NCBI RefSeq assembly: GCF_913776295.1
Contig: NZ_CAJYOJ010000071.1
Coordinates: 62,001-126,000 of the forward strand
Direction: 5' to 3'
Origin: an uncultured Pedobacter sp.
GTDB taxonomy: Bacteria > Bacteroidota > Bacteroidia > Sphingobacteriales > Sphingobacteriaceae
Length of the DNA stretch: 64,000 nucleotides
Below are positions 1 through 64,000 of the stretch, in pieces; the stretch's first letter is position 1; each line of letters begins with the position of its first letter. The notes beneath the pieces were generated by a model. It was not told the origin of the DNA and ran no database searches. It saw nothing but the letters and a program-made list of their open reading frames with translations. Both the position numbers and the translations under genes were made by a program.

Positions 1-172
1 AATTGGCTTCATTTGCAACCCGCCATTCTGTTAGGCAATCACTAATAGCCATCATACTTGGAAAGTCGGGATGCCCTACCAGTGTTTGGGAAAGTCCAAC
101 TTTACTATGTTTAACCTTTAACGATTTTAAAAATTGGTGTACAACTAAAAAGGCATTTGAATATTGCTTCAT
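1..172 (-). CDS. Partial N-terminus, C39 peptidase-like/VKOR-type protein
   Basis: An open frame runs off the left edge. It starts at an ATG at 172 (minus) and reads MKQYSNAFLVVHQFLKSLKV, continuing into VGHPDFPSMMAISDCL. The 'HPDFPSMMAISDCL' stretch resembles the N-terminal C39 peptidase-like domain of Bacteroidota proteins that couple this domain to vitamin K epoxide reductase or thioredoxin modules, or to peptide-exporting ABC transporters. Only about 57 residues are visible, so the rest of the protein and its role cannot be judged. In complete members this domain precedes membrane segments or an ABC ATPase. The frame is not in the supplied ORF track because it lacks a stop inside the window. 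Confidence 0.5.
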   Translation of the reverse strand, partial: MKQYSNAFLVVHQFLKSLKVKHSKVGLSQTLVGHPDFPSMMAISDCLTEWRVANEAN

Positions 173-678
173 ATAGATATGGCTACTAATGGTTAGATTT
201 TTCTACTTTTTAAAATTTTAACTGCTATTAACAATGCATTTGAATCTAATTTAGATTTAAAAATTCTTCGAAGTGGTGACATTGTAGTTTTTTTTTAAAA
301 AATAATTACTAATAAAATTTACTATAAAAAAATTATTGTTAGTAGTTATGAAAACGAATATAGACAAGTTTAAACCTAACAATCACTCCATTAAAGAATG
401 TTTTAATAGACATTTTCATTAACAAACCAAGAGCATAGCTGCTAATCGGATATAAGAGAGATATCCTAGTTAAGAAATAATAAAGCTGCTAAACAACTAG
501 TATTAAAGCCAATAGAGACAAGCTAATGATTTATGCTGGATATAATGGAAAGCAATAGTACCGCACTATTTTGAGACATAGCTATAAAAACTTTGAAGAC
601 AGTTTGACGTTAACGTAAATCATTAAAAGTGATTATAGTTTAATATAAGATTCATCTTAAATAAAAATCACCTTAAAT
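173..678. other. AT-rich gap without an intact gene
   Basis: This is about 500 bases of AT-rich sequence with many stops in all frames. One tiny plus-strand frame of 24 codons (348-422) has no recognisable homology and no clear ribosome site. The look is that of degraded coding sequence beside the TetR gene, but I could not identify a parent gene. Confidence 0.4.
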
Positions 679-1287
679 CTATTCAAGAGCATGATAAATT
701 AACTGGGTAATTGTCTTGCGAAGCTTTTGCCTATCTTCAGGATCATTTATATCCAATTCGCAAAACGAGCTATCATTGACACGTCGATGAAGATTTAAAT
801 AGTATATGCCTGCAACCAGAAGAGCGCTAAGAGACCTAAAATCGATCGTATTATCCGAAACTTCATCATCAATACGGGCAAGAAGACTACCGGCTTTAAT
901 CTCTCTAGTTCTGGATATGCTGTTTAACAACTCATTTCTTTCGCTAATCTCCCAATATATTAATTCCTGCATTTCCTCACTGTTATTAAAGTAGTCAAAC
1001 TGTTCAACTAGGAGGCGGGATACGAATTCCTTTAATCCCTCGTCAGGACGCTGTACGAACGTTTCAGCATTATTGTTTGTCCTAAGCCAGTAATCCCTTT
1101 GTAGGACATAGGCTTCTATTAAACCATCAAACCCCGAAAAATATCGATAAATCAAACACTTGTCTACCTCTGCACGTTTGGCAATTTTATTAACACCTAA
1201 CCCAGTATAGCCTGATTCCTTAATGATTTCTCCTACGGCTTCAATAAGCTTCGCTTTTGTAATCTCTTTATCTTTGATGAGCGTCAT
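679..1287 (-). CDS. TetR/AcrR family transcriptional regulator
   Basis: This 202-residue protein has the usual TetR size. The N-terminal helix-turn-helix is clear: a helix with 'KAKLIEAVGEIIKESGYTGL', then 'VNKIAKRAEVDKCLIYRYF', which matches the family pattern of a DNA-recognition helix ending in (I/L)YRYF. Residues from about 60 onward are helical and variable, as expected for the ligand-binding and dimerisation half. The family acts as cytoplasmic dimeric repressors, often of adjacent efflux or metabolic genes. No obvious target is adjacent: upstream sequence on the plus strand is degraded and the nearest minus-strand gene downstream is the partial C39-like gene. The start ATG at 1287 gives the expected short N-terminal arm. 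Ligand and target are unknown. Confidence 0.85.
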   Translation of the reverse strand: MTLIKDKEITKAKLIEAVGEIIKESGYTGLGVNKIAKRAEVDKCLIYRYFSGFDGLIEAYVLQRDYWLRTNNNAETFVQRPDEGLKEFVSRLLVEQFDYFNNSEEMQELIYWEISERNELLNSISRTREIKAGSLLARIDDEVSDNTIDFRSLSALLVAGIYYLNLHRRVNDSSFCELDINDPEDRQKLRKTITQLIYHALE

Positions 1288-1500
1288 GATAGTAATTTAG
1301 ATAATTTTAAATTTAGTAATCGATCAATAGATGAAATCCCTGTTGAGTATTTTGGCACCTCCTGCTATCATTCAGACAGCAAAAAAGTATCAAATTATTC
1401 TGTTACAACACTAAATCCGATAGAAGCTTGGTTAGAAAACCTAATCAAATGAGAAAGATCCTATGACTGTTAGCTAAATTCATAGCTAATTTACAAATAA
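1288..1500 (+). other. Gap with possible 3' remnant of a gene
   Basis: The plus frame from 1288 to the TGA at 1450-1452 is open and protein-like in composition ('IDEIPVEYFGTSCYHSDSKK', then 'NPIEAWLENLIK') but has no start codon. It overlaps the opposite end of the TetR gene. It could be the 3' end of a truncated gene; I do not recognise the family. Confidence 0.25.
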
Positions 1501-1746
1501 ATGCTTTGCATAGTTACAAGGAGTAATACTGTCAAATCATTTTATATAATAATAGGACTAAATACAGCCTACAGCGAGGTTTTGATTTATTTTTGGAGAA
1601 AATCCGATAATAATCGGGTAAAATTTCATTATCCTGATAAACCGTTCCTTACAATATCAGCAATTGAAAAGATATTAGAAAGCTGGAAAAATTCTATTAT
1701 GGAAATAAAAAACCATTCCATTGGCTATAAATTGGGGTTTATGTAA
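1501..1746 (+). CDS. Hypothetical small protein, doubtful
   Basis: This 81-codon frame has a lysine- and asparagine-rich translation. I recognise no domain, signal peptide or membrane segment. It sits in AT-rich, apparently degraded sequence between the TetR gene and tRNA-Asn, and no Bacteroidota promoter (TTG-N17-21-TANNTTTG) is visible upstream. It may be a chance frame or a fragment. Confidence 0.2.
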   Translation: MLCIVTRSNTVKSFYIIIGLNTAYSEVLIYFWRKSDNNRVKFHYPDKPFLTISAIEKILESWKNSIMEIKNHSIGYKLGFM

Positions 1747-1831
1747 TTTTCAGCATTAAAATTCGAATTATCCATAACGATCTCCCTTCGCCGCACCTAG
1801 GATAGGTCTCTCGCCCAGCTTAATTTTAAAC

Positions 1832-1864
1832 AAAAAAAAGCGGATAACTTCCGTTATCCGCTTT
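1832..1864 (-). terminator. Rho-independent terminator of tRNA-Asn copy 1
   Basis: A perfect 9-bp stem (GCGGATAAC / GTTATCCGC) with a 4-base loop is followed, on the minus strand, by a run of eight T residues. It lies directly after the 3' end of the tRNA. Confidence 0.85.
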
Positions 1865-1867
1865 AAG

Positions 1868-1941
1868 CTCCTTCTGCTGGGCTCGAACCAGCGACCCTCT
1901 GATTAACAGTCAGATGCTCTAACCGGCTGAGCTAAGAAGGA
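1868..1941 (-). tRNA. tRNA-Asn (anticodon GTT)
   Basis: This 74-nt cloverleaf on the minus strand has acceptor arms TCCTTCT and AGAAGGA pairing fully, and G as the discriminator base. The anticodon loop CTGTTAA gives anticodon GTT, and the T-arm contains GGTTCGAGCC. The CCA end is not encoded. The sequence is identical to the copy at 22135-22208. A strong terminator follows. Confidence 0.97.
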
Positions 1942-2234
1942 ATCCGGCTATCCAAAAAAACAGCTGATTTAAACTTTTCAGCCAACATCCGCTTGTTCGT
2001 TTTGGGAGTGCAATATTAGTGCTTTTAAATTATTTATGCAAAAATTTATTTAATTATTATTTAAAAAAACGGACCGTCATATTATAGCAGAGGATCGTTT
2101 CGCCCCTCCGAAATTGAATATCAGCTTGTTAGCAACACTCAATACTCTTAACCAATACATTACGCATTACTTTTTTCTATAGTGCCTCATCAACCGACCT
2201 AATCACGAATTAGGGATTCGATTTATCGCATAGT
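1942..2234. other. Intergenic flank upstream of tRNA-Asn copy 1
   Basis: The first 100 bases are shared with the flank of the second tRNA-Asn. The remainder (2050-2234) shows no gene. Confidence 0.5.
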
Positions 2235-2268
2235 AAAAAACGGCCTGACCTTACAAGATCAGACCGTT
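2235..2268 (-). terminator. Terminator of the Oar-like receptor gene
   Basis: A stem formed by ACGGTCTGA...TCAGGCCGT (one G-T or mismatch position) is followed by a T run on the minus strand. It lies 22 bases after the stop of the receptor gene. Confidence 0.75.
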
Positions 2269-2289
2269 GTATGGTGACATTAAAAAAGA

Positions 2290-5200
2290 TTAGAAACTAT
2301 ATCTTAATCCCAATTGCATCTGGTAACGCGAGGCAAAGAAATCTTTTGAATATGAGGTTACATCTTTTTGTGCAAAGGTATAAACAGGATAAGTAGTTGG
2401 TGTTCCTGCGGTTGCCACTTTGATACCCATACTGGCCATTGAGTTATAAGTATTAGGAGAAAAATACTGAACTCCCCAGTTTTTATTCACCAGATTAGTT
2501 AAGTTAATAATATCATAGGTTAAAGTAAGTACGTGTGGGTGTTTTCCTTTCGCCACTTGTATATCCTGAGCAAAACGAAAATCAGCCTGAACATTCCATG
2601 GGGTACGTGCACCATTACGTTCGGTAAAATCACCACGACGGCTGCTTAGGTATTTATCGCCATTGATATAGTTATCAAATGCCGCCGCCTGAGCAATTCC
2701 ATCAGCTGTATTGGCAAAGAACTTCTGTGTTTCGCCTACTGCCGGCACATACATTAAACTTACGGTTTGTCCTGTTCCATTGATCCTGGTGTTTACTAAA
2801 CCCAATGAATATGGAGAACCCGACTGACCGCTGAAGAACAAAGAGAAGTTAGATACATATTTACCATTTTTAGCCCAATCTAATCTATAGTTAATGGTTG
2901 AAATAATCCTGTTGCGGATATCGAAGTTTGAATAAGCCAAACCCGGGTTATTCGGGCTAAGTGCCTGGTTTAACTGCCAGTTAGATTCCATTGAGTTACG
3001 GATACCGTTGGCAATATCTTTCGATCTCCCGTAAGTATAAGCCACCATCATATCTAAACCAAAAGGAAGTGATTTACTTACCTGTGCAGTTAAGCTATAT
3101 TTATATCCTTTATCGGTGTTTGATAACAGGTAGGCATTAGTGTACAACGGATTGATTTTTGCCCCTGAATAGATAGGCTGTTGTTTTTGTGTATCATAAA
3201 CCATGTACTTTGGATTATCTACATAATTGATCTGCTGGAACTGTACATCTTTTATTACCTGGCTAAAAATTCCCTCCACGGTAAACTTCCACTGGTCGTC
3301 TGTTTTATAATCAAAAGCTAAATTACTTCTCCAGGCTTTTGGCATTTTAAAGTTATTATCAACTAAATCTACCTGCGTAGCACCACTGGCATCTTTAACA
3401 TTTACCCCTTGTTTAGTTACATAACCTGCTTCGCCATTACCGGTCAAAGCATCTCTGATTGGATCTGAACCTGCTGCCGGTGTAGTGATTTTTGTTGGAT
3501 CTGCATTTGAATAAACATACGATTTATCAAAAGCACCGTAGTTTACACCGTTATTATAATAAGCATAACCAATCCATGCAAAAGGCACACGGCTGGTAAA
3601 CAAACCGGTACCACCACGCATGACCAAACTTTGGTTACCCAATACGTCAAAATTAAAGCCAACACGAGGAGAAATCTGGATTTTGTTCAGGAATTTTCCG
3701 GTAATGGATGATGGTTGTGTATAGGTATAAGTTGTACCGTAATTGGCATCAACCGGAGAGTTGCTTGTTTTTGAGCTTAAAGACGGCATGTCTGGCAGGT
3801 TTGCCATATCAAAACGTAAACCTGGTGTTAATTTAAAACGATCGCCAATGCGGATTTCATCCTGACCGTAAACACTGTACATGTTTACATTAAATTCTGC
3901 TGTAGGGTTGGCAATAATGTTATCACGTGTATTGTCATCATAGTTGTAACTTGTACGTACCCTATTTGGTCTGTTGGCCAGGAAATCGGCAATACTGCTG
4001 TAAGCCACACGACCGTTCCATGCATTTACAAAACCATAATTAATATTATAAAATTCGTTGTGCGTACCAACAGTAAAAGTATGGATACCAGAATTGTAAG
4101 TATAATTGTCGGTGAATTCGAAAGTATTTTGTTTCATATTGAAGATACTCGCTTCGCGGTCAGTACCTAAAAACAGTGTTCCTCCATTAGCGGCAATCTC
4201 AATCTGCGGTAAAGCCGGATTAGATAGTGGATTGCGGTAATCGTGCACGGTAGAATAACCTATAATTAAATTATTGGTAGCTGAATTTCCAAAACGGGTT
4301 TTCAGATCGGCAACGGTTGAGGTTTGGTTGTTATTTTGCCTGAAATCGATGCCGCCAAACCTAAAGTTAAGCTGATCTCTTTCCAGGTTTGTTGCTTTAG
4401 AAATAATGGTGTTATTTCTGATGGTTAATTGGGTACTTTCACTGATATTCCAATCCAAACGGTTGAAGAATTTGTTTGATTGCGAGTAGATATTATAATT
4501 ATCGAAAGAACCTGCATCTACACCATAAGCGGATTTCATGTAATCAGAAATCTGCTGTGCATCATTTGCAGTAAGCAATTTCATATCCGATGATCCTGCA
4601 CCTAAAATAACCGGATCCTGACGGCGGGTAATCTCCTCGTTGGTAAAAAAGAACAATTTATCTTTTATAATCGGAAAACCCACACGAAACCCTGTTTGAT
4701 AATCGTGGAATGCAGATGGCTCTTTGCTATTATCGCCGATTTTATTTCTACCGATTAAAGAAGCATTACGTCCATAACCGTAAACCGACCCTACCACCTC
4801 GTTGGTACCGCCACGTGTAACTGCATTAATACTACCACCTAAAAAGTTACCCACTTTAACATCGTAAGGTGAAAGCAGAACAGTTACATCCTGGATCGCA
4901 TCAAGTGAAACCGGATTGGTACGTGTACTGCTTCCCGGCATACCAGAACTTCCGCTCTGTCCACCCAATGAAGGGCTAAAACCGATCGCATCGTTATTGA
5001 TTGCGCCATCAATGGTTACATTATTGTACCTGAAATTGGTACCTCCAAAGGTATTATCTTTACTACCCTGAGGCGTTACACGGGTAACATCCTGCAAACT
5101 GCGGTTCATGGTTGGCAGGGTTTTAATCTGGCCTTCGCCAATGCTAGTACCTGCGCCAGATTTTGTTCCGCCTTTTTGGCCCTTAACATTTACCTCGGCC

Positions 5201-5541
5201 AATTGATTGCCCTGCTCCTGAAGGTCAACATCAAATTTTACGTCTGAGCCAAGGGTTAAATAAATATTTTCTTTTACTACCGGGTTATAACCCACAAAGG
5301 TTACGGTAATTTTGTATGGTCCGCCAGGATTTAAGTTACCGATGCGGTAAAGCCCTGATTCGTTTGAAGAACCTTTGGATACTGTTCCGGTGGGAACATG
5401 TACCATAACAATGGTTGCACCAGGAATGATGCCTTTGTTATCCTTAATTTTTCCATTAATACTGGATGTTGTAACCTGAGCCTGAGCAAAAGTAATCAGG
5501 AGTACAAGAATACTGATCAGGGATAGTATACGTGATTTCAT
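2290..5541 (-). CDS. TonB-dependent receptor, Oar-like
   Basis: This is a predicted outer-membrane receptor for energised uptake or for handling large ligands. The chosen start at 5541 gives a signal peptide (MKSRILSLISILVLLITFAQAQ); the longer frame in the track adds ten unlikely residues. Residues from about 25 to 105 form a carboxypeptidase-regulatory-like beta domain ('GKIKDNKGIIPGATIVM'). Then come a plug (about 110-260, 'YNNVTIDGAINNDAIGF') and a long beta barrel of about 800 residues ending in an aromatic residue (LRYSF). The domain order and length of about 1,080 residues match the Oar group rather than SusC, and no SusD partner follows. Substrate is unknown. It stands alone, with its own terminator. 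Confidence 0.88.
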   Translation of the reverse strand: MKSRILSLISILVLLITFAQAQVTTSSINGKIKDNKGIIPGATIVMVHVPTGTVSKGSSNESGLYRIGNLNPGGPYKITVTFVGYNPVVKENIYLTLGSDVKFDVDLQEQGNQLAEVNVKGQKGGTKSGAGTSIGEGQIKTLPTMNRSLQDVTRVTPQGSKDNTFGGTNFRYNNVTIDGAINNDAIGFSPSLGGQSGSSGMPGSSTRTNPVSLDAIQDVTVLLSPYDVKVGNFLGGSINAVTRGGTNEVVGSVYGYGRNASLIGRNKIGDNSKEPSAFHDYQTGFRVGFPIIKDKLFFFTNEEITRRQDPVILGAGSSDMKLLTANDAQQISDYMKSAYGVDAGSFDNYNIYSQSNKFFNRLDWNISESTQLTIRNNTIISKATNLERDQLNFRFGGIDFRQNNNQTSTVADLKTRFGNSATNNLIIGYSTVHDYRNPLSNPALPQIEIAANGGTLFLGTDREASIFNMKQNTFEFTDNYTYNSGIHTFTVGTHNEFYNINYGFVNAWNGRVAYSSIADFLANRPNRVRTSYNYDDNTRDNIIANPTAEFNVNMYSVYGQDEIRIGDRFKLTPGLRFDMANLPDMPSLSSKTSNSPVDANYGTTYTYTQPSSITGKFLNKIQISPRVGFNFDVLGNQSLVMRGGTGLFTSRVPFAWIGYAYYNNGVNYGAFDKSYVYSNADPTKITTPAAGSDPIRDALTGNGEAGYVTKQGVNVKDASGATQVDLVDNNFKMPKAWRSNLAFDYKTDDQWKFTVEGIFSQVIKDVQFQQINYVDNPKYMVYDTQKQQPIYSGAKINPLYTNAYLLSNTDKGYKYSLTAQVSKSLPFGLDMMVAYTYGRSKDIANGIRNSMESNWQLNQALSPNNPGLAYSNFDIRNRIISTINYRLDWAKNGKYVSNFSLFFSGQSGSPYSLGLVNTRINGTGQTVSLMYVPAVGETQKFFANTADGIAQAAAFDNYINGDKYLSSRRGDFTERNGARTPWNVQADFRFAQDIQVAKGKHPHVLTLTYDIINLTNLVNKNWGVQYFSPNTYNSMASMGIKVATAGTPTTYPVYTFAQKDVTSYSKDFFASRYQMQLGLRYSF

Positions 5542-5849
5542 TTTCTGTTGTTTTATTTTGGCACAAAACAACAGTCTTAATGTTAACTAAATATTAACAT
5601 GAAATTAAGTTTAACCTTAGGTTAACAATATAAAAATCGGAATTAAACAATAGGAAAACAATTCCTTAACAGCTATTTAAAAGCCGGAATAAGATGATGA
5701 GCGATATGCTCAAATATCAGATATTAAGATGAAGACTTGATGAAGATTTGCTTGGCAATGAGTCTGAAGTCCGAAGTCGATCAAAGCAGTTAGAAGTTTA
5801 GCACCGATTTAAACAATAAACATTTTACAGCTAGACCCCATATAACCAG
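5542..5849. promoter_or_regulatory. Receptor upstream region with two inverted repeats
   Basis: Two inverted repeats lie 40-85 bases upstream of the receptor start: ATGTTAA-N7-TTAACAT (5580-5600) and TTAACC-N3-GGTTAA (5610-5624). They could be regulator sites, but AT-rich chance palindromes cannot be excluded. The rest of the gap up to the GNAT promoter shows no gene. Confidence 0.3.
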
Positions 5850-5856
5850 ATGACAA

Positions 5857-5886
5857 TTGAACTAATAAACCCATTTCCTATCTTTG
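5857..5886 (+). promoter_or_regulatory. Bacteroidota promoter of the GNAT gene
   Basis: TTG at 5857-5859, a 19-base spacer, then TATCTTTG at 5879-5886 fits the -33/-7 consensus. The ATG at 5892 is only five bases after the -7 box. This fixes the start codon and implies a leaderless or nearly leaderless transcript. Confidence 0.7.
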
Positions 5887-5891
5887 CAACC

Positions 5892-6392
5892 ATGATAATA
5901 AGATTAGCTGTTACAGAAGATATACCATTTATAATGCAACTTGTTCATCAGGTTGTGCCCTTAATGCGTGCTACCGGAAATTTCCAGTGGGGAGATGACT
6001 ATCCGAATCCTGAAGTGTTTGCCCGCGATATTGCTATTGGCCAGTTATGGGTAGCTGAACTGGAAAAAGAAATTGTTGGTGTTTCGGCTATTACCACAGA
6101 TCAGGATCCCGAATATGCCGATGCTGGCTGGGACATTACCGAAAAAGCCATTGTTACGCACCGCCTGGCCGTTGATCCTGATTGCCAGGGCAAAGGCATC
6201 GCCAAAGCTTTAATGAACCAGGCCGAGCAGGTTGCAAAAGACTCAGGAATTTCTATTTTAAGGGTAGATACCAACAGCGAAAACATGGCCACCCAGGCAC
6301 TGTTCCCAAAGCTGGGTTATCAGTTTAGTGGCGAAATTGGATTAGCCAAACGCCCCGGATTACGTTTCTTTTGTTACCAAAAGTTATTATAA
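5892..6392 (+). CDS. GNAT family N-acetyltransferase
   Basis: This 166-residue single-domain protein starts MIIRLAVTEDI; the longer frame in the track would begin inside the promoter. The GNAT core is visible. The beta4 strand 'VTHRLAVDPDCQGKGIAKAL' carries the acetyl-CoA pyrophosphate-binding loop (Q-x-x-G-x-A, here QGKGIA), and the C-terminal region 'LRVDTNSENMATQALFPKLG' is the usual alpha4/beta6 portion. Such enzymes transfer an acetyl group from acetyl-CoA to an amine; the substrate cannot be inferred. It is a monocistronic gene followed by a repeat-filled gap. Confidence 0.88.
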   Translation: MIIRLAVTEDIPFIMQLVHQVVPLMRATGNFQWGDDYPNPEVFARDIAIGQLWVAELEKEIVGVSAITTDQDPEYADAGWDITEKAIVTHRLAVDPDCQGKGIAKALMNQAEQVAKDSGISILRVDTNSENMATQALFPKLGYQFSGEIGLAKRPGLRFFCYQKLL

Positions 6393-6429
6393 CCTGATTT
6401 GGCCAAAAAGCAGCTTTCATTTAAGTTTG

Positions 6430-6553
6430 CAGGTGCCCCCTATCCCTAAACCCGATAGAAATGTAAAGCCCGGCTCCCGATTTTCATCGGGAGAGGACTT
6501 GAAATGAATAGCGGGGACTTCACATCGCCAAGAACTACTGCCTGCGCATTTCC
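6430..6553. repeat. Dispersed intergenic repeat A, copy 1
   Basis: About 120 bases align with 23987-24110. Shared words include 'aaacccgat', 'atgtaaagcccgg', 'ttgaaatga' and 'gaactactg', in the same order. The middle holds a short hairpin (CTCCCGATtttcATCGGGAG) that is replaced in the other copy. Confidence 0.7.
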
Positions 6554-6650
6554 TAAAACAAAGAATTCTTTTCCATCGCCACACAGGAGTAACTTCTATT
6601 TGAAGCGCAAGACCTTTGCACAATACTAAATGTTTTCCGTTCTTAAGCTT

Positions 6651-6680
6651 CGCTGCCTCGTACCTCGTCGCTGCAGGATA
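6651..6680. repeat. Dispersed intergenic repeat B, copy 1
   Basis: The 30-base block 'cgctgcctcgtacctc...' is repeated at 23902-23931 with four differences. It lies after repeat A here and before repeat A in the other location. Confidence 0.65.
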
Positions 6681-6938
6681 ATAATTAACCGACGGCCTGC
6701 ATCAGCCAGGAAATTCAATCTGCCTGGATAAATCTGTCTTTCTGAGCGGCGCGAAGCTGCTCTAACCGATGAAATACAGGAACAAGAAATGCTCCCTTAA
6801 GGATTATACTAATAACCTGAGTTAGATTATTAATATTGCCGCCCGTTAGCTTATCTCGGCTTTTTGATTAATAGGCTATTGCCACCTAATTTCATTTCGG
6901 TCCGTATTTCCACGGACCGAGGCATGAGGTGATATTTT

Positions 6939-8312
6939 TTATTTAAAATTGGGCACAGGGAACAAATATCCGCCAAACAGGATATAAGCCCATAACAATG
7001 TCCAAAAGATATTGAAAATCTGCGCGGTTACGAAAGTAAATGCGGGTCTACCACCTTGCAGTTTCACCAGTGATGAAAACTTGGCTTCCATACCGATCGA
7101 GATAAAAGCAATGGCAAACCAAACCGTACGTAATCCATTTAATGTGGGCGCAACACTTTTTGCGGTAGCAGGCGATAACAAAAAAGAGAATACCAGCGAT
7201 GCCGCAACAAATCCCAAAACAAATTTCGGGAAACGTTCCCATACAATTTTATGTCCCGGACTTTCTGCTTTAATCAACACCTCACCATTCTCGCCTTTTG
7301 GTTTTTTATAGGCCCACCAGATGGCGATAAAAAATGCCGCCACGCCAATAAACACATTTTGCGAGAATTTCGCAATCACTCCGGCCTTAACGGCAATTGG
7401 TCCAACCAGATCGCCCGCTGCGGTAACGGTTGCAGTGGTATCCAACGTTCCGCCTAACCATGCACCACCGATTACATCAGGGATGTGAAAATACCTCACC
7501 GCCCAGGGCTGGATGATCATCATCGGAATGGCCATAATCAACACCAATGTGGTTACATAAGAGAGTTTGCGTTTATCGCCATTAATCGCACCTGCGGCAA
7601 CAATAGCCGCCGAAACGCCACAAATAGATACCGCAGAAGCTAAAATTACACCAAATTCATCATCCACTTTTAACCTGCGGCTTAACCATAAAGAGAAAAA
7701 CCACACGGCCGTAACTACGATAACTGCCTGTACAATTCCGGGTAAACCTGCTTTGATTAAATCGGCCGATAAAATGGTGGTTCCTAAAATGACCAGACCG
7801 GTTTTAATGTAAAACTCAGACCGTACAGCTTCTTTCAACCATTCGGGCAATTTTACCACGTTACCTAAAAAAATCCCAATCAGCAAAGCAAACACGACAT
7901 ATTCCAATCCGAAATAAGATACGCTTTTATTCCCGCCGATGATGAATGAGATGATCGCAAAAAAGTAAATCAGTGAAAAGCCAGCAGCAAACCTCGCTAC
8001 ATTACCACCCGAGAGACCAATGGCTGTAGATGCAAGTGCCAGAAAAATCACACCTGTTTCTAAAATGAGCAGTAAATTTCCTCCTGAAAGAATTTTATTA
8101 AAAAGATCATCAGCGGTAGCCCATTTATAGGCAGGTAAAGTAATTGTTGTCCCGTTAGAAGTTAAATAAAGTACGGTAGCAATAATGATTGTTCCTAAAA
8201 TTACCGCCCACCAGTCTTCGGTAAGCGATTGTAAAAATGTTTTTTTGTCTGGAGTTATCCCCGCATCGGTTAAAGCGCCCGTAGTTCCTGAAGCATTGTT
8301 CTGTGTTGACAT
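6939..8312 (-). CDS. YeiH/UPF0324 family putative sulfate exporter
   Basis: This is a 457-residue integral membrane protein with about ten or more hydrophobic helices. Signature stretches include 'LLIGIFLGNVVKLPEWLKEA' and 'ILASAVSICGVSAAIVAAGA', the latter matching the GxSA(A/I)xA region of the conserved hypothetical 698 (YeiH) family. Members are often annotated as putative sulfate exporters, mostly from context. Here it is the last gene of an operon with a SoxC-like sulfite dehydrogenase, which supports export of sulfate or a related anion. It is longer than the typical 330-360 residues because of a soluble N-terminus and an extra helix. Spacing to the upstream gene is 16 bases. Confidence 0.85.
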   Translation of the reverse strand: MSTQNNASGTTGALTDAGITPDKKTFLQSLTEDWWAVILGTIIIATVLYLTSNGTTITLPAYKWATADDLFNKILSGGNLLLILETGVIFLALASTAIGLSGGNVARFAAGFSLIYFFAIISFIIGGNKSVSYFGLEYVVFALLIGIFLGNVVKLPEWLKEAVRSEFYIKTGLVILGTTILSADLIKAGLPGIVQAVIVVTAVWFFSLWLSRRLKVDDEFGVILASAVSICGVSAAIVAAGAINGDKRKLSYVTTLVLIMAIPMMIIQPWAVRYFHIPDVIGGAWLGGTLDTTATVTAAGDLVGPIAVKAGVIAKFSQNVFIGVAAFFIAIWWAYKKPKGENGEVLIKAESPGHKIVWERFPKFVLGFVAASLVFSFLLSPATAKSVAPTLNGLRTVWFAIAFISIGMEAKFSSLVKLQGGRPAFTFVTAQIFNIFWTLLWAYILFGGYLFPVPNFK

Positions 8313-8328
8313 CGTTTTTTCTTTGTGG

Positions 8329-9771
8329 TTATCTGAGTTTTATATTGAAAATATCTTTTAATACGCGCTTTGCAGCATTGTAGCCGCACATTCCGTGTAC
8401 GCCACCTCCCGGCGGGGTAGATGACGAGCAGATGTACAATCCTTTGGCCGATGTTTTATAAGGCGACCACCTTAAAGCCGGACGGGTAAATAATTGTCTG
8501 AGGTCTAGTATCCCCCCGTTAATATCACCACCAATATAGTTGCGGTTATGCGCTTCCATCTGTTCGGTATTCATGGTATGTTTGGCGATGATCCGACCTC
8601 TAAATCCAGGGGCAAAACGCTCCACCTGATTTTCGATCTGGGTGGTCATATCCTGGTTTGATCCGTTTGGAACATGGCAATAAGCCCATGCTGTTTGTTT
8701 ACCTTCCGGTGCCCGCGAAGGATCAAACAAACTCTGCTGCGCCAAAAGCACAAAGGGTTTTTCTGCTTGCCGGCCTTTACTGGTCGTCAGTTCGCCTGCG
8801 GCTATTTCTTCGAAGGTATTACCCAGGTGGATAGTGCCCGCGTTACGGCATTCTTCAGCGGTAAATGGAATCGGTCCGTCCAAAGCCCAATCTACCTTAA
8901 ATACACCCATACCATAGCGGTAACGTTCGAGCTGCCATTTATAAATATTGGAGAATTTATGCCCTGCAATCTGTAATAACTGCTTCGGTGTCACATCAAA
9001 AAGTACGGCGTGGGCTGAAGGTAACTGATTTAAAGATGTAACAAAAGTTCCGGTTTCAATTTTTCCACCCAGCGTTTGAAAATAGCCGGCCAAAGCCTGT
9101 GCAATAAATTTTGATCCGCCCTTAGGTATCGGCCAACCCTTAAGGTGACCTGCAGCCATCAATACCAGGCCAATGGCCGTGGTACTTAAATTGCTTAAAG
9201 GCTGTATCGCATGGGCGGCCATTCCGCCAAAAAGTCCTCGGGCTTGCTTTTCTTTAAACCGTTTAACAAAACCTGTTGCACTGCTTAATGCTTTTAACCC
9301 AAAACCTGCCATTGCGATGGGGTGTTTAGGAAAACGTAGCGGTCCCAGTGCATCCTCATCAATCAATGGCCATGCCACCGCGATGTTCTCCATTAAAGAA
9401 GTATAAGTTTTGGCATCGCCACCTAAGGATTCAGCCGTTTTTTGGATGGAATGATCCAGTATAGCAGCAGTACCATCATCAAAAGGATGTGCAGCAGCTA
9501 AAACAGGTTGCAAATATTCCAGCCCATGCTGATCCAGTGGCAAGGTTTTAAAAAAGGGAGAAGCCAGTGCCATCGGGTGGATCGCTGAACACACATCATG
9601 CGTAAAGCCGGGTAAAGTAAGTTCGGCAGAGCTCAATCCACCTCCAATTACCGCTTTTCCTTCTATGATTAAAACGGAAAGTCCCTGTTGCTGCAAAAGG
9701 ATTGCCGCTGCCAGACCATTTGGCCCCGACCCTACTACAATTGCATCGTAATCCCGTTTTTCTAGTTTCAT
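8329..9771 (-). CDS. FAD/NAD(P)-dependent oxidoreductase, CrtI/PYROXD2-like
   Basis: This 480-residue flavoprotein has an N-terminal dinucleotide-binding fold, 'DAIVVGSGPNGLAAAILL' (GxGxxG variant GSGPNG), at residues 8-25. The following acidic residue is in 'VLIIEG', with 'IGGGLSSAELTLPGF' after it. The C-terminus 'STPPGGGVHGMCGYNAAKRV' is the second FAD-contacting motif typical of phytoene-desaturase-like amine oxidases and of PYROXD2. The substrate is unknown. It lies four bases after the sulfite dehydrogenase gene and 16 bases before the exporter gene, so it is co-transcribed. A carotenoid role is unlikely since no crtB/crtI partner is here. Confidence 0.83.
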   Translation of the reverse strand: MKLEKRDYDAIVVGSGPNGLAAAILLQQQGLSVLIIEGKAVIGGGLSSAELTLPGFTHDVCSAIHPMALASPFFKTLPLDQHGLEYLQPVLAAAHPFDDGTAAILDHSIQKTAESLGGDAKTYTSLMENIAVAWPLIDEDALGPLRFPKHPIAMAGFGLKALSSATGFVKRFKEKQARGLFGGMAAHAIQPLSNLSTTAIGLVLMAAGHLKGWPIPKGGSKFIAQALAGYFQTLGGKIETGTFVTSLNQLPSAHAVLFDVTPKQLLQIAGHKFSNIYKWQLERYRYGMGVFKVDWALDGPIPFTAEECRNAGTIHLGNTFEEIAAGELTTSKGRQAEKPFVLLAQQSLFDPSRAPEGKQTAWAYCHVPNGSNQDMTTQIENQVERFAPGFRGRIIAKHTMNTEQMEAHNRNYIGGDINGGILDLRQLFTRPALRWSPYKTSAKGLYICSSSTPPGGGVHGMCGYNAAKRVLKDIFNIKLR

Positions 9772-9775
9772 CTGG

Positions 9776-11029
9776 TTATTTTATGGTTTCCGGTTTAAAC
9801 AAAACAGTTCCGTCATTTTTAATCTGCCAGGCTGTGATGGGATTCATGTGGTATCCACCCAGGTTTACGCCACGGGCCTCTACCAGTTGTGCCAAAGTTG
9901 GCTGCAAATAGCCTGTTTCGTCGGTCACACGGCTTAATATTTCTGTAGCCTCTCCTTTCCAATCCCACAAATACCTGAAATAAGTGTGTGCTTTACTGAG
10001 CACAGGTTCCTGTAAGCCGGCCTGTTTCCAGGTTTTTCCGGCATCAGTGCTCACTTCCACTTTTTCTACCTTTCCCCTGCCGCTCCAGGCAATTCCATGT
10101 ATTTCTATCCAGCCTTTATTTACCTTTTGGGGATAAGACGGATAGGTGATGATGGAACGCGCATCCAACTCAAAGCTAAACATTCTGATTTTATCTTTTA
10201 CCGGGTAAGTATATTTTGACGTTTCTTCCCTGGTCATATAGGGTTCTTCCGAAAGTTCTATACGCCTGAGCCATTTAATATTCATATTGCCTTCAAAACC
10301 GGGCAAAAGTAACCTGATGGGATAACCCTGTTCAGGCCGTATGGCTTCACCATTCTGGGCGTAAACAATCATGGCGTCATCCCAGGCTTTTGCGATGGGG
10401 ATGGTACGCGTCATGATGGCGGCATCCGAACCTTCGGCCAGAAACCATTTGGCCTGATCGCTGATGCCTACCTCTTTAAATAGGGTAGAAAGCATTACAC
10501 CCGTCCACTCGCTCTGGCTGGTGAGGCCAAGAATATCCTGCGGGGTCATTTCTGCTTTTCCTGTTCGAAAATTACCTGCACATTCGATAAAACAGGTACG
10601 GGTAACGGATGGGAACCTCTTAATATCGGCAACCGAAAATTTCATCGGATTTTCTACCAATCCATGAATCAGCAGTTCATGTTTTGCCGGATCAATAGTT
10701 GGAATACCCGCATGATGGCGCTCGAAATGAAGATCAGCCGGCGTCAGGGTACTGTGCATATCCTGCAAAGGTGTGCGCGAAGAAATATCAGAAGGTTTAC
10801 GTACGGGGTTCTCAAATGAAGAGCGTTTACCCAGCGGACTAGGCCCGGGGCCAACAATTTTGGTTGGATCATCCGTAATTTCAGGAAGAACAGGCATTTC
10901 AGCATGCACTTCATCAGCCAATAACGATTGTACAGGTAAAACCGCAGCTGCAATTACCCCTCCCAATAATGTACGCCTGCTAATTTTACCAGTGGCTCTT
11001 TTCTGATCTTTATTATTGCGCTTTTCCAT
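9776..11029 (-). CDS. SoxC-like sulfite/sulfane dehydrogenase, molybdopterin subunit
   Basis: This 417-residue periplasmic oxidoreductase has a Tat signal at its N-terminus (SRRTLLGG around residue 18). The sulfite oxidase molybdopterin domain follows. 'LHFERHHAGIPTIDPAKHEL' and 'TRTCFIECAGN' match the SoxC/sulfite oxidase region, with the conserved Cys proposed to ligate molybdenum. The C-terminal third ('GIAWSGRGKVEKVEVSTDAG') is the Mo-co dimerisation, immunoglobulin-like domain. It overlaps the stop of the cytochrome c gene (TAATG), indicating translational coupling. Electrons from sulfite, or another reduced sulfur species, would pass to that cytochrome. Sulfite is inferred from the family; SoxC proper works with thiosulfate-oxidising Sox proteins, which are absent here. 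Confidence 0.88.
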   Translation of the reverse strand: MEKRNNKDQKRATGKISRRTLLGGVIAAAVLPVQSLLADEVHAEMPVLPEITDDPTKIVGPGPSPLGKRSSFENPVRKPSDISSRTPLQDMHSTLTPADLHFERHHAGIPTIDPAKHELLIHGLVENPMKFSVADIKRFPSVTRTCFIECAGNFRTGKAEMTPQDILGLTSQSEWTGVMLSTLFKEVGISDQAKWFLAEGSDAAIMTRTIPIAKAWDDAMIVYAQNGEAIRPEQGYPIRLLLPGFEGNMNIKWLRRIELSEEPYMTREETSKYTYPVKDKIRMFSFELDARSIITYPSYPQKVNKGWIEIHGIAWSGRGKVEKVEVSTDAGKTWKQAGLQEPVLSKAHTYFRYLWDWKGEATEILSRVTDETGYLQPTLAQLVEARGVNLGGYHMNPITAWQIKNDGTVLFKPETIK

Positions 11030-11628
11030 TATTTTATTTCAGGACCTCCTTTACGATCGTCCATAATAAATAGTTTTTTCGCCGGCATCACCACTTTGTA
11101 CAGGTTTTTAGCATTGAGTACCACATCTGCTTTGATAATTTTGTTGGCATTCAGCAGGTAAGCAGTGATGCTGTACACTTCATCATTGTTTAACGAACCG
11201 GGAAGATTGTAGGGCATAGCACGGCGCACATAATCAAATAAAGTAGTGGCATAAGGCCAGTAGTTGCCAATGGTTTTGGGTTTGCTGGTGGCAGATGTAT
11301 CGCCCACCAACGCATTTCCGGGCAGTTTGATACCAGGTTTTTCAGTACCATCCACGCCGTGGCATATCGCACATTTTTGACCATATAATATCTTTCCCTT
11401 TTTCACATCCCCCTGGCCTGCTGGTAATCCTTTCCCATCCGGGCGGACATCGATATCCCAGGCAGCAATTTCCAGCGCAGTAGCCTTGCGGCCAAAACCA
11501 AATTTAGCCGGCCGTTTTAAGCTATCAGCCAGTGGTAATTGAACCTGCATCGGTATAAACGCCGTTTTTAGCGACATTAGTAATAGTACCAGGGGACAGG
11601 CCAATAGGAGTACCGTTTTTTTGTTCAT
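11029..11628 (-). CDS. Monohaem cytochrome c, likely electron acceptor
   Basis: This 199-residue exported protein has a hydrophobic N-terminus (KKTVLLLACPLVLLLMSL). It has a single haem c motif CAICH at about residue 95, followed by 'GVDGTEKPGIKLPGNALVGD' and a methionine-containing C-terminal part ('RRAMPYNLPGSLNNDEVYSI') providing the likely axial Met. Its role is inferred from position: it is the first gene of the operon and is coupled by a one-base overlap to the SoxC-like dehydrogenase, like the SoxD or SorB partners of sulfite dehydrogenases. Four bases upstream of its ATG is the stop of a truncated reading frame, so the operon's original promoter region may have been replaced by deletion. 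Confidence 0.87.
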   Translation of the reverse strand: MNKKTVLLLACPLVLLLMSLKTAFIPMQVQLPLADSLKRPAKFGFGRKATALEIAAWDIDVRPDGKGLPAGQGDVKKGKILYGQKCAICHGVDGTEKPGIKLPGNALVGDTSATSKPKTIGNYWPYATTLFDYVRRAMPYNLPGSLNNDEVYSITAYLLNANKIIKADVVLNAKNLYKVVMPAKKLFIMDDRKGGPEIK

Positions 11629-11632
11629 TACC

Positions 11633-11767
11633 TTAATATTTACCTGCGTTCAAAGTGCTTTTTGGTAATACATATTGTCGTTCATAACGATCAAGTACCA
11701 CATAAATAGAATCTTTGCGTTCATTGATACCCGAAAGGATAACCCTCGAACCGTCGGTAGTATCGTA
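11633..11767 (-). pseudogene. C-terminal remnant of an unidentified gene
   Basis: The minus frame ending at 11633 reads as a well-formed protein tail (GSRVILSGINERKDSIYVVL ... STLNAGKY) but has no start codon, and stops lie just upstream. The composition is coding-like. I do not recognise the family with confidence. It is fused by apparent deletion to the ALDH fragment upstream. Confidence 0.45.
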
Positions 11768-11789
11768 TTTTAATTAACTATTTTTAATA

Positions 11790-12000
11790 TCAAGTAGGTT
11801 CCGAGTGATATTGCTTCAGGTTCTCGTTTAAGATCTCAAATACTTTTTCGAGCGACAACAGCTCCTGGTCAATATTCTCTCCAGCGGTTGCTATAAAAAA
11901 TTCGCCTTCAAGGTCCCGATTGGCCGAGGGGCTAAAAGCTTTAAAAGTTTTTGTACCATTACCACTGCTGTCAAATCCGATAAAATTTGCTCCGGTAATT
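11790..12000 (-). pseudogene. N-terminal fragment of an aldehyde dehydrogenase
   Basis: The minus frame reads ITGANFIGFDSSGNGTKTFK, then FSPSANRDLEGEFFIATA, and stops after about 70 codons. This matches the first 50 or so residues of 2,5-dioxovalerate (alpha-ketoglutaric semialdehyde) dehydrogenases, which catalyse the last step of oxidative pentose and hexuronate degradation. It has no start codon, and the NAD-binding and catalytic parts are missing. It lies directly downstream of the uronate-type MFS transporter gene, consistent with a former catabolic operon. Confidence 0.6.
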
Positions 12001-12020
12001 TTTATTTACTTATTTTTATA

Positions 12021-13298
12021 CTAAACGACATGTTGATGCGCAATTAATTTTTCGTTTCTGCTGATCGGCCCCATGAAAAACACGATAATGGCCAGGCCGA
12101 CGATCGCTATTGCGCCATACAAAAAGAACAGATAATTGTACGCAGTTCCTGTACCACTCATATGACTGGTTGATGACAGTATTACGCCCGAAAGGGATTG
12201 AAAAAGAGCACCGCCCAAACCTGTGCCTACGCAGCCGATTCCCCAAACGGATGCTGCCGAACTTTTTGGCACCACATCGGCCGGACAGGCTAAGGAGTTG
12301 GCGGTATAGGAAGTATAGCCGAAACCAGCCAAACCGAATACCAGTAAGGCAGATAAGGGTGTTGAGATGACAAAAGGTGCAACTAATAGCGGAATGCCCA
12401 TGATAGCTGCAGATAGGCACAAAGCTAGTTTTCTGGCTTTAGGCACGGGCATCCCTTTTTTGATGATAAACTGTGTGAAATATCCACCTGCCAGATTGCC
12501 AACATCAGCGATTATAAAGGGGATGGTTGCATACCAGCCGATCTGCTTTAAACTCCAATGATGCACATCCACAAGATAACGGCCCAGCCAGAAAGTAACA
12601 AAGTACCAGATCGGGTCCAGAAAGAACTTAGACAGGATGAATGTAATGACAAACCTTGTTTTAAGCAATTGAACAACGGATATCGGCTTTGATATCACCT
12701 CAGTACCTTCCTGTTTTGGTGTATAATAAAATAACCAGAAAACCACTAGCCATACATATCCGGCTGCTGCCAGGAATATAAAGGTAGTTTGCCAGCTGTA
12801 ATGAATACTCAGATAGGCCACTAATGGCGGAACAATAATTGCACCCAGTGCAGAGCCACTGTTAAAGATACCAGAAGCCGTTGACCGTTCATGTTTAGGG
12901 AACCACTCGCTGGTTAGCTTCAAAGCTGCAGGCCAATTGCCTGCTTCCCCGATTCCAAGAAAGAAACGGGTAATTCCAAACTGAACAGGTGTAATAACGA
13001 ATGCATGCGCTAATCCGGCAGTGGTCCAGAAGGCCATACATACTGCATATCCTTTTTTTGTTCCCAAACGGTCAATCACGAAGCCAGAAAACGCATTGGA
13101 AATCATATAAGCCACAAAAAATGCGGTTCCAATATAACCAAAGGCACTGTCAGGGATCAATTTTCTCAACGGCCCTTCCGCACTTAGGTAATTGAAAGAC
13201 AACCTGTGTACATAGTTTAACACAGTAGCTAAAAAAGCCATGGATATCATTATCCAACGTAGTTTAGACGGATTTGCGCCAGATGAAAGTGGTTCCAT
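12021..13298 (-). CDS. MFS transporter, hexuronate/ACS family
   Basis: This 425-residue protein has 12 predicted membrane helices. The signature between helices 2 and 3 ('FVIDRLGTKKGYAVCMAFWT') and 'FLGIGEAGNWPAALKLTSEW' match anion:cation symporters of the ExuT/GudP type, which import hexuronates, galactarate or related sugar acids. The gene follows the GH3 gene by five bases and precedes an ALDH fragment, so it was probably part of an operon for uronate or pentonate use. The exact substrate cannot be told from sequence alone. Confidence 0.86.
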   Translation of the reverse strand: MEPLSSGANPSKLRWIMISMAFLATVLNYVHRLSFNYLSAEGPLRKLIPDSAFGYIGTAFFVAYMISNAFSGFVIDRLGTKKGYAVCMAFWTTAGLAHAFVITPVQFGITRFFLGIGEAGNWPAALKLTSEWFPKHERSTASGIFNSGSALGAIIVPPLVAYLSIHYSWQTTFIFLAAAGYVWLVVFWLFYYTPKQEGTEVISKPISVVQLLKTRFVITFILSKFFLDPIWYFVTFWLGRYLVDVHHWSLKQIGWYATIPFIIADVGNLAGGYFTQFIIKKGMPVPKARKLALCLSAAIMGIPLLVAPFVISTPLSALLVFGLAGFGYTSYTANSLACPADVVPKSSAASVWGIGCVGTGLGGALFQSLSGVILSSTSHMSGTGTAYNYLFFLYGAIAIVGLAIIVFFMGPISRNEKLIAHQHVV

Positions 13299-13303
13299 TG
13301 CTA

Positions 13304-15364
13304 TTAAATCCCGCTTACTTTAAACTGTGATTTCAGACGGATATCTTCTGATGAACTGCCAATAAGTACATCAATCATTTCTGTTTCTACCCTGAAGTCG
13401 TGAATTTTTTCATCGTAAAATGCCAGCTTGCTACCAGGGACAGTAAATGTTACCTTTTTCGTTTCACCAGGTTTAAGCGATACCCTGGCAAGGCTACGCA
13501 ATTCTTTGGCCGGCCGCTTTACACTTGGGGATACATCATGAATGTATAATTGGACCACTTCGTCGCCGGCGGTTTTACCACTTTTTTTTATATCAACTGT
13601 CGCTGTCAGGCTTTCATTGGCTTTTATCGAATTGGCTGAAAGCTTGAGATTACTGTATTTAAAGGTGGTGTAACTCAAACCGTGGCCAAAGGGAAACAGC
13701 GGCTTGCCATTAAGATACATGTAGGTAAATCCTTTAGTTACATCATATTCATCCTGCGGCGGAACCTGATCTTCACTGGCATAAACGGTCAGTGGCATCT
13801 TGCCACCTGGATTGATATTACCAAACAAAACATCGGCTATAGCATTCGCACCCTGCTCACCCGGCCACCACGCTTCGAGGATAGCAGGCGCATTTTCTTT
13901 CACATAAGGAATCGTCAAAGGTCCTGCGTTCATTAATACGACGATGGTTTTAGGCTGAACAGCCAATACTGCTTTAACGAGTTCTTCCTGATTACCGGGC
14001 AGACCAAGCGAAGAACGGTCCCGAGCTTCAGCTTCTATTGTCAAGTCAGTACCAACGTATAAAATGGCCACATCAGCTTTTTGGGCGAGGGCAACTGCTT
14101 TTTTAATTTCTTCCTCACGATTGAAAGCTGGCTTGTTTGCATTTGGCTTTCCGGCAGATATTTCAGCTCCGGCAGCATATAGCACCTCGGTGCCGGCTGC
14201 CATTTTATTTTTAATACCGTCTATGGGAAGGATTGGGTTGGTTGGCTTGCCACTGTAACCACCTGCTGTAAAAACATTTGCATGCGGACCTATAACTGCA
14301 ATGGTTTTTAGTTTTGTTTTGTCAAGCGGCAGCATGTGGTTTTTATTGGTCAGCAGCACCATAGACTCCTGCGCGGCTTTCAGGGCTAGTTTGATATGAT
14401 TTTCACTGCCAATTACGCTCATCGGAATTTTGCTGTAAGGGACACGTTCCTGCGGATCAAATTCGCCCAGCAGAAAACTGTCGCGCATCACCCTCGCTAC
14501 TGACTCATTGAGCTTATCTTCGGTTAAATAACCTTTTTGAATTGCTGCGGGTATATACTGCATAAATTCTTTATCTGAAAAGCCGCAGCCTGCGTTGATC
14601 GATTTAGCTACCGCTTCTTCAAACGAAATCTGCCCCTTTTCGTGCCCTTGTACCATGATGTTGACACCCCCCAGATCAGATACTACAAAAGCATTGTGAG
14701 AAGCCATAATTGACTGCGCCTGTCCTTCTACAATACAATCACGAAAGTGGGGCAGCCAAAATTCATATAACATCCGTTCACTAACTGTTGCTGATAAACT
14801 CATGCGGTTTTGTTCGATGTTGTTTACAGCATAGTGCTTAAGTGCGGAAACCAGTTTAAGGTAGTTTTTATCATTTCCCTGCAGGCCTTTCACATGTGCC
14901 ACGCCAATCCTGCCAGTTAAGAATGGATCTTCACCAAAACACTCATTGATTCGGCCCCAGTAGGGATTGCGGCTCACGTTCACCACAGGAGATCTGTAAA
15001 TCAGTCCTTTTTTGTCTCCCTGGAAATCCGGGTCGTTATGCCAGCCATTGTAGATAGCGCGTGCCAAATCGGATATGGCAGTCGCTTCCTGATGTACCAA
15101 TACAGTATCCCAGGTTGCCGCCATGGCAATAGACACGGGGAACATGGTTGTCGGTTTATTCCAGGTTACACCATGAAGACTTTGGTTCCATCTGTCTGAT
15201 CGGATACCAAACCGGCTAATGGTGGGCGCAACATGATTAAGAAACTGGGCTTTCTCCTCGATTGTCATTTTTGACATCAGGTCTTCAACTCTAAGGTCTA
15301 TCGCCTTGGTATAATCGAGGTATAATGGTTTGTCCTGCGCAATCACGCGGGAGTTGTAAAGCAT
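13304..15364 (-). CDS. Glycoside hydrolase family 3, damaged
   Basis: This 686-codon frame has the GH3 N domain, the C domain ('AIVVLMNAGPLTIPYV'-like region; 'PGEQGANAIADVLFGNINPG') and a C-terminal fibronectin-III-like domain ('AGDEVVQLYIHDVSPSVKRP'). Two lesions are visible. A secretion signal (MRTCLKPLFHKKLIGLFASL) starts at 15426 but is in another frame and stops shortly after the GH3 start given here. Also, 'IMASHNA' runs straight into 'FVVSDLGGV', so the usual segment of roughly 25 residues before the nucleophile Asp (VSD) is missing. The protein is therefore probably cytoplasmic and inactive, or the gene is a pseudogene. Beta-glucosidase or beta-xylosidase activity would be expected for an intact member. 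Confidence 0.82.
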   Translation of the reverse strand: MLYNSRVIAQDKPLYLDYTKAIDLRVEDLMSKMTIEEKAQFLNHVAPTISRFGIRSDRWNQSLHGVTWNKPTTMFPVSIAMAATWDTVLVHQEATAISDLARAIYNGWHNDPDFQGDKKGLIYRSPVVNVSRNPYWGRINECFGEDPFLTGRIGVAHVKGLQGNDKNYLKLVSALKHYAVNNIEQNRMSLSATVSERMLYEFWLPHFRDCIVEGQAQSIMASHNAFVVSDLGGVNIMVQGHEKGQISFEEAVAKSINAGCGFSDKEFMQYIPAAIQKGYLTEDKLNESVARVMRDSFLLGEFDPQERVPYSKIPMSVIGSENHIKLALKAAQESMVLLTNKNHMLPLDKTKLKTIAVIGPHANVFTAGGYSGKPTNPILPIDGIKNKMAAGTEVLYAAGAEISAGKPNANKPAFNREEEIKKAVALAQKADVAILYVGTDLTIEAEARDRSSLGLPGNQEELVKAVLAVQPKTIVVLMNAGPLTIPYVKENAPAILEAWWPGEQGANAIADVLFGNINPGGKMPLTVYASEDQVPPQDEYDVTKGFTYMYLNGKPLFPFGHGLSYTTFKYSNLKLSANSIKANESLTATVDIKKSGKTAGDEVVQLYIHDVSPSVKRPAKELRSLARVSLKPGETKKVTFTVPGSKLAFYDEKIHDFRVETEMIDVLIGSSSEDIRLKSQFKVSGI

Positions 15365-15459
15365 TGCAGCGAAGCAAACAGCCCTATTAGCTTTTTATGG
15401 AAAAGTGGTTTTAAACAAGTTCTCATAATTATATAGGTTTAATTGGCATCGCAATGAAA

Positions 15460-15717
15460 TTAAACTAAAGAATTGACTTTAATTAATATTTCCTCCGATT
15501 GAATCAGATTAATACTGTTTTTCAATGGCCTTCCCAACTGTGCCCAGTGCACAGTCATGACATCCCCATTCTGTAATTTAATGCCGTTTCCAAAGCTGAA
15601 AGCGTCCGCACCCATAAAGTGTACATGTGACTGGTAAGGAACCCGATGGGCATCATATTTGAAATGGTGGTATTCAAGGTTGGCCAGGTGGTGTGTCATG
15701 ATGGTAAAATACAGCAC
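15460..15717 (-). pseudogene. C-terminal remnant of an AraD1-like (FAH superfamily) enzyme
   Basis: The segment MTHHLANLEYHHFKYDAHRV, then HVHFMGADAFSFGNGIKLQ, then LGRPLKNSI resembles the last 80 or so residues of AraD1/GguC-like fumarylacetoacetate hydrolase superfamily proteins of Bacteroidota, associated with oxidative L-arabinose catabolism. The catalytic N-terminal three quarters are missing. Homology ends near 15700, exactly where a plus-strand remnant begins, so this marks a rearrangement breakpoint. Confidence 0.6.
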
Positions 15718-15843
15718 AGTTTACTCACCGGTTTGCCGGGCGATGAAAAAGCAAAACCGGTAATTAGTTTAATAACTAAACAGGATGTGGCCAAATTGGA
15801 ATTACCCACTTATTCTTTTACTATATTAAGGTATAAACAATGA
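15711..15843 (+). pseudogene. C-terminal remnant, arabinofuranosidase-like glycosidase
   Basis: The plus frame 'SLLTGLPGDEKAKPVISLIT', then 'KLELPTYSFTILRYKQ' and stop, looks like the extreme C-terminal beta-sandwich of GH51-type arabinofuranosidases, which end in a P-x-Y-S-F-T-(I/V)-L-R motif. Only about 43 codons remain. It is fused head to head with the AraD1-like remnant. Family assignment rests on a short motif. Confidence 0.4.
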
Positions 15844-16174
15844 GGAGCAATGGAATAGTAATAGCCTTCGCAACTTAGGATTCAGCTACTTTCAAATACT
15901 TATGTCAGTCGGATTTAATTCAGGATGGCGCTTTAATTGTCGGTTAAATAACTGGTAATTTAAAAAAGAAACGATGCCTGCCATACATTTTAACTGCAAT
16001 GGCCCTGATCCCTGATTATTATTGCGCAATCTGCAGGTTTAGTAACTTACAGCATCAAGTTTAGTCGCCTACGTTTTCACGCAACAAATATGAACTGATT
16101 TTTTTACCCTTTTCTGGTAGATCAGTTCAATTTGATTATTGTTTTAACCTTGTACTGCGGAAATACAGTTCCGT
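15844..16174. other. Intergenic region, no gene seen
   Basis: These 330 bases have stops in all frames. A weak inverted repeat, TGAACTGATttttttac...GTAGATCAGTTCA (16089-16131), lies downstream of the XRE-cupin gene and may act as its terminator. Nothing else is visible. Confidence 0.4.
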
Positions 16175-16774
16175 TTAAACGAAAATATCGAGATAAGTTA
16201 CGACATCCGAAATAGGCAGGATGCCATGTTTCTGTATAGTGTTAAAATAAATACTATCGCCGGTATTCAGGATATATTCAACTTCACCGATCTGCATCTT
16301 CATTTGTCCGTCAATAACAAATATAAATTCCTCTCCCTCATGTGATAATAAGTGTGGCCTCACTTCTCCCTTTTTGGCCACAAAAAGAAACGGCTGCATT
16401 TTCTTTTCATGATATTCCGAAGCATATGGATAAATAGAGTAACCTTTTTCAGTTGGCATTAACTTTTGTTCTGCCTGGCTCCTTGAGGCTACAATTGCTT
16501 TGGCCCAACCGTCATTCTCCATCAAATTGGAAATAGTAGTTCCCAGATTTTGTGCAATCTTAACCAACGTCGCCACAGAAGGCATGGTTTTGTTGGTTTC
16601 AATCTTTGAAATCATGCTTTTGGACAATCCGCAAATATCTCCGAACTCTTGTAAGGTTCTTTTTTGGCTCACCCGTAAAATTCTGATCCGGTCGCCGATG
16701 CTGGATATCGTGTTCACAACCGGTTTTGTTTCCATATCTTCTAAAAGGCTACTTGGGGACTGTGTAGGTAGCAT
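16175..16774 (-). CDS. XRE family regulator with C-terminal cupin
   Basis: This 199-residue transcription factor has two parts. Residues 22-78 are an HTH_3 domain ('IGDRIRILRVSQKRTLQEFG', then 'LSKSMISKIETNKTMPSV'). Residues 120-199 are a cupin_2 sensor ('GEEFIFVIDGQMKMQIGEVE', then 'LNTGDSIYFNT'). Members bind small metabolites through the cupin and control nearby catabolic genes. A cluster of half-sites TTGAAT lies about 140 bases upstream of its start. The same palindrome occurs upstream of the GH39 operon and the aldo/keto reductase gene. I infer that this protein, or another local regulator, binds it. An alternative start is Met14. Confidence 0.87.
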   Translation of the reverse strand: MLPTQSPSSLLEDMETKPVVNTISSIGDRIRILRVSQKRTLQEFGDICGLSKSMISKIETNKTMPSVATLVKIAQNLGTTISNLMENDGWAKAIVASRSQAEQKLMPTEKGYSIYPYASEYHEKKMQPFLFVAKKGEVRPHLLSHEGEEFIFVIDGQMKMQIGEVEYILNTGDSIYFNTIQKHGILPISDVVTYLDIFV

Positions 16775-16909
16775 GATTTTTTAAACTGTCAACATTAACA
16801 TGAATCAAAAATAAAAAATATCTGCCATAAATAAAACCGGTATACCATCCCGTTTGCTACTCATTCAACCTAAATATGGCCTTGCGACCTCAAAAAGGAT
16901 GATTGTGTT

Positions 16910-16956
16910 ATTCAATGCAGTTGAATTAAATTATAAAATGTTGAATAAAGTTGAAT
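16910..16956. promoter_or_regulatory. Operator-like half-site cluster upstream of XRE-cupin gene
   Basis: ATTCAAT-GCA-GTTGAAT (16910-16926, one mismatch from a perfect palindrome) is followed by two direct half-sites GTTGAAT at 16939 and 16950. A further half-site ATTCAAC lies at 16863. The arrangement suggests autoregulation. Confidence 0.55.
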
Positions 16957-16983
16957 TGTAGTGACATAGTGAAACTCTGGTTA

Positions 16984-18268
16984 TCAGTTGGAACTTACCC
17001 GCCAGATGGTTTTTGCGGCATCATCGCTAACCAGCAGTGAGCCATCAGGCAGTACGGCGACTGCAACAGGTCTGCCATATACCTCATGCGTTGAAGGGTC
17101 CGCAATAAATCCGGTGAGAAAATCTTCAGGTTTTCCTGAAGGTTTACCATTTTTGAATGGAACAAAGACAACCTTGTACCCTGAAAGTACAGACCGGTTC
17201 CAGGATCCATGTTGTCCAACGAACATGCCATTGAAATATTTTTTGGGAAATAACTTTGCCCTGTAAAATGTAAGGCCTAAAGATGCGGTGTGTGCACCTA
17301 ATACGATATCAGGTATAATTGACTTTTTGACCAAATCTAAACGCTCACCGGTATGACGTGGATCTTCATTTGTACCAAAATAAGCGTATGGCCATCCATA
17401 AAAACCACCCTCGATTATTCCTGTCGCATAATCTGGCACCAGGTCGTCACCTAGCTCATCCCTTTCGTTAACAGCTGTCCATAATATTTTACTTCCGGGT
17501 GCCCAGTCCATGCCATTGGGATTGCGTAATCCACTGGCATATATCCTTTCACCAGTTCCATCCGGGTTAAATTCCAGTATATTGGCCCGGCGCTTTTCAG
17601 TTTCGATCCCCCTTTCAGCCACATTACTTTCAGACCCAACGGTAACATATATTTTTTTTCCATTCGGGCTCGCTATAATATTTCGTGTCCAGTGATTATT
17701 GTAGCCGCCTGCCGGCAAATCGATAATCTTTTTATAGCTACCGGTATTCGTTGTATCGCCCGGGTTATATGGGAAACGAATGACCTCATCAGTATTGGCA
17801 ACGTAAAAAAAGCCATTCAATACCAGCATTCCAAAGGGCTGGTTCAAATTAGCCAGGTAAGTATATCTGCTTTCGTACTCCCCATCCTTTATCTTTATCC
17901 CGGAAGAGTGTAATTAGGTTAGCACTTCCAAAATTCTGCGCCTTCGAGGCGAAAAATTCATCCTTTTCTTCACTTCGTTTGTTTTTGGGAATCCTGGTAC
18001 CGGATTCAGCTACGAATACATCGCCATTGGGAGCTACGTAAAGCCACCTGGGATTTGCCAATTCACTGGCAAATTTAGTTACGTTGAAACCCGCGGGCGC
18101 AATTGGCTTTTGCTCATCTTTCCACCCGATAACCCGGGCAAAAACTTTACTGGAAGGTGTTGCATAGGGCTTTGGGAGATCTATATGATCCTTGAAGGAC
18201 TGTGCGATCATACTTTTTGCCGATAACAAACCAACAGCTGTGAACAAAATAAATTTCAAAGATTTCAT
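16984..18268 (-). pseudogene. PQQ-type sugar dehydrogenase, frameshifted
   Basis: Two frames in the track (17849-18268 and 16984-17847) form one gene. The N-terminal part has a signal peptide (MKSLKFILFTAVGLLSAKSM) and 'NPRWLYVAPNGDVFVAESG'. The C-terminal part carries the rest of a six-bladed propeller ('LNQPFGMLVLNGFFYVANTD', 'VGQHGSWNRSVLSGYKVVFV', 'YGRPVAVAVLPDGSLLVSDD'). This is the sorbosone/glucose dehydrogenase family (about 425 residues when joined). One extra G near 17885 breaks the frame after 'FRDKDK'; removing it restores 'DGEYESRYTYLANLNQPFGM'. It could be a real null mutation or a sequencing error. It lies 24 bases after the GH39-like gene, in the same operon. Confidence 0.85.
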
Positions 18269-18292
18269 AAACTTTTTGTTCTTTTTAACCGG

Positions 18293-19954
18293 TTACCAGG
18301 TAACCACAGTCAAAGCAACTGCCTGCCGTTCTAAAGTTAACGGAATCCGAAGGCTTCCATTTTTTACGCGAAGTGTCCTGGTACTTTTGCCGGCTAACTG
18401 CCCGGCTTTTTCAAGTGTTTTAATCTGCCCCACTGTCGGATTTTGAGGCGACCCCATTTTTTTCCATACTTCGTAAGAGTTGCTGTGTTCTTGATCAATC
18501 AGGAAAATGCGTAAATTCACTTTTGTAGCAGGTATATTGTCGATATTGATGGTTAAAGGCCCTCCATTGTCCTGCTTGTCGGCATCATGATAGTTCCAAA
18601 CCATTACTGCTGCCGTTCGCTTGTCTTTGGACGCAAGCGCCCCTATGTCCGTATTTGTTTTGCGGATACCGGAATCCAGAACAGCGTCCAGACTGTAGCG
18701 CCGGTTGCTTTCTGCCTTGACCTGGTTGCCTGGCATCATGCCAAACATCCTGAACACATTCAAAACCGGCTTGTCGACTCCATTGGTCGCCAAATCCCGG
18801 AATCCATAAAACCAGGGTTGGTTCTCAAATTCGAAGGCCCAGGTTACCGCACCAATCAGGTTAATGCCATAGCGTCGTGCTAATTCATATTTTCGTGCAA
18901 AAGAAGCGGCAGTATAACTTGAATACATGGTGCCATTGCGGTAGGCATTCTGAGGATCGGTAGCCATGCCACAGGCGGCACAACCTTCCGGATCACTTTC
19001 ACCCAAAATAACCGGTTTGCCCTTTAATTCAGGATAACGGGCGATAACCTCGAAATTGTCTCTGATATTACGAAGTTGACTACGTATGCCCATAATCACA
19101 CGTCCATCACTCAACTGCGGTGATCCTTTAGCATGAAAGAGAATAGCATCCAGGGGGGAGCCGGTTTTACCAGTAACATAATTTTTTTCATACAAGCAAT
19201 GTTTTATAAAAGCGTCCAGCCACCTCATAGCACCACCAGTCGTGTTTAAGCCCCCTATTCGTGCGGTTGGTAACGCTCTTTTGACTGCGTCGGCAGAGAA
19301 ATCATAAAGTTTGAAAAACTCTTCCCGGGTGCCTTTCCAATAAGCTCCATCCGGCTCATTCCAAACTTCCCAATACCAGCTTTCTACTTCTTTTCGGCCA
19401 TAGCGCTCTACGCAATGGCTTACCCATTGGTACACCAGTTCAGCCCACTTATTATAGTCTTTCGGCGGGTAAGCCCAGCCTGTTATAATATCACTGTATT
19501 TATCACCCGGCTTCCAGTGGTGCCGATAAGGCTTAGGATGCGTAGAAAGCGCCTCTGGCATGAATCCAATCTGTGCAAGGGGTTTCATTCCCCGTTTGAT
19601 ATAGGTGTCGAATATACTGTCTACGATGGTCCAGTTGTAAATGGGCTTGCCTTGTGCATCTTCTGAATACATATTGGTGCTACCCCATTTAAGTGCAGGT
19701 TCCCCATCTCCGGTTACCATCAGACTATGTGTGCGGACGTATACCGGCACCGGACTCAATGCCGAAATTTCAGATAAGAGTTTTTTACCGTCTTTCATAT
19801 AGGTATAATTCGGCTCATCATAGCCAAACCATGCCCAAATCGGCGTTAATTTTCCGACCTCACTGTTGAGGTCTACTTTAATTTCTGGCGCCTGCGCATA
19901 AAGCCGGATGATAGCAAAAATGAGAAAAGGTAAAATGGTGATGGTTTTTTTCAT
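18293..19954 (-). CDS. GH39-like secreted glycosidase
   Basis: This 553-residue protein starts at 19954 (MKKTITILPFLIFAIIRLYA signal peptide); the longer frame runs back into the operator. The catalytic TIM barrel is recognisable by 'FGYDEPNYTYMKDGKKLL' near the start and 'SWYWEVWNEPDGAYW', whose NEP motif carries the acid/base Glu of clan GH-A families such as GH39. 'ILGESDPEGCAACG' may hold the nucleophile Glu. The C-terminal beta domain 'AVMVWNYHDADKQDNGGPLT' fits GH39 beta-xylosidases. Substrate is probably a xylose- or uronic-acid-containing oligosaccharide, inferred from family and neighbours. A perfect palindromic operator lies about 35 bases upstream. Confidence 0.8.
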   Translation of the reverse strand: MKKTITILPFLIFAIIRLYAQAPEIKVDLNSEVGKLTPIWAWFGYDEPNYTYMKDGKKLLSEISALSPVPVYVRTHSLMVTGDGEPALKWGSTNMYSEDAQGKPIYNWTIVDSIFDTYIKRGMKPLAQIGFMPEALSTHPKPYRHHWKPGDKYSDIITGWAYPPKDYNKWAELVYQWVSHCVERYGRKEVESWYWEVWNEPDGAYWKGTREEFFKLYDFSADAVKRALPTARIGGLNTTGGAMRWLDAFIKHCLYEKNYVTGKTGSPLDAILFHAKGSPQLSDGRVIMGIRSQLRNIRDNFEVIARYPELKGKPVILGESDPEGCAACGMATDPQNAYRNGTMYSSYTAASFARKYELARRYGINLIGAVTWAFEFENQPWFYGFRDLATNGVDKPVLNVFRMFGMMPGNQVKAESNRRYSLDAVLDSGIRKTNTDIGALASKDKRTAAVMVWNYHDADKQDNGGPLTINIDNIPATKVNLRIFLIDQEHSNSYEVWKKMGSPQNPTVGQIKTLEKAGQLAGKSTRTLRVKNGSLRIPLTLERQAVALTVVTW

Positions 19955-19989
19955 TGATATTTCCTGATTGATTCCCGAAATTTGAATTA

Positions 19990-20008
19990 TATTCAACAAA
20001 GTTGAATA
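19990..20008. promoter_or_regulatory. Palindromic operator upstream of the GH39 operon
   Basis: T-ATTCAAC-AAA-GTTGAAT-A is a perfect 8+3+8 palindrome, 36 bases before the GH39 start. It shares its core with 20315-20347 and, with one mismatch, with 16910-16926. Confidence 0.65.
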
Positions 20009-20314
20009 CAAATGTTATAAAAAAAAATTACTTTCCGGTAATTAAATTGGAATTTTTCATTTAATGAAAATATCGTAAAATGACAGATCTGCAAATATTG
20101 GAATGCTGCCATCAGATCGCAAATGTTTCCGAACGTTTAAAGTAAAAGTTATACTTACATAATGGTGCGCTTTTAGAGCGGATGAGCTTAAAAATTGAAA
20201 ATGGCTAGACAATGTCTTCTATTCCTGCCATCATGAAAATCATGATGACTATGGCATAAGGTCGGTGCGCGATGAAACTATGTACATAAATTTTCTGTTA
20301 TAAATCTCTTATGT
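20009..20314. other. Divergent intergenic region, GH39 operon / AKR gene
   Basis: About 300 AT-rich bases separate two divergently placed operators. A short inverted repeat, CATCATGAAAATCATGATG, lies at 20231-20249. No gene seen. Confidence 0.45.
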
Positions 20315-20347
20315 TTATCTTGATTCAACGATGTTGAATCAAGATAA
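20315..20347. promoter_or_regulatory. 33-bp perfect palindromic operator before the AKR gene
   Basis: The arms are 15 bases each (ending ...GATTCAAC and starting GTTGAATC...) around a GAT centre, with no mismatch. The right arm contains the -33 TTG of the promoter, so a bound protein would block sigma binding; repression is the simplest reading. Confidence 0.7.
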
Positions 20348-20362
20348 TTTTTCATATTTTTG
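20334..20362 (+). promoter_or_regulatory. Promoter of the aldo/keto reductase gene
   Basis: TTG (20334-20336), an 18-base spacer and TATTTTTG (20355-20362) match the Bacteroidota consensus. The -33 element lies inside the palindrome. The inferred transcript start is near 20369, giving a leader of about 20 bases before the ATG at 20390. Confidence 0.65.
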
Positions 20363-20389
20363 CTTCAATGGCGGATTAGACAGCCGACA

Positions 20390-21382
20390 ATGAAAGATAT
20401 GCAATACAGAAAATTTCAAAGTGATTACATTGCCGAGGTAGGCTTAGGCACCTGGCAGTTAGGCAGCGCTGATTGGGGAATAATTGATGAAGCGAAAGCA
20501 TTTGAAATATTAGACACCTATGTTAGCCTGGGCGGTAATTTTGTTGACACGGCAGATGTATATGGGTCGGGAACCAGCGAACGGCTGATCGGTAAATTTC
20601 TAAAACAGACGGAGCATCAACTGCATATTGCAACAAAGCTCGGACGCCGGCATGATGAGCCTAACGGGTGGCCTCAAAATTTTACTTATGATGCCATCCG
20701 CCGCCATGTTGAGGACTCGCTACTTCACCTGGGACTTGATCAATTATTTCTGGAACAACTGCATTGTATCCCAACTGAAGAATTACGTAGAGGTGAGGTA
20801 TTTGATCACCTGCGCCGCTTGCAGGAAGAGGGGCTAATTAAATATTTTGGTGTGAGTGTGGAAACTATAGAGGAAGCTCACATTTGCCTTGCACACACCG
20901 ACATTGCCTCACTGCAAATTATATTTAATCTGTTACGTCAACACCTGGCAGAATCCTTTTTTAATCAAGCCAATGAACAGGGCACTGCCCTTATTGCCCG
21001 CGTTCCTTTGGCTAGTGGATTACTGAGCGGCAAATTTACCAATGAAACCAAATTTGCCGATAAAGACCACCGGTTCTTCAACGCCAACGGCGACGCATTC
21101 AATGTGGGCGAAACATTCAGCGGCATTGCTTTCGAAGAAGGGATAGCGCTGGTGGACGAAATAAAGGCCATTGTGGGTGTCGAGAAACTGGCCCAGCAAA
21201 GTATCCGATGGATATTACAGCACGAGGCTATCACGACAGTGATCCCTGGTGCATCAAGCCCCAACCAAGTTCGCAGCAATATAGAAGCTGCCGAAATACC
21301 CCCTTTGTCACTCGATACACTTACACGGCTAAGGGATTTATATGATTCAAAGATAAAGTCTCGTATCAGGGGCAAAGTTTAA
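20390..21382 (+). CDS. Aldo/keto reductase
   Basis: This NADPH-dependent (beta/alpha)8-barrel oxidoreductase has 330 residues from the ATG at 20390; the TTG start in the track would overlap the -7 box. Family features are 'VGLGTWQLGSADWG' near the start, 'FVDTADVYGSGTSERLIGKF' (catalytic Asp and Tyr), 'IATKLGRR' (catalytic Lys), 'LEQLHCIP' (His) and, near the end, 'VIPGASSPNQVRSNIEA' for cofactor binding. It most resembles AKRs that reduce sugar aldehydes or ketones. Because its promoter carries the same palindrome as the GH39/dehydrogenase operon, a role in the same pentose or uronate pathway is inferred. Confidence 0.88.
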   Translation: MKDMQYRKFQSDYIAEVGLGTWQLGSADWGIIDEAKAFEILDTYVSLGGNFVDTADVYGSGTSERLIGKFLKQTEHQLHIATKLGRRHDEPNGWPQNFTYDAIRRHVEDSLLHLGLDQLFLEQLHCIPTEELRRGEVFDHLRRLQEEGLIKYFGVSVETIEEAHICLAHTDIASLQIIFNLLRQHLAESFFNQANEQGTALIARVPLASGLLSGKFTNETKFADKDHRFFNANGDAFNVGETFSGIAFEEGIALVDEIKAIVGVEKLAQQSIRWILQHEAITTVIPGASSPNQVRSNIEAAEIPPLSLDTLTRLRDLYDSKIKSRIRGKV

Positions 21383-21520
21383 TCAAGCCCCAACAAACAA
21401 CAGGCCGGCAATCTTAACTTCTATACTATTCTAATCATTAAAGTTTGGCAATTTCCGTTGTAAAACTGACGAAAATATTACTAAAAAAGATTTTGGAGTA
21501 AGAAACTTCCTGTTATGGAA

Positions 21521-21556
21521 ATAAAAAACCCATCCTGTTAGAGATGGGTTTTTTAT
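21521..21556. terminator. Bidirectional terminator hairpin
   Basis: AAAAAACCCATC-N7-(A)GATGGGTTTTTT forms a strong stem with A and T tracts on both sides. It lies about 140 bases after the aldo/keto reductase and may serve convergent transcription from the GIY-YIG/tRNA side. Confidence 0.75.
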
Positions 21557-21639
21557 GCGATTCAGTCTTGAAAATCTTTGCGCCTTCTGTTGGACTCCAC
21601 GATATGCAACCGGGGGTAAACTTATCGCCCCGCCTAAAC

Positions 21640-21667
21640 AAAAAAAAACCAACATTACAGTTGGCTT
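21640..21667 (-). terminator. Terminator after the tRNA-Asn remnant
   Basis: On the minus strand, a short stem CCAAC/GTTGG is followed by about nine T residues. It is placed, relative to the tRNA remnant, just like the terminators of the intact tRNA-Asn genes, but its stem differs. Confidence 0.6.
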
Positions 21668-21671
21668 TTGG

Positions 21672-21750
21672 CTCCTTCTGCTGGGCTCGAACCAGCGACC
21701 CTCTGATTAATCCCGCACGTGCGGGACTCTAACCAGCTGAGCCAAAATTC
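21672..21750 (-). pseudogene. Chimeric tRNA-Asn remnant with inserted GC palindrome
   Basis: The 3' half (T-arm, variable loop and 3' acceptor strand) equals the intact tRNA-Asn. The D-arm is nearly conserved ('GCTCAGCTGGTTAGAG'). The anticodon stem-loop is replaced by the palindrome TCCCGCACGTGCGGGA. The 5' acceptor strand is replaced by unrelated sequence (AGGAATT), so no acceptor stem can form. It directly follows the stop codon of the GIY-YIG gene on the same strand. It cannot be a working tRNA. Confidence 0.8.
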
Positions 21751-21753
21751 CTG

Positions 21754-22011
21754 TTAGTAATCTCCTTGAACAATTCGCTCAATTAATTTACGGCTTTTCT
21801 GCCTCTTGATAAAACGTTCCAGGCGGATGGCGTCAGGCTCTATGAATCCACACGAAAATACAGCTTCCAGGCTCCAAGGCCTATGCTTAGAGGTAAATGT
21901 TCCAAAAGATAAGCTATTGTGCTCTTCAAGTCGACGGACATAATCACTGGTGTATCCAACATAATAGAGATCCGAAGCTTTAGAATATAAGATATAAAGA
22001 TAATAGGTCAT
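21754..22011 (-). CDS. Stand-alone GIY-YIG nuclease family protein
   Basis: This 85-residue protein consists only of a GIY-YIG domain of the YhbQ/UPF0213 type. The two Tyr motifs are 'YYLYILYS' and 'LYYVGYTSDYVRRLEEHN', followed by 'FTSKHRPWSLEAVFSCG' and the conserved Glu-containing helix 'AIRLERFIKRQKSRKLI'. Family members are single-domain DNases of largely unknown purpose. The gene sits between an intact tRNA-Asn and a chimeric tRNA-Asn remnant that begins at its stop codon. That position suggests mobility or homing-like behaviour, but this is inference. Confidence 0.88.
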   Translation of the reverse strand: MTYYLYILYSKASDLYYVGYTSDYVRRLEEHNSLSFGTFTSKHRPWSLEAVFSCGFIEPDAIRLERFIKRQKSRKLIERIVQGDY

Positions 22012-22098
22012 AAATACAAAAAAACTGGAGTCCTTATTATCTGAGAGCTTTACCTGACAGTGATTATCATAAATCTTTAGTCCAAAATAGAATTAAAC

Positions 22099-22131
22099 AA
22101 AAAAAAGCGAATAACTTCCGTTATCCGCTTT
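22099..22131 (-). terminator. Terminator of tRNA-Asn copy 2
   Basis: The stem GCGGATAAC / GTTATTCGC (one G-T pair relative to copy 1) is followed by a T run on the minus strand. Confidence 0.8.
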
Positions 22132-22134
22132 AAG

Positions 22135-22208
22135 CTCCTTCTGCTGGGCTCGAACCAGCGACCCTCTGATTAACAGTCAGATGCTCTAACCGGCTGAGCT
22201 AAGAAGGA
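22135..22208 (-). tRNA. tRNA-Asn (anticodon GTT), second copy
   Basis: This 74-nt tRNA is identical in sequence to the one at 1868-1941 and folds into the same complete cloverleaf. It lies upstream of the GIY-YIG gene on the same strand and is divergent from the PfkB kinase gene. Confidence 0.97.
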
Positions 22209-22349
22209 ATCCGGCTATCCAAAAAACAGCTTGTTTAAACTTTTCAGCAAACATATGCTTGTTTGTTTTGGGAATGCAATATTAGGGCTTTTAAATTATT
22301 TATGCAATATTTGCAGGAAAAAAAAATTAAAAAAATCTAATACATAGAT

Positions 22350-23270
22350 ATGAGCCTGATAATCATAGGTACTGTAGCTTTTGATGCTATTGAAACTCCT
22401 TTCGGAAAAACAGATAAAATTGTTGGTGGTGCAGCAACTTACGCCAGTTTAGCCGCTTCTTATTTTTATAATAAAGCAAAAATTGTAGCTGTGGTAGGTG
22501 ATGACTTTCATCAATCAGACATTGACATTTTCACCAAACACGGTATCGATACCGAAGGATTACAGATCAAAGCAGGTGAGAAATCATTTTTCTGGTCGGG
22601 CAAATACCATAATGATATGAACAGCCGCGACACGTTGATTACGGAATTAAATGTATTGGAAAATTTTGATCCTGTTATCCCGGAAAGCTACCAGGATTGT
22701 GAATACCTGATGTTGGGCAACCTCACACCGCAGGTACAACAAACGGTGATTAAACGACTTAAAAACCGCCCGAAATTGATCGTAATGGATACCATGAACT
22801 TCTGGATGGATATTATGATGGATGATTTACTGGAAACCATTAAAATGGTAGATGTATTAACCATTAATGATGCTGAAGCACGTCAGCTATCAGGTGAGTA
22901 CTCGCTTGTAAAAGCAGCTAAAAAAATCCTTAGCATGGGTCCGAAATATTTGATTATTAAAAAGGGGGAACATGGTGCATTGTTATTTCATGAGGATCAG
23001 ATTTTCTCTGCTCCGGCCTTACCTTTAGCCGAAGTATTCGATCCGACAGGTGCTGGCGATACCTTCGCTGGTGGATTTATCGGTTATTTGGCAAAAGTTG
23101 GGACTATCAACTTCAATAATATGAAAAATGCGATTATTTATGGCTCTGCACTGGCTTCTTTCTGCGTAGAGAAATTTGGGACAGAAAAGTTATTGAATTT
23201 AACCGATAAAGAAGTTGCCGCCAGAATTCAGGAATTTGTAAGCTTAAGTTCTTTCACGATAGAAGCGTAA
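22350..23270 (+). CDS. PfkB family sugar/nucleoside kinase
   Basis: This 306-residue ribokinase-superfamily kinase has an N-terminal 'VGGAATYASLAASYF' (first PfkB signature region) and a C-terminal 'FDPTGAGDTFAGGFIGYLAK', containing the anion hole and catalytic Asp of GAGD. The middle part 'LIVMDTMNFWMDIMMDDLLE' distinguishes a Bacteroidota-conserved subgroup; the substrate is not known. It starts at an ATG 140 bases from the divergent tRNA-Asn and ends at a terminator hairpin, so it is monocistronic. Confidence 0.87.
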   Translation: MSLIIIGTVAFDAIETPFGKTDKIVGGAATYASLAASYFYNKAKIVAVVGDDFHQSDIDIFTKHGIDTEGLQIKAGEKSFFWSGKYHNDMNSRDTLITELNVLENFDPVIPESYQDCEYLMLGNLTPQVQQTVIKRLKNRPKLIVMDTMNFWMDIMMDDLLETIKMVDVLTINDAEARQLSGEYSLVKAAKKILSMGPKYLIIKKGEHGALLFHEDQIFSAPALPLAEVFDPTGAGDTFAGGFIGYLAKVGTINFNNMKNAIIYGSALASFCVEKFGTEKLLNLTDKEVAARIQEFVSLSSFTIEA

Positions 23271-23330
23271 CCAGTTAACACTTCTTAGTAAGCAGTTAAC
23301 AGTTTCATATGGCAATTCAGCTGCAGGCTT

Positions 23331-23363
23331 TAAGAAATTAGTCTTCAAGTCTGCAGTTTTTTT
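23331..23363 (+). terminator. Terminator of the PfkB kinase gene
   Basis: The hairpin CTGCAGGCTT...AAGTCTGCAG is followed by seven T residues, about 60 bases after the kinase stop. Confidence 0.65.
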
Positions 23364-23402
23364 ATGGAGTTAATGTTTTTAACAACGAATCAGCGGCTAA
23401 AA

Positions 23403-23645
23403 TCAATCTGGTTTGGCAAGCATAGCTATCGGAACAAACTTTTCAAACACAGCATCGGTATGGGGTGCATCCGGTAGCTCACCAGTTAAATCCTGACCTG
23501 CCCAATGTTCATAATGTTTTCCATTTTTCCATAACCTGCTATCCGTCATGTCGTAAATCAACCCCTTATAAGCCACCCAGATCTGAGGTTTATCCTGCCC
23601 GTTACGCAACGCAAGCTGTTGTTTGGTATAATTTGGTAAGTCCAT
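23403..23645 (-). CDS. Cytochrome b5-like haem/steroid-binding protein
   Basis: This 80-residue single-domain protein carries the pattern 'QIWVAYKGLIYDMTDSRLWK' and 'GKHYEHWAGQDLTGELPDAP', matching the small bacterial cytochrome b5-like family (COG4892 type). Its name comes from fold; haem binding is not certain in these short members because only some of the axial His positions are kept (KHYEHWAGQD). There is no signal peptide, so it is cytoplasmic. The gene is isolated: the kinase upstream is convergent, and a repeat-rich gap lies on the other side. Confidence 0.8.
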   Translation of the reverse strand: MDLPNYTKQQLALRNGQDKPQIWVAYKGLIYDMTDSRLWKNGKHYEHWAGQDLTGELPDAPHTDAVFEKFVPIAMLAKPD

Positions 23646-23901
23646 TTAAATTAATTTCGGGCTGAAGATAATCAAAAGGTTTTTAACCATATCAGAAATA
23701 TAAGGGCATATAAGCTATGTTTTCTTTAATGCCTTGTATTATTAAAGTAGCTATTATTTTCAAAGCAAAAGATAAGTGCAGCGATTACTTGCTGAGCATA
23801 GTGAAAGACTTATCTACATCGTATTTCGATTTACTATCCCCATTTCAATCGCAAGATTGCTACAAGACAACGAATTCGCTCCCTTTTTTGCTTTTACGAT
23901 T

Positions 23902-23931
23902 CGCTGCCTCGTACCTCATTGCTACAGGATA
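23902..23931. repeat. Dispersed intergenic repeat B, copy 2
   Basis: Matches 6651-6680 ('cgctgcctcgtacctc...gctacaggata'). Confidence 0.65.
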
Positions 23932-23986
23932 TCGCTTCAAACCCGGCCAGATGGTTAAAACAGCTTTTCATCCTGAGGTTGTTTAG

Positions 23987-24110
23987 CAGCCCCCCTGGCG
24001 ATAAACCCGATCCGATGGCTATCGATGCAATGTAAAGCCCGGAGCGCAGCGAGGAATTGAAATGAAAAGCGGAACTGCAAACCGCCAGGAACTACTGAAC
24101 GCTCATTTCC
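23987..24110. repeat. Dispersed intergenic repeat A, copy 2
   Basis: Aligns with 6430-6553. The central hairpin of copy 1 is replaced here by 'agcgcagcgaggaa', while the outer words are kept. Confidence 0.7.
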
Positions 24111-24214
24111 CAATCTTCAACCCTGTAAAAGAATAGAAGGCATACAAATTTCTATTTACTATAATGTAAAACCCGACAAAGCTGGCTGATTTTTCTTCGT
24201 GTTAAACAGAAATC

Positions 24215-24904
24215 CTATACCTTCTTTTTAACGGCTCTGCTTTTAAAAAACTCATATAGAAAAACATTCATTAACAATAAACTCATTAAATAAAAATGAT
24301 CTTCGAAAGGTATCGTACCTACCCTAAAACCTATATTTTCTTTATCGTTATATATGACCACCGGAACAGCGGTTAAAAAACCATTTACGATATAAAATGG
24401 AACAAGCGAAACCAGATAAGCCCTGTAAAACCTGTACATAAACCTGAATTTTACATTCACATATTCTACATAGGCCAGCACAATAAGCAAAAAGCCAAAG
24501 TTGATCAGCGTATACCACCTGTTATAACCAAAAAACAAAAGGGCTACACTAAGTCCCAAAAAAAGATTGCTTACTGCGAGGCTATACTTCTGGAGGTTAC
24601 TTTTCGGGAAATAGATGTTTAAACATTCATAAATAAATACACAGGCATATGGAACAGTCAAAAAGAACAGCATCTCTTCCAGAGGTAAGCCAAAAAGGTT
24701 TATTCCTACGAGGTAATCCGGATTAAAAGACCAAACGTTGAGCTTGGTAAAAAGGATATCCCAAATTAAAAAAACAATACCGGTAAGCAATATGGCAGGA
24801 AATACAAACTTCCATTTACTAAAAAAATGAACTTTTTTATCAAATGATAAAACCAGCGGAAAAAAAATTACGGCTATATTAATAAGCAGATAGGTATAAT
24901 TCAT
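24215..24904 (-). CDS. Lycopene cyclase domain protein
   Basis: This 229-residue membrane protein has about seven hydrophobic helices. Two repeated motifs typical of the CrtYc/CrtYd (fungal/archaeal-type) lycopene cyclases are present: 'GINLFGLPLEEMLFFLTVPY' at about 88-107 and 'IGFRVGTIPFEDHFYLMSLL' at about 192-211, with the conserved acidic pairs EE and ED. The protein therefore corresponds to the fused CrtYcd form of Bacteroidota, which cyclises lycopene ends. No other carotenoid gene is adjacent. It starts one base after the stop of the upstream secreted hypothetical protein, so the two are co-transcribed. Confidence 0.85.
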   Translation of the reverse strand: MNYTYLLINIAVIFFPLVLSFDKKVHFFSKWKFVFPAILLTGIVFLIWDILFTKLNVWSFNPDYLVGINLFGLPLEEMLFFLTVPYACVFIYECLNIYFPKSNLQKYSLAVSNLFLGLSVALLFFGYNRWYTLINFGFLLIVLAYVEYVNVKFRFMYRFYRAYLVSLVPFYIVNGFLTAVPVVIYNDKENIGFRVGTIPFEDHFYLMSLLLMNVFLYEFFKSRAVKKKV

Positions 24905-24905
24905 T

Positions 24906-25436
24906 TTAAAGGTATTTTGTTAAAATTTTAACTTCAGCTGCACTGCATTTTTTGCTGTCGATCATAAATTTAGCTACGTTTTTAACTAATTCCGCATCGG
25001 CAAGGCCAAAATTTCCATTTTGATAATGTTTAATAATTTCTTTTTTATCCTGCGCTAAATCTTTACTAAAACCAAGAAAGGAGGGGGTATAAAATTCGAT
25101 TGAAAAACGCATAAAACGGATTTCCATATTTTCCCCATCCATATCTATTGCTTTCTGCATCGTTTTTAGCGATTGGCTTACATATTTAATCTTATTATAT
25201 GGATTCCAGGAGTGTTTGGCTTTAAGGGCTTCCAAAGTACCCAGGTAACCCGTTACCAATGCTGTTTTATTGGGCAGTTTATTCAGCTTTGCATATAAGG
25301 AATCGGTTAGCTTTGAGTTTTCTACCGCTTTAACCATATTGGTTTTCAAAACCGCAATTTCCTGGTTGGAGAGTTGTGCGTGGGCAGTGTTGCTTGCTGC
25401 AAACAGCAGGAGAAATATAATACGTAGTTTAATCAT
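24906..25436 (-). CDS. Hypothetical secreted protein next to lycopene cyclase
   Basis: This is a 176-residue protein when started at the ATG at 25436, which gives a good signal peptide (MIKLRIIFLLLFAASNTAHA). The 26-codon longer frame in the track is less likely. The mature part is helical and charged ('NPYNKIKYVSQSLKTMQKAI', 'IRFMRFSIEFYTPSFLGFSK'), without a domain I recognise. Coupling with the lycopene cyclase gene (1-base gap) suggests a linked role at the envelope, but function is unknown. Confidence 0.75.
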   Translation of the reverse strand: MIKLRIIFLLLFAASNTAHAQLSNQEIAVLKTNMVKAVENSKLTDSLYAKLNKLPNKTALVTGYLGTLEALKAKHSWNPYNKIKYVSQSLKTMQKAIDMDGENMEIRFMRFSIEFYTPSFLGFSKDLAQDKKEIIKHYQNGNFGLADAELVKNVAKFMIDSKKCSAAEVKILTKYL

Positions 25437-26148
25437 GAGATGGAGGCAAATGTAAGAAAAGCTAAGCGCATTTGTTCGCGTTGTTTTCCGGTTGAACTGA
25501 TGGTTTTGATACAAAAAGACATGACCTTAAACTATGCTCCTTTAAAATGCATCTGATAAAAAATATTCATTGCATTCAGAATGACAGACAAATCCCCTCA
25601 ATGTCATCCTGAGGGATAATTTATTGGATAAAAATCAATATGAATGACGTATACATTTCTTTTTTTGCCCCAGGGCTAAGCCTTGCCTCGGCTCACCGCC
25701 GCCGAAGGGCTCTTTCTTTTTGATGTCAAAAAGAAACAAAAAACACCGGCTGAAAATTTTTCTTTCGAAGCCAGTGGGATGGCTTTGTCAGTGGAGCCCG
25801 AAAAATTTGTTAGGCCGGATTTAAGCGGAACGGAGATACGGTGCTACGGACTAGCTACGCGGAAATGCGTAGGTTCCGCAAGTCACTCATTAATAAATAA
25901 TTGCAAAATAACGTCAATGGTAGCTTGTCGAAGGACCTGCTTTAAATGTTTTACAAGGCGTTTCGACAGGCTCAACGTGACAAATTCGATTGAATTAAAA
26001 TTTACTATAGCTTCATTAAAACAATATAGTTCATCGTTATCAACGATTCAATGGTTATTGGCTCAACGATATCAGATTGAAACAATCTGTCTTGATAGAA
26101 AATATAAAATGGTTCGTGCGGACAAGAACCATAGAATGGGATAGATTC
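25437..26148. other. Repeat-rich intergenic region
   Basis: More than 700 bases lack a real gene. A repeat-like block at 25670-25880 contains an 11+2+11 palindrome (TTTCTTTTTGA-TG-TCAAAAAGAAA, 25713-25736). Further on, 'tttcgacaggctcaa' at 25965 resembles other common intergenic words. The 153-codon ORF (25683-26144) reads through this block and is not protein-like. Confidence 0.55.
25713..25736. repeat. Perfect intergenic palindrome
   Basis: An 11-base arm, two-base loop and 11-base arm lie inside a repeat-like block. It would form a strong hairpin or cruciform. There is no gene close enough for an ordinary terminator role. Confidence 0.6.
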
Positions 26149-27039
26149 TTATTGCCTGGCCTGATCGATCATGTTTTTAGTCGCTTGATCCATTGCCAGT
26201 TTATTCTTCCGGATAAAATACTTTATGATGAAGAAGATTGCAAAACCAACCAATATCAACATCCACAAATTGGAAATAGCAATAATGATTTCTTTAAAAA
26301 TCGTCCAGCCATTTACAATTCCTAACCAAAGCCTGTTTATAAATGCCGGACGGTAATCATACAAATTATCATTCGCCACAATCATGGTTTTTACCGTATT
26401 ATCCTGATAAAAATTAAGGGTAATGGTACTGAATTTTACCCGGCTATCGATCTGCATATTTTCGATTTTCTTATCCACATAATCGTCTTTGATGTAAAGA
26501 GATGATTCTACGTTGGCACTTTTCTTAGACGCTACTTTATTGATCTTCTCTACCGCATCAACTCTATTCTGCGCCTTTAGTTTATTGGCTAAATAAGCAA
26601 TGCTTTGATCGTCCAGCTTCATCGATTGGTGATCGACAAAGACCGCTATTTTTGCAATGGTATTGGTAAATTCATCTAGTTTTTCAGATGGAATCTTCGC
26701 CACCAGATAACCTTCAGTGCGATAGGCTGTAATTTCTTTTAAAGAATCGGTAGATTGTTTTACTTTATCCGTTTCCTGAATAGTGCTTTCTATAGAAAAC
26801 TCAGCAACAGTTCCCCCTTCTGCTTTAATGGTTTTGCTCAGCTGCTCTTTGGTATTTTGAACATTCTTAACCCTAAAACGCATATCTGCAGTTTTAATGA
26901 TTTTTTCTACTGCGGTGCTATCTGTAGGTACGCTAAATTCATTTGCCGCGACAGTTTCGGTACTGGCATACTTTTCGCCCGATTTTTGGCAGCCGAAAAT
27001 GGTTAAAATTATGGCTATAGCAATAATATTCCTTTTCAT
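26149..27039 (-). CDS. DUF4349 domain lipoprotein
   Basis: This is a 296-residue predicted lipoprotein with N-terminus MKRNIIAIAIILTIFGCQKS; the Cys at 17 is the likely lipidation site. Residues 45-250 form a DUF4349 region: 'KIIKTADMRFRVKNVQNTKE', a coiled-coil-prone middle ('ANKLKAQNRVDAVEKINKVA') and 'VKFSTITLNFYQDNTVKTMI'. A C-terminal membrane helix ('IAISNLWMLILVGFAIFFII') and a basic tail follow. The family is found in many bacteria with unknown role, possibly envelope-associated. It is monocistronic here. Confidence 0.85.
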   Translation of the reverse strand: MKRNIIAIAIILTIFGCQKSGEKYASTETVAANEFSVPTDSTAVEKIIKTADMRFRVKNVQNTKEQLSKTIKAEGGTVAEFSIESTIQETDKVKQSTDSLKEITAYRTEGYLVAKIPSEKLDEFTNTIAKIAVFVDHQSMKLDDQSIAYLANKLKAQNRVDAVEKINKVASKKSANVESSLYIKDDYVDKKIENMQIDSRVKFSTITLNFYQDNTVKTMIVANDNLYDYRPAFINRLWLGIVNGWTIFKEIIIAISNLWMLILVGFAIFFIIKYFIRKNKLAMDQATKNMIDQARQ

Positions 27040-27280
27040 GATGATGTGGTTCTAAATAAATAATCATTTTTAAATATTTGCTTCAAATGGCCATGAGAAG
27101 TTTTGTGTTTTGGGTTGGTTTGTAACCCTCTTTTTCATTTAATACTATAATCTGCTTTAGGTAACCCAAAAACAAATGTTTATATAACGATGTTACATAA
27201 CCTGCATTTCCATAAAGCAAAAAAATACAATATTAACCGTCTAATAATCAGAAATTTACAAGACTGTTTTTTTGAATACA

Positions 27281-27392
27281 GAAAGGTCTGCAAAGATACT
27301 TTGGACCTAACAGGAACCGGCATAAACGCAGTAAAGTAAAGTGGATTGCAGGGCTTCGGAACCGATGCCCACAGGAACCTGCTTTTCAAAAG
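27281..27392. repeat. Dispersed repeat C, copy 1
   Basis: About 112 bases match 27560-27671. The last 35 or so bases ('accgatgcccacaggaacct...') are nearly identical, and the first part is about 75 percent alike by eye. Confidence 0.75.
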
Positions 27393-27559
27393 AATTTCAT
27401 TTTCAACAACACTACTCTTAATACTTGAATCTATGTGTTATTTTAGAAAAGCAAATGCAGAAGCAGTTGGGTTATGGCAGTCCCGCCTTTCGCTTTAGCC
27501 CTGGTTAAAAATCAGGGGCTGCCGCTGCAGTCGCCCGCCTGCACGGGCAGGGGTTTAGG

Positions 27560-27671
27560 ATAGAAAGGTTTACCTAAGTAATTTAAACCTGACAGGAGCG
27601 GGCACGACCGCAGTGAAGTAAAGCGGATGGCAGGGCTTTCGCAACCGATGCCCACAGGAACCTGCTTTTCA
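27560..27671. repeat. Dispersed repeat C, copy 2
   Basis: Second copy in the same orientation, 279 bases from the first; see 27281-27392. Confidence 0.75.
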
Positions 27672-27697
27672 AAAAAAGCAATACTTTATTTAATAAC

Positions 27698-27734
27698 AAA
27701 AAAGCCGATCATGAATGAACATAATCGGCTTTAT
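27698..27734 (-). terminator. Terminator of the small membrane protein gene
   Basis: AAAGCCGAT-N13-ATCGGCTTT hairpin with a T run on the minus strand, 18 bases after the stop at 27752. Confidence 0.8.
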
Positions 27735-27751
27735 ATTTTGGGGATAGATGC

Positions 27752-27970
27752 TTATGCATCTAATATTTTGAATACACCTTTAATGGCAATAATTGCACCG
27801 ATGAACAAAACAATCCAGGATGCTAAAGATACCTGCCACGAATCATAAGCGAAACGTGCATAAGTACCCACTATGCAAACCAGTACACCAAAAATCATTA
27901 ATTTATAAATTCCGGGCTGGTTAGCCGTTTTCATACTTTCTGTATTGTGCTTTAATTCGTTGTTATCCAT
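27752..27970 (-). CDS. Small two-helix membrane protein, hypothetical
   Basis: This 72-residue protein has a soluble N-terminus of about 20 residues and two hydrophobic helices ('LMIFGVLVCIVGTYARFAYD' and 'LASWIVLFIGAIIAIKGVFK'). No functional motif is visible. It has its own terminator and lies about 60 bases downstream of the phosphatase gene, on the same strand. It looks like a conserved family of Sphingobacteria but the role is unknown. Confidence 0.72.
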   Translation of the reverse strand: MDNNELKHNTESMKTANQPGIYKLMIFGVLVCIVGTYARFAYDSWQVSLASWIVLFIGAIIAIKGVFKILDA

Positions 27971-28027
27971 AATGTTTATTTTTATGATGCAGCAAAAGTA
28001 ATACTTATTGCTGAATATTTATAAAAC

Positions 28028-28792
28028 TTAGTAACTTTTTAATCGTTCCAATCTTTGCTTCGCTTTATCTTTATCGCTAAGTTTTTCTCCCTGATACAAA
28101 GGCTTTTCCCAATCGCCGTACATCGGATTTGGCAAGACAATATATTTTGCTCCAAATAAGTTCTGGTTGGCGTTTACCTGCTCAAAGGTATTTTTATTTT
28201 CACGATAAAAAATATTGCTGAAATCGCTTAAATTATCTCCACGCAACAATAGAATATTATGTGTTTCGCTAATTTTTTGACGCCTTGGTTCTTTGTTTGA
28301 ACTTCCTTTGGAAACTACTAAATGCGCATCATCAGCATAAGGGAAACCAAAATGTTGCAGATTTTTTAATGTAGCTGTATAATCCTTTTCATCGCGGTTA
28401 CTCACATAAAAAGTTTCGATATTTTTTGAGGCGGCAAATTTCAGAAAAGCCAATGCCCCCGGAACGGTATCGGCCCGCGCCAGATTGGTCCATTCGGTCC
28501 AGTCTGCAGGTACATAACTTAGTCCCATTTTAATTTCATGGCCCTGAAAAGCGGAATTGTCTAAAACGGTTTCATCGATATCAACAATCACACAATTTGG
28601 CTTTTTACTTGTATCCGCCCATAAAGCTTCTTTTAATGACAAACGAGCGAAGTTATAAGCCTGGAAACATAGGGCCCTGTATTCGCCTGAAGTTTGTTGC
28701 CAAAGTACTGCGTTGGTATAATCTCTTGCAGGATTTTGTGCTGCGGCAAAAAACGGAATGAGTGATAGGATGATGAGGGTGTACTTTTTCAT
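28028..28792 (-). CDS. 5'-nucleotidase, lipoprotein e(P4) family
   Basis: This 254-residue exported acid phosphatase of the HAD superfamily has a signal peptide (MKKYTLIILSLIPFFAAA) followed by Gln rather than the Cys of true e(P4) lipoproteins, so it is probably periplasmic and soluble. The DDDD phosphatase signature is present: 'VIVDIDETVLDNSAFQG' (DxD nucleophile pair) and, further on, 'LLLRGDNLSDF'. 'PADWTEWTNLARADTVPGAL' is characteristic of the family. Members dephosphorylate nucleoside monophosphates, allowing uptake of the nucleoside. Monocistronic or paired with the downstream two-helix protein. Confidence 0.88.
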   Translation of the reverse strand: MKKYTLIILSLIPFFAAAQNPARDYTNAVLWQQTSGEYRALCFQAYNFARLSLKEALWADTSKKPNCVIVDIDETVLDNSAFQGHEIKMGLSYVPADWTEWTNLARADTVPGALAFLKFAASKNIETFYVSNRDEKDYTATLKNLQHFGFPYADDAHLVVSKGSSNKEPRRQKISETHNILLLRGDNLSDFSNIFYRENKNTFEQVNANQNLFGAKYIVLPNPMYGDWEKPLYQGEKLSDKDKAKQRLERLKSY

Positions 28793-28820
28793 GTATTAAT
28801 ATTATACAACAAAGATACGT

Positions 28821-29948
28821 TTAACCGTTCAAAAAACTTCCCCTATCGGTTTTTGATACCAACAATGTTTCTGCATCAGGGTAAGCATGTGTAAAGGTAA
28901 GCGGGATTTTATTTTTCCCCCTTTCGCTCCATTTGAATTCAACGGCCAGAAATTTCTCTCTTGTTTTTTCCACGTAATCTATTTCCTGCTGTTGTGTGGT
29001 ACGCCAGAAAAAGCATTCAGCCTCCATCTGGTTCTGGTGCAGAAACTTCATCCGTTCCGCAATCATATAATTTTCAAACAGTGCGCCAACGTCATTCCTG
29101 TTGGCTAAGGGATTGAAATTCCGCGTAATCGCATTCACAATACCCGTATCGTAAAAATAGATTTTCTTATTTTTTTTAATTTCATTGCGAACATTGCCTG
29201 CAAAGGCAGGTAAACTGAACACCACAAACGCTTTTTCAAGCAGGCTGATGTACTTATCAACTGTTTTCTGATCGGCCTTTACCAGCTGCGCCATCTCCGA
29301 AAAGTTCACCTCACTGCCTACCTGCAGGGCTAAAGCTTTTACAATTTTCTCGAAAAGTAGCGGCTTTTTAACGTCTTCTAAAATAAGAAGATCTTTATAC
29401 AGGTAACTATCAGTAAGTAATTTTAAGTGTTCTTCTGCATTTTGCGGGTCATTGATAATCTTCGGATAAGAACCATAAATTAACCGCTGTTCCAAAGATC
29501 GTTCTTCAGTTATAAAATCTGTGTCACTTAACAGCTCTGCGTACGAAAAGGGCAAAAGCATCATTTCGTACTTTCTACCGGTGAGTGGTTCGTTTATTTT
29601 GCCCGATAGTTCTAATGCTGATGAGCCGGTAGCAATAACCTGAACAGACTTGAAACGGTCTACAATAATTTTGATCAGCAAACCCACATCATTGATCCGT
29701 TGGGCCTCATCAATAAAAAGCACTTCATAGCCAGCGAGCATTTGTTGAATTTGCGCGGCATTGGGTTTTGCCAAAGTTTCCCTGACGTCTGCATCGTCTC
29801 CGTTCAGATATAAGGTCCTTTTATTAACTTTTGCCAATAATTGTTCTACAAATGTGGTTTTGCCGGTTTGCCTCGGTCCAAATATGATAAAGGCTTTACC
29901 TTTAAAAAGCCGTTCTATAGCATAATCCAACTGTTTACGAGTAATCAT
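28821..29948 (-). CDS. AAA family ATPase with DUF4143
   Basis: This is a 375-residue protein from the ATG at 29948 (MITRKQLDYAIERLF); the 19-codon extension in the track is unlikely. The AAA_14 domain shows Walker A 'IIFGPRQTGKTTFVEQLL' and Walker B 'EVLFIDEAQRI', with the sensor 'VIATGSSALELSG'. From about residue 180, a winged-helix and DUF4143 nuclease-like region follows, ending in 'QQEIDYVEKTREKFLAVEFK', a D/E-x-K-like core of restriction-endonuclease folds. These genes are widespread in Bacteroidota, vary between strains and have no agreed function. The gene stands alone beside a poly-A tract. Confidence 0.86.
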   Translation of the reverse strand: MITRKQLDYAIERLFKGKAFIIFGPRQTGKTTFVEQLLAKVNKRTLYLNGDDADVRETLAKPNAAQIQQMLAGYEVLFIDEAQRINDVGLLIKIIVDRFKSVQVIATGSSALELSGKINEPLTGRKYEMMLLPFSYAELLSDTDFITEERSLEQRLIYGSYPKIINDPQNAEEHLKLLTDSYLYKDLLILEDVKKPLLFEKIVKALALQVGSEVNFSEMAQLVKADQKTVDKYISLLEKAFVVFSLPAFAGNVRNEIKKNKKIYFYDTGIVNAITRNFNPLANRNDVGALFENYMIAERMKFLHQNQMEAECFFWRTTQQQEIDYVEKTREKFLAVEFKWSERGKNKIPLTFTHAYPDAETLLVSKTDRGSFLNG

Positions 29949-30070
29949 AATGAAAATCCTTACACTAAAGTATAATAATTTTGGAATATAATCCATAAAA
30001 ATCATAATAATTATGGATTACAATCCACAAAAAAAAAAAATAATTTTGGATTAAAACCAAATGCTACCAT

Positions 30071-30104
30071 AAAAAAGCCCATTTCAATTAAGAAACGGGC
30101 TTTA
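30071..30104 (-). terminator. Terminator of the ATP synthase operon
   Basis: AAAGCCCGTTTC...GAAATGGGCTTTTTT hairpin on the minus strand, about 47 bases after the atpG stop. Confidence 0.8.
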
Positions 30105-30150
30105 TATTTTGTGCAATTAGTACTTCAAATTCAAAACTGAGAACTGCAAA

Positions 30151-31044
30151 TTACCCCTCCAATGCTGCTGCACCACTTACAATTTCTGTTAATTCAGTTG
30201 TAATGGCTGCCTGACGTGCCTGATTATACGAAAGTTTTAAGGCTTTTAATAACTCACCAGCGTTTTCAGTTGCTTTATCCATTGAGGTCATACGTGCGCC
30301 ATGCTCAGATGCGTGCGAATCTAATACGGCTTTGTATAACTGGATCTTAATTGATTTAGGGATTAGCTGTTCAACGATTTCCTCTTGCGAAGGTTCCAGA
30401 ATATAATCAATATTAGTGGTCCTTTTATCCGATTTGGTATCAGCTACCGGCTCTGCTTTTGGCAAAGGCAATAACTGTTCAGTCGTAATAAACTGTACGG
30501 CCGCATTCCTGAAACGGTTATACACCACTTCAACTTTATCAAATTCACCTTTAACAAAGCCAGCCATAATGGCATCCGTAATTTTAGTTACGTTTTCGAA
30601 AGTTAAGGCCGAAAAGATTTCATTATTGTTACCGATAACGTTGTATTTACGTTTCTCATAATAATCCTGAGTTTTCTTACCAATAGAAATAATGCTCACA
30701 TTACCGTTTTTCAACTGTTCGCTATACTTATCAGCAATTAAATTGTTGGCCGCTTTAATTACGTTCATGTTAAATGCTCCGGCCAAACCACGGTTTGATG
30801 AAACAGTAACAATTAAAACCTTATTGGGCTCACGCTCCTGAATAAATGGTGATGAAGACCCTTCTAAACTTGCCGATAGATTACCTAAAATCTCTTTCAG
30901 TTTAGTTGCATAAGGACGTAAAGCGATAATTGCATTGGTAGCACGTTTCAACTTAGCCGCCGAAACCATTTTCATAGCTTTCGTAATCTGCTGTGTTGAC
31001 TGTACCGATGCAATCCGGTTTCTTACTTCTTTTAAATTAGCCAT
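30151..31044 (-). CDS. atpG: F1 ATP synthase gamma subunit
   Basis: This 297-residue protein forms the central rotor shaft of the F1 sector. The N-terminal helix 'MANLKEVRNRIASVQSTQQI' and the C-terminal helix 'LSYNQARQAAITTELTEIVS' are the coiled pair inside the alpha3beta3 head and match the family strongly. Length is usual for Bacteroidota. It is the last gene of the cluster and is followed by a terminator. The gap to atpA (85 bases) contains an inverted repeat made from reiterated words. Confidence 0.97.
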   Translation of the reverse strand: MANLKEVRNRIASVQSTQQITKAMKMVSAAKLKRATNAIIALRPYATKLKEILGNLSASLEGSSSPFIQEREPNKVLIVTVSSNRGLAGAFNMNVIKAANNLIADKYSEQLKNGNVSIISIGKKTQDYYEKRKYNVIGNNNEIFSALTFENVTKITDAIMAGFVKGEFDKVEVVYNRFRNAAVQFITTEQLLPLPKAEPVADTKSDKRTTNIDYILEPSQEEIVEQLIPKSIKIQLYKAVLDSHASEHGARMTSMDKATENAGELLKALKLSYNQARQAAITTELTEIVSGAAALEG

Positions 31045-31130
31045 TCTCTATTTAGATGTGAGATCTGAGATGTGAGACATGAGACATTAAGTCCCCATCT
31101 CAAATCTCAAATCTCATGTCTCAAATCCTA
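31045..31130. repeat. Word-repeat hairpin between atpA and atpG
   Basis: Reiterated 'gatgtgaga/gagacatgaga' words on one side and their complements 'tctcaaatctca/tctcatgtctc' on the other flank a short centre. GAGACATGAGA and TCTCATGTCTC are perfect complements. It would form a long imperfect hairpin in the atp mRNA. Confidence 0.7.
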
Positions 31131-32705
31131 TTAATATTTACTTGAAATCTCTTTTGCCACTGTATCTAAAACACCGGTGATGTTATCATCAAATTTACCA
31201 GCTTTTAAAGCCGCTAGAGTTTCAGGGTGACGTAATTCCAATTGATTTAAGAATTCAGTTTCAAATTCTTTTACCTTGTTAACCGGAACGTTACGCATTA
31301 AGTTTTTAGTTCCAGCGTAAACAATGGCAACCTGTTTCTCCACAGTGAATGGAGAGAACTGCGCCTGCTTTAGCATTTCTACGTTACGTGCACCTTTATC
31401 CAATACCGATTTAGTTGCAGCGTCCAAATCAGAACCGAATTTAGAGAAAGCCTCTAACTCACGGTATTGAGCCTGATCTAACTTTAAAGTACCTGCTACT
31501 TTTTTCATCGATTTAATCTGCGCATTACCACCCACACGTGATACCGAAATACCTACGTTAATTGCCGGACGGATACCTGAGTTGAACAAGTTCGACTCTA
31601 AGAAAATCTGACCATCAGTAATCGAAATTACGTTGGTTGGAATATAGGCAGAAACGTCACCCGCTTGTGTTTCGATAATTGGAAGTGCTGTTAATGAACC
31701 ACCACCTTTAACGATATGTTTAATCGACTCAGGTAAATCGTTCATGTTTTTAGCGATATCATCGTTCGCGTTGATTTTCGCAGCTCTTTCCAGTAAACGG
31801 CTGTGTAAGTAGAAAACGTCACCTGGATAAGCCTCACGGCCCGGTGGACGACGAAGTAATAACGATACCTCACGATAAGCCACAGCTTGTTTAGATAAAT
31901 CATCATAAACAATTAATGCTGGTTTACCTGTATCACGGAAAAACTCACCAATTGCAGCACCTGCAAAAGGAGCATAGAACTGCATTGGAGCAGGATCTGC
32001 AGCAGAAGCAGCCACAACAACAGTGTATGGTAAAGCGCCGTTTTCTTCCAATGTACGTACAATGTTGGCTACAGTAGAGTTTTTCTGACCGATCGCTACA
32101 TAGATACAGAACACTGGCTGGCCTGCTTCATAAAATTCTTTCTGGTTGATAATGGTATCGATACAAACAGCAGTTTTACCAATCTGACGGTCGCCGATCA
32201 CCAACTCACGTTGACCACGACCGATTGGAATCATTGCATCGATTGCTTTAATACCAGTTTGTAAAGGCTCGTTTACCGGTTGACGGTAAATTACACCTGG
32301 TGCTTTACGCTCTAAAGGCATTTCGTAAGTTTCACCTAAGATCGGACCTTTACCATCTAAAGGCTCACCTAAAGTATTCACTACACGGCCAAGCATACCT
32401 TGACCAACTTTAATAGAGGCAATTTTTTTGGTACGTTTAATGGTATCACCTTCTTTAATCTCGTCAGAAGCACCTAAAAGTACCACACCAACGTTATCTT
32501 CCTCAAGGTTTAATACGATACCCTGAAGTCCGTTTGCAAATTCAACCAACTCTCCTGATTGAACTTTAGTTAAACCGTAAACGCGGGCAATACCGTCGCC
32601 TACTTGCAACACGGTACCAACTTCTTCCAGTTCGGTTTCTGATTTGAAGCCCGCCAATTGCTGTCTGATAATTGCCGATACTTCGTCTGGTCTTACCTCT
32701 ACCAT
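31131..32705 (-). CDS. atpA: F1 ATP synthase alpha subunit
   Basis: This 524-residue nucleotide-binding, non-catalytic subunit has N-terminal beta barrel '[20 protein letters not shown]' and P-loop '[16 protein letters not shown]' (usual GDRQTGKT with Ile in place of Thr). It also has '[20 protein letters not shown]' and the alpha-type '[20 protein letters not shown]' containing the Arg finger. The length is normal. It lies between atpH and atpG as expected, but no atpD follows; in Bacteroidota atpD-atpC are commonly at another locus. Confidence 0.98.
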
Positions 32706-32848
32706 AATTTTACTTTATATCTTTTTATAAATGTTTAGTGCTTAGCGCATGGCGCCTGGCATTTAATCGCCATCCGCTTATCGCAATATTCTTTGTGTTT
32801 GGCGGTTTGCGTTCGGCGTTTTTCTGCTATTCGCTTATCGCCTGGCGC
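32706..32848. repeat. Word-repeat tract between atpH and atpA
   Basis: Degenerate reiterations of 'cttatcgc', 'ggcgcctgg' and 'gtttggcg' fill the gap. Similar words occur at 33395-33440 and 54430-54465. Confidence 0.55.
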
Positions 32849-33388
32849 TTACTGCGCAAATTCTTTTTTAAGTTTACTTAAACCGCTGGCAATACTGGCA
32901 TCAAATTGTTTATCACCAACTTTCAATATAAAACCACCAATTAATTTCTCATTAACTTTTTCGTTAACAATTACCTGATTGGCACCTAATTCCTTCTTCA
33001 CAATAGCAACAATCTGTTCTTTAGCTTGGTCGCTTAAAACAGTCGCTGAAACGACATCAGCAGTAACAATGCCTTTAATCTGATTGTATTGTTGAACAAA
33101 CTGTTTCGCAGTAGCAAATAAAATAGCCGAACGGCCTTTGTTCACTACAGTTTTAAAGAAAGTGATCGTTAATTTACCCACTTTATCAGCAAAAATACCA
33201 TTTAAAATTCCGGTTTTTTTATCTAAAGGTACGATCGGGTTATTTAATATCGCTTCCAGCTCAGGGGTTTCATCAACCACTTTTTCAAATAAAACCATAT
33301 CATTATAGGCATCTTGAAGCGCATTGTTTTCAATGGCAAGATCTAACAATGATTTGGCGTATCTGCCTGCAACTTTAATTTCTGACAT
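32849..33388 (-). CDS. atpH: F1 ATP synthase delta subunit
   Basis: This 179-residue protein starts at the ATG at 33388 (MSEIKVAGRYAKSLLDLA); the 13-codon extension in the track reads through a word-repeat tract. It is the stator subunit that joins F1 to the b subunits. The N-terminal helical bundle 'YAKSLLDLAIENNALQDAYN' and the C-terminal 'VNEKLIGGFILKVGDKQFDA' match the OSCP/delta family. Confidence 0.95.
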   Translation of the reverse strand: MSEIKVAGRYAKSLLDLAIENNALQDAYNDMVLFEKVVDETPELEAILNNPIVPLDKKTGILNGIFADKVGKLTITFFKTVVNKGRSAILFATAKQFVQQYNQIKGIVTADVVSATVLSDQAKEQIVAIVKKELGANQVIVNEKVNEKLIGGFILKVGDKQFDASIASGLSKLKKEFAQ

Positions 33389-33451
33389 ATTTATTTGGGT
33401 TGGCGCTAAGTGTTTGGCGTTTGGCACGCTTAACCACTTTACGCAATACGC

Positions 33452-33946
33452 TTAGTTTAGTTCAACGTCTTTTAACAAGTTAGCTACTAGAGCTTCCTGT
33501 TTGGTTTTATCATCTAACTGGGTCCGCAAAACACGTTCTGCAATTTCTAATGATAAAGTAGAAACCTGATCTTTAACCTCAGCTAAAGCTGCTTTCTTTT
33601 GGTTTTCAATCTCGATTTTTGCTTTCTCGATCAATTTAGCACCTTCAACCTGAGCCTGTTTTTTAGCATCATTTAAGATACTATCTTTTAAGGTTTTAGC
33701 TTCCTTTAAAATTTCGTCACGCTCAGCACGGGCCTGTTGCATCAAATCCTGATTCTGACTGGTTAAACGGGCCATTTCCTGTTTAGCCAACTCTGCTTTG
33801 TTTAAAGCTTCATCAATGCTTTGCTCACGCTCGTGAATTGCACCTAAAATAGGTTTCCATGCAAATTTTCTAAGTAAAATCAATAAGCAGATGAATGCTA
33901 ATGATGTCCAAAAAACCAATCCTATGCTTGGGGTTACTAATTCCAT
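33452..33946 (-). CDS. atpF: Fo ATP synthase b subunit
   Basis: This 164-residue peripheral-stalk subunit has one N-terminal membrane helix ('PSIGLVFWTSLAFICLLILL'), then a long charged coiled coil rich in Ala, Glu, Lys and Gln ('ALNKAELAKQEMARLTSQNQ'). The length and the conserved 'RKFAWKPILGAI' after the helix are typical. Confidence 0.96.
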   Translation of the reverse strand: MELVTPSIGLVFWTSLAFICLLILLRKFAWKPILGAIHEREQSIDEALNKAELAKQEMARLTSQNQDLMQQARAERDEILKEAKTLKDSILNDAKKQAQVEGAKLIEKAKIEIENQKKAALAEVKDQVSTLSLEIAERVLRTQLDDKTKQEALVANLLKDVELN

Positions 33947-34033
33947 TTTTATCTAATTTTTAAAAACAATCTTTTAATAAGGCGGGGTAAATAACCAATC
34001 GTTAAATACCCAACCTAATTTTTTCAGTGCTTA

Positions 34034-34258
<225 letters not shown>

Positions 34259-34288
34259 TTATATTAATTTGTAAAAAATAGTTTTCTA

Positions 34289-35419
34289 TTAATGATGTTC
34301 TTCTACTGCCATTCCAATAAATAAGGCAGTTAATAAGGTAAAAATAAAGGCCTGTAAAAATGCCACCAATAATTCCAATACATCCATAAACAATACGAAG
34401 GCGACTGAAACCGGGGCAATAGCCAATGTTTCGAAAATAAAGATTAAGGAAATTAAACTCAATACGATAATGTGACCAGCGGTAATGTTTGCAAACAAAC
34501 GCACCATCAAAGCGAAAGGCTTGGAAATAATACCGATCAACTCCACCGGAATCATAATCGGATATAACCAAAAAGGAACATCTGGCCTGAAAATATGTTT
34601 CCAATAATATTTGTTACCATTGATGTTAACAATAATCAAAGTACCTAAAGCCATTACAAAAGTTAGGGCGATATTACCGGTTACGTTGGCACCCCCTGGA
34701 AAAATCGGAATTAAACCGAATAAGTTGTTAAATAAGATAAAGAAAAAGGTAGTCAACAAGTAAGGCATAAACTTCGCATATTTATGACCGATGTTAGGTT
34801 TGGCAATATCATCTCTCACAAAAAGCACCACAGGCTCAATAAAAGATTGCAACCCTCTAGGTGCTTTGCCAGCGCGTTTTTTGTAAGCTCCAGCCACTGA
34901 AATAAATACAATCAGAATAACCAGAATGGCTACAAACATTGCAGCAACATTTTTGGTGATCGAGAAGTCTAAAACAGCTTTACTTGCTTCTTCGTCCACT
35001 TTACCGTCAGCAGCAACCACTTTGATATGATCCTCTTCTAAGCGATAGTTATTATATTTACCGTTATAATCGTGTTCACCATGATGAAAATTACCTGATG
35101 AGAAAACCTCTAAACCATTAGGCGTATATAAAATAACCGGAAGAGGCAATGAGGTATGTCCCCAAAGATGCCACATATGCGAATCGGCAATGTGTTCCAT
35201 AATTACCTTGGTAGGCTCGAATTTTTCTTTGCCATGACCAGCTTCTCCGTGCTCGCCGGAAACCGCCTGAGCAGACTCGGCAACAGCACTATCAACAGGT
35301 ACAACAGCGCTATCAACTTGAGCGAAAGTATCAATTTTGATAGATAAAAACGCGATTAAAAGCGTAAAAACAATAGTTAGCCTTTTAACTTTAGACACAA
35401 AAACTCGGTTACAATCCAT
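34289..35419 (-). CDS. atpB: Fo ATP synthase a subunit
   Basis: This 376-residue membrane subunit forms the proton half-channels. The C-terminal half has the family core 'ISKPFALMVRLFANITAGHI' with the essential Arg, followed by two long helices. The first 110 or so residues are an extension common in Bacteroidota: a signal-like hydrophobic stretch ('LTIVFTLLIAFLSIKIDTFA'), then a Glu/His-rich periplasmic part ('GEHGEAGHGKEKFEPTKVIM'). A shorter start is possible but would remove this extension. Confidence 0.96.
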   Translation of the reverse strand: MDCNRVFVSKVKRLTIVFTLLIAFLSIKIDTFAQVDSAVVPVDSAVAESAQAVSGEHGEAGHGKEKFEPTKVIMEHIADSHMWHLWGHTSLPLPVILYTPNGLEVFSSGNFHHGEHDYNGKYNNYRLEEDHIKVVAADGKVDEEASKAVLDFSITKNVAAMFVAILVILIVFISVAGAYKKRAGKAPRGLQSFIEPVVLFVRDDIAKPNIGHKYAKFMPYLLTTFFFILFNNLFGLIPIFPGGANVTGNIALTFVMALGTLIIVNINGNKYYWKHIFRPDVPFWLYPIMIPVELIGIISKPFALMVRLFANITAGHIIVLSLISLIFIFETLAIAPVSVAFVLFMDVLELLVAFLQAFIFTLLTALFIGMAVEEHH

Positions 35420-35433
35420 TTATTGGCAGTTTT

Positions 35434-35823
35434 TTACTTTAAATTTTGGTGGCGCAAGTTACGTAACAAACAGTAAACTTCAAAGACCGTAAACAATAAA
35501 TATAAAGAAAAAAAATTAAGCAGAAATACAGGCCCGATTCCCTTTGCTTTTATACTGTAAATCAACACAAAAGCCATACAAAAAATCATCTTCACCGCTA
35601 TCGATCCCATAATAGCCATAACACCTACTTCAGGGTCACGTTTTATACCGATATCAACCAACAGGTAAGCGATATACGTGATACCCGCCAAAAAGCCAAA
35701 CATAACCCAAAAATTGTTTACCAAAATCTGCCGATCTGGAAATACTACAGGCACAACGGCTATAATACCGATTAACAGGCCTACGAAAATGAAATAGATA
35801 CTGGTAAATTTGGCTAGAGTCAA
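35434..35823 (-). CDS. Small membrane protein in the ATP synthase cluster
   Basis: This 129-residue protein has four predicted membrane helices ('FVGLLIGIIAVVPVVF', 'VMFGFLAGITYIAYLLVDIG', 'AVKMIFCMAFVLIYSI', 'NFFSLYLLFTVFEVYCLL'). It occupies the position upstream of atpB where many bacteria have atpI, and is likely an assembly or regulatory accessory of Fo. No specific motif was recognised. It is 14 bases from atpB and clearly in the operon. Confidence 0.78.
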   Translation of the reverse strand: MTLAKFTSIYFIFVGLLIGIIAVVPVVFPDRQILVNNFWVMFGFLAGITYIAYLLVDIGIKRDPEVGVMAIMGSIAVKMIFCMAFVLIYSIKAKGIGPVFLLNFFSLYLLFTVFEVYCLLRNLRHQNLK

Positions 35824-36012
35824 TGTATAATTTCTTAGCAGATAAAAACTTGTGCAAAGATAAGGTTTTTAGCATCAAGTAACTAATGAAGAATACTTAA
35901 TTGTTATATTGTTAGCTGGTTAACTGGTTGAACTGGTTAATCGCTAACTGAAGAATTTTATTATTGACATTTGTTAACCGGCAACTGCCAACTGAAAACT
36001 GAAAACTGAAAA
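35824..36012. repeat. Word-repeat tract upstream of the atp membrane protein gene
   Basis: Reiterated 'gttaactggtt', 'aactggttaa' and 'aactgaaaactgaaaact' words lie between two genes of the same operon. Complementary words appear near 61030-61080. Confidence 0.55.
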
Positions 36013-36237
36013 CTAACCCCTGGTAACCTGCCTGATTGCCTGATAAAGTGCAATCCCAACACCTGCCAGGGCAAAGGCTGCAGTAATTAAATTGGTTTTG
36101 CTGTTTCGGTGTTCATCAATTTTGTAACCTATAAAGGTAAGCAGGCCTATGGTGGCGATCATCTGGAAACCAATGGCAGAATACTTGGCTGCTGCATTCA
36201 CCTTTTTCTTTGTGTCTTCTTCTTGCGGATTTTCCAT
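36013..36237 (-). CDS. AtpZ/AtpI family protein
   Basis: This 74-residue protein has a charged N-terminus and two membrane helices. 'YSAIGFQMIATIGLLTFIGY' and the following 'KIDEHRNSKTNLITAAFALA' match the AtpZ/AtpI family, whose members help c-ring assembly or carry divalent cations for the ATP synthase. It is probably the first gene of the operon. A 190-base gap to the next gene contains word repeats, so a second promoter is possible. Confidence 0.85.
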   Translation of the reverse strand: MENPQEEDTKKKVNAAAKYSAIGFQMIATIGLLTFIGYKIDEHRNSKTNLITAAFALAGVGIALYQAIRQVTRG

Positions 36238-36346
36238 TTTTTAATGCAATAATTAAATTAACTTTGAATAATTAAAATTTGTTGCCAGATAAAATATTTT
36301 TCTATATATATTGTTTATTATACATTACTTAAGAGATTTATCATAC

Positions 36347-39109
36347 TTGAAAAATTACGCTAACAAAAACTTAAATCCCTTCTTCATCCTCATCAGTATT
36401 TTTATTTATGGCTGTGTTGCAAATAAAGATACTGCGGTAGATCGTAGGTTTCAGAACTTAACCGCAAAATACAATTATATTTATAACGCCAATGTTTTAC
36501 TAAGCGAATACAATGAGAGTTTGCTGCAAAGTTATGCAGACAATTACGAAAAGATCCTACCGGTTTACCTTGATCCTGAGCCACAGATCAATTTAGTACT
36601 CACACCCGGGGCTGCCAATAAACAGCTTGATGAGGTAATTACCAAAGGACAAACCATTATCAACGATAAAAGTTTCAGTAACTATATTGACGATGCCTAC
36701 ATGCTTTTGGGTAAGGCGAATTACCTTAAAGGCAATTATTTTATCGCATCAGAATACTTTGATTATACGGCTAAAACGTATAACAACGACCTGAATACCT
36801 TTATTATGGCCATGAACTGGAAAGCACGTAGCCAAATGGAACTCAACAATATGGTACCGGCCGATAAAATTATTGATACCATGCTGCGCGCTTCTGATCA
36901 ATTGAAAAAAGACCTGGCTGAACCTTTGGCTACAGCTGCTCAGATGCGTATTTATCAAAAACGATATAAAGAGGCCATCCTGTTTTTAGAATCGGCCATT
37001 GCTTTACCTGCAGAAAAACAGCTGCGCATCCGTTGGCGTTTTATATTGGCACAGTTACAGGAAAAAGAGAAAAATATCCAGGATGCTTATAACAATTTCA
37101 CCAAAGTTGAAAAAAGCAATGCACCTTTTGAGATGTATTTTCATGCCAATTTAAACAGGATTAAACTAAGGGCCTTGTTAAATGGAGAAAAACTTAATAA
37201 GGAACAACAAGTTTTGGCTTTATTGAAAGATGATAAAAATACTGATTATACTGATCAGATTTATTACCAGGTTGGAGAACTTTTCTCTGCCGAGGGAAAC
37301 TTTGTAAAGGCAGAAGAGAACTACTATAAGTCGGTTTTAAAAAGCACCAGAAACCAAACGCAAAAAGCCTTATCTTATTTAAGAATTGCCGATTTAAACT
37401 TTAAGGAGTTTAACAACTATATTAAAGCAAAACTGTACTATGACAGTACTGTGATGATATTGCCCAAAAACTTTCCTGATTACGATAATATTCTTAAAAA
37501 GGCAGATAACCTGCAATATTTGACCGACAGGTATACCATTATTGCCAAAGAAGATACGGCCCAGGCCATCGCCAAACTTCCGGCTGCTGAGCGTGAGGCT
37601 AAGGTTAAAGCTTATTTAACACCCAAGGTTGAAGTGGCTAATACCGGTGGTGTAATGAAAAACCAATTTTTAAATGATCCGGATTTTCCGAACAGAAGTT
37701 TAAATACGACAAACAATATCGCCGGCAACACCTTTTATTTTGATAATAATGCAGCAGTTAGCAATGGCTTTGGCGATTTTAAAAAACGATGGGGAACCAG
37801 ACAGTTGGAGGATAACTGGCGCCAGAGCATACGCTCATCTGCACAGGAAACCAACCAGGTTTTGGCCGGAGGAAAAGTAGCTACAGAAATTATACCTGCC
37901 AATGGACAAACCGACCCAACGGCTGCAGACCAGACTTCCGTTGAAAAACAGTTTTTGGATGCTTTACCCACCACGCCAGCACTATTGGCCGCATCTGATC
38001 AGAAAATTATTGATGCATATTTCGAAATCGCGAGCTTTTACCAGCAAGAACTGAATGATAAGCCGGAAGCAAATAAAATATATTCAGAACTGATCAAAAG
38101 ATATCCGGATAATAACCATTTGGTTGCCATTTACTACAGTTTATACCTGAATTATAAAGGCATTGACGAAGTAAAATCTGACCAGTATAAGCAATTGGTG
38201 CTGACCAGATTTCCCGAATCTAATTTCGCAAAAAATATTTTAGATCCATCGTACTCTGCCAAGCAAACACAGATGGAAAATATGGCCATCAACAATTACA
38301 ATTTAACTTTTGATGCTTATGTAAAAAAAGATTACGCCAGCGTGGTGAAACAGGCTGACGATAATATCAAGGCTTCTCCCGAAAGTGATCTGGCGCCGCA
38401 GTATGCTTACTTAAAAGCCATCGCTGTTGGACGTACAGCAAAAGTTGATCCGCTACTTACCGAATTTAATCTGATTACCGAGCGCTATCCCAATGATAAA
38501 ATTATTACCCCTTTGGTACGTGATCACTTAAAATACATCGAGGCTAACCTCAACGAATTTAAACAGCGCCCGGTAGCCCTTGTTGATTTTGATGCAAACG
38601 CGCCTCGTTTTGTAAGTCAGTCCGCAACCGTTGCCGTTCCAACAAAACCGCTACCAGTTGAAACTCCGGTAGCAAAAAACGCTGAACCAACTCCGGTAGT
38701 AAAACCGATTGAGATTAAACCAGTTGATCCAACCAAACCTGTTAGTGTTTTTAGTAGGGCAAAATCAGAAGAGTATTATTACGTAATAGATGTAGCCGAT
38801 GCCACTTTAACCTTAAGTTCATCACGTTTCGGGATCGGTCAGTTTAACCGCGGAAATTACCCCGACAATGATCTGGAACATAAACTGGTAGAGTTGGATA
38901 ACGATCAGTTGATTTACATTACCAGCTTTATCGATCTTGAGGATGCAAAACTTTATGAATCGAGCATTGTTGGTCAGTTAAAGAACATTATGAAGGTTCC
39001 CGCCAACCTGTATAAAGGCTTTATCATCAGTAAAGAAAATTTTGAAAAACTGACAGACAGGGCAAGGATAAATGAATATCTTGAGTTTTTAAAAGACAAT
39101 TACAAATAA
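36347..39109 (+). CDS. sprE: T9SS periplasmic lipoprotein SprE/PorW
   Basis: This is a TPR-rich lipoprotein required for type IX secretion and gliding in Bacteroidota. The N-terminus 'FFILISIFIYGCVANKD' has a lipobox Cys. 'DRRFQNLTAKYNYIYNANVL' and the following helical repeats, e.g. 'AYMLLGKANYLKGNYFIASE', match SprE/PorW. A Pro-rich linker at about 780-820 precedes a C-terminal domain ('YYYVIDVADATLTLSSSRFG'). No ATG precedes the lipobox: TTG at 36347 or at 36311 must be used, and I prefer 36347. It lies about 9 kb from gldKLMN, on the opposite strand. Length of about 920 residues is normal. Confidence 0.88.
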   Translation: MKNYANKNLNPFFILISIFIYGCVANKDTAVDRRFQNLTAKYNYIYNANVLLSEYNESLLQSYADNYEKILPVYLDPEPQINLVLTPGAANKQLDEVITKGQTIINDKSFSNYIDDAYMLLGKANYLKGNYFIASEYFDYTAKTYNNDLNTFIMAMNWKARSQMELNNMVPADKIIDTMLRASDQLKKDLAEPLATAAQMRIYQKRYKEAILFLESAIALPAEKQLRIRWRFILAQLQEKEKNIQDAYNNFTKVEKSNAPFEMYFHANLNRIKLRALLNGEKLNKEQQVLALLKDDKNTDYTDQIYYQVGELFSAEGNFVKAEENYYKSVLKSTRNQTQKALSYLRIADLNFKEFNNYIKAKLYYDSTVMILPKNFPDYDNILKKADNLQYLTDRYTIIAKEDTAQAIAKLPAAEREAKVKAYLTPKVEVANTGGVMKNQFLNDPDFPNRSLNTTNNIAGNTFYFDNNAAVSNGFGDFKKRWGTRQLEDNWRQSIRSSAQETNQVLAGGKVATEIIPANGQTDPTAADQTSVEKQFLDALPTTPALLAASDQKIIDAYFEIASFYQQELNDKPEANKIYSELIKRYPDNNHLVAIYYSLYLNYKGIDEVKSDQYKQLVLTRFPESNFAKNILDPSYSAKQTQMENMAINNYNLTFDAYVKKDYASVVKQADDNIKASPESDLAPQYAYLKAIAVGRTAKVDPLLTEFNLITERYPNDKIITPLVRDHLKYIEANLNEFKQRPVALVDFDANAPRFVSQSATVAVPTKPLPVETPVAKNAEPTPVVKPIEIKPVDPTKPVSVFSRAKSEEYYYVIDVADATLTLSSSRFGIGQFNRGNYPDNDLEHKLVELDNDQLIYITSFIDLEDAKLYESSIVGQLKNIMKVPANLYKGFIISKENFEKLTDRARINEYLEFLKDNYK

Positions 39110-39163
39110 GCGAAGGTAAAGGGCTAACGCTTAAAGCGAAAGGACCAAAGCCCGACCTTCAAT

Positions 39164-39191
39164 TTGATTCTATAAAAAATTAATAAATTTG
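39164..39191 (+). promoter_or_regulatory. Promoter of the class A PBP gene
   Basis: TTG (39164-39166), 17-base spacer, TAAATTTG (39184-39191), about 46 bases before the ATG. Confidence 0.6.
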
Positions 39192-39237
39192 CATCCAAAA
39201 TCGCCTATCCCGGTGTTTTGGAAAATAATAACACAAA

Positions 39238-41457
39238 ATGAACAAATCCCTTTCTCCACAGGATACAAAAAGATACAGTTTACTCATTTGGAAATTATTG
39301 ATTGGTGGAATTGCCCTCTTTGCTATTTTTATTTCGATGATTGGATTGGGGCTATTTGGTGCCCTGCCCTCTTTCAGGGATATTGAGCATCCAAAAAGTA
39401 ATCAGGCATCAGAAATTATTGCCGAAGATGGCCGCCCGTTAGGTACTTACTTTGTTCAAAACAGATCGAATGTTACTTACAAAGATATTTCTGAAAATGT
39501 AATCAACGGATTAATTGCAACAGAAGATACCCGGTTTAAAGAACATTCAGGCATAGATTTTAAACGCACATTTTCCATAATCGGTTATAATTTGATCGGT
39601 AAAAAACAAGGTGCCAGTACCATTACCCAACAATTGGCTAAAAATCTCTTTCCACGCGAATCGAACCTTAATTTTTTCTCGCTGGTATTAACCAAGTTTA
39701 AAGAGTGGATTGTTGCTGTTAAACTGGAGCGCAACTATACCAAGGAAGAAATTATTACCATGTATTTAAATACAGTAGATTTTGGTAACCAGGCTTATGG
39801 GATAAAATCTGCAGCAAGGGTTTATTTCAATACTACCCCGGACAAATTGAATTTAACACAGGCTGCAACCCTGGTGGGTATGCAAAAAGGCATTACCATG
39901 TATTCGCCAACCCGTCATCCAGAGCGATCCAGGGAACGTAGAAATACAGTTATGGCCTTAATGGTTAAAGCTGATCTTTTAAGCCAATCAGAATTTGATG
40001 AACAAAAAGAGAAACCTTTAAACCTGCATTTCAATGCCGCAACTGTTAACGATGGCATTGCACCTTACTTCCGTTCGGTATTAAAAAATGATATCAAAAA
40101 CATTTTCCAGGAGCAATCCATTACCAAACCCGATGGCACGCCATATGATTTAGACCGTGATGGTTTAAAAATCTATACCACCTTGAATTATGATATGCAG
40201 GTATATGCTGAGGAAGCACAAAAAGAATATATGAAGGTGCTACAGGCACAATTTATTGCCAGCTGGAAAGGCAGAAACCCATTTAAGGATAAAGCTTTGC
40301 AGATCGAACAGGGAATTAAACGGTCTGACCGTTATAAATCGTTAAAACTGGAAGGTAAATCGGATGAAGAAATTAAAGATGATTTCAACACCAAAACGGA
40401 AATGACCATTTTTACCTGGAAGGGCAATATCGATACGGTAATGAAACCGATCGATTCGGTACGTTATTACAAAATGCTGTTACGGAATGCCATGATGACA
40501 ATGGATCCGACCAATGGACACGTAAAAGCATGGGTTGGCGGGATTAATTACGAGCACTTTAAATACGACCAGGTTAAGATGGGAACCCGCCAGGTCGGTT
40601 CAACAGCAAAACCATTTACCTATGCAGTAGCCATCGAAAATGGTTATTCGCCTTGTTATACGGTACCCAACGTTCCGGTAACGATTGAAGGTTATGGTGA
40701 ACCATGGACACCAAGAAACTCTGGCAAACCACTACCCGGCAGCATTACTTTGCAAAAAGCATTGGCTTACTCACAAAACTTTGTTACGGCCTATCTAATG
40801 AAACAGGTTGGCCCTGTGGCCGTATCTACGCTGGCGACAAAAATGGGCATTCCTAATGTTCCGGCATTTCCATCCATTTGTTTGGGCACTTTCGATTCTT
40901 CTGTTTATAACATGGTGGGTGCATATGGTGCTTTTGCCAATAAAGGAATTTATACCAAACCCATTTATCTATTGAGGATTGAAGACAAAAATGGAGTAGT
41001 ATTATTTTCTCAAAAGGAAATACCGAAACCGATTATGAGTGAGGAAGTGGCGTATGTAATGACCCGGATGCTTAAAGGCGTGGTGACCAATGGAACAGGA
41101 TCGAGATTAAATTATAAATATAAAGTGAATGCACCAATCGGAGCGAAAACCGGTACTACCCAAAATAACTCCGATGGTTGGTTTATGGCGATTACTCCAC
41201 AATTGGTAACCGGAATCTGGACAGGTTGTGAAGACAGGGCTTTCCACTTTATCAGTACCAACCAAGGTGAGGGGGCGAATACAGCACTCCCTATCTTTGC
41301 AGGATTTATTAAAAGGGTATATGCCAATCCGGCCTTAAAAATCAGTCATGCTGATTTTGAGGCACCAAAATCTGGCGTTTCGATTACTTATGATTGTAAC
41401 CAATACCAGCAACAGGAAGAAGCTACAACTGAACTGGACGAGAAGCTGGGATTTTAA
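39238..41457 (+). CDS. Class A penicillin-binding protein (PBP1A-like)
   Basis: This is a 739-residue bifunctional peptidoglycan synthase with a short cytoplasmic N-terminus and one membrane helix (residues about 18-40). The GT51 transglycosylase domain follows, with 'ATEDTRFKEHSGIDFKRTF' (catalytic Glu) and 'GASTITQQLAKNLF'. The transpeptidase domain has 'RQVGSTAKPFTYAVAI' (active-site S-x-x-K), 'YSQN' (S-x-N) and 'GAKTGTTQNNSDGW' (KTG). All motifs are intact. It acts at the periplasmic face of the inner membrane in polymerising and crosslinking the cell wall. Confidence 0.95.
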   Translation: MNKSLSPQDTKRYSLLIWKLLIGGIALFAIFISMIGLGLFGALPSFRDIEHPKSNQASEIIAEDGRPLGTYFVQNRSNVTYKDISENVINGLIATEDTRFKEHSGIDFKRTFSIIGYNLIGKKQGASTITQQLAKNLFPRESNLNFFSLVLTKFKEWIVAVKLERNYTKEEIITMYLNTVDFGNQAYGIKSAARVYFNTTPDKLNLTQAATLVGMQKGITMYSPTRHPERSRERRNTVMALMVKADLLSQSEFDEQKEKPLNLHFNAATVNDGIAPYFRSVLKNDIKNIFQEQSITKPDGTPYDLDRDGLKIYTTLNYDMQVYAEEAQKEYMKVLQAQFIASWKGRNPFKDKALQIEQGIKRSDRYKSLKLEGKSDEEIKDDFNTKTEMTIFTWKGNIDTVMKPIDSVRYYKMLLRNAMMTMDPTNGHVKAWVGGINYEHFKYDQVKMGTRQVGSTAKPFTYAVAIENGYSPCYTVPNVPVTIEGYGEPWTPRNSGKPLPGSITLQKALAYSQNFVTAYLMKQVGPVAVSTLATKMGIPNVPAFPSICLGTFDSSVYNMVGAYGAFANKGIYTKPIYLLRIEDKNGVVLFSQKEIPKPIMSEEVAYVMTRMLKGVVTNGTGSRLNYKYKVNAPIGAKTGTTQNNSDGWFMAITPQLVTGIWTGCEDRAFHFISTNQGEGANTALPIFAGFIKRVYANPALKISHADFEAPKSGVSITYDCNQYQQQEEATTELDEKLGF

Positions 41458-41580
41458 CCATCAACTCCCGCGTGAAGGATAGCAGTGGACATGCTTTTGC
41501 TGCAAAGTTGAGCATAGCAAAACGCAGCAAAAGATTGTAACGGATAGCCTTATCCCAACCCCAGAACTTGGGGATTGGGG
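41458..41580. repeat. Intergenic repeat-like block
   Basis: The sequence 'cgtgaaggatagcagtgga' and later 'ttgtaacggatagc' resembles dispersed intergenic repeats I associate with Sphingobacteriaceae genomes; no second copy lies in this window. It contains complementary 'cttttgctgc/gcagcaaaag' arms forming a hairpin (41492-41535). Confidence 0.45.
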
Positions 41581-41640
41581 TACGCCTAAATCACACATAT
41601 ACTAATCGGATTATTAAATTAAATTTCCGCTCCCGAATCC

Positions 41641-41648
41641 TATTTTTG
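41641..41648 (+). promoter_or_regulatory. -7 box of uvrC, nearly leaderless
   Basis: TATTTTTG ends five bases before the uvrC ATG. A TTG at -33 is not evident, so support rests on the -7 box and its repeated placement in this genome. Confidence 0.45.
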
Positions 41649-41653
41649 TAACC

Positions 41654-43456
41654 ATGAGCAGTTTCGACCATAAAACAGCATTAACCGCAATTCCGCATAA
41701 ACCCGGCGTGTACCAGTATTGGGATGCCGATGGAAAGCTCATGTACATTGGTAAAGCAAAAGACCTGCGTAACCGCGTAGGTTCTTATTTCAACAGTGAC
41801 AGAAACCAGTTTAATGGCAAAACGAGGGTATTGGTATCCAAAATACGAAAAATCACCTTTACTATTGTAGATACAGAGATTGATGCCTGGCTATTGGAAA
41901 ACAGCCTGATCAAAAAGCATCAGCCCAAATTCAACATCAATTTAAAGGACGATAAAACTTACCCGTGGATTATTGTAAAAAATGAAAATTTTCCGCGCAT
42001 TTACTGGACACGTAAAGTGATAAAAGATGGCTCTACCTATTTTGGCCCTTATGGCTCTATCGGTATGATGCATACCATTTTGGATCTGATCAAAGAAACC
42101 TACCCTTTACGCACCTGTAATTTACCCCTGACCGAAAAAAATATAGATGAAGGCAAATTTAAGGTCTGCCTCGAATATCAGATCGGCAATTGTAAAGGCC
42201 CCTGCCAGAACTACCAGACCGAAGCCGATTACGATAAAAATATTGGCGAGATCAAGGAAATTCTCAATGGTAAAATCGGAAATGTCATCCGCGATGTTAA
42301 AGGTGTCATTAAATCGGCATCAGAAAACCTGAACTTCGAACTCGCCCATCAATACGCAAGGCGATTAGAAGTACTGGAAAAATACCAGAGCAAATCGACT
42401 GTGGTAAACAGTGCGATTACGAATGTGGATGTGGTGAGTATTGCTTCAGACGAGCGTTATGCTTTTGTGAACTACTTAAAAGTGATGAACGGAACCATTA
42501 TCCAAACGCAGACTATTGAGGTGAAAAAGCAGCTGGATGAAAGCGATGATGAGATTTTAACCTTGGCGATGCTGGAATTTAGAACCAAATTCAACAGCTC
42601 ATCAAAAGAAATCATCGTCCCATTTGAGCTTTCACTTGAAGACGAAAGTCTAAAATTCACCGTCCCAAAACTGGGTGAAAAGAAGAAGCTTTTAGAACTT
42701 TCACAAAAGAATGTATTGTTTTTCAAAAAGGAGAAACTCAATCAGTACGAAATGTTAAATCCCGATTTACGCACCGATCGGATTTTGACCACCATGCAAA
42801 AAGATCTGCGCTTAACGCAGCTTCCAAAACACATCGAATGTTTTGATAACTCCAATTTTCAGGGGAAATATCCGGTTTCGGCAATTGTAGTGTTTAAAGA
42901 TGCCAAACCATCCAAAAAAGACTACCGCCATTTTAATGTGAAAACGGTTGAAGGTCCCAATGATTTTGCGACCATGGAAGAAGCTGTTTTCCGTCGGTAT
43001 AGAAGGATGTTAGATGAAAACCAGTCTTTACCTCAGCTGATCATTATTGATGGCGGTAAAGGGCAGCTTTCGTCAGCTGTGAAAAGCTTAAAATTATTGG
43101 GAATAGAGAACAAGGTAACGGTTATCGGTATTGCCAAGCGATTAGAAGAATTGTTCTATCCCGGTGATTCCTTTCCGCTATATTTAGACAAGAAATCAGA
43201 AACCTTAAAAGTAATACAGCAACTGCGTGATGAGGCGCACCGTTTCGGCATTACTTTTCACCGCAAAAAACGCGATCAGGGCACACTTAAAACCGAGCTT
43301 GAACAGATTGAAGGTATTGGAAAAACAACTGCAGACAAGCTGTTAACGCATTTTAAATCGGTTAAAAAAATTAAAGATGCCACAGAAAAAGAACTTGCAG
43401 ATGTACTGAATAAAAAACAGATAGTTTCCCTGCTTGCACATTTCAAAGAAGTGTAA
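41654..43456 (+). CDS. uvrC: Excinuclease ABC subunit C
   Basis: This 600-residue nuclease makes both incisions in nucleotide excision repair after UvrA/UvrB damage recognition. Domains in order are: N-terminal GIY-YIG ('GVYQYWDADGKLMYIGKAKD', residues 18-95), a UVR region near 205-240, a central RNase H-like endonuclease ('IECFDNSNFQGKYPVSAIVV', then 'LIIIDGGKGQLSSAVKSLK'), and a C-terminal tandem helix-hairpin-helix ('LEQIEGIGKTTADKLLTHFK'). All parts are present. A TATTTTTG -7 box immediately precedes the ATG. Confidence 0.97.
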   Translation: MSSFDHKTALTAIPHKPGVYQYWDADGKLMYIGKAKDLRNRVGSYFNSDRNQFNGKTRVLVSKIRKITFTIVDTEIDAWLLENSLIKKHQPKFNINLKDDKTYPWIIVKNENFPRIYWTRKVIKDGSTYFGPYGSIGMMHTILDLIKETYPLRTCNLPLTEKNIDEGKFKVCLEYQIGNCKGPCQNYQTEADYDKNIGEIKEILNGKIGNVIRDVKGVIKSASENLNFELAHQYARRLEVLEKYQSKSTVVNSAITNVDVVSIASDERYAFVNYLKVMNGTIIQTQTIEVKKQLDESDDEILTLAMLEFRTKFNSSSKEIIVPFELSLEDESLKFTVPKLGEKKKLLELSQKNVLFFKKEKLNQYEMLNPDLRTDRILTTMQKDLRLTQLPKHIECFDNSNFQGKYPVSAIVVFKDAKPSKKDYRHFNVKTVEGPNDFATMEEAVFRRYRRMLDENQSLPQLIIIDGGKGQLSSAVKSLKLLGIENKVTVIGIAKRLEELFYPGDSFPLYLDKKSETLKVIQQLRDEAHRFGITFHRKKRDQGTLKTELEQIEGIGKTTADKLLTHFKSVKKIKDATEKELADVLNKKQIVSLLAHFKEV

Positions 43457-43581
43457 ATCCGTTACTAAAACAGATGCACCTGTAATAAATATTAACACTT
43501 TGTTAATCTTGACTGCATCATACTCAAATCCCTTTTTCTTAATTTGGGGCAGTTAATACGCCATAAAACATCCCTATTTTC

Positions 43582-43980
43582 ATGAATAATAACATCCTGG
43601 TTGCCATAACCAAACTCCTGTTGGGCGTATGGTATTTTACCGAATCTGAAAGCCCCTTTAAAGCCTCAGATTGGGGCAAAATTTTACCGTCAGAACTTTC
43701 GCAGAAAATTGCTGTCCAATATCATGCAGATCCTTCTCATTTAAAGCAAATCAATCAAGCCGCCTTTTTCGATCATCTAATATCGAAAGTTGATAAATCC
43801 GATGCACTAATGGTCGAAAATGCGGGCAAAATCGCCGATCTCCATAACTTTTTAAAGCAAAACCTGTCCCATATTACAGTTATAAGAGTAGAGGGGGCCA
43901 GCCGGATCCCGGTAATCATTGCGGGCTATTTACCAGATGGCACCTGCATCGTGATCGAAACTTTTGCTATCGAAACCTAA
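43582..43980 (+). CDS. NuiA-like nuclease A inhibitor
   Basis: This 132-residue cytoplasmic protein resembles the nuclease A inhibitor family (NuiA of Anabaena). The N-terminal 'LLGVWYFTESESPFKASDWG' fits the family's 'LLY-SESD-PF' pattern, and the C-terminal half 'LKQNLSHITVIRVEGASRIP' continues into a beta strand and 'TFAIET'. In Anabaena, NuiA binds and blocks the DNA/RNA nuclease NucA. The next gene, 33 bases downstream on the same strand, encodes a NucA-type secreted nuclease, so the pair likely works as nuclease plus self-protection. Binding to this partner is inferred. Confidence 0.75.
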   Translation: MNNNILVAITKLLLGVWYFTESESPFKASDWGKILPSELSQKIAVQYHADPSHLKQINQAAFFDHLISKVDKSDALMVENAGKIADLHNFLKQNLSHITVIRVEGASRIPVIIAGYLPDGTCIVIETFAIET

Positions 43981-44013
43981 AATTTTCCATATCCATTAAA
44001 TAATCCTAAAACA

Positions 44014-45387
44014 ATGAAAGCATTAAAAAAATTAAGCTTATTGGCAGTTTTATGCCTTGGCCTGGCTGCCTGTAAAAAAGACAATCAAACCCTGCCAGAA
44101 AACAGTCTCTATGAGCAAAAGTTAAGTAGTAAAGCGTCTACCGCTAGCACGCAGGCAGTGGTTGCGGGGTTCCCCGAGACATTCGAATCGGGCACCAAAG
44201 GAAGTTATAGCCTTGGGTCGGTAACTTTAGGTAGCGGAAGCTGGAGCCTTGACGATGCGCTGATTGGAAATCTCACTGCAGATGCTAAGAATGGTAGTCA
44301 ATCCGTCCGCATCCGTAACACCGGAACACTGAGCATGAATTTCAACGTAAACGGGGCAAACGTAGTAACCGTTGCCCACGCCAAATATGGTACCGATGCC
44401 AATAGTACCTGGCAGCTTTGGTCCTCTACCGATAGTGGTTCGAGCTGGCAACAAACCGGTAGCACTATTACCACCAGTTCAACAACTTTAACCACTGCAA
44501 CATTTAATGTTTCCTTTTCTGGAAATGTAAGGTTTCAGATCCGTAAAATCAGTGGTGGTACTGCCCGCGTCAATATTGATGATTTCAGTATTTCGACCGG
44601 TGATGGTGAAACGACTCCTCCACCAGCTACCGCAGGAGATAATAATAACCTGCTACTTGGAAATCCAAGTAATGCGGTTTCAAGCACCTCATCTCCGGAA
44701 AATTACCTGATGGAACGTACTTACTATACCAGTTCCTATAGCAAAAGCAGGGCGACCCCTAACTGGGTAAGCTGGCATATCGGGTCATCTGATTTGGGTT
44801 CAGCACCTCGTCAGGATGATTTCAGAGCAGATAATACTTTACCTTCAGGTTGGTATCAGGTATCAACTAGTAGTTATTCCGGTTCAGGATTTGATCGTGG
44901 CCACAACTGCCCCTCAGCTGATAGAACGGCTTCGGTTGCAGCAAATTCTTCTACATTTTTAATGAGCAATATGATGCCACAGGCGCCAAATAACAACCAG
45001 GGACCCTGGGCTGATTTAGAAAACTACACCCGCTCACTGGTAACTGCAGGTAACGAGGTTTATATTATCTGTGGTTCTTATGGTTCTGGCGGTACAGGAA
45101 GCAATGGCGGTATCACTTATACAATCGACAACGGCCGCATTAATGTGCCTTCAAACACCTGGAAGGTTATTGTGGTATTGACTAATGGTAACAACGATTT
45201 AAACCGCATTACATCATCTACCAGGGTAATTACAGTAAATATGCCGAATACGAATGGTTTAAATACCAACTGGAAAACTTACCGTACCACTGTTAATGCT
45301 ATTGAATCGGCAACCGGTTACGACCTTTTATCGAATGTACCTGTAGCGATACAAAATGTAATAGAAGCAGCTACCGATAATCAGTAG
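44014..45387 (+). CDS. Secreted NucA-type DNA/RNA non-specific endonuclease
   Basis: This 457-residue predicted lipoprotein starts MKALKKLSLLAVLCLGLAAC, with lipobox LAAC. Residues about 50-195 form a Ser/Thr-rich beta domain, probably a carbohydrate- or surface-binding module ('SLDDALIGNLTADAKNGSQS'). A short Pro linker precedes the catalytic beta-beta-alpha-metal nuclease, with the DRGH motif in 'SGFDRGHNCPSADRT' (catalytic His) and 'MSNMMPQAPNNNQGPWADLE' (metal-binding Asn and Glu). Such enzymes degrade extracellular DNA and RNA. It is preceded by a NuiA-like inhibitor gene and followed by a strong terminator. Confidence 0.9.
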   Translation: MKALKKLSLLAVLCLGLAACKKDNQTLPENSLYEQKLSSKASTASTQAVVAGFPETFESGTKGSYSLGSVTLGSGSWSLDDALIGNLTADAKNGSQSVRIRNTGTLSMNFNVNGANVVTVAHAKYGTDANSTWQLWSSTDSGSSWQQTGSTITTSSTTLTTATFNVSFSGNVRFQIRKISGGTARVNIDDFSISTGDGETTPPPATAGDNNNLLLGNPSNAVSSTSSPENYLMERTYYTSSYSKSRATPNWVSWHIGSSDLGSAPRQDDFRADNTLPSGWYQVSTSSYSGSGFDRGHNCPSADRTASVAANSSTFLMSNMMPQAPNNNQGPWADLENYTRSLVTAGNEVYIICGSYGSGGTGSNGGITYTIDNGRINVPSNTWKVIVVLTNGNNDLNRITSSTRVITVNMPNTNGLNTNWKTYRTTVNAIESATGYDLLSNVPVAIQNVIEAATDNQ

Positions 45388-45410
45388 ATCACATTATAGA
45401 CCCAAGTGAA

Positions 45411-45448
45411 AAAATCGGTAATCCAATCTATGGATTACCGATTTTTTT
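45411..45448 (+). terminator. Terminator of the nuclease operon
   Basis: A perfect 14-bp stem (AAAATCGGTAATCC / GGATTACCGATTTT) with a short loop and a T run lies 24 bases after the nuclease stop. Confidence 0.92.
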
Positions 45449-45640
45449 GTCTTAAGCAGATTTATGTTTTATCGTCGTATCAATCGCTTGTCCTTAATTG
45501 ATACTGATATTTCATATTAAATAGTCGCCATTCCTGCGCAAACGGGGATTACTAAGTATTCAGCCAACCAAGCCCATCTTAAAACTTATGGTATTTCGAT
45601 CCCCATCGGACGGAGCAGGAAGTAACGAACCTACCTAAAT

Positions 45641-45671
45641 AAAAAAGCTCCGGTATTCACCGGAGCTTTTT
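45641..45671 (-). terminator. Terminator of the gldKLMN operon
   Basis: AAAAAGCTCCGGT-GAAT-ACCGGAGCTTTTTT on the minus strand, just after the gldN stop. Confidence 0.92.
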
Positions 45672-45677
45672 ACAGGA

Positions 45678-46589
45678 TTAATATTCCCAAAGACCTTGTT
45701 CGTAATCAAGAACAGATTTTTTGATCCTTTCTGATTCATATAACCGCTGTTTAGGATCTGCAATGATATCCCTGATCTTGTTGTCACCGGGATTTGACTC
45801 TTTAACAATATAACTGCTAAACAAGCGGCGGATAAAGAAATCGTCAAAACTTAATGACGAAGCATCATTATTGGTATTGATCAAACGTTTCTTTGTCAAA
45901 ATTTCTCTGGCTTCCGGATAATATACCCAAAATACAGGCTGCCATTGTTTTGAAACTTCATTGTATTTTAATGGTGCAATACCTACAATCCGGGGTTCAA
46001 AAATAGAGCGTTTAGTATCGAAAATCCAATCTTCTTTTATTCTGAACTTCAGGAATAATTCTGGATTAAAATCGTTAACCACCGTAGTTACGGTTCCGGT
46101 TTTATTGTTTGAAACCTCTGCTGTTCCTAAAGCAGACTTAGCTGCAGAGTCCGCAGACATTGGATTATTGAAAGCATCATCTTCATTTAAGGCGCTATCA
46201 ATCGGCGAATATGCTGTTAGCTCATCTTTTTTAATTGCCGCAATCAAAACATCAATTAATCTCGATTTGGGTGATTTTAAGACTGAATTAACTGTATCAC
46301 GTAAATCAATTTCTCTCCAGATCCGTTTTGCATAAAAAACATCCTCCTCTCTTACATCAGCCAAAGGAACCATTTCAGTACTGTCAATGTCTTTACGGGC
46401 ATAGAAACCATCTTTAGGTGGAACCTTTAGCTTCTTTTTCGCTGTTTTAACAGGGGCTTTAACCGTATCAACTGCAGGAGCAGCAACAACAGGTGCAGCC
46501 TTTTTCGGAGCTAACTTGGTTGGCTTTTTTTGTGCAAAAGCAAATGTGGTTAACAAAACTAAAATAGCAATACTTAAAATCCTTTTCAT
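45678..46589 (-). CDS. gldN: T9SS protein GldN
   Basis: This 303-residue periplasmic T9SS component has a signal peptide (MKRILSIAILVLLTTFAFAQ), then a Lys/Pro/Ala-rich low-complexity segment ('KKPTKLAPKKAAPVVAAPAV'). The conserved GldN domain follows, with 'VFYAKRIWREIDLRDTVNSV', 'FLKFRIKEDWIFDTKRSIFE' and 'DDFFIRRLFSSYIVKESNPG'. GldN forms the periplasmic ring with GldK. It is last in the operon, eight bases after gldM, and is followed by a terminator. Confidence 0.96.
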   Translation of the reverse strand: MKRILSIAILVLLTTFAFAQKKPTKLAPKKAAPVVAAPAVDTVKAPVKTAKKKLKVPPKDGFYARKDIDSTEMVPLADVREEDVFYAKRIWREIDLRDTVNSVLKSPKSRLIDVLIAAIKKDELTAYSPIDSALNEDDAFNNPMSADSAAKSALGTAEVSNNKTGTVTTVVNDFNPELFLKFRIKEDWIFDTKRSIFEPRIVGIAPLKYNEVSKQWQPVFWVYYPEAREILTKKRLINTNNDASSLSFDDFFIRRLFSSYIVKESNPGDNKIRDIIADPKQRLYESERIKKSVLDYEQGLWEY

Positions 46590-46596
46590 CTTCTTT

Positions 46597-48129
46597 TTAT
46601 TTTACACTAAATGCCAATGAAGGTAAAATTCTTTGCCGCCCGTCAGGACCTACAGAAACAATATCTTCAAAAAACACCCTTGTTCCAGGAGTAATTGAAT
46701 TCATGGCACCTTTAACAGCACCTGCGAAGCTTCCGCCGCTACCGGCAACGGTAACAGCATCTGAACGTGGTTTAATAATGGTTAATTTATAACGTTGTAT
46801 TTTAAACTTAACATCGAAAGGAAAATCATCAAGATCTGCTTCAATCTCGGTTTCGCTCTTTAACTGAACCGAAGCAATATCACCACCTGCACGTCCGCCA
46901 ACCTTTGCCACCGGCGCTGGAATGGCTTTCACTCTGAATTTTTGCGAGCCTAGGCTAACGGTTTTACCGGCATTGTTTGCTGAGACATTGATGGATACTT
47001 CCTGGCCCACCATGCTGCCGGGAACATTTACATTGTAATTTCCATTACTACCAGACATTGAACCTCCTGAAATTGACGCACGTACGCTTTCTAATGGAAA
47101 TCCTGCTGCTGAAACTGTAAACGGGTTGGCAATACCAGCATAAATTACGTTCAGTTTTGTTGATGAAACTGATGCTGAAGGTTTTGCTACCTGATAGGTT
47201 TGTGGCTGCGTTTTGTATTCCTTTACCTGGCCATCAGTTTGGCGAACTCGGATCGTACCTACCCAGGTAAACTGACCAACACTCCCGGTGCCACCTGAAT
47301 AAGTTCCCTTGCCATCTTTAATGGATAATTTATTGCCATTAACAGTGATATCTGGAGTAGATCTCGAATCGCTGGCCGTTAAAAAAACTTCAGCAGTATA
47401 AGGCTGACCTTGAATTACATAAGAAGTAGGTGCTACTGCAACTGCCGCAAACTGATCCAGATTAACTTGCGCCTTATCCATATTTCCGAACAATTTCTTC
47501 ACGACCTCTGCTTCAGCATTTTTAGTATCTGCTTGCAGTTTGGTCAAAATGGTCATGGCAGCAGTTAATGGCGTTCCCTCACCAAAATAAGTTTCCTGCC
47601 AATTGCCTTTTCTTTTTCTTACCGGGTCTTTAGCTTCAAGAGAGAAAGAAACGTTTGCCCGATCTGCAGGATCTAACAAAGAAATCAGTTTTTCTCTAGT
47701 CGCATTGATTCTTTTCTTTAACTCATCCGCCTTCTTTTGGTTAATCATGATATTCTGAGCAATATCCTGATTGGACCTGTTTACCAGGTCTTCTGTTTCA
47801 GGATCGATTCCGTCTCCAGCCTGGGTAAGTTCTTTTTTAATGCTTTCAATATAATTATTCAGTTCATCAGCCGCTTTCTGAGCCTGTTTAGCCTTATCGT
47901 AAATAGGCTGAGCTCGTGCCGGCTCTTCTTTCAACTTCGAATTTTCGAAGGCAGAAAACAACTGATTAATGCTTGTATTTACATTGTTTTTAGAAGTATC
48001 CAAACTATCGTTGATATTTTTGAATGCGTCTAAAATGGTATCTGATACGTTTAAGGCGAGCATGGCCAACAATACCAAATACATGATATTGATCATCCGC
48101 TGCCTTGTTGTTTCTTTTCCGCCTGCCAT
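46597..48129 (-). CDS. gldM: T9SS motor protein GldM
   Basis: This 510-residue single-pass inner-membrane protein starts 'MAGGKETTRQRMINIMYLVL', with the membrane helix directly after. A long periplasmic part with four successive domains follows, including 'VAVAPTSYVIQGQPYTAEVF' and Ser/Gly-rich beta domains. GldM spans the periplasm and, with GldL, forms the proton-driven motor that powers secretion and gliding. The N-terminal motif is nearly invariant in the family. Confidence 0.97.
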   Translation of the reverse strand: MAGGKETTRQRMINIMYLVLLAMLALNVSDTILDAFKNINDSLDTSKNNVNTSINQLFSAFENSKLKEEPARAQPIYDKAKQAQKAADELNNYIESIKKELTQAGDGIDPETEDLVNRSNQDIAQNIMINQKKADELKKRINATREKLISLLDPADRANVSFSLEAKDPVRKRKGNWQETYFGEGTPLTAAMTILTKLQADTKNAEAEVVKKLFGNMDKAQVNLDQFAAVAVAPTSYVIQGQPYTAEVFLTASDSRSTPDITVNGNKLSIKDGKGTYSGGTGSVGQFTWVGTIRVRQTDGQVKEYKTQPQTYQVAKPSASVSSTKLNVIYAGIANPFTVSAAGFPLESVRASISGGSMSGSNGNYNVNVPGSMVGQEVSINVSANNAGKTVSLGSQKFRVKAIPAPVAKVGGRAGGDIASVQLKSETEIEADLDDFPFDVKFKIQRYKLTIIKPRSDAVTVAGSGGSFAGAVKGAMNSITPGTRVFFEDIVSVGPDGRQRILPSLAFSVK

Positions 48130-48169
48130 GTTTAATGTAGCTTTTCTTTAAAAATTAAAAACTAAACAA

Positions 48170-48976
48170 TTATACACGTGGGCCGTTCATAGCCGATAGC
48201 ATATTGCCATAAATTGCATTAAGCGATGATAGGTTTTTAGCCAGCTTATTCACTTCTTCTTTAAACTGCTTAGAATCTTCCATCGATTCGTTAAAGTTCT
48301 GCATGGTTAATGATAGGTTTGAATAGAATTTATTCATCGATTTTAGATGCGCACTTGAATCTTGTAACTCCAATTCATAAACTGCATTTAAAGCCGATAA
48401 GTTCTTAGCCAAATTGTTAACCTGATCATGGTAAGCCTGAGAATCCACATTACTTTCGCCCATTGCTTTTAAATTAGCCGTAGCTTTTTCAAAAGAAGCG
48501 CTTAAACTATCAAATCCTGCCGATGCAGTTTTAATTTTACCTGTAAATTCATTGGTTGCAGTAGATGCATCAGCAACATTAGAAATTGTTGCAACCTTAT
48601 CACCAAAAGTACGCAAACCAGTACCCAAACTTTCGATCAACTCCGGACCAATTTTAGCATCTGATAACATTTTATCTAAAGCTGCCGTATTAGATGAAGC
48701 CACTGCAGCCACAGGCCTGGCCGAAGCTGTTGGTAATTCTCCTTTGAAATCTGCTTGTAACTCAGGGTAAACTCTTTCCCATGCTGGTTCTGGCTCTGGT
48801 GGAAAGAAACCTGTTAAGAAGAACAATAAAGCCTCTACCCCTAAACCAACGCCTATAATTAAATTTGCCCATGATCCGCCAAGATGCGTAATTTTAAATA
48901 ATGCTCCGATAATTACAATACTTGCTCCCCATGAAATCGCTACGTGTAACCAGCCTGGTTGTTTCTTTGCTGCCAT
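48170..48976 (-). CDS. gldL: T9SS motor protein GldL
   Basis: This 268-residue inner-membrane protein has two helices at the N-terminus ('VAISWGASIVIIGALFKITH' and 'LIIGVGLGVEALLFFLTGFF'). The conserved polar residues proposed to carry protons lie in or near these helices. 'PPEPEPAWERVYPEL' follows. The C-terminal 180 residues are cytoplasmic coiled coil with two similar segments ending in 'NLAKNLSALNAVYELEL' and 'KLAKNLSSLNAIYGNML', an internal repeat. Confidence 0.96.
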   Translation of the reverse strand: MAAKKQPGWLHVAISWGASIVIIGALFKITHLGGSWANLIIGVGLGVEALLFFLTGFFPPEPEPAWERVYPELQADFKGELPTASARPVAAVASSNTAALDKMLSDAKIGPELIESLGTGLRTFGDKVATISNVADASTATNEFTGKIKTASAGFDSLSASFEKATANLKAMGESNVDSQAYHDQVNNLAKNLSALNAVYELELQDSSAHLKSMNKFYSNLSLTMQNFNESMEDSKQFKEEVNKLAKNLSSLNAIYGNMLSAMNGPRV

Positions 48977-49014
48977 AAATTTGATGTTTTTCTTTAGTTT
49001 TTAGTTTGATTGGT

Positions 49015-50340
49015 TTAACGTCTTAGATCGGTACCAGGATAAGATGAAACGCATCTGAAGCCAATATATGACCTTTGTGTATCCTGATATTCATAAGTTG
49101 ATACTGCATTTTGCAGGAAATAGCCTGTATCTTTCCAGGATCCACCTTTTACCACTTTACGTTTTTTGTATTTGCTGTCGCCTGCACCCGCATCATAAGT
49201 AAAGTTAGGGTTTAGGTCGTGTAACAGCGGACTAGCTCCTTTATTATAAGCCGTAATAGTCCATTCCGATACGTTTCCGGCCATGTTGTACAAGCCATAG
49301 TCATTAGGAAAATATGATCTGACACCTACTGTATAAATACCGCCATCGCTAGAATAGTCTCCACGGCCCGGTTTAAAATTAGCTTGTAAACATCCTTTTG
49401 TATTTCTAATGTAAGGACCGCCCCATGGATATTTTGTTTTGATATTACCGCCTCTTGCGGCATATTCAAATTCTGTTTCGGCTGGTAACCTGTAGTCAGA
49501 TCTGGATCCTGCAGGTAGTTTCCTTGATGTTGCAACCCCGTCGTACAACCGGGTCCTCCAGTGAGCGAAAGCTTTTGCCTGCTCCCAGCTTACCCCAACT
49601 ACCGGATAATCATCATAGGAAGGGTGGTTATAATAACCACGCACCATCGGATCGTTTTGTGAATAAGAATAATCTGTTTTCCAAACCATTGTATCAGGGT
49701 AGACGGCAACAGTATAACGATCAATATAATCCTGGCGTTTGCTGTTTGGGTCTTTATGGCCCATAGCGGCCTTTTCCATATTTAATTCAGCATATGAATA
49801 TTCGAATTTACGCACATCTAACTCCTTCTTCCCCGGAAGGGCATCTAAGCCAGAATAATACATACCGTCTAGTTGGCTCGCTTGGGCCGCCGCTGCCCCT
49901 CTGCCCTTATTACGCCAGATGTTAACCCCATTTGGCCCAACCTTTTTCCAGTCAATGTATTTCTCCCCGCCAAGAGCTGTTGCGGCATTTCCTTTTGGAG
50001 TGATCATAAATTGTTGCGGGTTACCCATCATCACAATCGCAATCGAATCGCGTACCCAATTGGTAAACTGGCGATATTCGGCATTAGAAATCTCGGTCTG
50101 ATCCATAAAGAATGCACTGATTGTGGTCATTCTACTCGGTCCGTTCTGGGAAAATGTAATATCTTCGTCCGATCCTCCCAGTGGTGTATGACCTGGCGGA
50201 ATATAAACCATTCCTAGTGGGATTCTATCGTTTTTAAATTTCCGGTTATAAGCACCAACCAGCTCACCTTGGCCACCATGGCCACAGCTTGCTAGCATTA
50301 CAGTTATACCTACAATAGCTAGAAGGTAGATTTTCTTCAT
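49015..50340 (-). CDS. gldK: T9SS lipoprotein GldK
   Basis: This is a 441-residue outer-membrane-associated lipoprotein with the start at 50340 (MKKIYLLAIVGITVMLASCG). The lipobox is ASC; the 17-codon extension in the track lacks support. The body is a formylglycine-generating enzyme-like (SUMF1) fold: 'PPGHTPLGGSDEDITFSQNG', 'VSWEQAKAFAHWRTRLYDG', 'RLPAETEFEYAARGG', 'YNMAGNVSEWTITAY', 'VVKGGSWKDTGYFLQ'. In GldK this fold is structural rather than catalytic; it pairs with GldN in the periplasmic ring. Confidence 0.96.
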   Translation of the reverse strand: MKKIYLLAIVGITVMLASCGHGGQGELVGAYNRKFKNDRIPLGMVYIPPGHTPLGGSDEDITFSQNGPSRMTTISAFFMDQTEISNAEYRQFTNWVRDSIAIVMMGNPQQFMITPKGNAATALGGEKYIDWKKVGPNGVNIWRNKGRGAAAAQASQLDGMYYSGLDALPGKKELDVRKFEYSYAELNMEKAAMGHKDPNSKRQDYIDRYTVAVYPDTMVWKTDYSYSQNDPMVRGYYNHPSYDDYPVVGVSWEQAKAFAHWRTRLYDGVATSRKLPAGSRSDYRLPAETEFEYAARGGNIKTKYPWGGPYIRNTKGCLQANFKPGRGDYSSDGGIYTVGVRSYFPNDYGLYNMAGNVSEWTITAYNKGASPLLHDLNPNFTYDAGAGDSKYKKRKVVKGGSWKDTGYFLQNAVSTYEYQDTQRSYIGFRCVSSYPGTDLRR

Positions 50341-50565
50341 ATTTTTAAGGTTGTGCACAGCACGATTAGGAGCAATTTTATCAAAAATCACAGAAATTAT
50401 CTACAAAAGCAAATATTTTACATTAAATCATCACGTAAAGGCAATTAAAGTTAGGTTAACCATTTCCTAATAGCCTTGCAAGTTTTGCAACAAAATGCTT
50501 AACTATCTAATTAACAGTAAAGTTATACATTTATTGTATTGACTTATAATAAATTATTTATCGTG

Positions 50566-51336
50566 TTATTTATTAGATATTTTGATATAATTTTCGATAG
50601 CCATCGTCATTGACGGGACACCTGGGGTTGGAGCAGCAATATCTACAATCAGATCCATATCAGTACAGGCCTTGCTGGTATTGGTTCCAAAAGCAGCAAT
50701 TCGGGTATTATTCTGTTTAAAATCAGGGAAATTTTTAAATAATGATTGAATACTTGATGGGCTAAAAAAGGCGATAACATCGTAGAATACCTCTGCCAGA
50801 TCAGACAAATCGCTCACTACCGTCCTAAATAAAACCGCTGGTGTAAAATTATATCCGCTTTTCTCCAAAAACTTCATCGTGTCTTCGGTTGCCACATCAG
50901 AACAAGGGTATAAAAACTTCTCGTTAGCATGTTTTTTTAACACTTCGGCTAAATCGGCTGCAGTTTGTTTACCAAAAAAAATCTTACGCTTACGATACTG
51001 AATATACTTCTGCAGATATAAAGCGATGGTTTCAGATAGACAGAAATATTTTAATTCTGCAGGCACTTCATAACGCATTTCTTCGCAGATTCTGAAGAAA
51101 TGATCTGCTGCATTTCGGCTGGTGAAAATCACAGCCGTGAAATCGGCCAGATTAATCTTATCCTTCCTGAAGTCTCTTGCTGGTACACCTTCAACATGAA
51201 TAAAAGACCTAAAATCAACTTTTAAATTGTGTTTTTTAGCCAAATCGTAGTAAGGAGATTTTTCTGTTTCAGGTTTTGGTAAAGTAACCAAAATACTTTT
51301 TACTTTGCGGATTCTAGAGTCGTTCTTTTCTTGCAT
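50566..51336 (-). CDS. hemD: Uroporphyrinogen-III synthase
   Basis: This 256-residue protein shows the HemD pattern of two alternating alpha/beta domains: 'VKSILVTLPKPETEKSPYYD' at the start, 'FTAVIFTSRNAADHFFRICE' in the first half, and 'DVIAFFSPSSIQSLFKNFPD' plus 'RIAAFGTNTSKACTDMDLIV' in the second. It closes hydroxymethylbilane with ring inversion to give uroporphyrinogen III. It lies 15 bases after the DUF4271 gene. Sequence conservation in HemD is low; the assignment rests on fold-level motifs and the usual Bacteroidota neighbourhood. Confidence 0.85.
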   Translation of the reverse strand: MQEKNDSRIRKVKSILVTLPKPETEKSPYYDLAKKHNLKVDFRSFIHVEGVPARDFRKDKINLADFTAVIFTSRNAADHFFRICEEMRYEVPAELKYFCLSETIALYLQKYIQYRKRKIFFGKQTAADLAEVLKKHANEKFLYPCSDVATEDTMKFLEKSGYNFTPAVLFRTVVSDLSDLAEVFYDVIAFFSPSSIQSLFKNFPDFKQNNTRIAAFGTNTSKACTDMDLIVDIAAPTPGVPSMTMAIENYIKISNK

Positions 51337-51351
51337 TTTTTCCTTTTCCTG

Positions 51352-52329
51352 CTACAGTCCTATCGTTTTAATTAGTATAAGGATGGGACATATTTCGAGG
51401 GCGCAAAAGTACAAAAATAAATGCATTTTAGAAAACTTATTATTAGAAAGTATGGTTACACCTGCCCGGAGAAGCTGAAAGGCAAAAATAACGCTTAACA
51501 ATAAGAAAGCCAATACAATATAAACCGAGCCATATTTAAGTGGTGAGAGCGCAAAGGCGACCACTAAAGGAATAAATAGCAACGACGCATTGAAGTAGCT
51601 GAGATACAAAATTGAAATATACTCTCCTACCGGTTTCTGCACATTGAACAGGTAACCTAAAAAGCGTAATATCACTAATTTTAACGCATAAAAAATAATA
51701 ATCGTAATGGATATGCTAAAGAAAAACTTAAACCCGTCTTTAGCTTGATACATATCGTTCCATTGCGCTACCAGAAAAAAGAACATCCCGAAAACGAAAC
51801 CAAACTGCACAAAAAGCAACAAGAAAGGCCATGAACTAAACAGGTTATCTTCTTTGTTGATATTATTCAGAATCCTGTTACTAAAAAATGCCTGAACGAT
51901 TGCCGATAACTGCTTGGAAAAAGCATTTTTTAAAATGGCAAAGATGATAAGCATACCAAAAATAAAGCCTAGCAAACCTACGTTTCCCTTTGGAATTTTA
52001 GTGCCCAACTGGTAAGGATTTGCTTTTTTCTTTAAATGCTGGTACTTCTTTTGCCATGCCCATAAATCTAGTTTTGGAGAAAGATATTCCTTTTCTATGG
52101 TATCTAAAAGTGCGTTTTTATTGATTAAATGATCAGGAAGTACCCAGGTATGATGAATCAGAGAATCAGTAGAATACCGCTGTTTGGCCAACGTTGCCGA
52201 ATCGGGCCGGTATCTCCGATATTGGTACTGCTTCAGGGCCACGCTATCTGTTTGAACAGGAATTTCCTGGGCTGCTAAAAAATTAGCAGACCATATCAAC
52301 GCGAACAAAAAGAAAACAAATTTCGGCAT
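51352..52329 (-). CDS. DUF4271 domain membrane protein
   Basis: This is a 325-residue protein from the ATG at 52329, giving a signal peptide (MPKFVFFLFALIWSANFLAA). About 95 soluble residues follow ('QYRRYRPDSATLAKQRYSTD', 'KLDLWAWQKKYQHLKKKANP'), then six or so membrane helices typical of DUF4271 ('ILYLSYFNASLLFIPLVVAF', 'ALEICPILILIKTIGL'). The family is Bacteroidota-specific and regularly precedes hemD. Function is unknown. Confidence 0.85.
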   Translation of the reverse strand: MPKFVFFLFALIWSANFLAAQEIPVQTDSVALKQYQYRRYRPDSATLAKQRYSTDSLIHHTWVLPDHLINKNALLDTIEKEYLSPKLDLWAWQKKYQHLKKKANPYQLGTKIPKGNVGLLGFIFGMLIIFAILKNAFSKQLSAIVQAFFSNRILNNINKEDNLFSSWPFLLLFVQFGFVFGMFFFLVAQWNDMYQAKDGFKFFFSISITIIIFYALKLVILRFLGYLFNVQKPVGEYISILYLSYFNASLLFIPLVVAFALSPLKYGSVYIVLAFLLLSVIFAFQLLRAGVTILSNNKFSKMHLFLYFCALEICPILILIKTIGL

Positions 52330-52480
52330 GTTATAAATCAAAACTTCCGGTTGCAAAAGTAGTCGAATAATCAAAGTTTACCTAAAGAAAATAAGGAATG
52401 ATGAATAACTTTGTTTTAAGCCCCTTTGCCTGCAGAATCATTGCTTCATCTTTATGACAATAAAGAAAAATTAACTTCAC

Positions 52481-52488
52481 TATCTTTG
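52481..52488 (+). promoter_or_regulatory. -7 box of hemW, nearly leaderless
   Basis: TATCTTTG ends five bases before the hemW ATG; the -33 TTG is not clear. Confidence 0.5.
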
Positions 52489-52493
52489 CAGTA

Positions 52494-53627
52494 ATGTCTG
52501 GTATCTATATCCATATTCCTTTTTGTAAAAAGGCCTGTCACTATTGCGATTTTCATTTTAGCACTTCTTTAAAATATGCTGATGAAATGGTAGAAGCCAT
52601 TTGTAAGGAAATAAAAATGAAAAAAGACCGGATTAACGAACAGGTTGGGAGTATTTATTTGGGTGGAGGTACACCTTCTATCCTATCTGAAGCTGCAATG
52701 CAAAAGATTTTTGATGCGATTCACCATACTTTTTCGGTAAATGCCAGTGCAGAGATTACCATTGAAACCAATCCGGATGATTTAACCGCCCAGAAATTAA
52801 AGGAGCTGAAAAAGTTGCCCGTTAACCGCTTTAGTATAGGAATCCAGTCTTTTTATGATGAAGATCTGATCTGGATGAACCGGGCACACCGGGCCAAAGA
52901 TGCTGAGGATGGTATTAAAAGAAGTCAGGATGCAGGTTTTGAAAACTTAACGCTCGATTTAATTTATGGCTATCCTTTGCTTACGGATCATAAATGGCTG
53001 AACAATATCCAAAAAGCAATCGAGCTTGAGGTACCGCATATTTCTGCTTATGCACTAACGGTAGAACCCCGAACAGCTTTGGCCCATGCCATAAAAAACA
53101 AAAAACAAAGCCCCCTGAACGATAACCAAAGTGCAGCACAATTTATCATTTTAATGGAAAAACTGGCAGATGCCGGATTTGAACACTACGAAATTTCGAA
53201 TTTTGCCAAGCCAGGCCATTATGCTGTACATAACACTAATTATTGGAAAGGCATTGATTATATTGGCATTGGTCCATCTGCTCATGGTTTTAATGGCCAA
53301 AACCGGTACATGAACCCGGCAAACAACGCTTTGTATATGGAAACTTTGAGGCATAATAAACTCCCTGAAGTGGTTGAAGAGCTGAGCTTAAACGACAGAT
53401 TTAACGAATACATTATGACTTCGCTGAGAACCATGTGGGGAACTGATTTACACAAAATAAATGCCGATTTTGGGGTTGATTTTCTGGAAGAAACCAAGCA
53501 TAACCTCAAAAATTTTGAGGATAAAAACTGGGTGTTGATCGAGGGGGATAACATTTATTTAAGTCAGAACGGGAAATTATTTGCCGATCATATTGCTTCT
53601 GAACTGTTTATTATGGAGAATGATTAA
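52494..53627 (+). CDS. hemW: Radical SAM haem chaperone HemW
   Basis: This 377-residue protein starts 'MSGIYIHIPFCKKACHYCDF', with the C-x3-C-x2-C cluster motif binding the [4Fe-4S] centre. 'IYLGGGTPSIL' is the SAM-contacting GGTP motif, and 'NRFSIGIQSFYDEDLIWMNR' and 'YEISNFAKPGHYAVHNTNYW' follow as in HemW. It has the HemN C-terminal domain but lacks the extra Cys of true coproporphyrinogen dehydrogenase. HemW inserts haem into respiratory proteins. Older annotation as oxygen-independent coproporphyrinogen oxidase would be less accurate. Confidence 0.93.
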   Translation: MSGIYIHIPFCKKACHYCDFHFSTSLKYADEMVEAICKEIKMKKDRINEQVGSIYLGGGTPSILSEAAMQKIFDAIHHTFSVNASAEITIETNPDDLTAQKLKELKKLPVNRFSIGIQSFYDEDLIWMNRAHRAKDAEDGIKRSQDAGFENLTLDLIYGYPLLTDHKWLNNIQKAIELEVPHISAYALTVEPRTALAHAIKNKKQSPLNDNQSAAQFIILMEKLADAGFEHYEISNFAKPGHYAVHNTNYWKGIDYIGIGPSAHGFNGQNRYMNPANNALYMETLRHNKLPEVVEELSLNDRFNEYIMTSLRTMWGTDLHKINADFGVDFLEETKHNLKNFEDKNWVLIEGDNIYLSQNGKLFADHIASELFIMEND

Positions 53628-53645
53628 ATAGCCAATTACATATTT

Positions 53646-54428
53646 ATGTCAAAAATTATTTGGATCACAGGCGCATCATCGGGTATTGGTGAAGCCTTGG
53701 TATATGAATATTTTAAAGCAGGTCACAAACTGATTATTTCCGGAAGAAACCGCGACGAATTGTTCCGAGTGAAAGGAAACTGCCAAAATTCCTTTAATGT
53801 CCATGTATTACCATTCGATTTAAGCGAAACTGCTTTACTCGAAAACAAAGCTGCTGATGCCCTCCGTATCTTTGGCAAGATCGACTTATTGATCAACAGC
53901 GGCGGTGTAAGCCAACGGAGCCTGGCCTTAGCAACCAACCTGAAAACTGAACAACAAATTATGGACACCAATTTTTGGGGTACAGTTATACTCAGTAAAG
54001 CGGTTTTGCCTTCAATGATCGCCAGCGGAGGTGGCCAGATTGTTGCAATTAGTAGTTTGGTCGGCAAATTTGGTACGAAATTCCGTTCTACATATGCCGC
54101 TTCGAAACATGCGTTGCATGGTTATTTCGATTCTCTCCGATCAGAAGTTTATGATAAAAATATAGCCATCACGATTGTCTGTCCGGGTTTTATCAAAACC
54201 AATGTAACCTACAATGCACTTACAGGAGATGGTAACCCACTCAATATGATGGGCGAAGCCCACAAAAATGCCATGACACCTGATGAATGTGCCAAACAAA
54301 TCGTGCAGGCCGTTAACGATAAAAAAGAGGAAGTTTATATCGGCGGAAAAGAAACCAGGGCAGTATTACTGAAACGTTTTTTCCCAAAGATTTTCTCTAA
54401 AAAATTGAGAACTGCGAAGGTGAATTAG
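53646..54428 (+). CDS. Short-chain dehydrogenase/reductase
   Basis: This 260-residue classical SDR has the cofactor motif 'IWITGASSGIGEALVYEYF' at residues 4-22 (TGxxxGIG), 'LLINSGGVSQRSL' (NAG variant, NSG), and the catalytic triad in 'VAISSLVGKFGTKFRSTYAASKHALHGYF' (Ser, Tyr-x-x-x-Lys; quoted in part). The C-terminal 'VNDKKEEVYIGGKETRAVLL' resembles the DHRS7/membrane-associated SDR type. Substrate unknown. It follows hemW by 18 bases and could be co-transcribed. Confidence 0.9.
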   Translation: MSKIIWITGASSGIGEALVYEYFKAGHKLIISGRNRDELFRVKGNCQNSFNVHVLPFDLSETALLENKAADALRIFGKIDLLINSGGVSQRSLALATNLKTEQQIMDTNFWGTVILSKAVLPSMIASGGGQIVAISSLVGKFGTKFRSTYAASKHALHGYFDSLRSEVYDKNIAITIVCPGFIKTNVTYNALTGDGNPLNMMGEAHKNAMTPDECAKQIVQAVNDKKEEVYIGGKETRAVLLKRFFPKIFSKKLRTAKVN

Positions 54429-54735
54429 CAAGCGTTTGGCGTTAAGTGTAATTAGCGATTTTACAACAGCACATGAGCCATCAAATCAAATTTTGTGTAA
54501 GTACAAATCTTTCGTAAATAAGCCTGATTCAAGCAATTTTAATTCATCATCAGATTAGCAAAACATATAGAAATACTTTTCTAAAAATCGAAAAAAGCAT
54601 TTTCTCTGATCAGAAAAATAAATTTAATAAACTGATAGACAATAACTTAAAAAATATTTTTTCATTTCTAAAAACCAAGTATCTGTAAGCCGTCGTAAAT
54701 GGAATCAAATAACAGAAACTTAAAAATTAGAAATA
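54429..54735. other. Intergenic region upstream of the fasciclin gene
   Basis: About 300 AT-rich bases. The first 40 contain word repeats ('gtttggcgttaagtg') similar to those in the atp cluster; the remainder likely carries the fasciclin promoter, but I could not place it with confidence. Confidence 0.45.
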
Positions 54736-55287
54736 ATGAAAAATTTAATCCTATCAGTTTTTGCCGTAATTACCATGGCATTTACCACTCAAGTTTACGC
54801 TCAGAAAAATCCAATGGTTGGTGGCGCGGCCATGTATTCAACCAAGGATATTGTTGATAACGCTGTAAATTCAAAAGACCACACTACACTGGTAGCAGCA
54901 GTAAAGGCTGCTGGTTTAGTAGAAACTTTAAAAGGTGCTGGTCCTTTTACCGTTTTTGCACCAACAAATGAGGCTTTCGGTAAACTTCCTGCAGGAACGG
55001 TTGACAATTTGGTTAAACCAGAAAACAAGGCAACCCTTACCAAAATTTTAACTTACCATGTTGTTGCGGGCAAAATGGACAGCAAAGCGATTGCAAAAGC
55101 AATAAAAGCTGGCGGAGGCAAAGCTGAGCTAACAACGGTAGAAGGCGGCAAACTTTGGGCCTGGATGGAAGGTAAAAAATTGGTGCTAAAAGATGAAAAA
55201 GGCGGAATGAGTACGGTTACTATTGCAGATGTTTACCAAAAAAATGGTGTGATCCATGTAGTAGATACTGTTTTAATGCCTGAATAA
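54736..55287 (+). CDS. Secreted fasciclin (FAS1) domain protein
   Basis: This 183-residue protein has a signal peptide (MKNLILSVFAVITMAFTTQV) and one FAS1 domain. Its H1 motif is 'GPFTVFAPTNEAFGKLPAGT', then 'LTYHVVAGKMDSKAIAKAIK', and the H2-like end 'NGVIHVVDTVLMP'. FAS1 domains mediate adhesion or extracellular interactions. Single-domain secreted members are common in Bacteroidota. It is monocistronic with a strong terminator. Confidence 0.93.
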   Translation: MKNLILSVFAVITMAFTTQVYAQKNPMVGGAAMYSTKDIVDNAVNSKDHTTLVAAVKAAGLVETLKGAGPFTVFAPTNEAFGKLPAGTVDNLVKPENKATLTKILTYHVVAGKMDSKAIAKAIKAGGGKAELTTVEGGKLWAWMEGKKLVLKDEKGGMSTVTIADVYQKNGVIHVVDTVLMPE

Positions 55288-55311
55288 TATTAAAAATACA
55301 TCCTTATTATT

Positions 55312-55353
55312 AGCATAAACGTTCTGGCTTTCGCCAGAACGTTTATGCTTTTT
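55312..55353 (+). terminator. Terminator of the fasciclin gene
   Basis: A perfect stem (AGCATAAACGTTCTGG and its complement) with loop CTTTCG-like centre and T run, 25 bases after the stop. Confidence 0.92.
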
Positions 55354-55514
55354 AAAAAAAATACCCTGCCGTCAATTACCTCTATAAACATCTTTAAACA
55401 GACTTATACCATCTGACTTTTTTTGATGAATTGTCAGTTTTCTTTAAAGTTTTTGCATTTCTGACGCTTAATGTTATTAACTATTTAATTTTGTGCTATT
55501 AATAGTTTCTTAAC

Positions 55515-56396
55515 ATGAAATTCAATTTATCTCCTATAGATGTAGTTGAAGATATCTCTAAATCAGATTTCGAACTGAACTATCTTAAGCCACGCAAACC
55601 TTTGGTTATAAAAAATATGGCCAAAAAATGGCCAGCCTACCAAAAATGGACGATGGAGTACATGAAAGAAGTTGTAGGAGACAAGACTGTTCCACTTTAC
55701 GACAGCGCTAAAGCCGATCCCTCCAAGCCGATAAATGCATCTGCTGCCCAAATGAAATTTGGCGATTATATAGATCTGATTAAGGAAACGCCGACTGACC
55801 TACGCATCTTTTTGTTCGATCCGATAAAGTTTGCACCAAAACTACTGGAAGACTACCTGGCGCCAAAAGATTTAATGGGTGGCTTTTTAGATAGCTATCC
55901 TAATATGTTCTTTGGCGGCAAAGGCTCTGTAACCTTTTTGCATTACGACATTGATCTGGCACACATTTTTCACACCCACTTTAACGGAAGGAAGCATGTG
56001 ATCCTATTTGATTATAAATGGAAAGAGCGTTTGTATCAAATTCCATATGCCACTTATGCCTTGGAAGATTACGATGTAGAGAATCCCGATTTTGATAAAT
56101 TTCCGGCACTTAAAGGTGTTGAAGGTATCGAAGCCTTTTTAGAGCATGGCGATACTTTGTTTATGCCTACAGGATACTGGCACTGGATGAAATACCTGGA
56201 CGGATCTTTCTCAATCAGTTTAAGGGCGTGGGATAAAAACTGGGGCGTGAAAGCAAAAAGCTTGTATAACTTAACTTTACAGCGTAAATTTGACGACTTT
56301 ATGAAAGCAAACTATCGCGAAAGGTACATGCAGTGGAAAGAAGAACTTGCCATTAAAAGGGCTAATAAAGCGCTGGAAAAAAATTTACCGAAATAA
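55515..56396 (+). CDS. JmjC-like cupin (cupin_8) protein, paralogue 1
   Basis: This 293-residue protein has the cupin_8/JmjC-like fold. 'LKPRKPLVIKNMAKKWPAYQ' is the usual start ('P-(V/L)-(V/I)-(I/L)-x-x-x-x-x-x-W-P'). The metal site is in 'FLHYDIDLAHIFHTHFNGRK' (H-x-D) and 'EHGDTLFMPTGYWHWMKYLD' (distal His). These match Fe(II)/2-oxoglutarate hydroxylases acting on proteins, RNA or small molecules. A close paralogue lies at 57392, with the DUF3050 gene between. Substrate unknown; protein hydroxylation is a reasonable guess only from family. No signal peptide, so cytoplasmic. Confidence 0.85.
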   Translation: MKFNLSPIDVVEDISKSDFELNYLKPRKPLVIKNMAKKWPAYQKWTMEYMKEVVGDKTVPLYDSAKADPSKPINASAAQMKFGDYIDLIKETPTDLRIFLFDPIKFAPKLLEDYLAPKDLMGGFLDSYPNMFFGGKGSVTFLHYDIDLAHIFHTHFNGRKHVILFDYKWKERLYQIPYATYALEDYDVENPDFDKFPALKGVEGIEAFLEHGDTLFMPTGYWHWMKYLDGSFSISLRAWDKNWGVKAKSLYNLTLQRKFDDFMKANYRERYMQWKEELAIKRANKALEKNLPK

Positions 56397-56476
56397 CGAA
56401 AAGAATAAAGCTAACGATTAAGTAGGATGATGAGGTTCCGGCTCCAAACTCAATACTCCAAACACAAAACTCAAAT

Positions 56477-57262
56477 ATGCATTCCAGTATTATAAAAATC
56501 CAAAAAGAAATAGCGCCGCTCAGGCAAGAAATTATTACCCATAAGCTTTACTCGGCAATTAGTGAAGTGGAGGATCTACGCATTTTTATGGAATACCATA
56601 TTTTTGCGGTCTGGGATTTTATGTCGCTGCTAAAAGCTTTGCAAATAAATTTAACCTGCACAAGCTTACCTTGGTTCCCCGTAGGCGATCCGGTTACCCG
56701 GCAATTGATTAATGAAATTGTGGCGGGAGAAGAATCGGATGTGGATGCTAAAGGAGATATAAAAAGTCACTTTGAGCTCTATCTGGATGCCATGGAACAA
56801 TGTAATGCAAATACTAAACCTATCCAGATCTTTTTAGCAGAACTGAAAAATGGGAAAAGTTTTGATGAAGCTTTTGAAATTGCCCAGGCACCGGCAAGTG
56901 CAAGAGATTTTGTGAATGCAACCTTCGAAACCATCAACAGTGGAAAGCCCCATTTACAGGCAGCAAGTTTTACTTTCGGCCGGGAGGATTTGATACCAAA
57001 CATGTTTTTCAGCATGGTAAATGACTTAAACAGTACCCAGCCCGATCAGGTTTCTATCTTCAAATATTACCTGGAACGTCATATAGAAGTAGATGGCGAT
57101 CACCATAGTCATTTAGCACTCAGTATGACGGAAAAGCTTTGTGAAAGAGATGAGGCTTTTTGGATAGAAGCTGAAGAAACTGCAAAAAGTGCACTACAAA
57201 AAAGGATAGACCTTTGGGATGCTGCCTACGCCGAAATTGTTAAAAATAAAGTTGTGGCTTAA
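56477..57262 (+). CDS. DUF3050 haem-oxygenase-like protein
   Basis: This 261-residue all-helical protein matches DUF3050: 'ITHKLYSAISEVEDLRIFME' and 'YHIFAVWDFMSLLKALQI' near the start, 'LINEIVAGEESDVDAKGDIK' in the middle, and 'KYYLERHIEVDGDHHSHLAL' towards the end. The family has the haem oxygenase fold. Candidate metal ligands are visible: E39/H41, the Glu pair after 'IVAG', and H-x3-D-x2-H in 'RHIEVDGDH'. The latter spacing is like that of haem-oxygenase-like diiron oxidases. Reaction is unknown. It lies between two JmjC-like cupin genes on the same strand. Confidence 0.82.
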   Translation: MHSSIIKIQKEIAPLRQEIITHKLYSAISEVEDLRIFMEYHIFAVWDFMSLLKALQINLTCTSLPWFPVGDPVTRQLINEIVAGEESDVDAKGDIKSHFELYLDAMEQCNANTKPIQIFLAELKNGKSFDEAFEIAQAPASARDFVNATFETINSGKPHLQAASFTFGREDLIPNMFFSMVNDLNSTQPDQVSIFKYYLERHIEVDGDHHSHLALSMTEKLCERDEAFWIEAEETAKSALQKRIDLWDAAYAEIVKNKVVA

Positions 57263-57391
57263 TTACTAAATTGTTAAGTATTTATTAATTTTAGATTACG
57301 TGATTTTAGTCACATTTACCTGTTAACAACAATTTTATAAAATAAAATTTACACATTTGTTGTTCGGCACAAATAACCGATTTTTAAAAGC

Positions 57392-58270
57392 ATGAGTTTC
57401 ATTTTAAAACCTGTTGATATCGTTGAGAGCATCACTCCCGAAGATTTTAAGAAAAATTATCTGAAAACTAAACGTCCGTTAGTCATCAGGGGTCTAACTA
57501 AAGACTGGCCTGCCAGAGAAAAATGGACTACTGAATATTTAAAAGAAATTGGCGGAGAGCTGGAAGTGCCGCTTTATGATAACTCCAAGGCAGATCCATC
57601 TAAGCCGATAAATGCCGCTACCGCACACATGAAATTTGGCGATTACCTTGATCTGATCAAACGGGAGCCAACCGAACTGCGTATCTTCTTTTTTAACCTG
57701 TTTAAAAAAGTACCAAGTTTAATCAATGACGTAAAAATTCCTAAAGATTTAATGGGCGGCTTTATCGAAAGCATGCCTGCAATGTTTTTTGGTGGTTCTA
57801 ACTCGGTAACCTTTTTACACTACGATATCGATTTACCGCATATTTTCCATACCCACTTTGGTGGCAGAAAACACATTATCTTATTCGATTATAAATGGAA
57901 AGATAGATTGTATTGCCTGCCGAATGCAACTTATGCTTTGGAAGATTACGATGTGGCCAATCCTGATTTCAAAAAATTTCCTGCACTGAATGGTGTAGAA
58001 GGTTATGAAGTTTTCTTAGAACATGGCGATACTTTATTTATGCCAACCGGTATGTGGCACTGGATGAAATACGTGGATGGTTCATTTTCTTTAAGCTTAA
58101 GGGCCTGGGATCAATCGATTACACGTAAAGTAGCGAGCGTTTGGAGTTTGTTTACCCATGGCGCCATCGATAGTTTGATTAAAATGACTTTCAAAGAGAA
58201 ATACGCCCACTGGAGAGAGAAAAGGGCAGTAAAAATAGCCGAAAGGGCTTTAGCTAAAGGCAGACCATAA
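57392..58270 (+). CDS. JmjC-like cupin (cupin_8) protein, paralogue 2
   Basis: This 292-residue protein is closely similar to the product of the gene at 55515 along the whole length. Shared stretches include 'YDNSKADPSKPINAATAHMK' versus the matching part of paralogue 1, 'FLHYDIDLPHIFHTHFGGRK' (H-x-D metal motif) and 'EHGDTLFMPTGMWHWMKYVD'. The C-terminal 50 residues differ most. Both keep the same predicted iron ligands, so both are likely active. The pair arose by duplication, with the DUF3050 gene left between them. It has its own terminator. Confidence 0.85.
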   Translation: MSFILKPVDIVESITPEDFKKNYLKTKRPLVIRGLTKDWPAREKWTTEYLKEIGGELEVPLYDNSKADPSKPINAATAHMKFGDYLDLIKREPTELRIFFFNLFKKVPSLINDVKIPKDLMGGFIESMPAMFFGGSNSVTFLHYDIDLPHIFHTHFGGRKHIILFDYKWKDRLYCLPNATYALEDYDVANPDFKKFPALNGVEGYEVFLEHGDTLFMPTGMWHWMKYVDGSFSLSLRAWDQSITRKVASVWSLFTHGAIDSLIKMTFKEKYAHWREKRAVKIAERALAKGRP

Positions 58271-58292
58271 AAATTGAACAATATTAAAATGC

Positions 58293-58327
58293 AACGGGAC
58301 ATCGGCAAATGATAGTCCCGTTTTTTA
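58293..58327 (+). terminator. Terminator after cupin paralogue 2
   Basis: AACGGGACat...AtAGTCCCGTT hairpin followed by a T run, about 25 bases after the stop. Confidence 0.8.
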
Positions 58328-58375
58328 TTATAATTGCGCATAACACTTTAAGTGCACTATTAAATAAACTCGCGG

Positions 58376-58990
58376 ATGAATACTAACATACTTACTGAAA
58401 AACAAAAAATGCTAACAGGTAAAGCCTACCAGGCGGGTGATGCAGAATTAGCGAAAGAACGATTAAAAGCCCGGGAACTGATTTATGAGTTTAATAACCT
58501 GGCTCCGAAATTGATTAAACAGCGTAAGGAATTACTGAAAAGACTTTTCGGCAAAACAGAAAAAATGTTTTATGTAGAACCACCGTTCAGATGCGATTAT
58601 GGTTACAATATTGAAATTGGCGATCATTTTTACGCCAATTTTAACCTCGTTATTTTAGATTGTGCCAGGGTAAGTATCGGCAATAACGTTTTTATTGCAC
58701 CAAATGTGGCCATTTATACTGCAGGGCATCCAATCCATGCTCATTTGCGAGATCAGGAATATGAGTGGGCACAGGAAATAACGATTGGCAATAGCGTTTG
58801 GATTGGTGGAAATGTGGTGATCAATCCAGGTGTAAAAATAGGATCTAATGTGGTTATTGGGTCTGGCAGTGTGGTTACGAGGGATATTCCTGATAACGTT
58901 TTTGCGGCAGGAAACCCATGCAGGATCATCCGCCAGCTGACAGATGAGGATAAGGATTACTATTATAAGGATTTTAAGTTGGGCGAATAA
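58376..58990 (+). CDS. Sugar O-acetyltransferase (maltose acetyltransferase family)
   Basis: This 204-residue protein has an N-terminal Mac domain ('KMLTGKAYQAGDAELAKERL') and a left-handed beta helix of hexapeptide repeats ('NNVFIAPNVAIYTAGHPIHA', 'IGNSVWIGGNVVINPGVKIG', 'VIGSGSVVTRDIPDNVFAAG'). The catalytic His is in 'YTAGHPI'. It transfers acetyl from acetyl-CoA to sugars such as maltose, galactosides or similar; physiological substrate unknown. It stands alone. Confidence 0.92.
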   Translation: MNTNILTEKQKMLTGKAYQAGDAELAKERLKARELIYEFNNLAPKLIKQRKELLKRLFGKTEKMFYVEPPFRCDYGYNIEIGDHFYANFNLVILDCARVSIGNNVFIAPNVAIYTAGHPIHAHLRDQEYEWAQEITIGNSVWIGGNVVINPGVKIGSNVVIGSGSVVTRDIPDNVFAAGNPCRIIRQLTDEDKDYYYKDFKLGE

Positions 58991-59621
58991 AAAATCGTCC
59001 CGACTTGCAATCCCACCGTGTGGACACATCTTTTTAAGAATAGTTTAGGCATTTTGCTAGCCAACTTTAATAAGTTACTGGTTTTAGCTAAGGACGCTGT
59101 CAATCCCAAGAGCCAGGGAAATCAAAAAAACAGTTGCAGTTCAGGTAAATTAGCACTAACAAACCTTAAACGCAGTGGTTTTGTGTTCATAAGAATGATT
59201 TAATTTTAAAAAAGATATTGAACACAAAACGAAGTACCGCTGTTTTTTTGATGGGGATGGGATTGTGCAAAAGGCTCATTGCTGGATTGACGAAGCGCTT
59301 TGGCTACTTTGGCGCTCCAAAGTACCATGCCACCGCGGCATAGAGCGGCTGAAAAATATTATGATCAATTGTGTCCACACCGTAGGATTTGCAATCGGGA
59401 TACATAAGAAAGGCGATTGTATCGCCTCGAAAATTAATCCCTTTAGCATTTGAAAATGCTAATCTCCCAAATCCCCGTTACAAACGGTGACTATAAAGGA
59501 GCTATTCATCTGGATAGATTTCTCGACTTCGTTGCACTCCGCTCGAAATGACGACCGGAGGGAGCTTCGCAAACAAGTCAATTTGCCTCCTCATCTATTT
59601 TACATTTCACTTCTCCCCTGT
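58991..59621. other. Intergenic region with a TIR-bounded element
   Basis: The first 400 bases are the element at 58998-59400. The rest (59401-59621) has no gene. The small ORFs in the track here (59018, 59265, 59487) lack coding signs. Confidence 0.5.
58998..59400. mobile_element. Putative MITE-like element with about 31-bp terminal inverted repeats
   Basis: The left end begins TCCCGACTTGCAA and continues into GTGTGGACACA; the right end reads, in reverse complement, TCCCGATTGCAAA and then also GTGTGGACACA, so about 31 bases match with few differences. The interior of about 340 bases has no transposase frame. A smaller palindrome (TACTTTGG-CGCT-CCAAAGTA, 59310-59329) lies inside. No clear target-site duplication was seen. 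Confidence 0.55.
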
Positions 59622-60047
59622 TTAGCTACTATGATCTACAACAACCTTCCATTCGCCTTTAATTTTTTTAATCAATAAGGTAAAATACCCTTTAAGTTCA
59701 TCCTTTTCCCGTTTAACATTCCAGCTGCCCAATACAAAAGCCAGGTCAGGTTTTAAAAAATCGACTTTTTTTATACCAAATACCAAAAAGCCCATAGCGG
59801 CTTTATCAGGATAACCACTTTTATAAGTGTCCAATGTTTTTTGCCAGCCGTAAGTCGGTCCGCTTTTACCTACAAAAAGTAAACTATCCGATTTTTCATA
59901 CCCCTGCATAAAGGCTTCAACATCACCCTTATTCCAATCGGTACGCTGCTTTTCCAGTAAATTGAGTATGGCTTGCTTATCTTTTGCATGTTGGGCTATA
60001 GCGCTGAAAGAAATAAAAAACAATGCAATTAGGAGTATTTTTTTCAT
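59622..60047 (-). CDS. Secreted DUF4440/SnoaL-like protein
   Basis: This 141-residue protein has a signal peptide (MKKILLIALFFISFSAIAQ) and a NTF2-like cone fold typical of DUF4440: 'KQAILNLLEKQRTDWNKGDV', 'FMQGYEKSDSLLFVGKSGPT', 'PDLAFVLGSWNVKREKDELK', ending 'GEWKVVVDHSS'. Members are found as extracytoplasmic ligand-binding or enzymatic domains; this one's role is unknown. The gene is convergent to the element and divergent from the kinase gene. Confidence 0.87.
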   Translation of the reverse strand: MKKILLIALFFISFSAIAQHAKDKQAILNLLEKQRTDWNKGDVEAFMQGYEKSDSLLFVGKSGPTYGWQKTLDTYKSGYPDKAAMGFLVFGIKKVDFLKPDLAFVLGSWNVKREKDELKGYFTLLIKKIKGEWKVVVDHSS

Positions 60048-60140
60048 GATGATCTGGATTAAGTTAAAAATTAAAGATATGAAACAAATTATTTTGTTCC
60101 ATGCGTAAAAATTCTTTATTTACCACGATATAAATCTACT

Positions 60141-61022
60141 ATGCAAAACAAGGTAATCACTATTGGCGAAATACTCTGGGACGTTTTTCCGGAAGGCAAA
60201 AAGGCCGGCGGCTCTAGCATGAATGTTGCCCTTAATTTACACAAACAAGGTATAGAAAGCCGCTTCATTAGCGCCATAGGAAAAGATGAAAACGGCAAAG
60301 AACTGGTCAGTTTTTTAGCAGCTAATCATTTTGGAACGGATTTAATTCAGATTAATGATGAATTACCCACCAGTACGGTTGTGGTGCAACTGGATGAAAA
60401 CCATCAGGCTACCTATACCATCAAACAACCCGTGGCATGGGATGACATTAAAATCACAGCGCAGAACATAACAGCCGTAAAACAGGCAGATGCATTGGTA
60501 TACTGCAGTTTAACCTGCAGGGAGGAAAAATCTAAAGCAACCATCCTCAGGCTTTTGGAAAATGCCAAGACCAGAATTTTCGACATCAACCTCCGTGCGC
60601 CCTTTTATTCAAAAGAGTTAATTGGTGAACTTTTGGCAAAAGCAGATATCTTAAAAATAAACGAAGACGAACTAGTTTGGGTAAAAGAATCCTTTGGTTT
60701 AACAGGTAATACTGAAGAGCAACTCTTAAAACAGCTTTCTTTCCAGTTTAAGATCGAAATCATTTGCCTTACACTGGGCGATAAGGGCGCCTGCGTATTA
60801 AATGACGGCAAATTATTTAAACATGCAGGTTATAGGGTACAGGTAGTGGATACGGTTGGTGCCGGCGATGCGTTTTTAGCTACCTTTATTGCCTGTTATC
60901 TGCAAGGTTACCCCATGGAAAGCACTTTAGACAATGCCTGTAAGGTGGGTGCTTTTGTAGCCTCGCAACCAGGTGCAAACCCGGAGTATAATAAGAAAAT
61001 TTACCACATGTCGCTTGAATAA
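60141..61022 (+). CDS. PfkB family carbohydrate kinase (fructokinase-like)
   Basis: This 293-residue ribokinase-like kinase has the start 'VITIGEILWDVFPEGKKAGG', as in bacterial fructokinases, the first signature in 'GGSSMNVALNLHKQG', and 'VVDTVGAGDAFLATFIACYL' with the catalytic GAGD. The N-terminal 'GEILWD' pattern and length favour fructose or a similar ketose as substrate. It is not close in sequence to the kinase at 22350. Monocistronic. Confidence 0.88.
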   Translation: MQNKVITIGEILWDVFPEGKKAGGSSMNVALNLHKQGIESRFISAIGKDENGKELVSFLAANHFGTDLIQINDELPTSTVVVQLDENHQATYTIKQPVAWDDIKITAQNITAVKQADALVYCSLTCREEKSKATILRLLENAKTRIFDINLRAPFYSKELIGELLAKADILKINEDELVWVKESFGLTGNTEEQLLKQLSFQFKIEIICLTLGDKGACVLNDGKLFKHAGYRVQVVDTVGAGDAFLATFIACYLQGYPMESTLDNACKVGAFVASQPGANPEYNKKIYHMSLE

Positions 61023-61196
61023 ATATTTTGCTTCCAGTTGGCAGTGAACAGTCGGCAATTTTCAGTTTGTAGTTTCCAATTTAACCATACTTTGTCCTTT
61101 CAGCTTTTATTTTTCTGCTTGCATCCAAATATGACACCGCGCTTAAATTAATGCTAAGCGAAACTTTTATCTTAGATAAATCGTTAATACAAGCAC
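61023..61196. repeat. Short word-repeat tract
   Basis: 'ttggcagtgaacagtcggca' and 'ttttcagtttgtagttt' words complement those at 35930-36015 near the atp genes. The rest is upstream sequence of the VWA gene. Confidence 0.4.
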
Positions 61197-62294
61197 ATGA
61201 GAGGTTTTCGTTTTTCTGATTATAAACCGGGCAATACGCCAAAGGGTGGGTTTGATGAGTTGCTGAAATTATTTAGCGAACTGCTGAATTATACAGCCGG
61301 TGATGCAGCAGAGGCTTTAAGCTGGCTGAACGAACTCGACAAACAATATCAATTAACTAATAACGAGTATGGCATTGGTAACTTCATCGACGACCTGAAA
61401 GATAAAGGTTATCTAACGGAAGACAATCAATCAGGAGCATTTAAGATTACGGCCAAAACAGAACAGACAATCCGTAAATCGGCCCTGGACGAAATTTTTG
61501 GCAAACTCAAAAAATCCGGTCGTGGTAACCACAACAGTAACCAGTCTGGCATTGGCGAAGAAAAAAATGCCGACAGGCGTGAATATCATTTCGGTGATAG
61601 CCTGGATCAGATCGATATGACTGCTTCGATACAAAACGCACAGGTTAACCATGGCATTGGTGATTTCACTTTAACCGACCGCGACCTTGAAGTAGAGGAA
61701 AAGGATTTTAAAACCTTAACTTCTACGGTGTTGATGATTGATATTTCGCACTCCATGATTCTATATGGCGAAGACCGGATTACCCCTGCAAAAAAAGTGG
61801 CCATGGCTTTGGCCGAGCTGATTAAAACAAAATACCCAAAAGATACTTTAGATATTGTGGTTTTTGGAAATGATGCCTGGCCCATCAGTGTTAAAGACCT
61901 GCCTTATTTACAGGTTGGACCATACCACACCAATACTTATGCCGGATTAGAATTAGCTGCAGATTTACTCCGCCGGAGGAAAACCCATAATAAACAGATT
62001 TTCATGATTACGGACGGAAAACCAACCTGTTTAAAGGAAAATGGCAGATATTACAAAAACAGCATGGGACTGGATAGGAAAGTTATCAATAAAACCTTAA
62101 ACATGGCGGCCCAATGTAAGCGGCTGAAGATCCCGATTACGACATTTATGATTGCCAAGGAGCCTTACCTTCAGCAGTTTGTCAGGCAGTTTACAGAAAT
62201 TAATGGTGGCAGGGCTTTTTATAGCTCTTTAAACGGCTTGGGCGAATACATTTTTGAAGATTATATTAAAAACAGAAGAAAAACAGTTAAGTAA
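61197..62294 (+). CDS. VWA domain protein, partner of MoxR-type ATPase
   Basis: In this 365-residue protein, residues 1-160 are charged and helical. Residues 170-360 form a von Willebrand factor A domain with a full MIDAS: 'VLMIDISHSMILYGEDRITP' (DxSxS), 'PYHTNTYAGLELAADLLRRR' (Thr) and 'IFMITDGKPTCLKENG' (Asp). The next gene is a MoxR/ChlI-like AAA+ ATPase. Such VWA/AAA+ pairs act as metal-chelatase-like or protein-remodelling machines. No signal peptide or membrane helix, so cytoplasmic. Function in Bacteroidota is not defined. Confidence 0.87.
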   Translation: MRGFRFSDYKPGNTPKGGFDELLKLFSELLNYTAGDAAEALSWLNELDKQYQLTNNEYGIGNFIDDLKDKGYLTEDNQSGAFKITAKTEQTIRKSALDEIFGKLKKSGRGNHNSNQSGIGEEKNADRREYHFGDSLDQIDMTASIQNAQVNHGIGDFTLTDRDLEVEEKDFKTLTSTVLMIDISHSMILYGEDRITPAKKVAMALAELIKTKYPKDTLDIVVFGNDAWPISVKDLPYLQVGPYHTNTYAGLELAADLLRRRKTHNKQIFMITDGKPTCLKENGRYYKNSMGLDRKVINKTLNMAAQCKRLKIPITTFMIAKEPYLQQFVRQFTEINGGRAFYSSLNGLGEYIFEDYIKNRRKTVK

Positions 62295-62454
62295 GGTTGC
62301 AGGTAAAAGGCATAAGGCTTAAGGTAAAAACCCATCGCCAATTCCTATCCGAATCAACCATAAAACATTAAAAAGAGGTATAGATTTATAGAGGAGGCTT
62401 GTGTACTTTGCAAACCTTATACCTTAAACCCAATGCCTTAAACCAATTTAAAAG
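62295..62454. repeat. Inverted word-repeat tract between VWA and AAA+ genes
   Basis: 'ggcataaggcttaaggt' (62309 on) and the complementary 'accttataccttaaaccc' (62415 on) can pair across about 100 bases, forming a long hairpin inside the presumed operon. Confidence 0.55.
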
Positions 62455-63942
62455 ATGCAAAACACAACATTAGGCCAGTTAAAAATCACAGGATATAAGT
62501 CGAGATCGGTAAAAGAAGAACTCAGGGAAAATCTGATTAAAGTTTTACGCGATAAAAAAACAGAGTTTGAAGGCATTATCGGCTACGACGAAACAGTAAT
62601 CCCCGAGCTGCAGACAGCGATTTTATCTCGTCATAATATTTTACTTTTAGGTTTACGCGGACAGGCAAAAACGCGTATTGCCCGTTTAATGGTAAATTTG
62701 TTGGAAGAGTACGTACCATATGTAGCCGGAAGTGAGATTTTTGATGATCCGTTAAATCCAATTTCCTGGTATGCCAAAAATGAAATTGCCACAAAAGGCG
62801 ATGATACTGAAATTGCCTGGCTGCACCGAAGTGAAAGATATACCGAAAAATTGGCCACCCCTGATGTTACTGTTGCCGATTTAATTGGCGATGTTGACCC
62901 TATTAAAGCGGCAACATTGAAATTAACTTATAATGATGAGCGCGTAATCCACTTTGGCCTGATTCCACGTGCACACCGCAGTATATTCGTAATTAATGAA
63001 CTACCCGATCTACAGGCACGTATCCAGGTGGCGCTATTTAACATGTTGCAGGAAAAAGATATTCAGATTCGTGGTTTCAAATTGCGTTTACCCCTGGATA
63101 TCCAGTTTGTATTTACAGCAAATCCGGAAGACTATACCAATCGCGGAAGCATTGTTACGCCGCTAAAAGATAGGATTGAGAGCCAGATTTTAACCCACTA
63201 TCCAAAAACGGTAGAAATTTCGCGTAAAATCACCTTCCAGGAGGCCAGATTAACAGCTGATCAACGGGCCAATATAGAGGCCGATGGATTGGTGAAAGAT
63301 TTAATAGAGCAAATTGCTTTTGAAGCCCGTAAGAGTGAATACATTGACCAAAAATCAGGTGTATCAGCCAGGTTAACGATTTCTGCTTATGAAAATCTGA
63401 TCAGCACAGCCGAAAGAAGAATGCTGATCTCTGGCGAGAAAAACACTTTTGTCCGTTTATCTGATTTTGCAGGAGTTATCCCGGCCATAACCGGTAAAAT
63501 AGAATTGGTTTATGAAGGCGAACTTGAAGGCCCGGCGCATGTAGCTACTACGTTAATTGGCAAAGCCATTAAGACCTTATTTGCCCGTTATTTCCCAGAT
63601 CCGGAAAAAGCAAAGAAAACCAAAACGGCAAATCCCTATGCCGAAGTAACGGAATGGTTTACCGAAGGAAATAATGTTGATGTTACGGATGTTTTAACCA
63701 ATGTACAATACAAAAAAGCACTGATGCTGGTTCCTGGATTATACGATCTGGTCAAAAAGTTTCATCCTAAATTAAGTGAGAACCAAACTTTACTTTTAAT
63801 GGAATTCGTATTACATGGTTTAGCCGAGTATTCACAATTGAGCAAAAACTTTTTAAATGGTGGCTTCGGCTTCTCCGATATGTTTGGCAGTTTGTTTAAT
63901 GCCGAATTTGATGAAGAAGAGGATGAAGACGATTTCAGATAA
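62455..63942 (+). CDS. MoxR/magnesium-chelatase-like AAA+ ATPase
   Basis: This 495-residue ATPase has Walker A 'ILLLGLRGQAKTRIARLM' (GxxGxAKT, where the P-loop Gly-Lys-Thr is replaced by Ala-Lys-Thr, as in the RavA/ChlI-like groups). Walker B is 'SIFVINELPDLQARIQVALF' (here NE in place of DE), with sensor 1 'IQFVFTANPEDYTNRG'. A lid region and an acidic C-terminus ('EFDEEEDEDDF') follow. It is paired with a VWA protein gene 160 bases upstream. Together they likely form a remodelling complex; client unknown. The Walker B substitution is worth noting, but similar variants occur in this subfamily. Confidence 0.88.
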   Translation: MQNTTLGQLKITGYKSRSVKEELRENLIKVLRDKKTEFEGIIGYDETVIPELQTAILSRHNILLLGLRGQAKTRIARLMVNLLEEYVPYVAGSEIFDDPLNPISWYAKNEIATKGDDTEIAWLHRSERYTEKLATPDVTVADLIGDVDPIKAATLKLTYNDERVIHFGLIPRAHRSIFVINELPDLQARIQVALFNMLQEKDIQIRGFKLRLPLDIQFVFTANPEDYTNRGSIVTPLKDRIESQILTHYPKTVEISRKITFQEARLTADQRANIEADGLVKDLIEQIAFEARKSEYIDQKSGVSARLTISAYENLISTAERRMLISGEKNTFVRLSDFAGVIPAITGKIELVYEGELEGPAHVATTLIGKAIKTLFARYFPDPEKAKKTKTANPYAEVTEWFTEGNNVDVTDVLTNVQYKKALMLVPGLYDLVKKFHPKLSENQTLLLMEFVLHGLAEYSQLSKNFLNGGFGFSDMFGSLFNAEFDEEEDEDDFR

Positions 63943-63948
63943 AAATTA

Positions 63949-64000
63949 ATGGAGTTTAACGGATATCTCTTATCACTGCGGTTAAAACAAGAGCACCTGC
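63949..64000 (+). CDS. Partial CDS at window edge, likely next gene of the VWA/AAA+ operon
   Basis: An ATG six bases after the AAA+ stop opens a frame (MEFNGYLLSLRLKQEHL) that continues to the end of the window. Too short to identify. The tight spacing suggests co-transcription. Confidence 0.45.
   Translation, partial: MEFNGYLLSLRLKQEHL

Follow-up and report, generated by a model that had tools for sequence, protein, structure and literature searches.

Organization of the tRNA-Asn locus

The window analyzed here, a stretch of 64 kb, carries on its minus strand an intact tRNA-Asn(GTT) gene at 22134-22208 (ARAGORN; Rfam tRNA, 68.9 bits), a terminator-like hairpin with a T run at 22099-22129, and an open reading frame of 85 aa at 21754-22011, which encodes a GIY-YIG endonuclease (Pfam GIY-YIG, E 7.7e-13). 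A tRNA-Asn remnant starts directly after the stop codon of this gene, as determined from the sequence and ARAGORN. The inner flank of the remnant (21727-21747, minus strand) is a segment of the tRNA D-arm (GGCTCAGCTGGTTAGAG) and is the same in relatives. At 21711-21726, where the 5' anticodon arm should be, lies the palindrome TCCCGCACGTGCGGGA, as also judged from relatives. It is followed on the minus strand by the right half of a split tRNA-Asn at 21671-21710, namely, nt 35-75, comprising the 3' anticodon arm, variable loop, T-arm, and 3' acceptor strand. A second terminator-like hairpin was found 3' of the remnant (21640-21669, minus strand), and comparison with empty relatives revealed a further decayed tRNA-Asn 3' end at 21580-21593 on the same strand. 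Beyond it, the sequence matches the stretch downstream of the second tRNA-Asn in the orthologous loci of the empty relatives L095, L099, and L101.

A sequence-only reading had already described an intact tRNA-Asn, a GIY-YIG gene, and a tRNA-Asn remnant with a palindrome, and this description was confirmed by sequence, ARAGORN, and Pfam. Its statement that the anticodon stem-loop was replaced by the palindrome held in part: CATCTGACTG, which comprises 2 nt, the 5' anticodon stem, and half of the loop, was swapped for TCCCGCACGTGCGGGA, but the 3' half of the anticodon arm (TTAATCAGA) was retained. Moreover, the remnant, which had been described as a tRNA-like tail of the gene, is the right half of a tRNA gene split by insertion, the left half of which is often preserved elsewhere. 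As the remnant is half of a split target, the apparent chimeric tRNA is a by-product of insertion and hairpin replacement. Judged by comparison with relatives, the tRNA-Asn gene at 22134-22208 would be the one that stays functional after insertion. Compared with P. suwonensis, the nuclease gene of the window has lost 1 nt, and therefore its stop codon falls just before the remnant.

Two further features of the window were recorded. The tRNA-Asn genes at 1867-1941 and 22134-22208, 20 kb apart, are identical. Each forms part of a cassette of approximately 175 bp that is duplicated at 95% identity, and their terminators are nearly the same. At 6475-6492 there is another hairpin (TCCCGATTTTCATCGGGA) with a stem of the same family as that of TCCCGCACGTGCGGGA, and no tRNA was detected near it by ARAGORN.

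Distribution and coupling to tRNA genes

The window protein gave 37 matches in 23 of the 151 genomes of its family, and the distribution was patchy. Nearly all of these matches lay behind an intact tRNA-Asn or tRNA-Val and ahead of a hairpin-bearing tRNA remnant. Across the class, a protein profile matched 201 of 395 genomes (115 of 196 genera), while a DNA pattern of the hairpin within a tRNA matched 77 of 395 genomes (60 of 196 genera). A narrower alignment was used for the contig scans, the broad alignment of 22 rows being too diverse. Among 91 relatives, which were class-wide sampled GIY-YIG loci with at least 450 nt upstream, an intact tRNA on the same strand was found within 450 nt upstream in 78 and within 100 nt in 66. 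The median distance between tRNA and gene was approximately 51 nt over all sets. By our estimate, which assumes a genome of 3.5 Mb with approximately 50 tRNA genes, a tRNA within 100 nt upstream is expected by chance at roughly 0.1%. The upstream tRNAs represented Asn, Val, Met, Ala, Asp, Leu, Arg, Pro, His, Phe, Ser, Thr, and Lys, among others.

The coupling was also evident downstream of the gene. The last 13 nt of the upstream tRNA were found again downstream in 77 of 112 loci, compared with 0 of 112 control flanks, and 72 of those 77 loci carry there a hairpin that is absent from the intact tRNA. Conversely, a related GIY-YIG gene was present within 900 nt for 22 of the 46 tRNA-like pattern matches with room upstream, compared with 0 of the 16 other matches; about half of the hairpin-bearing tRNA remnants are without a nuclease gene. 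In an independent named sample, the scanning of 85,462 species genomes yielded 79 loci, all from Bacteroidota, in which tRNA-Asn accounted for 60 of the 62 upstream tRNAs detected. The close relatives with names in this sample put the window near Pedobacter. The arrangement of tRNA, nuclease, and remnant is real and widespread, and the suggestion that the gene and its tRNA-like tail form a recurring unit was borne out in many Bacteroidota genomes.

Hairpins, remnants, and arrays

The palindrome recurs elsewhere, and its centres vary yet stay palindromic. After removal of redundancy, only a weak excess of variation was observed in these centres (0.0345 vs 0.020 per site), and hypervariable centres were not accepted as a feature. 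A chance palindrome was also rejected: the exact 16-mer occurs once in the genome of 5.09 Mb, and the hairpin (PAL) density fell from 6.3/kb immediately 3' of related GIY-YIG genes to 0.04/kb at distances above 700 bp, with overlapping sub-hits counted in both cases. The hairpin replaces all or part of the anticodon arm, lies in the T-loop, or does both. Its stems fall into the families TCCCG..CGGGA, CCCCG..CGGGG, TTCCG..CGGAA, and TCCGCC..GGCGGA, of which the last was found mainly in the Met clade of nucleases and the first in the Asn and Val clades.

In 30 of 154 distinct loci, the intact tRNA is also preceded by a left remnant. It consists of the promoter region, the 5' half of the tRNA, a hairpin, and a short stub, and in most cases is without T-loop or 3' end; its hairpin stem mostly matches that of the right-hand hairpin. 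Repetition was found at two scales: at a tRNA-Val locus (L292, genome G003), seven hairpin-bearing 5' tRNA halves with a period of 78 bp are followed by an intact tRNA at the contig end, and in genome G113 the whole unit forms an array of eight copies, mostly at 358 bp spacing.

The earlier suggestion that GIY-YIG frames run into translated tRNA and palindrome sequence proved accurate for the Asn clade, in which the nuclease frame is in one phase with the hairpin in 44 of 47 distinct loci. In most loci of this clade, the protein ends in ..LAQLVRVPxxRD*, translated from the tRNA D-arm and the hairpin. For isotypes other than Asn, no phase preference between nuclease frame and hairpin was found.

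Related structures occur on other contigs of the window genome. Near position 167316 of contig C78 (L166), a tRNA-Leu remnant with TCCCGACTTTAAGTCGGGA and no nuclease gene lies beside an intact tRNA-Leu and tRNA-Gly and is likely a relic of an element of the same kind. Contig C21 (L002/L180) carries two intact tRNA-Val genes and three remnants, in which the T-arm is replaced by TCCCGATTTGAA[CT]ATCGGGA, with a GIY-YIG gene among them. The order varies on contig C43 (L004), where a 5' part of tRNA-Arg with a hairpin-like insert is followed by a GIY-YIG gene, the start of which is an ATG inside the tRNA-Arg variable region, and an intact tRNA-Arg(CCT).

Filled and empty target sites

The orthologous tRNA-Asn locus was read in same-genus genomes (30 loci). 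Loci without the gene consisted of a tRNA, sometimes two, and a terminator, and no hairpin remnant was seen at these gene-less loci, save in one gapped contig (L104). With gene and tail present together in other genomes and most gene-less orthologous loci free of the remnant, the coupling proposed earlier stood. In the filled locus L081, the host flank and tRNA nt 1-25 align with the empty loci L078 and L077 at 94-97%. There follow 653 extra bp, which contain a hairpin, an intact tRNA, the nuclease, a hairpin, and a tRNA 3' half, to the right of which tRNA nt 62-75 and the host flank again align with L078 and L077 at 80-90%. This alignment shows that insertion occurred inside the tRNA gene and that the intact tRNA is part of the insert. 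One tRNA-Val locus of another genus was found side by side in empty (L287, L289, L290), simple (L288), full (L066, L293, L295), array (L292), and gene-less (L286) states. Thus, alleles with and without the nuclease at one target site were seen in two genera.

The origin of the intact tRNA was clearest at a tRNA-Met locus (L174). Both halves there, GGGCCTA on the left and TGCCTGG..CCAGGTGGGCCC on the right, are of the genus type, the same sequence, GGGCCTA...TGCCTGG..CCAGGTGGGCCC, being found at 10 of 10 same-genus tRNA-Met loci, whereas the intact tRNA-Met of L174 is of a different type (GGGCCCT...TGGTTGG..CCAACAGGGCCC). Halves of the host type around a foreign intact copy indicate that the element carries a replacement tRNA, for which L174 is the strongest evidence. 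A tRNA-Leu locus (L167) leads to the same conclusion, as the pairing partner of its left acceptor strand is found in the right half and not in the intact tRNA. At L122, L152, L157, and L196, the right half matches the tRNA of the element and not the left half, which requires later gene conversion or tandem duplication. On these comparisons, the intact upstream tRNA belongs to the element.

Ordinary tandem duplication and decay was considered as an alternative. According to this explanation, a GIY-YIG gene settled by chance behind tRNA genes, the tRNA repeats recombined, and the hairpins are random pseudogene lesions. Tandem tRNA genes are indeed frequent in empty relatives, and arrays with an exact period exist. 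However, the hairpin stems keep to fixed types in different genera and isotypes and stand far above background, the isotype follows the nuclease phylogeny across many host families, and L174 combines halves of the host type with a foreign intact copy. This explanation is considered very improbable and is already largely refuted by the phylogeny, the hairpin stems, and L174.

As for gene content, no gene other than GIY-YIG could be recognised in the clean 421-bp unit of L066, and no site-specific recombinase gene was found in the inserts of L081 and L066. Insertion in a tRNA gene, a carried tRNA of the same isotype (once clearly foreign), and a nuclease as the only gene are observed directly at these loci. 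A group I intron was rejected, as the Rfam scan of L081, L066, L174, and L045 returned tRNA and no intron.

Properties and phylogeny of the nuclease

The catalytic-type residues Y6, Y17, G19, R27, H31, and E65 were invariant or nearly so in alignments of the family. The AlphaFold model of the window nuclease had a pLDDT of 93.3, and its predicted fold was nearest to UPF0213 proteins and Slx1 nucleases. Profile matches to solved structures gave a similar result, the closest being UPF0213/YazA-type 1zg2 (E 7.8e-12) and SLX1 (E 8e-6). A GIY-YIG fold with its catalytic residues, as in free-standing GIY-YIG homing endonucleases, was therefore found. Moreover, dN/dS between young pairs of nuclease copies was 0.04-0.50, which indicates that the protein is under selection.

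When tRNA isotype was compared with the nuclease tree, 62 changes were counted, while shuffled data gave a mean of 99.8 and 0 of 200 shuffles were as low. Clades for Asn, Val, and Met were supported, and each mixes host families, the Asn clade spanning many. Since the clades track the isotype and mix host families, the nuclease moves between hosts while retaining its target. Such a clade-specific target across hosts, seen in the tree comparison and in the predominance of tRNA-Asn in the named sample, is a feature expected of free-standing GIY-YIG homing endonuclease genes.

At some loci (L047, L292), tandem tRNA-like repeats precede a terminator and the nuclease, an arrangement that resembles a type III toxin-antitoxin system, that is, a defence or addiction module in which tRNA-like RNA repeats neutralise the nuclease. 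However, the repeats are missing at most loci, the presence of the gene is patchy, empty sites exist, and the host tRNA is split. The domain is GIY-YIG, no ToxN-type domain being present. A search with defence models (PADLOC) gave no match of note (best E 0.042), on which a defence module was rejected, and the module reading is regarded as highly improbable, even more so than duplication and decay.

Relation to hairpin repeats and known systems

The association of a single small protein gene with short hairpins, including gene-less copies, is shared with RAYT transposases and REP sequences. Accordingly, a GIY-YIG counterpart of that system was weighed, in which the nuclease would recognise a hairpin of the TCCCG..CGGGA type, as a DNA hairpin or cruciform, and cut or move it; the hairpins would be the mobile unit, and tRNA genes would be favoured since their arms form hairpins. 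The different stem families of the Met and the Asn and Val clades, the varying hairpin position (anticodon loop, T-loop, or both), the gene-less copies in MITE-like arrays, and the nearest folds, which are those of Slx1-type nucleases of branched DNA, would all agree with this. So would a second, separate GIY-YIG clade, in which other repeats flank the gene: a 13-mer was common to both 380-bp flanks in 25 of 30 loci, compared with 1 of 30 far control flanks. On the other side, hairpins are rare away from the genes (0.04/kb), whereas REPs have hundreds of copies, the splitting and replacement of host tRNA genes is more than hairpin hopping, and no Y1/HUH transposase is present. Membership in RAYT/REP itself was rejected on gene content, as the L066 unit contains only GIY-YIG, in place of the HUH enzyme, and the hairpins are largely confined to tRNA remnants. 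A RAYT/REP-like process is unlikely, though less so than the two alternatives above.

The second clade, with proteins starting in MERGG.., is represented in the window genome by L003, L006, and L007 and elsewhere by the related loci L378-L406, and shares intergenic repeats on both sides (e.g., GTCATTGCGAGG..., CATTCCCG..CGGGAAT). This suggests a more general link between small GIY-YIG genes and hairpin repeats. Another GIY-YIG gene of the window genome (L001, C7:238-459) has one in-frame stop and is placed between TTCGACAAGCTCAACATGACA-type repeats, which are common intergenic repeats in many bacteria.

The closest known system is SegB of phages T4 and T6, a free-standing GIY-YIG homing endonuclease that cuts within tRNA genes at the motif RAWTSGAAC, is linked to tRNAs in phages, and leads to tandem amplification of the tRNA and its own gene (PMC13096335). 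By our reading, this motif is the complement of the T-loop. Donor-allele cutting by free-standing GIY-YIG enzymes has been described as inefficient (PMC13096335). Both systems place a free-standing GIY-YIG nuclease beside tRNA genes of many isotypes, and SegB is a precedent for a homing-type mechanism in its tRNA-gene cutting, tRNA linkage, tandem amplification, and inefficient donor cutting. Unlike the present element, SegB resides in phage genomes and is described near tRNA genes and not splitting them, and hairpins, a split target, and a replacement tRNA are absent from its description. No relative was found in phages (tblastn, 50,697 phage records), plasmids, or viral contigs, and membership in the SegB family was accordingly not assigned.

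UPF0213/YazA-type single-domain proteins and SLX1, the closest structures, are cellular proteins that are not known to be linked to tRNA gene insertion; SLX1 acts on branched DNA, which it cuts. Islands and prophages with tyrosine integrases likewise target tRNA genes and leave the host with an intact tRNA, but the present element has no integrase, measures approximately 0.4-0.65 kb with one nuclease gene, carries a whole replacement tRNA, and has both target halves provided with hairpins. Group I introns, some of which come with homing endonucleases, can also disrupt tRNA genes in the anticodon loop; here, tRNA function is kept by a second copy and not by splicing. No earlier description of an element of GIY-YIG, hairpin, and tRNA was found in the open-access, non-preprint literature searched. 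We rate as unusual the body plan, an element of approximately 0.4-0.65 kb that splits and replaces a tRNA gene; the underlying kind, a free-standing homing-type nuclease, is known.

Proposed mechanism

Taken as a whole, the data are probably best explained by a family of single-gene, tRNA-targeting mobile elements of Bacteroidota, roughly 0.4-0.65 kb long and working like a free-standing homing endonuclease, of which the window locus would be one copy in a simple form. The full form would comprise, on the left, the host tRNA 5' half, a hairpin, a short tRNA stub, a spacer, and the complete tRNA gene, and, on the right, the terminator, the GIY-YIG gene, a D-arm stub, a hairpin, and the host tRNA 3' half.

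A homing-type process is the most likely mechanism of the element. The nuclease would cut a tRNA gene in the anticodon-arm or T-loop region, and the break would be repaired from the element, with the tRNA stubs flanking the hairpins possibly providing homology. Repair would install hairpins in the target halves, which may thereby become uncuttable, together with the nuclease gene and a replacement tRNA that spares the host. Repeated rounds, or recombination between the many tRNA repeats, could produce tandem arrays. The simple form seen in the window would result if recombination removed the left half. The earlier proposal that the tRNA-derived sequence serves as end recognition or target was largely right, in that the remnant is half of the split target; its third option, a 3' processing signal, was not supported.

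Several observations weigh against the homing-type process. A weak point is that the tRNA carried by filled loci often has the same sequence as the empty target (as in L081 compared with L078), so that a nuclease cutting tRNA-Asn at the anticodon should cut its own element, unless donor cutting is weak or the recognition site includes flanks. The agreement of the right half with the tRNA of the element at L122, L152, L157, and L196 and the lack of hits in phages, plasmids, and viral contigs also count against it. Moreover, the gene-less hairpin remnants would have to be relics or non-autonomous copies.

Implications

More broadly, these loci may represent a minimal, hitherto undescribed class of mobile element with one nuclease of 80-100 aa, one cargo tRNA, and hairpin ends, which breaks a tRNA gene and supplies the replacement. 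The tRNA genes of Bacteroidota would then be exchanged repeatedly by a selfish element, and the class is possibly a branch of a wider principle by which hairpin repeats are spread through the action of small GIY-YIG nucleases. This broader view is held tentatively, with slightly less than even confidence. If the proposed explanation is right, many 'GIY-YIG nuclease family protein' genes of Bacteroidota would be mobile elements, each breaking up an essential tRNA gene and putting its own tRNA in place. This would be a new route by which tRNA genes are replaced and by which tandem tRNA arrays and tRNA pseudogenes arise, and phage SegB would have a counterpart in bacterial chromosomes. Compact nucleases that appear to be isotype-specific would also become available as a set, together with the empty and filled loci for testing them.
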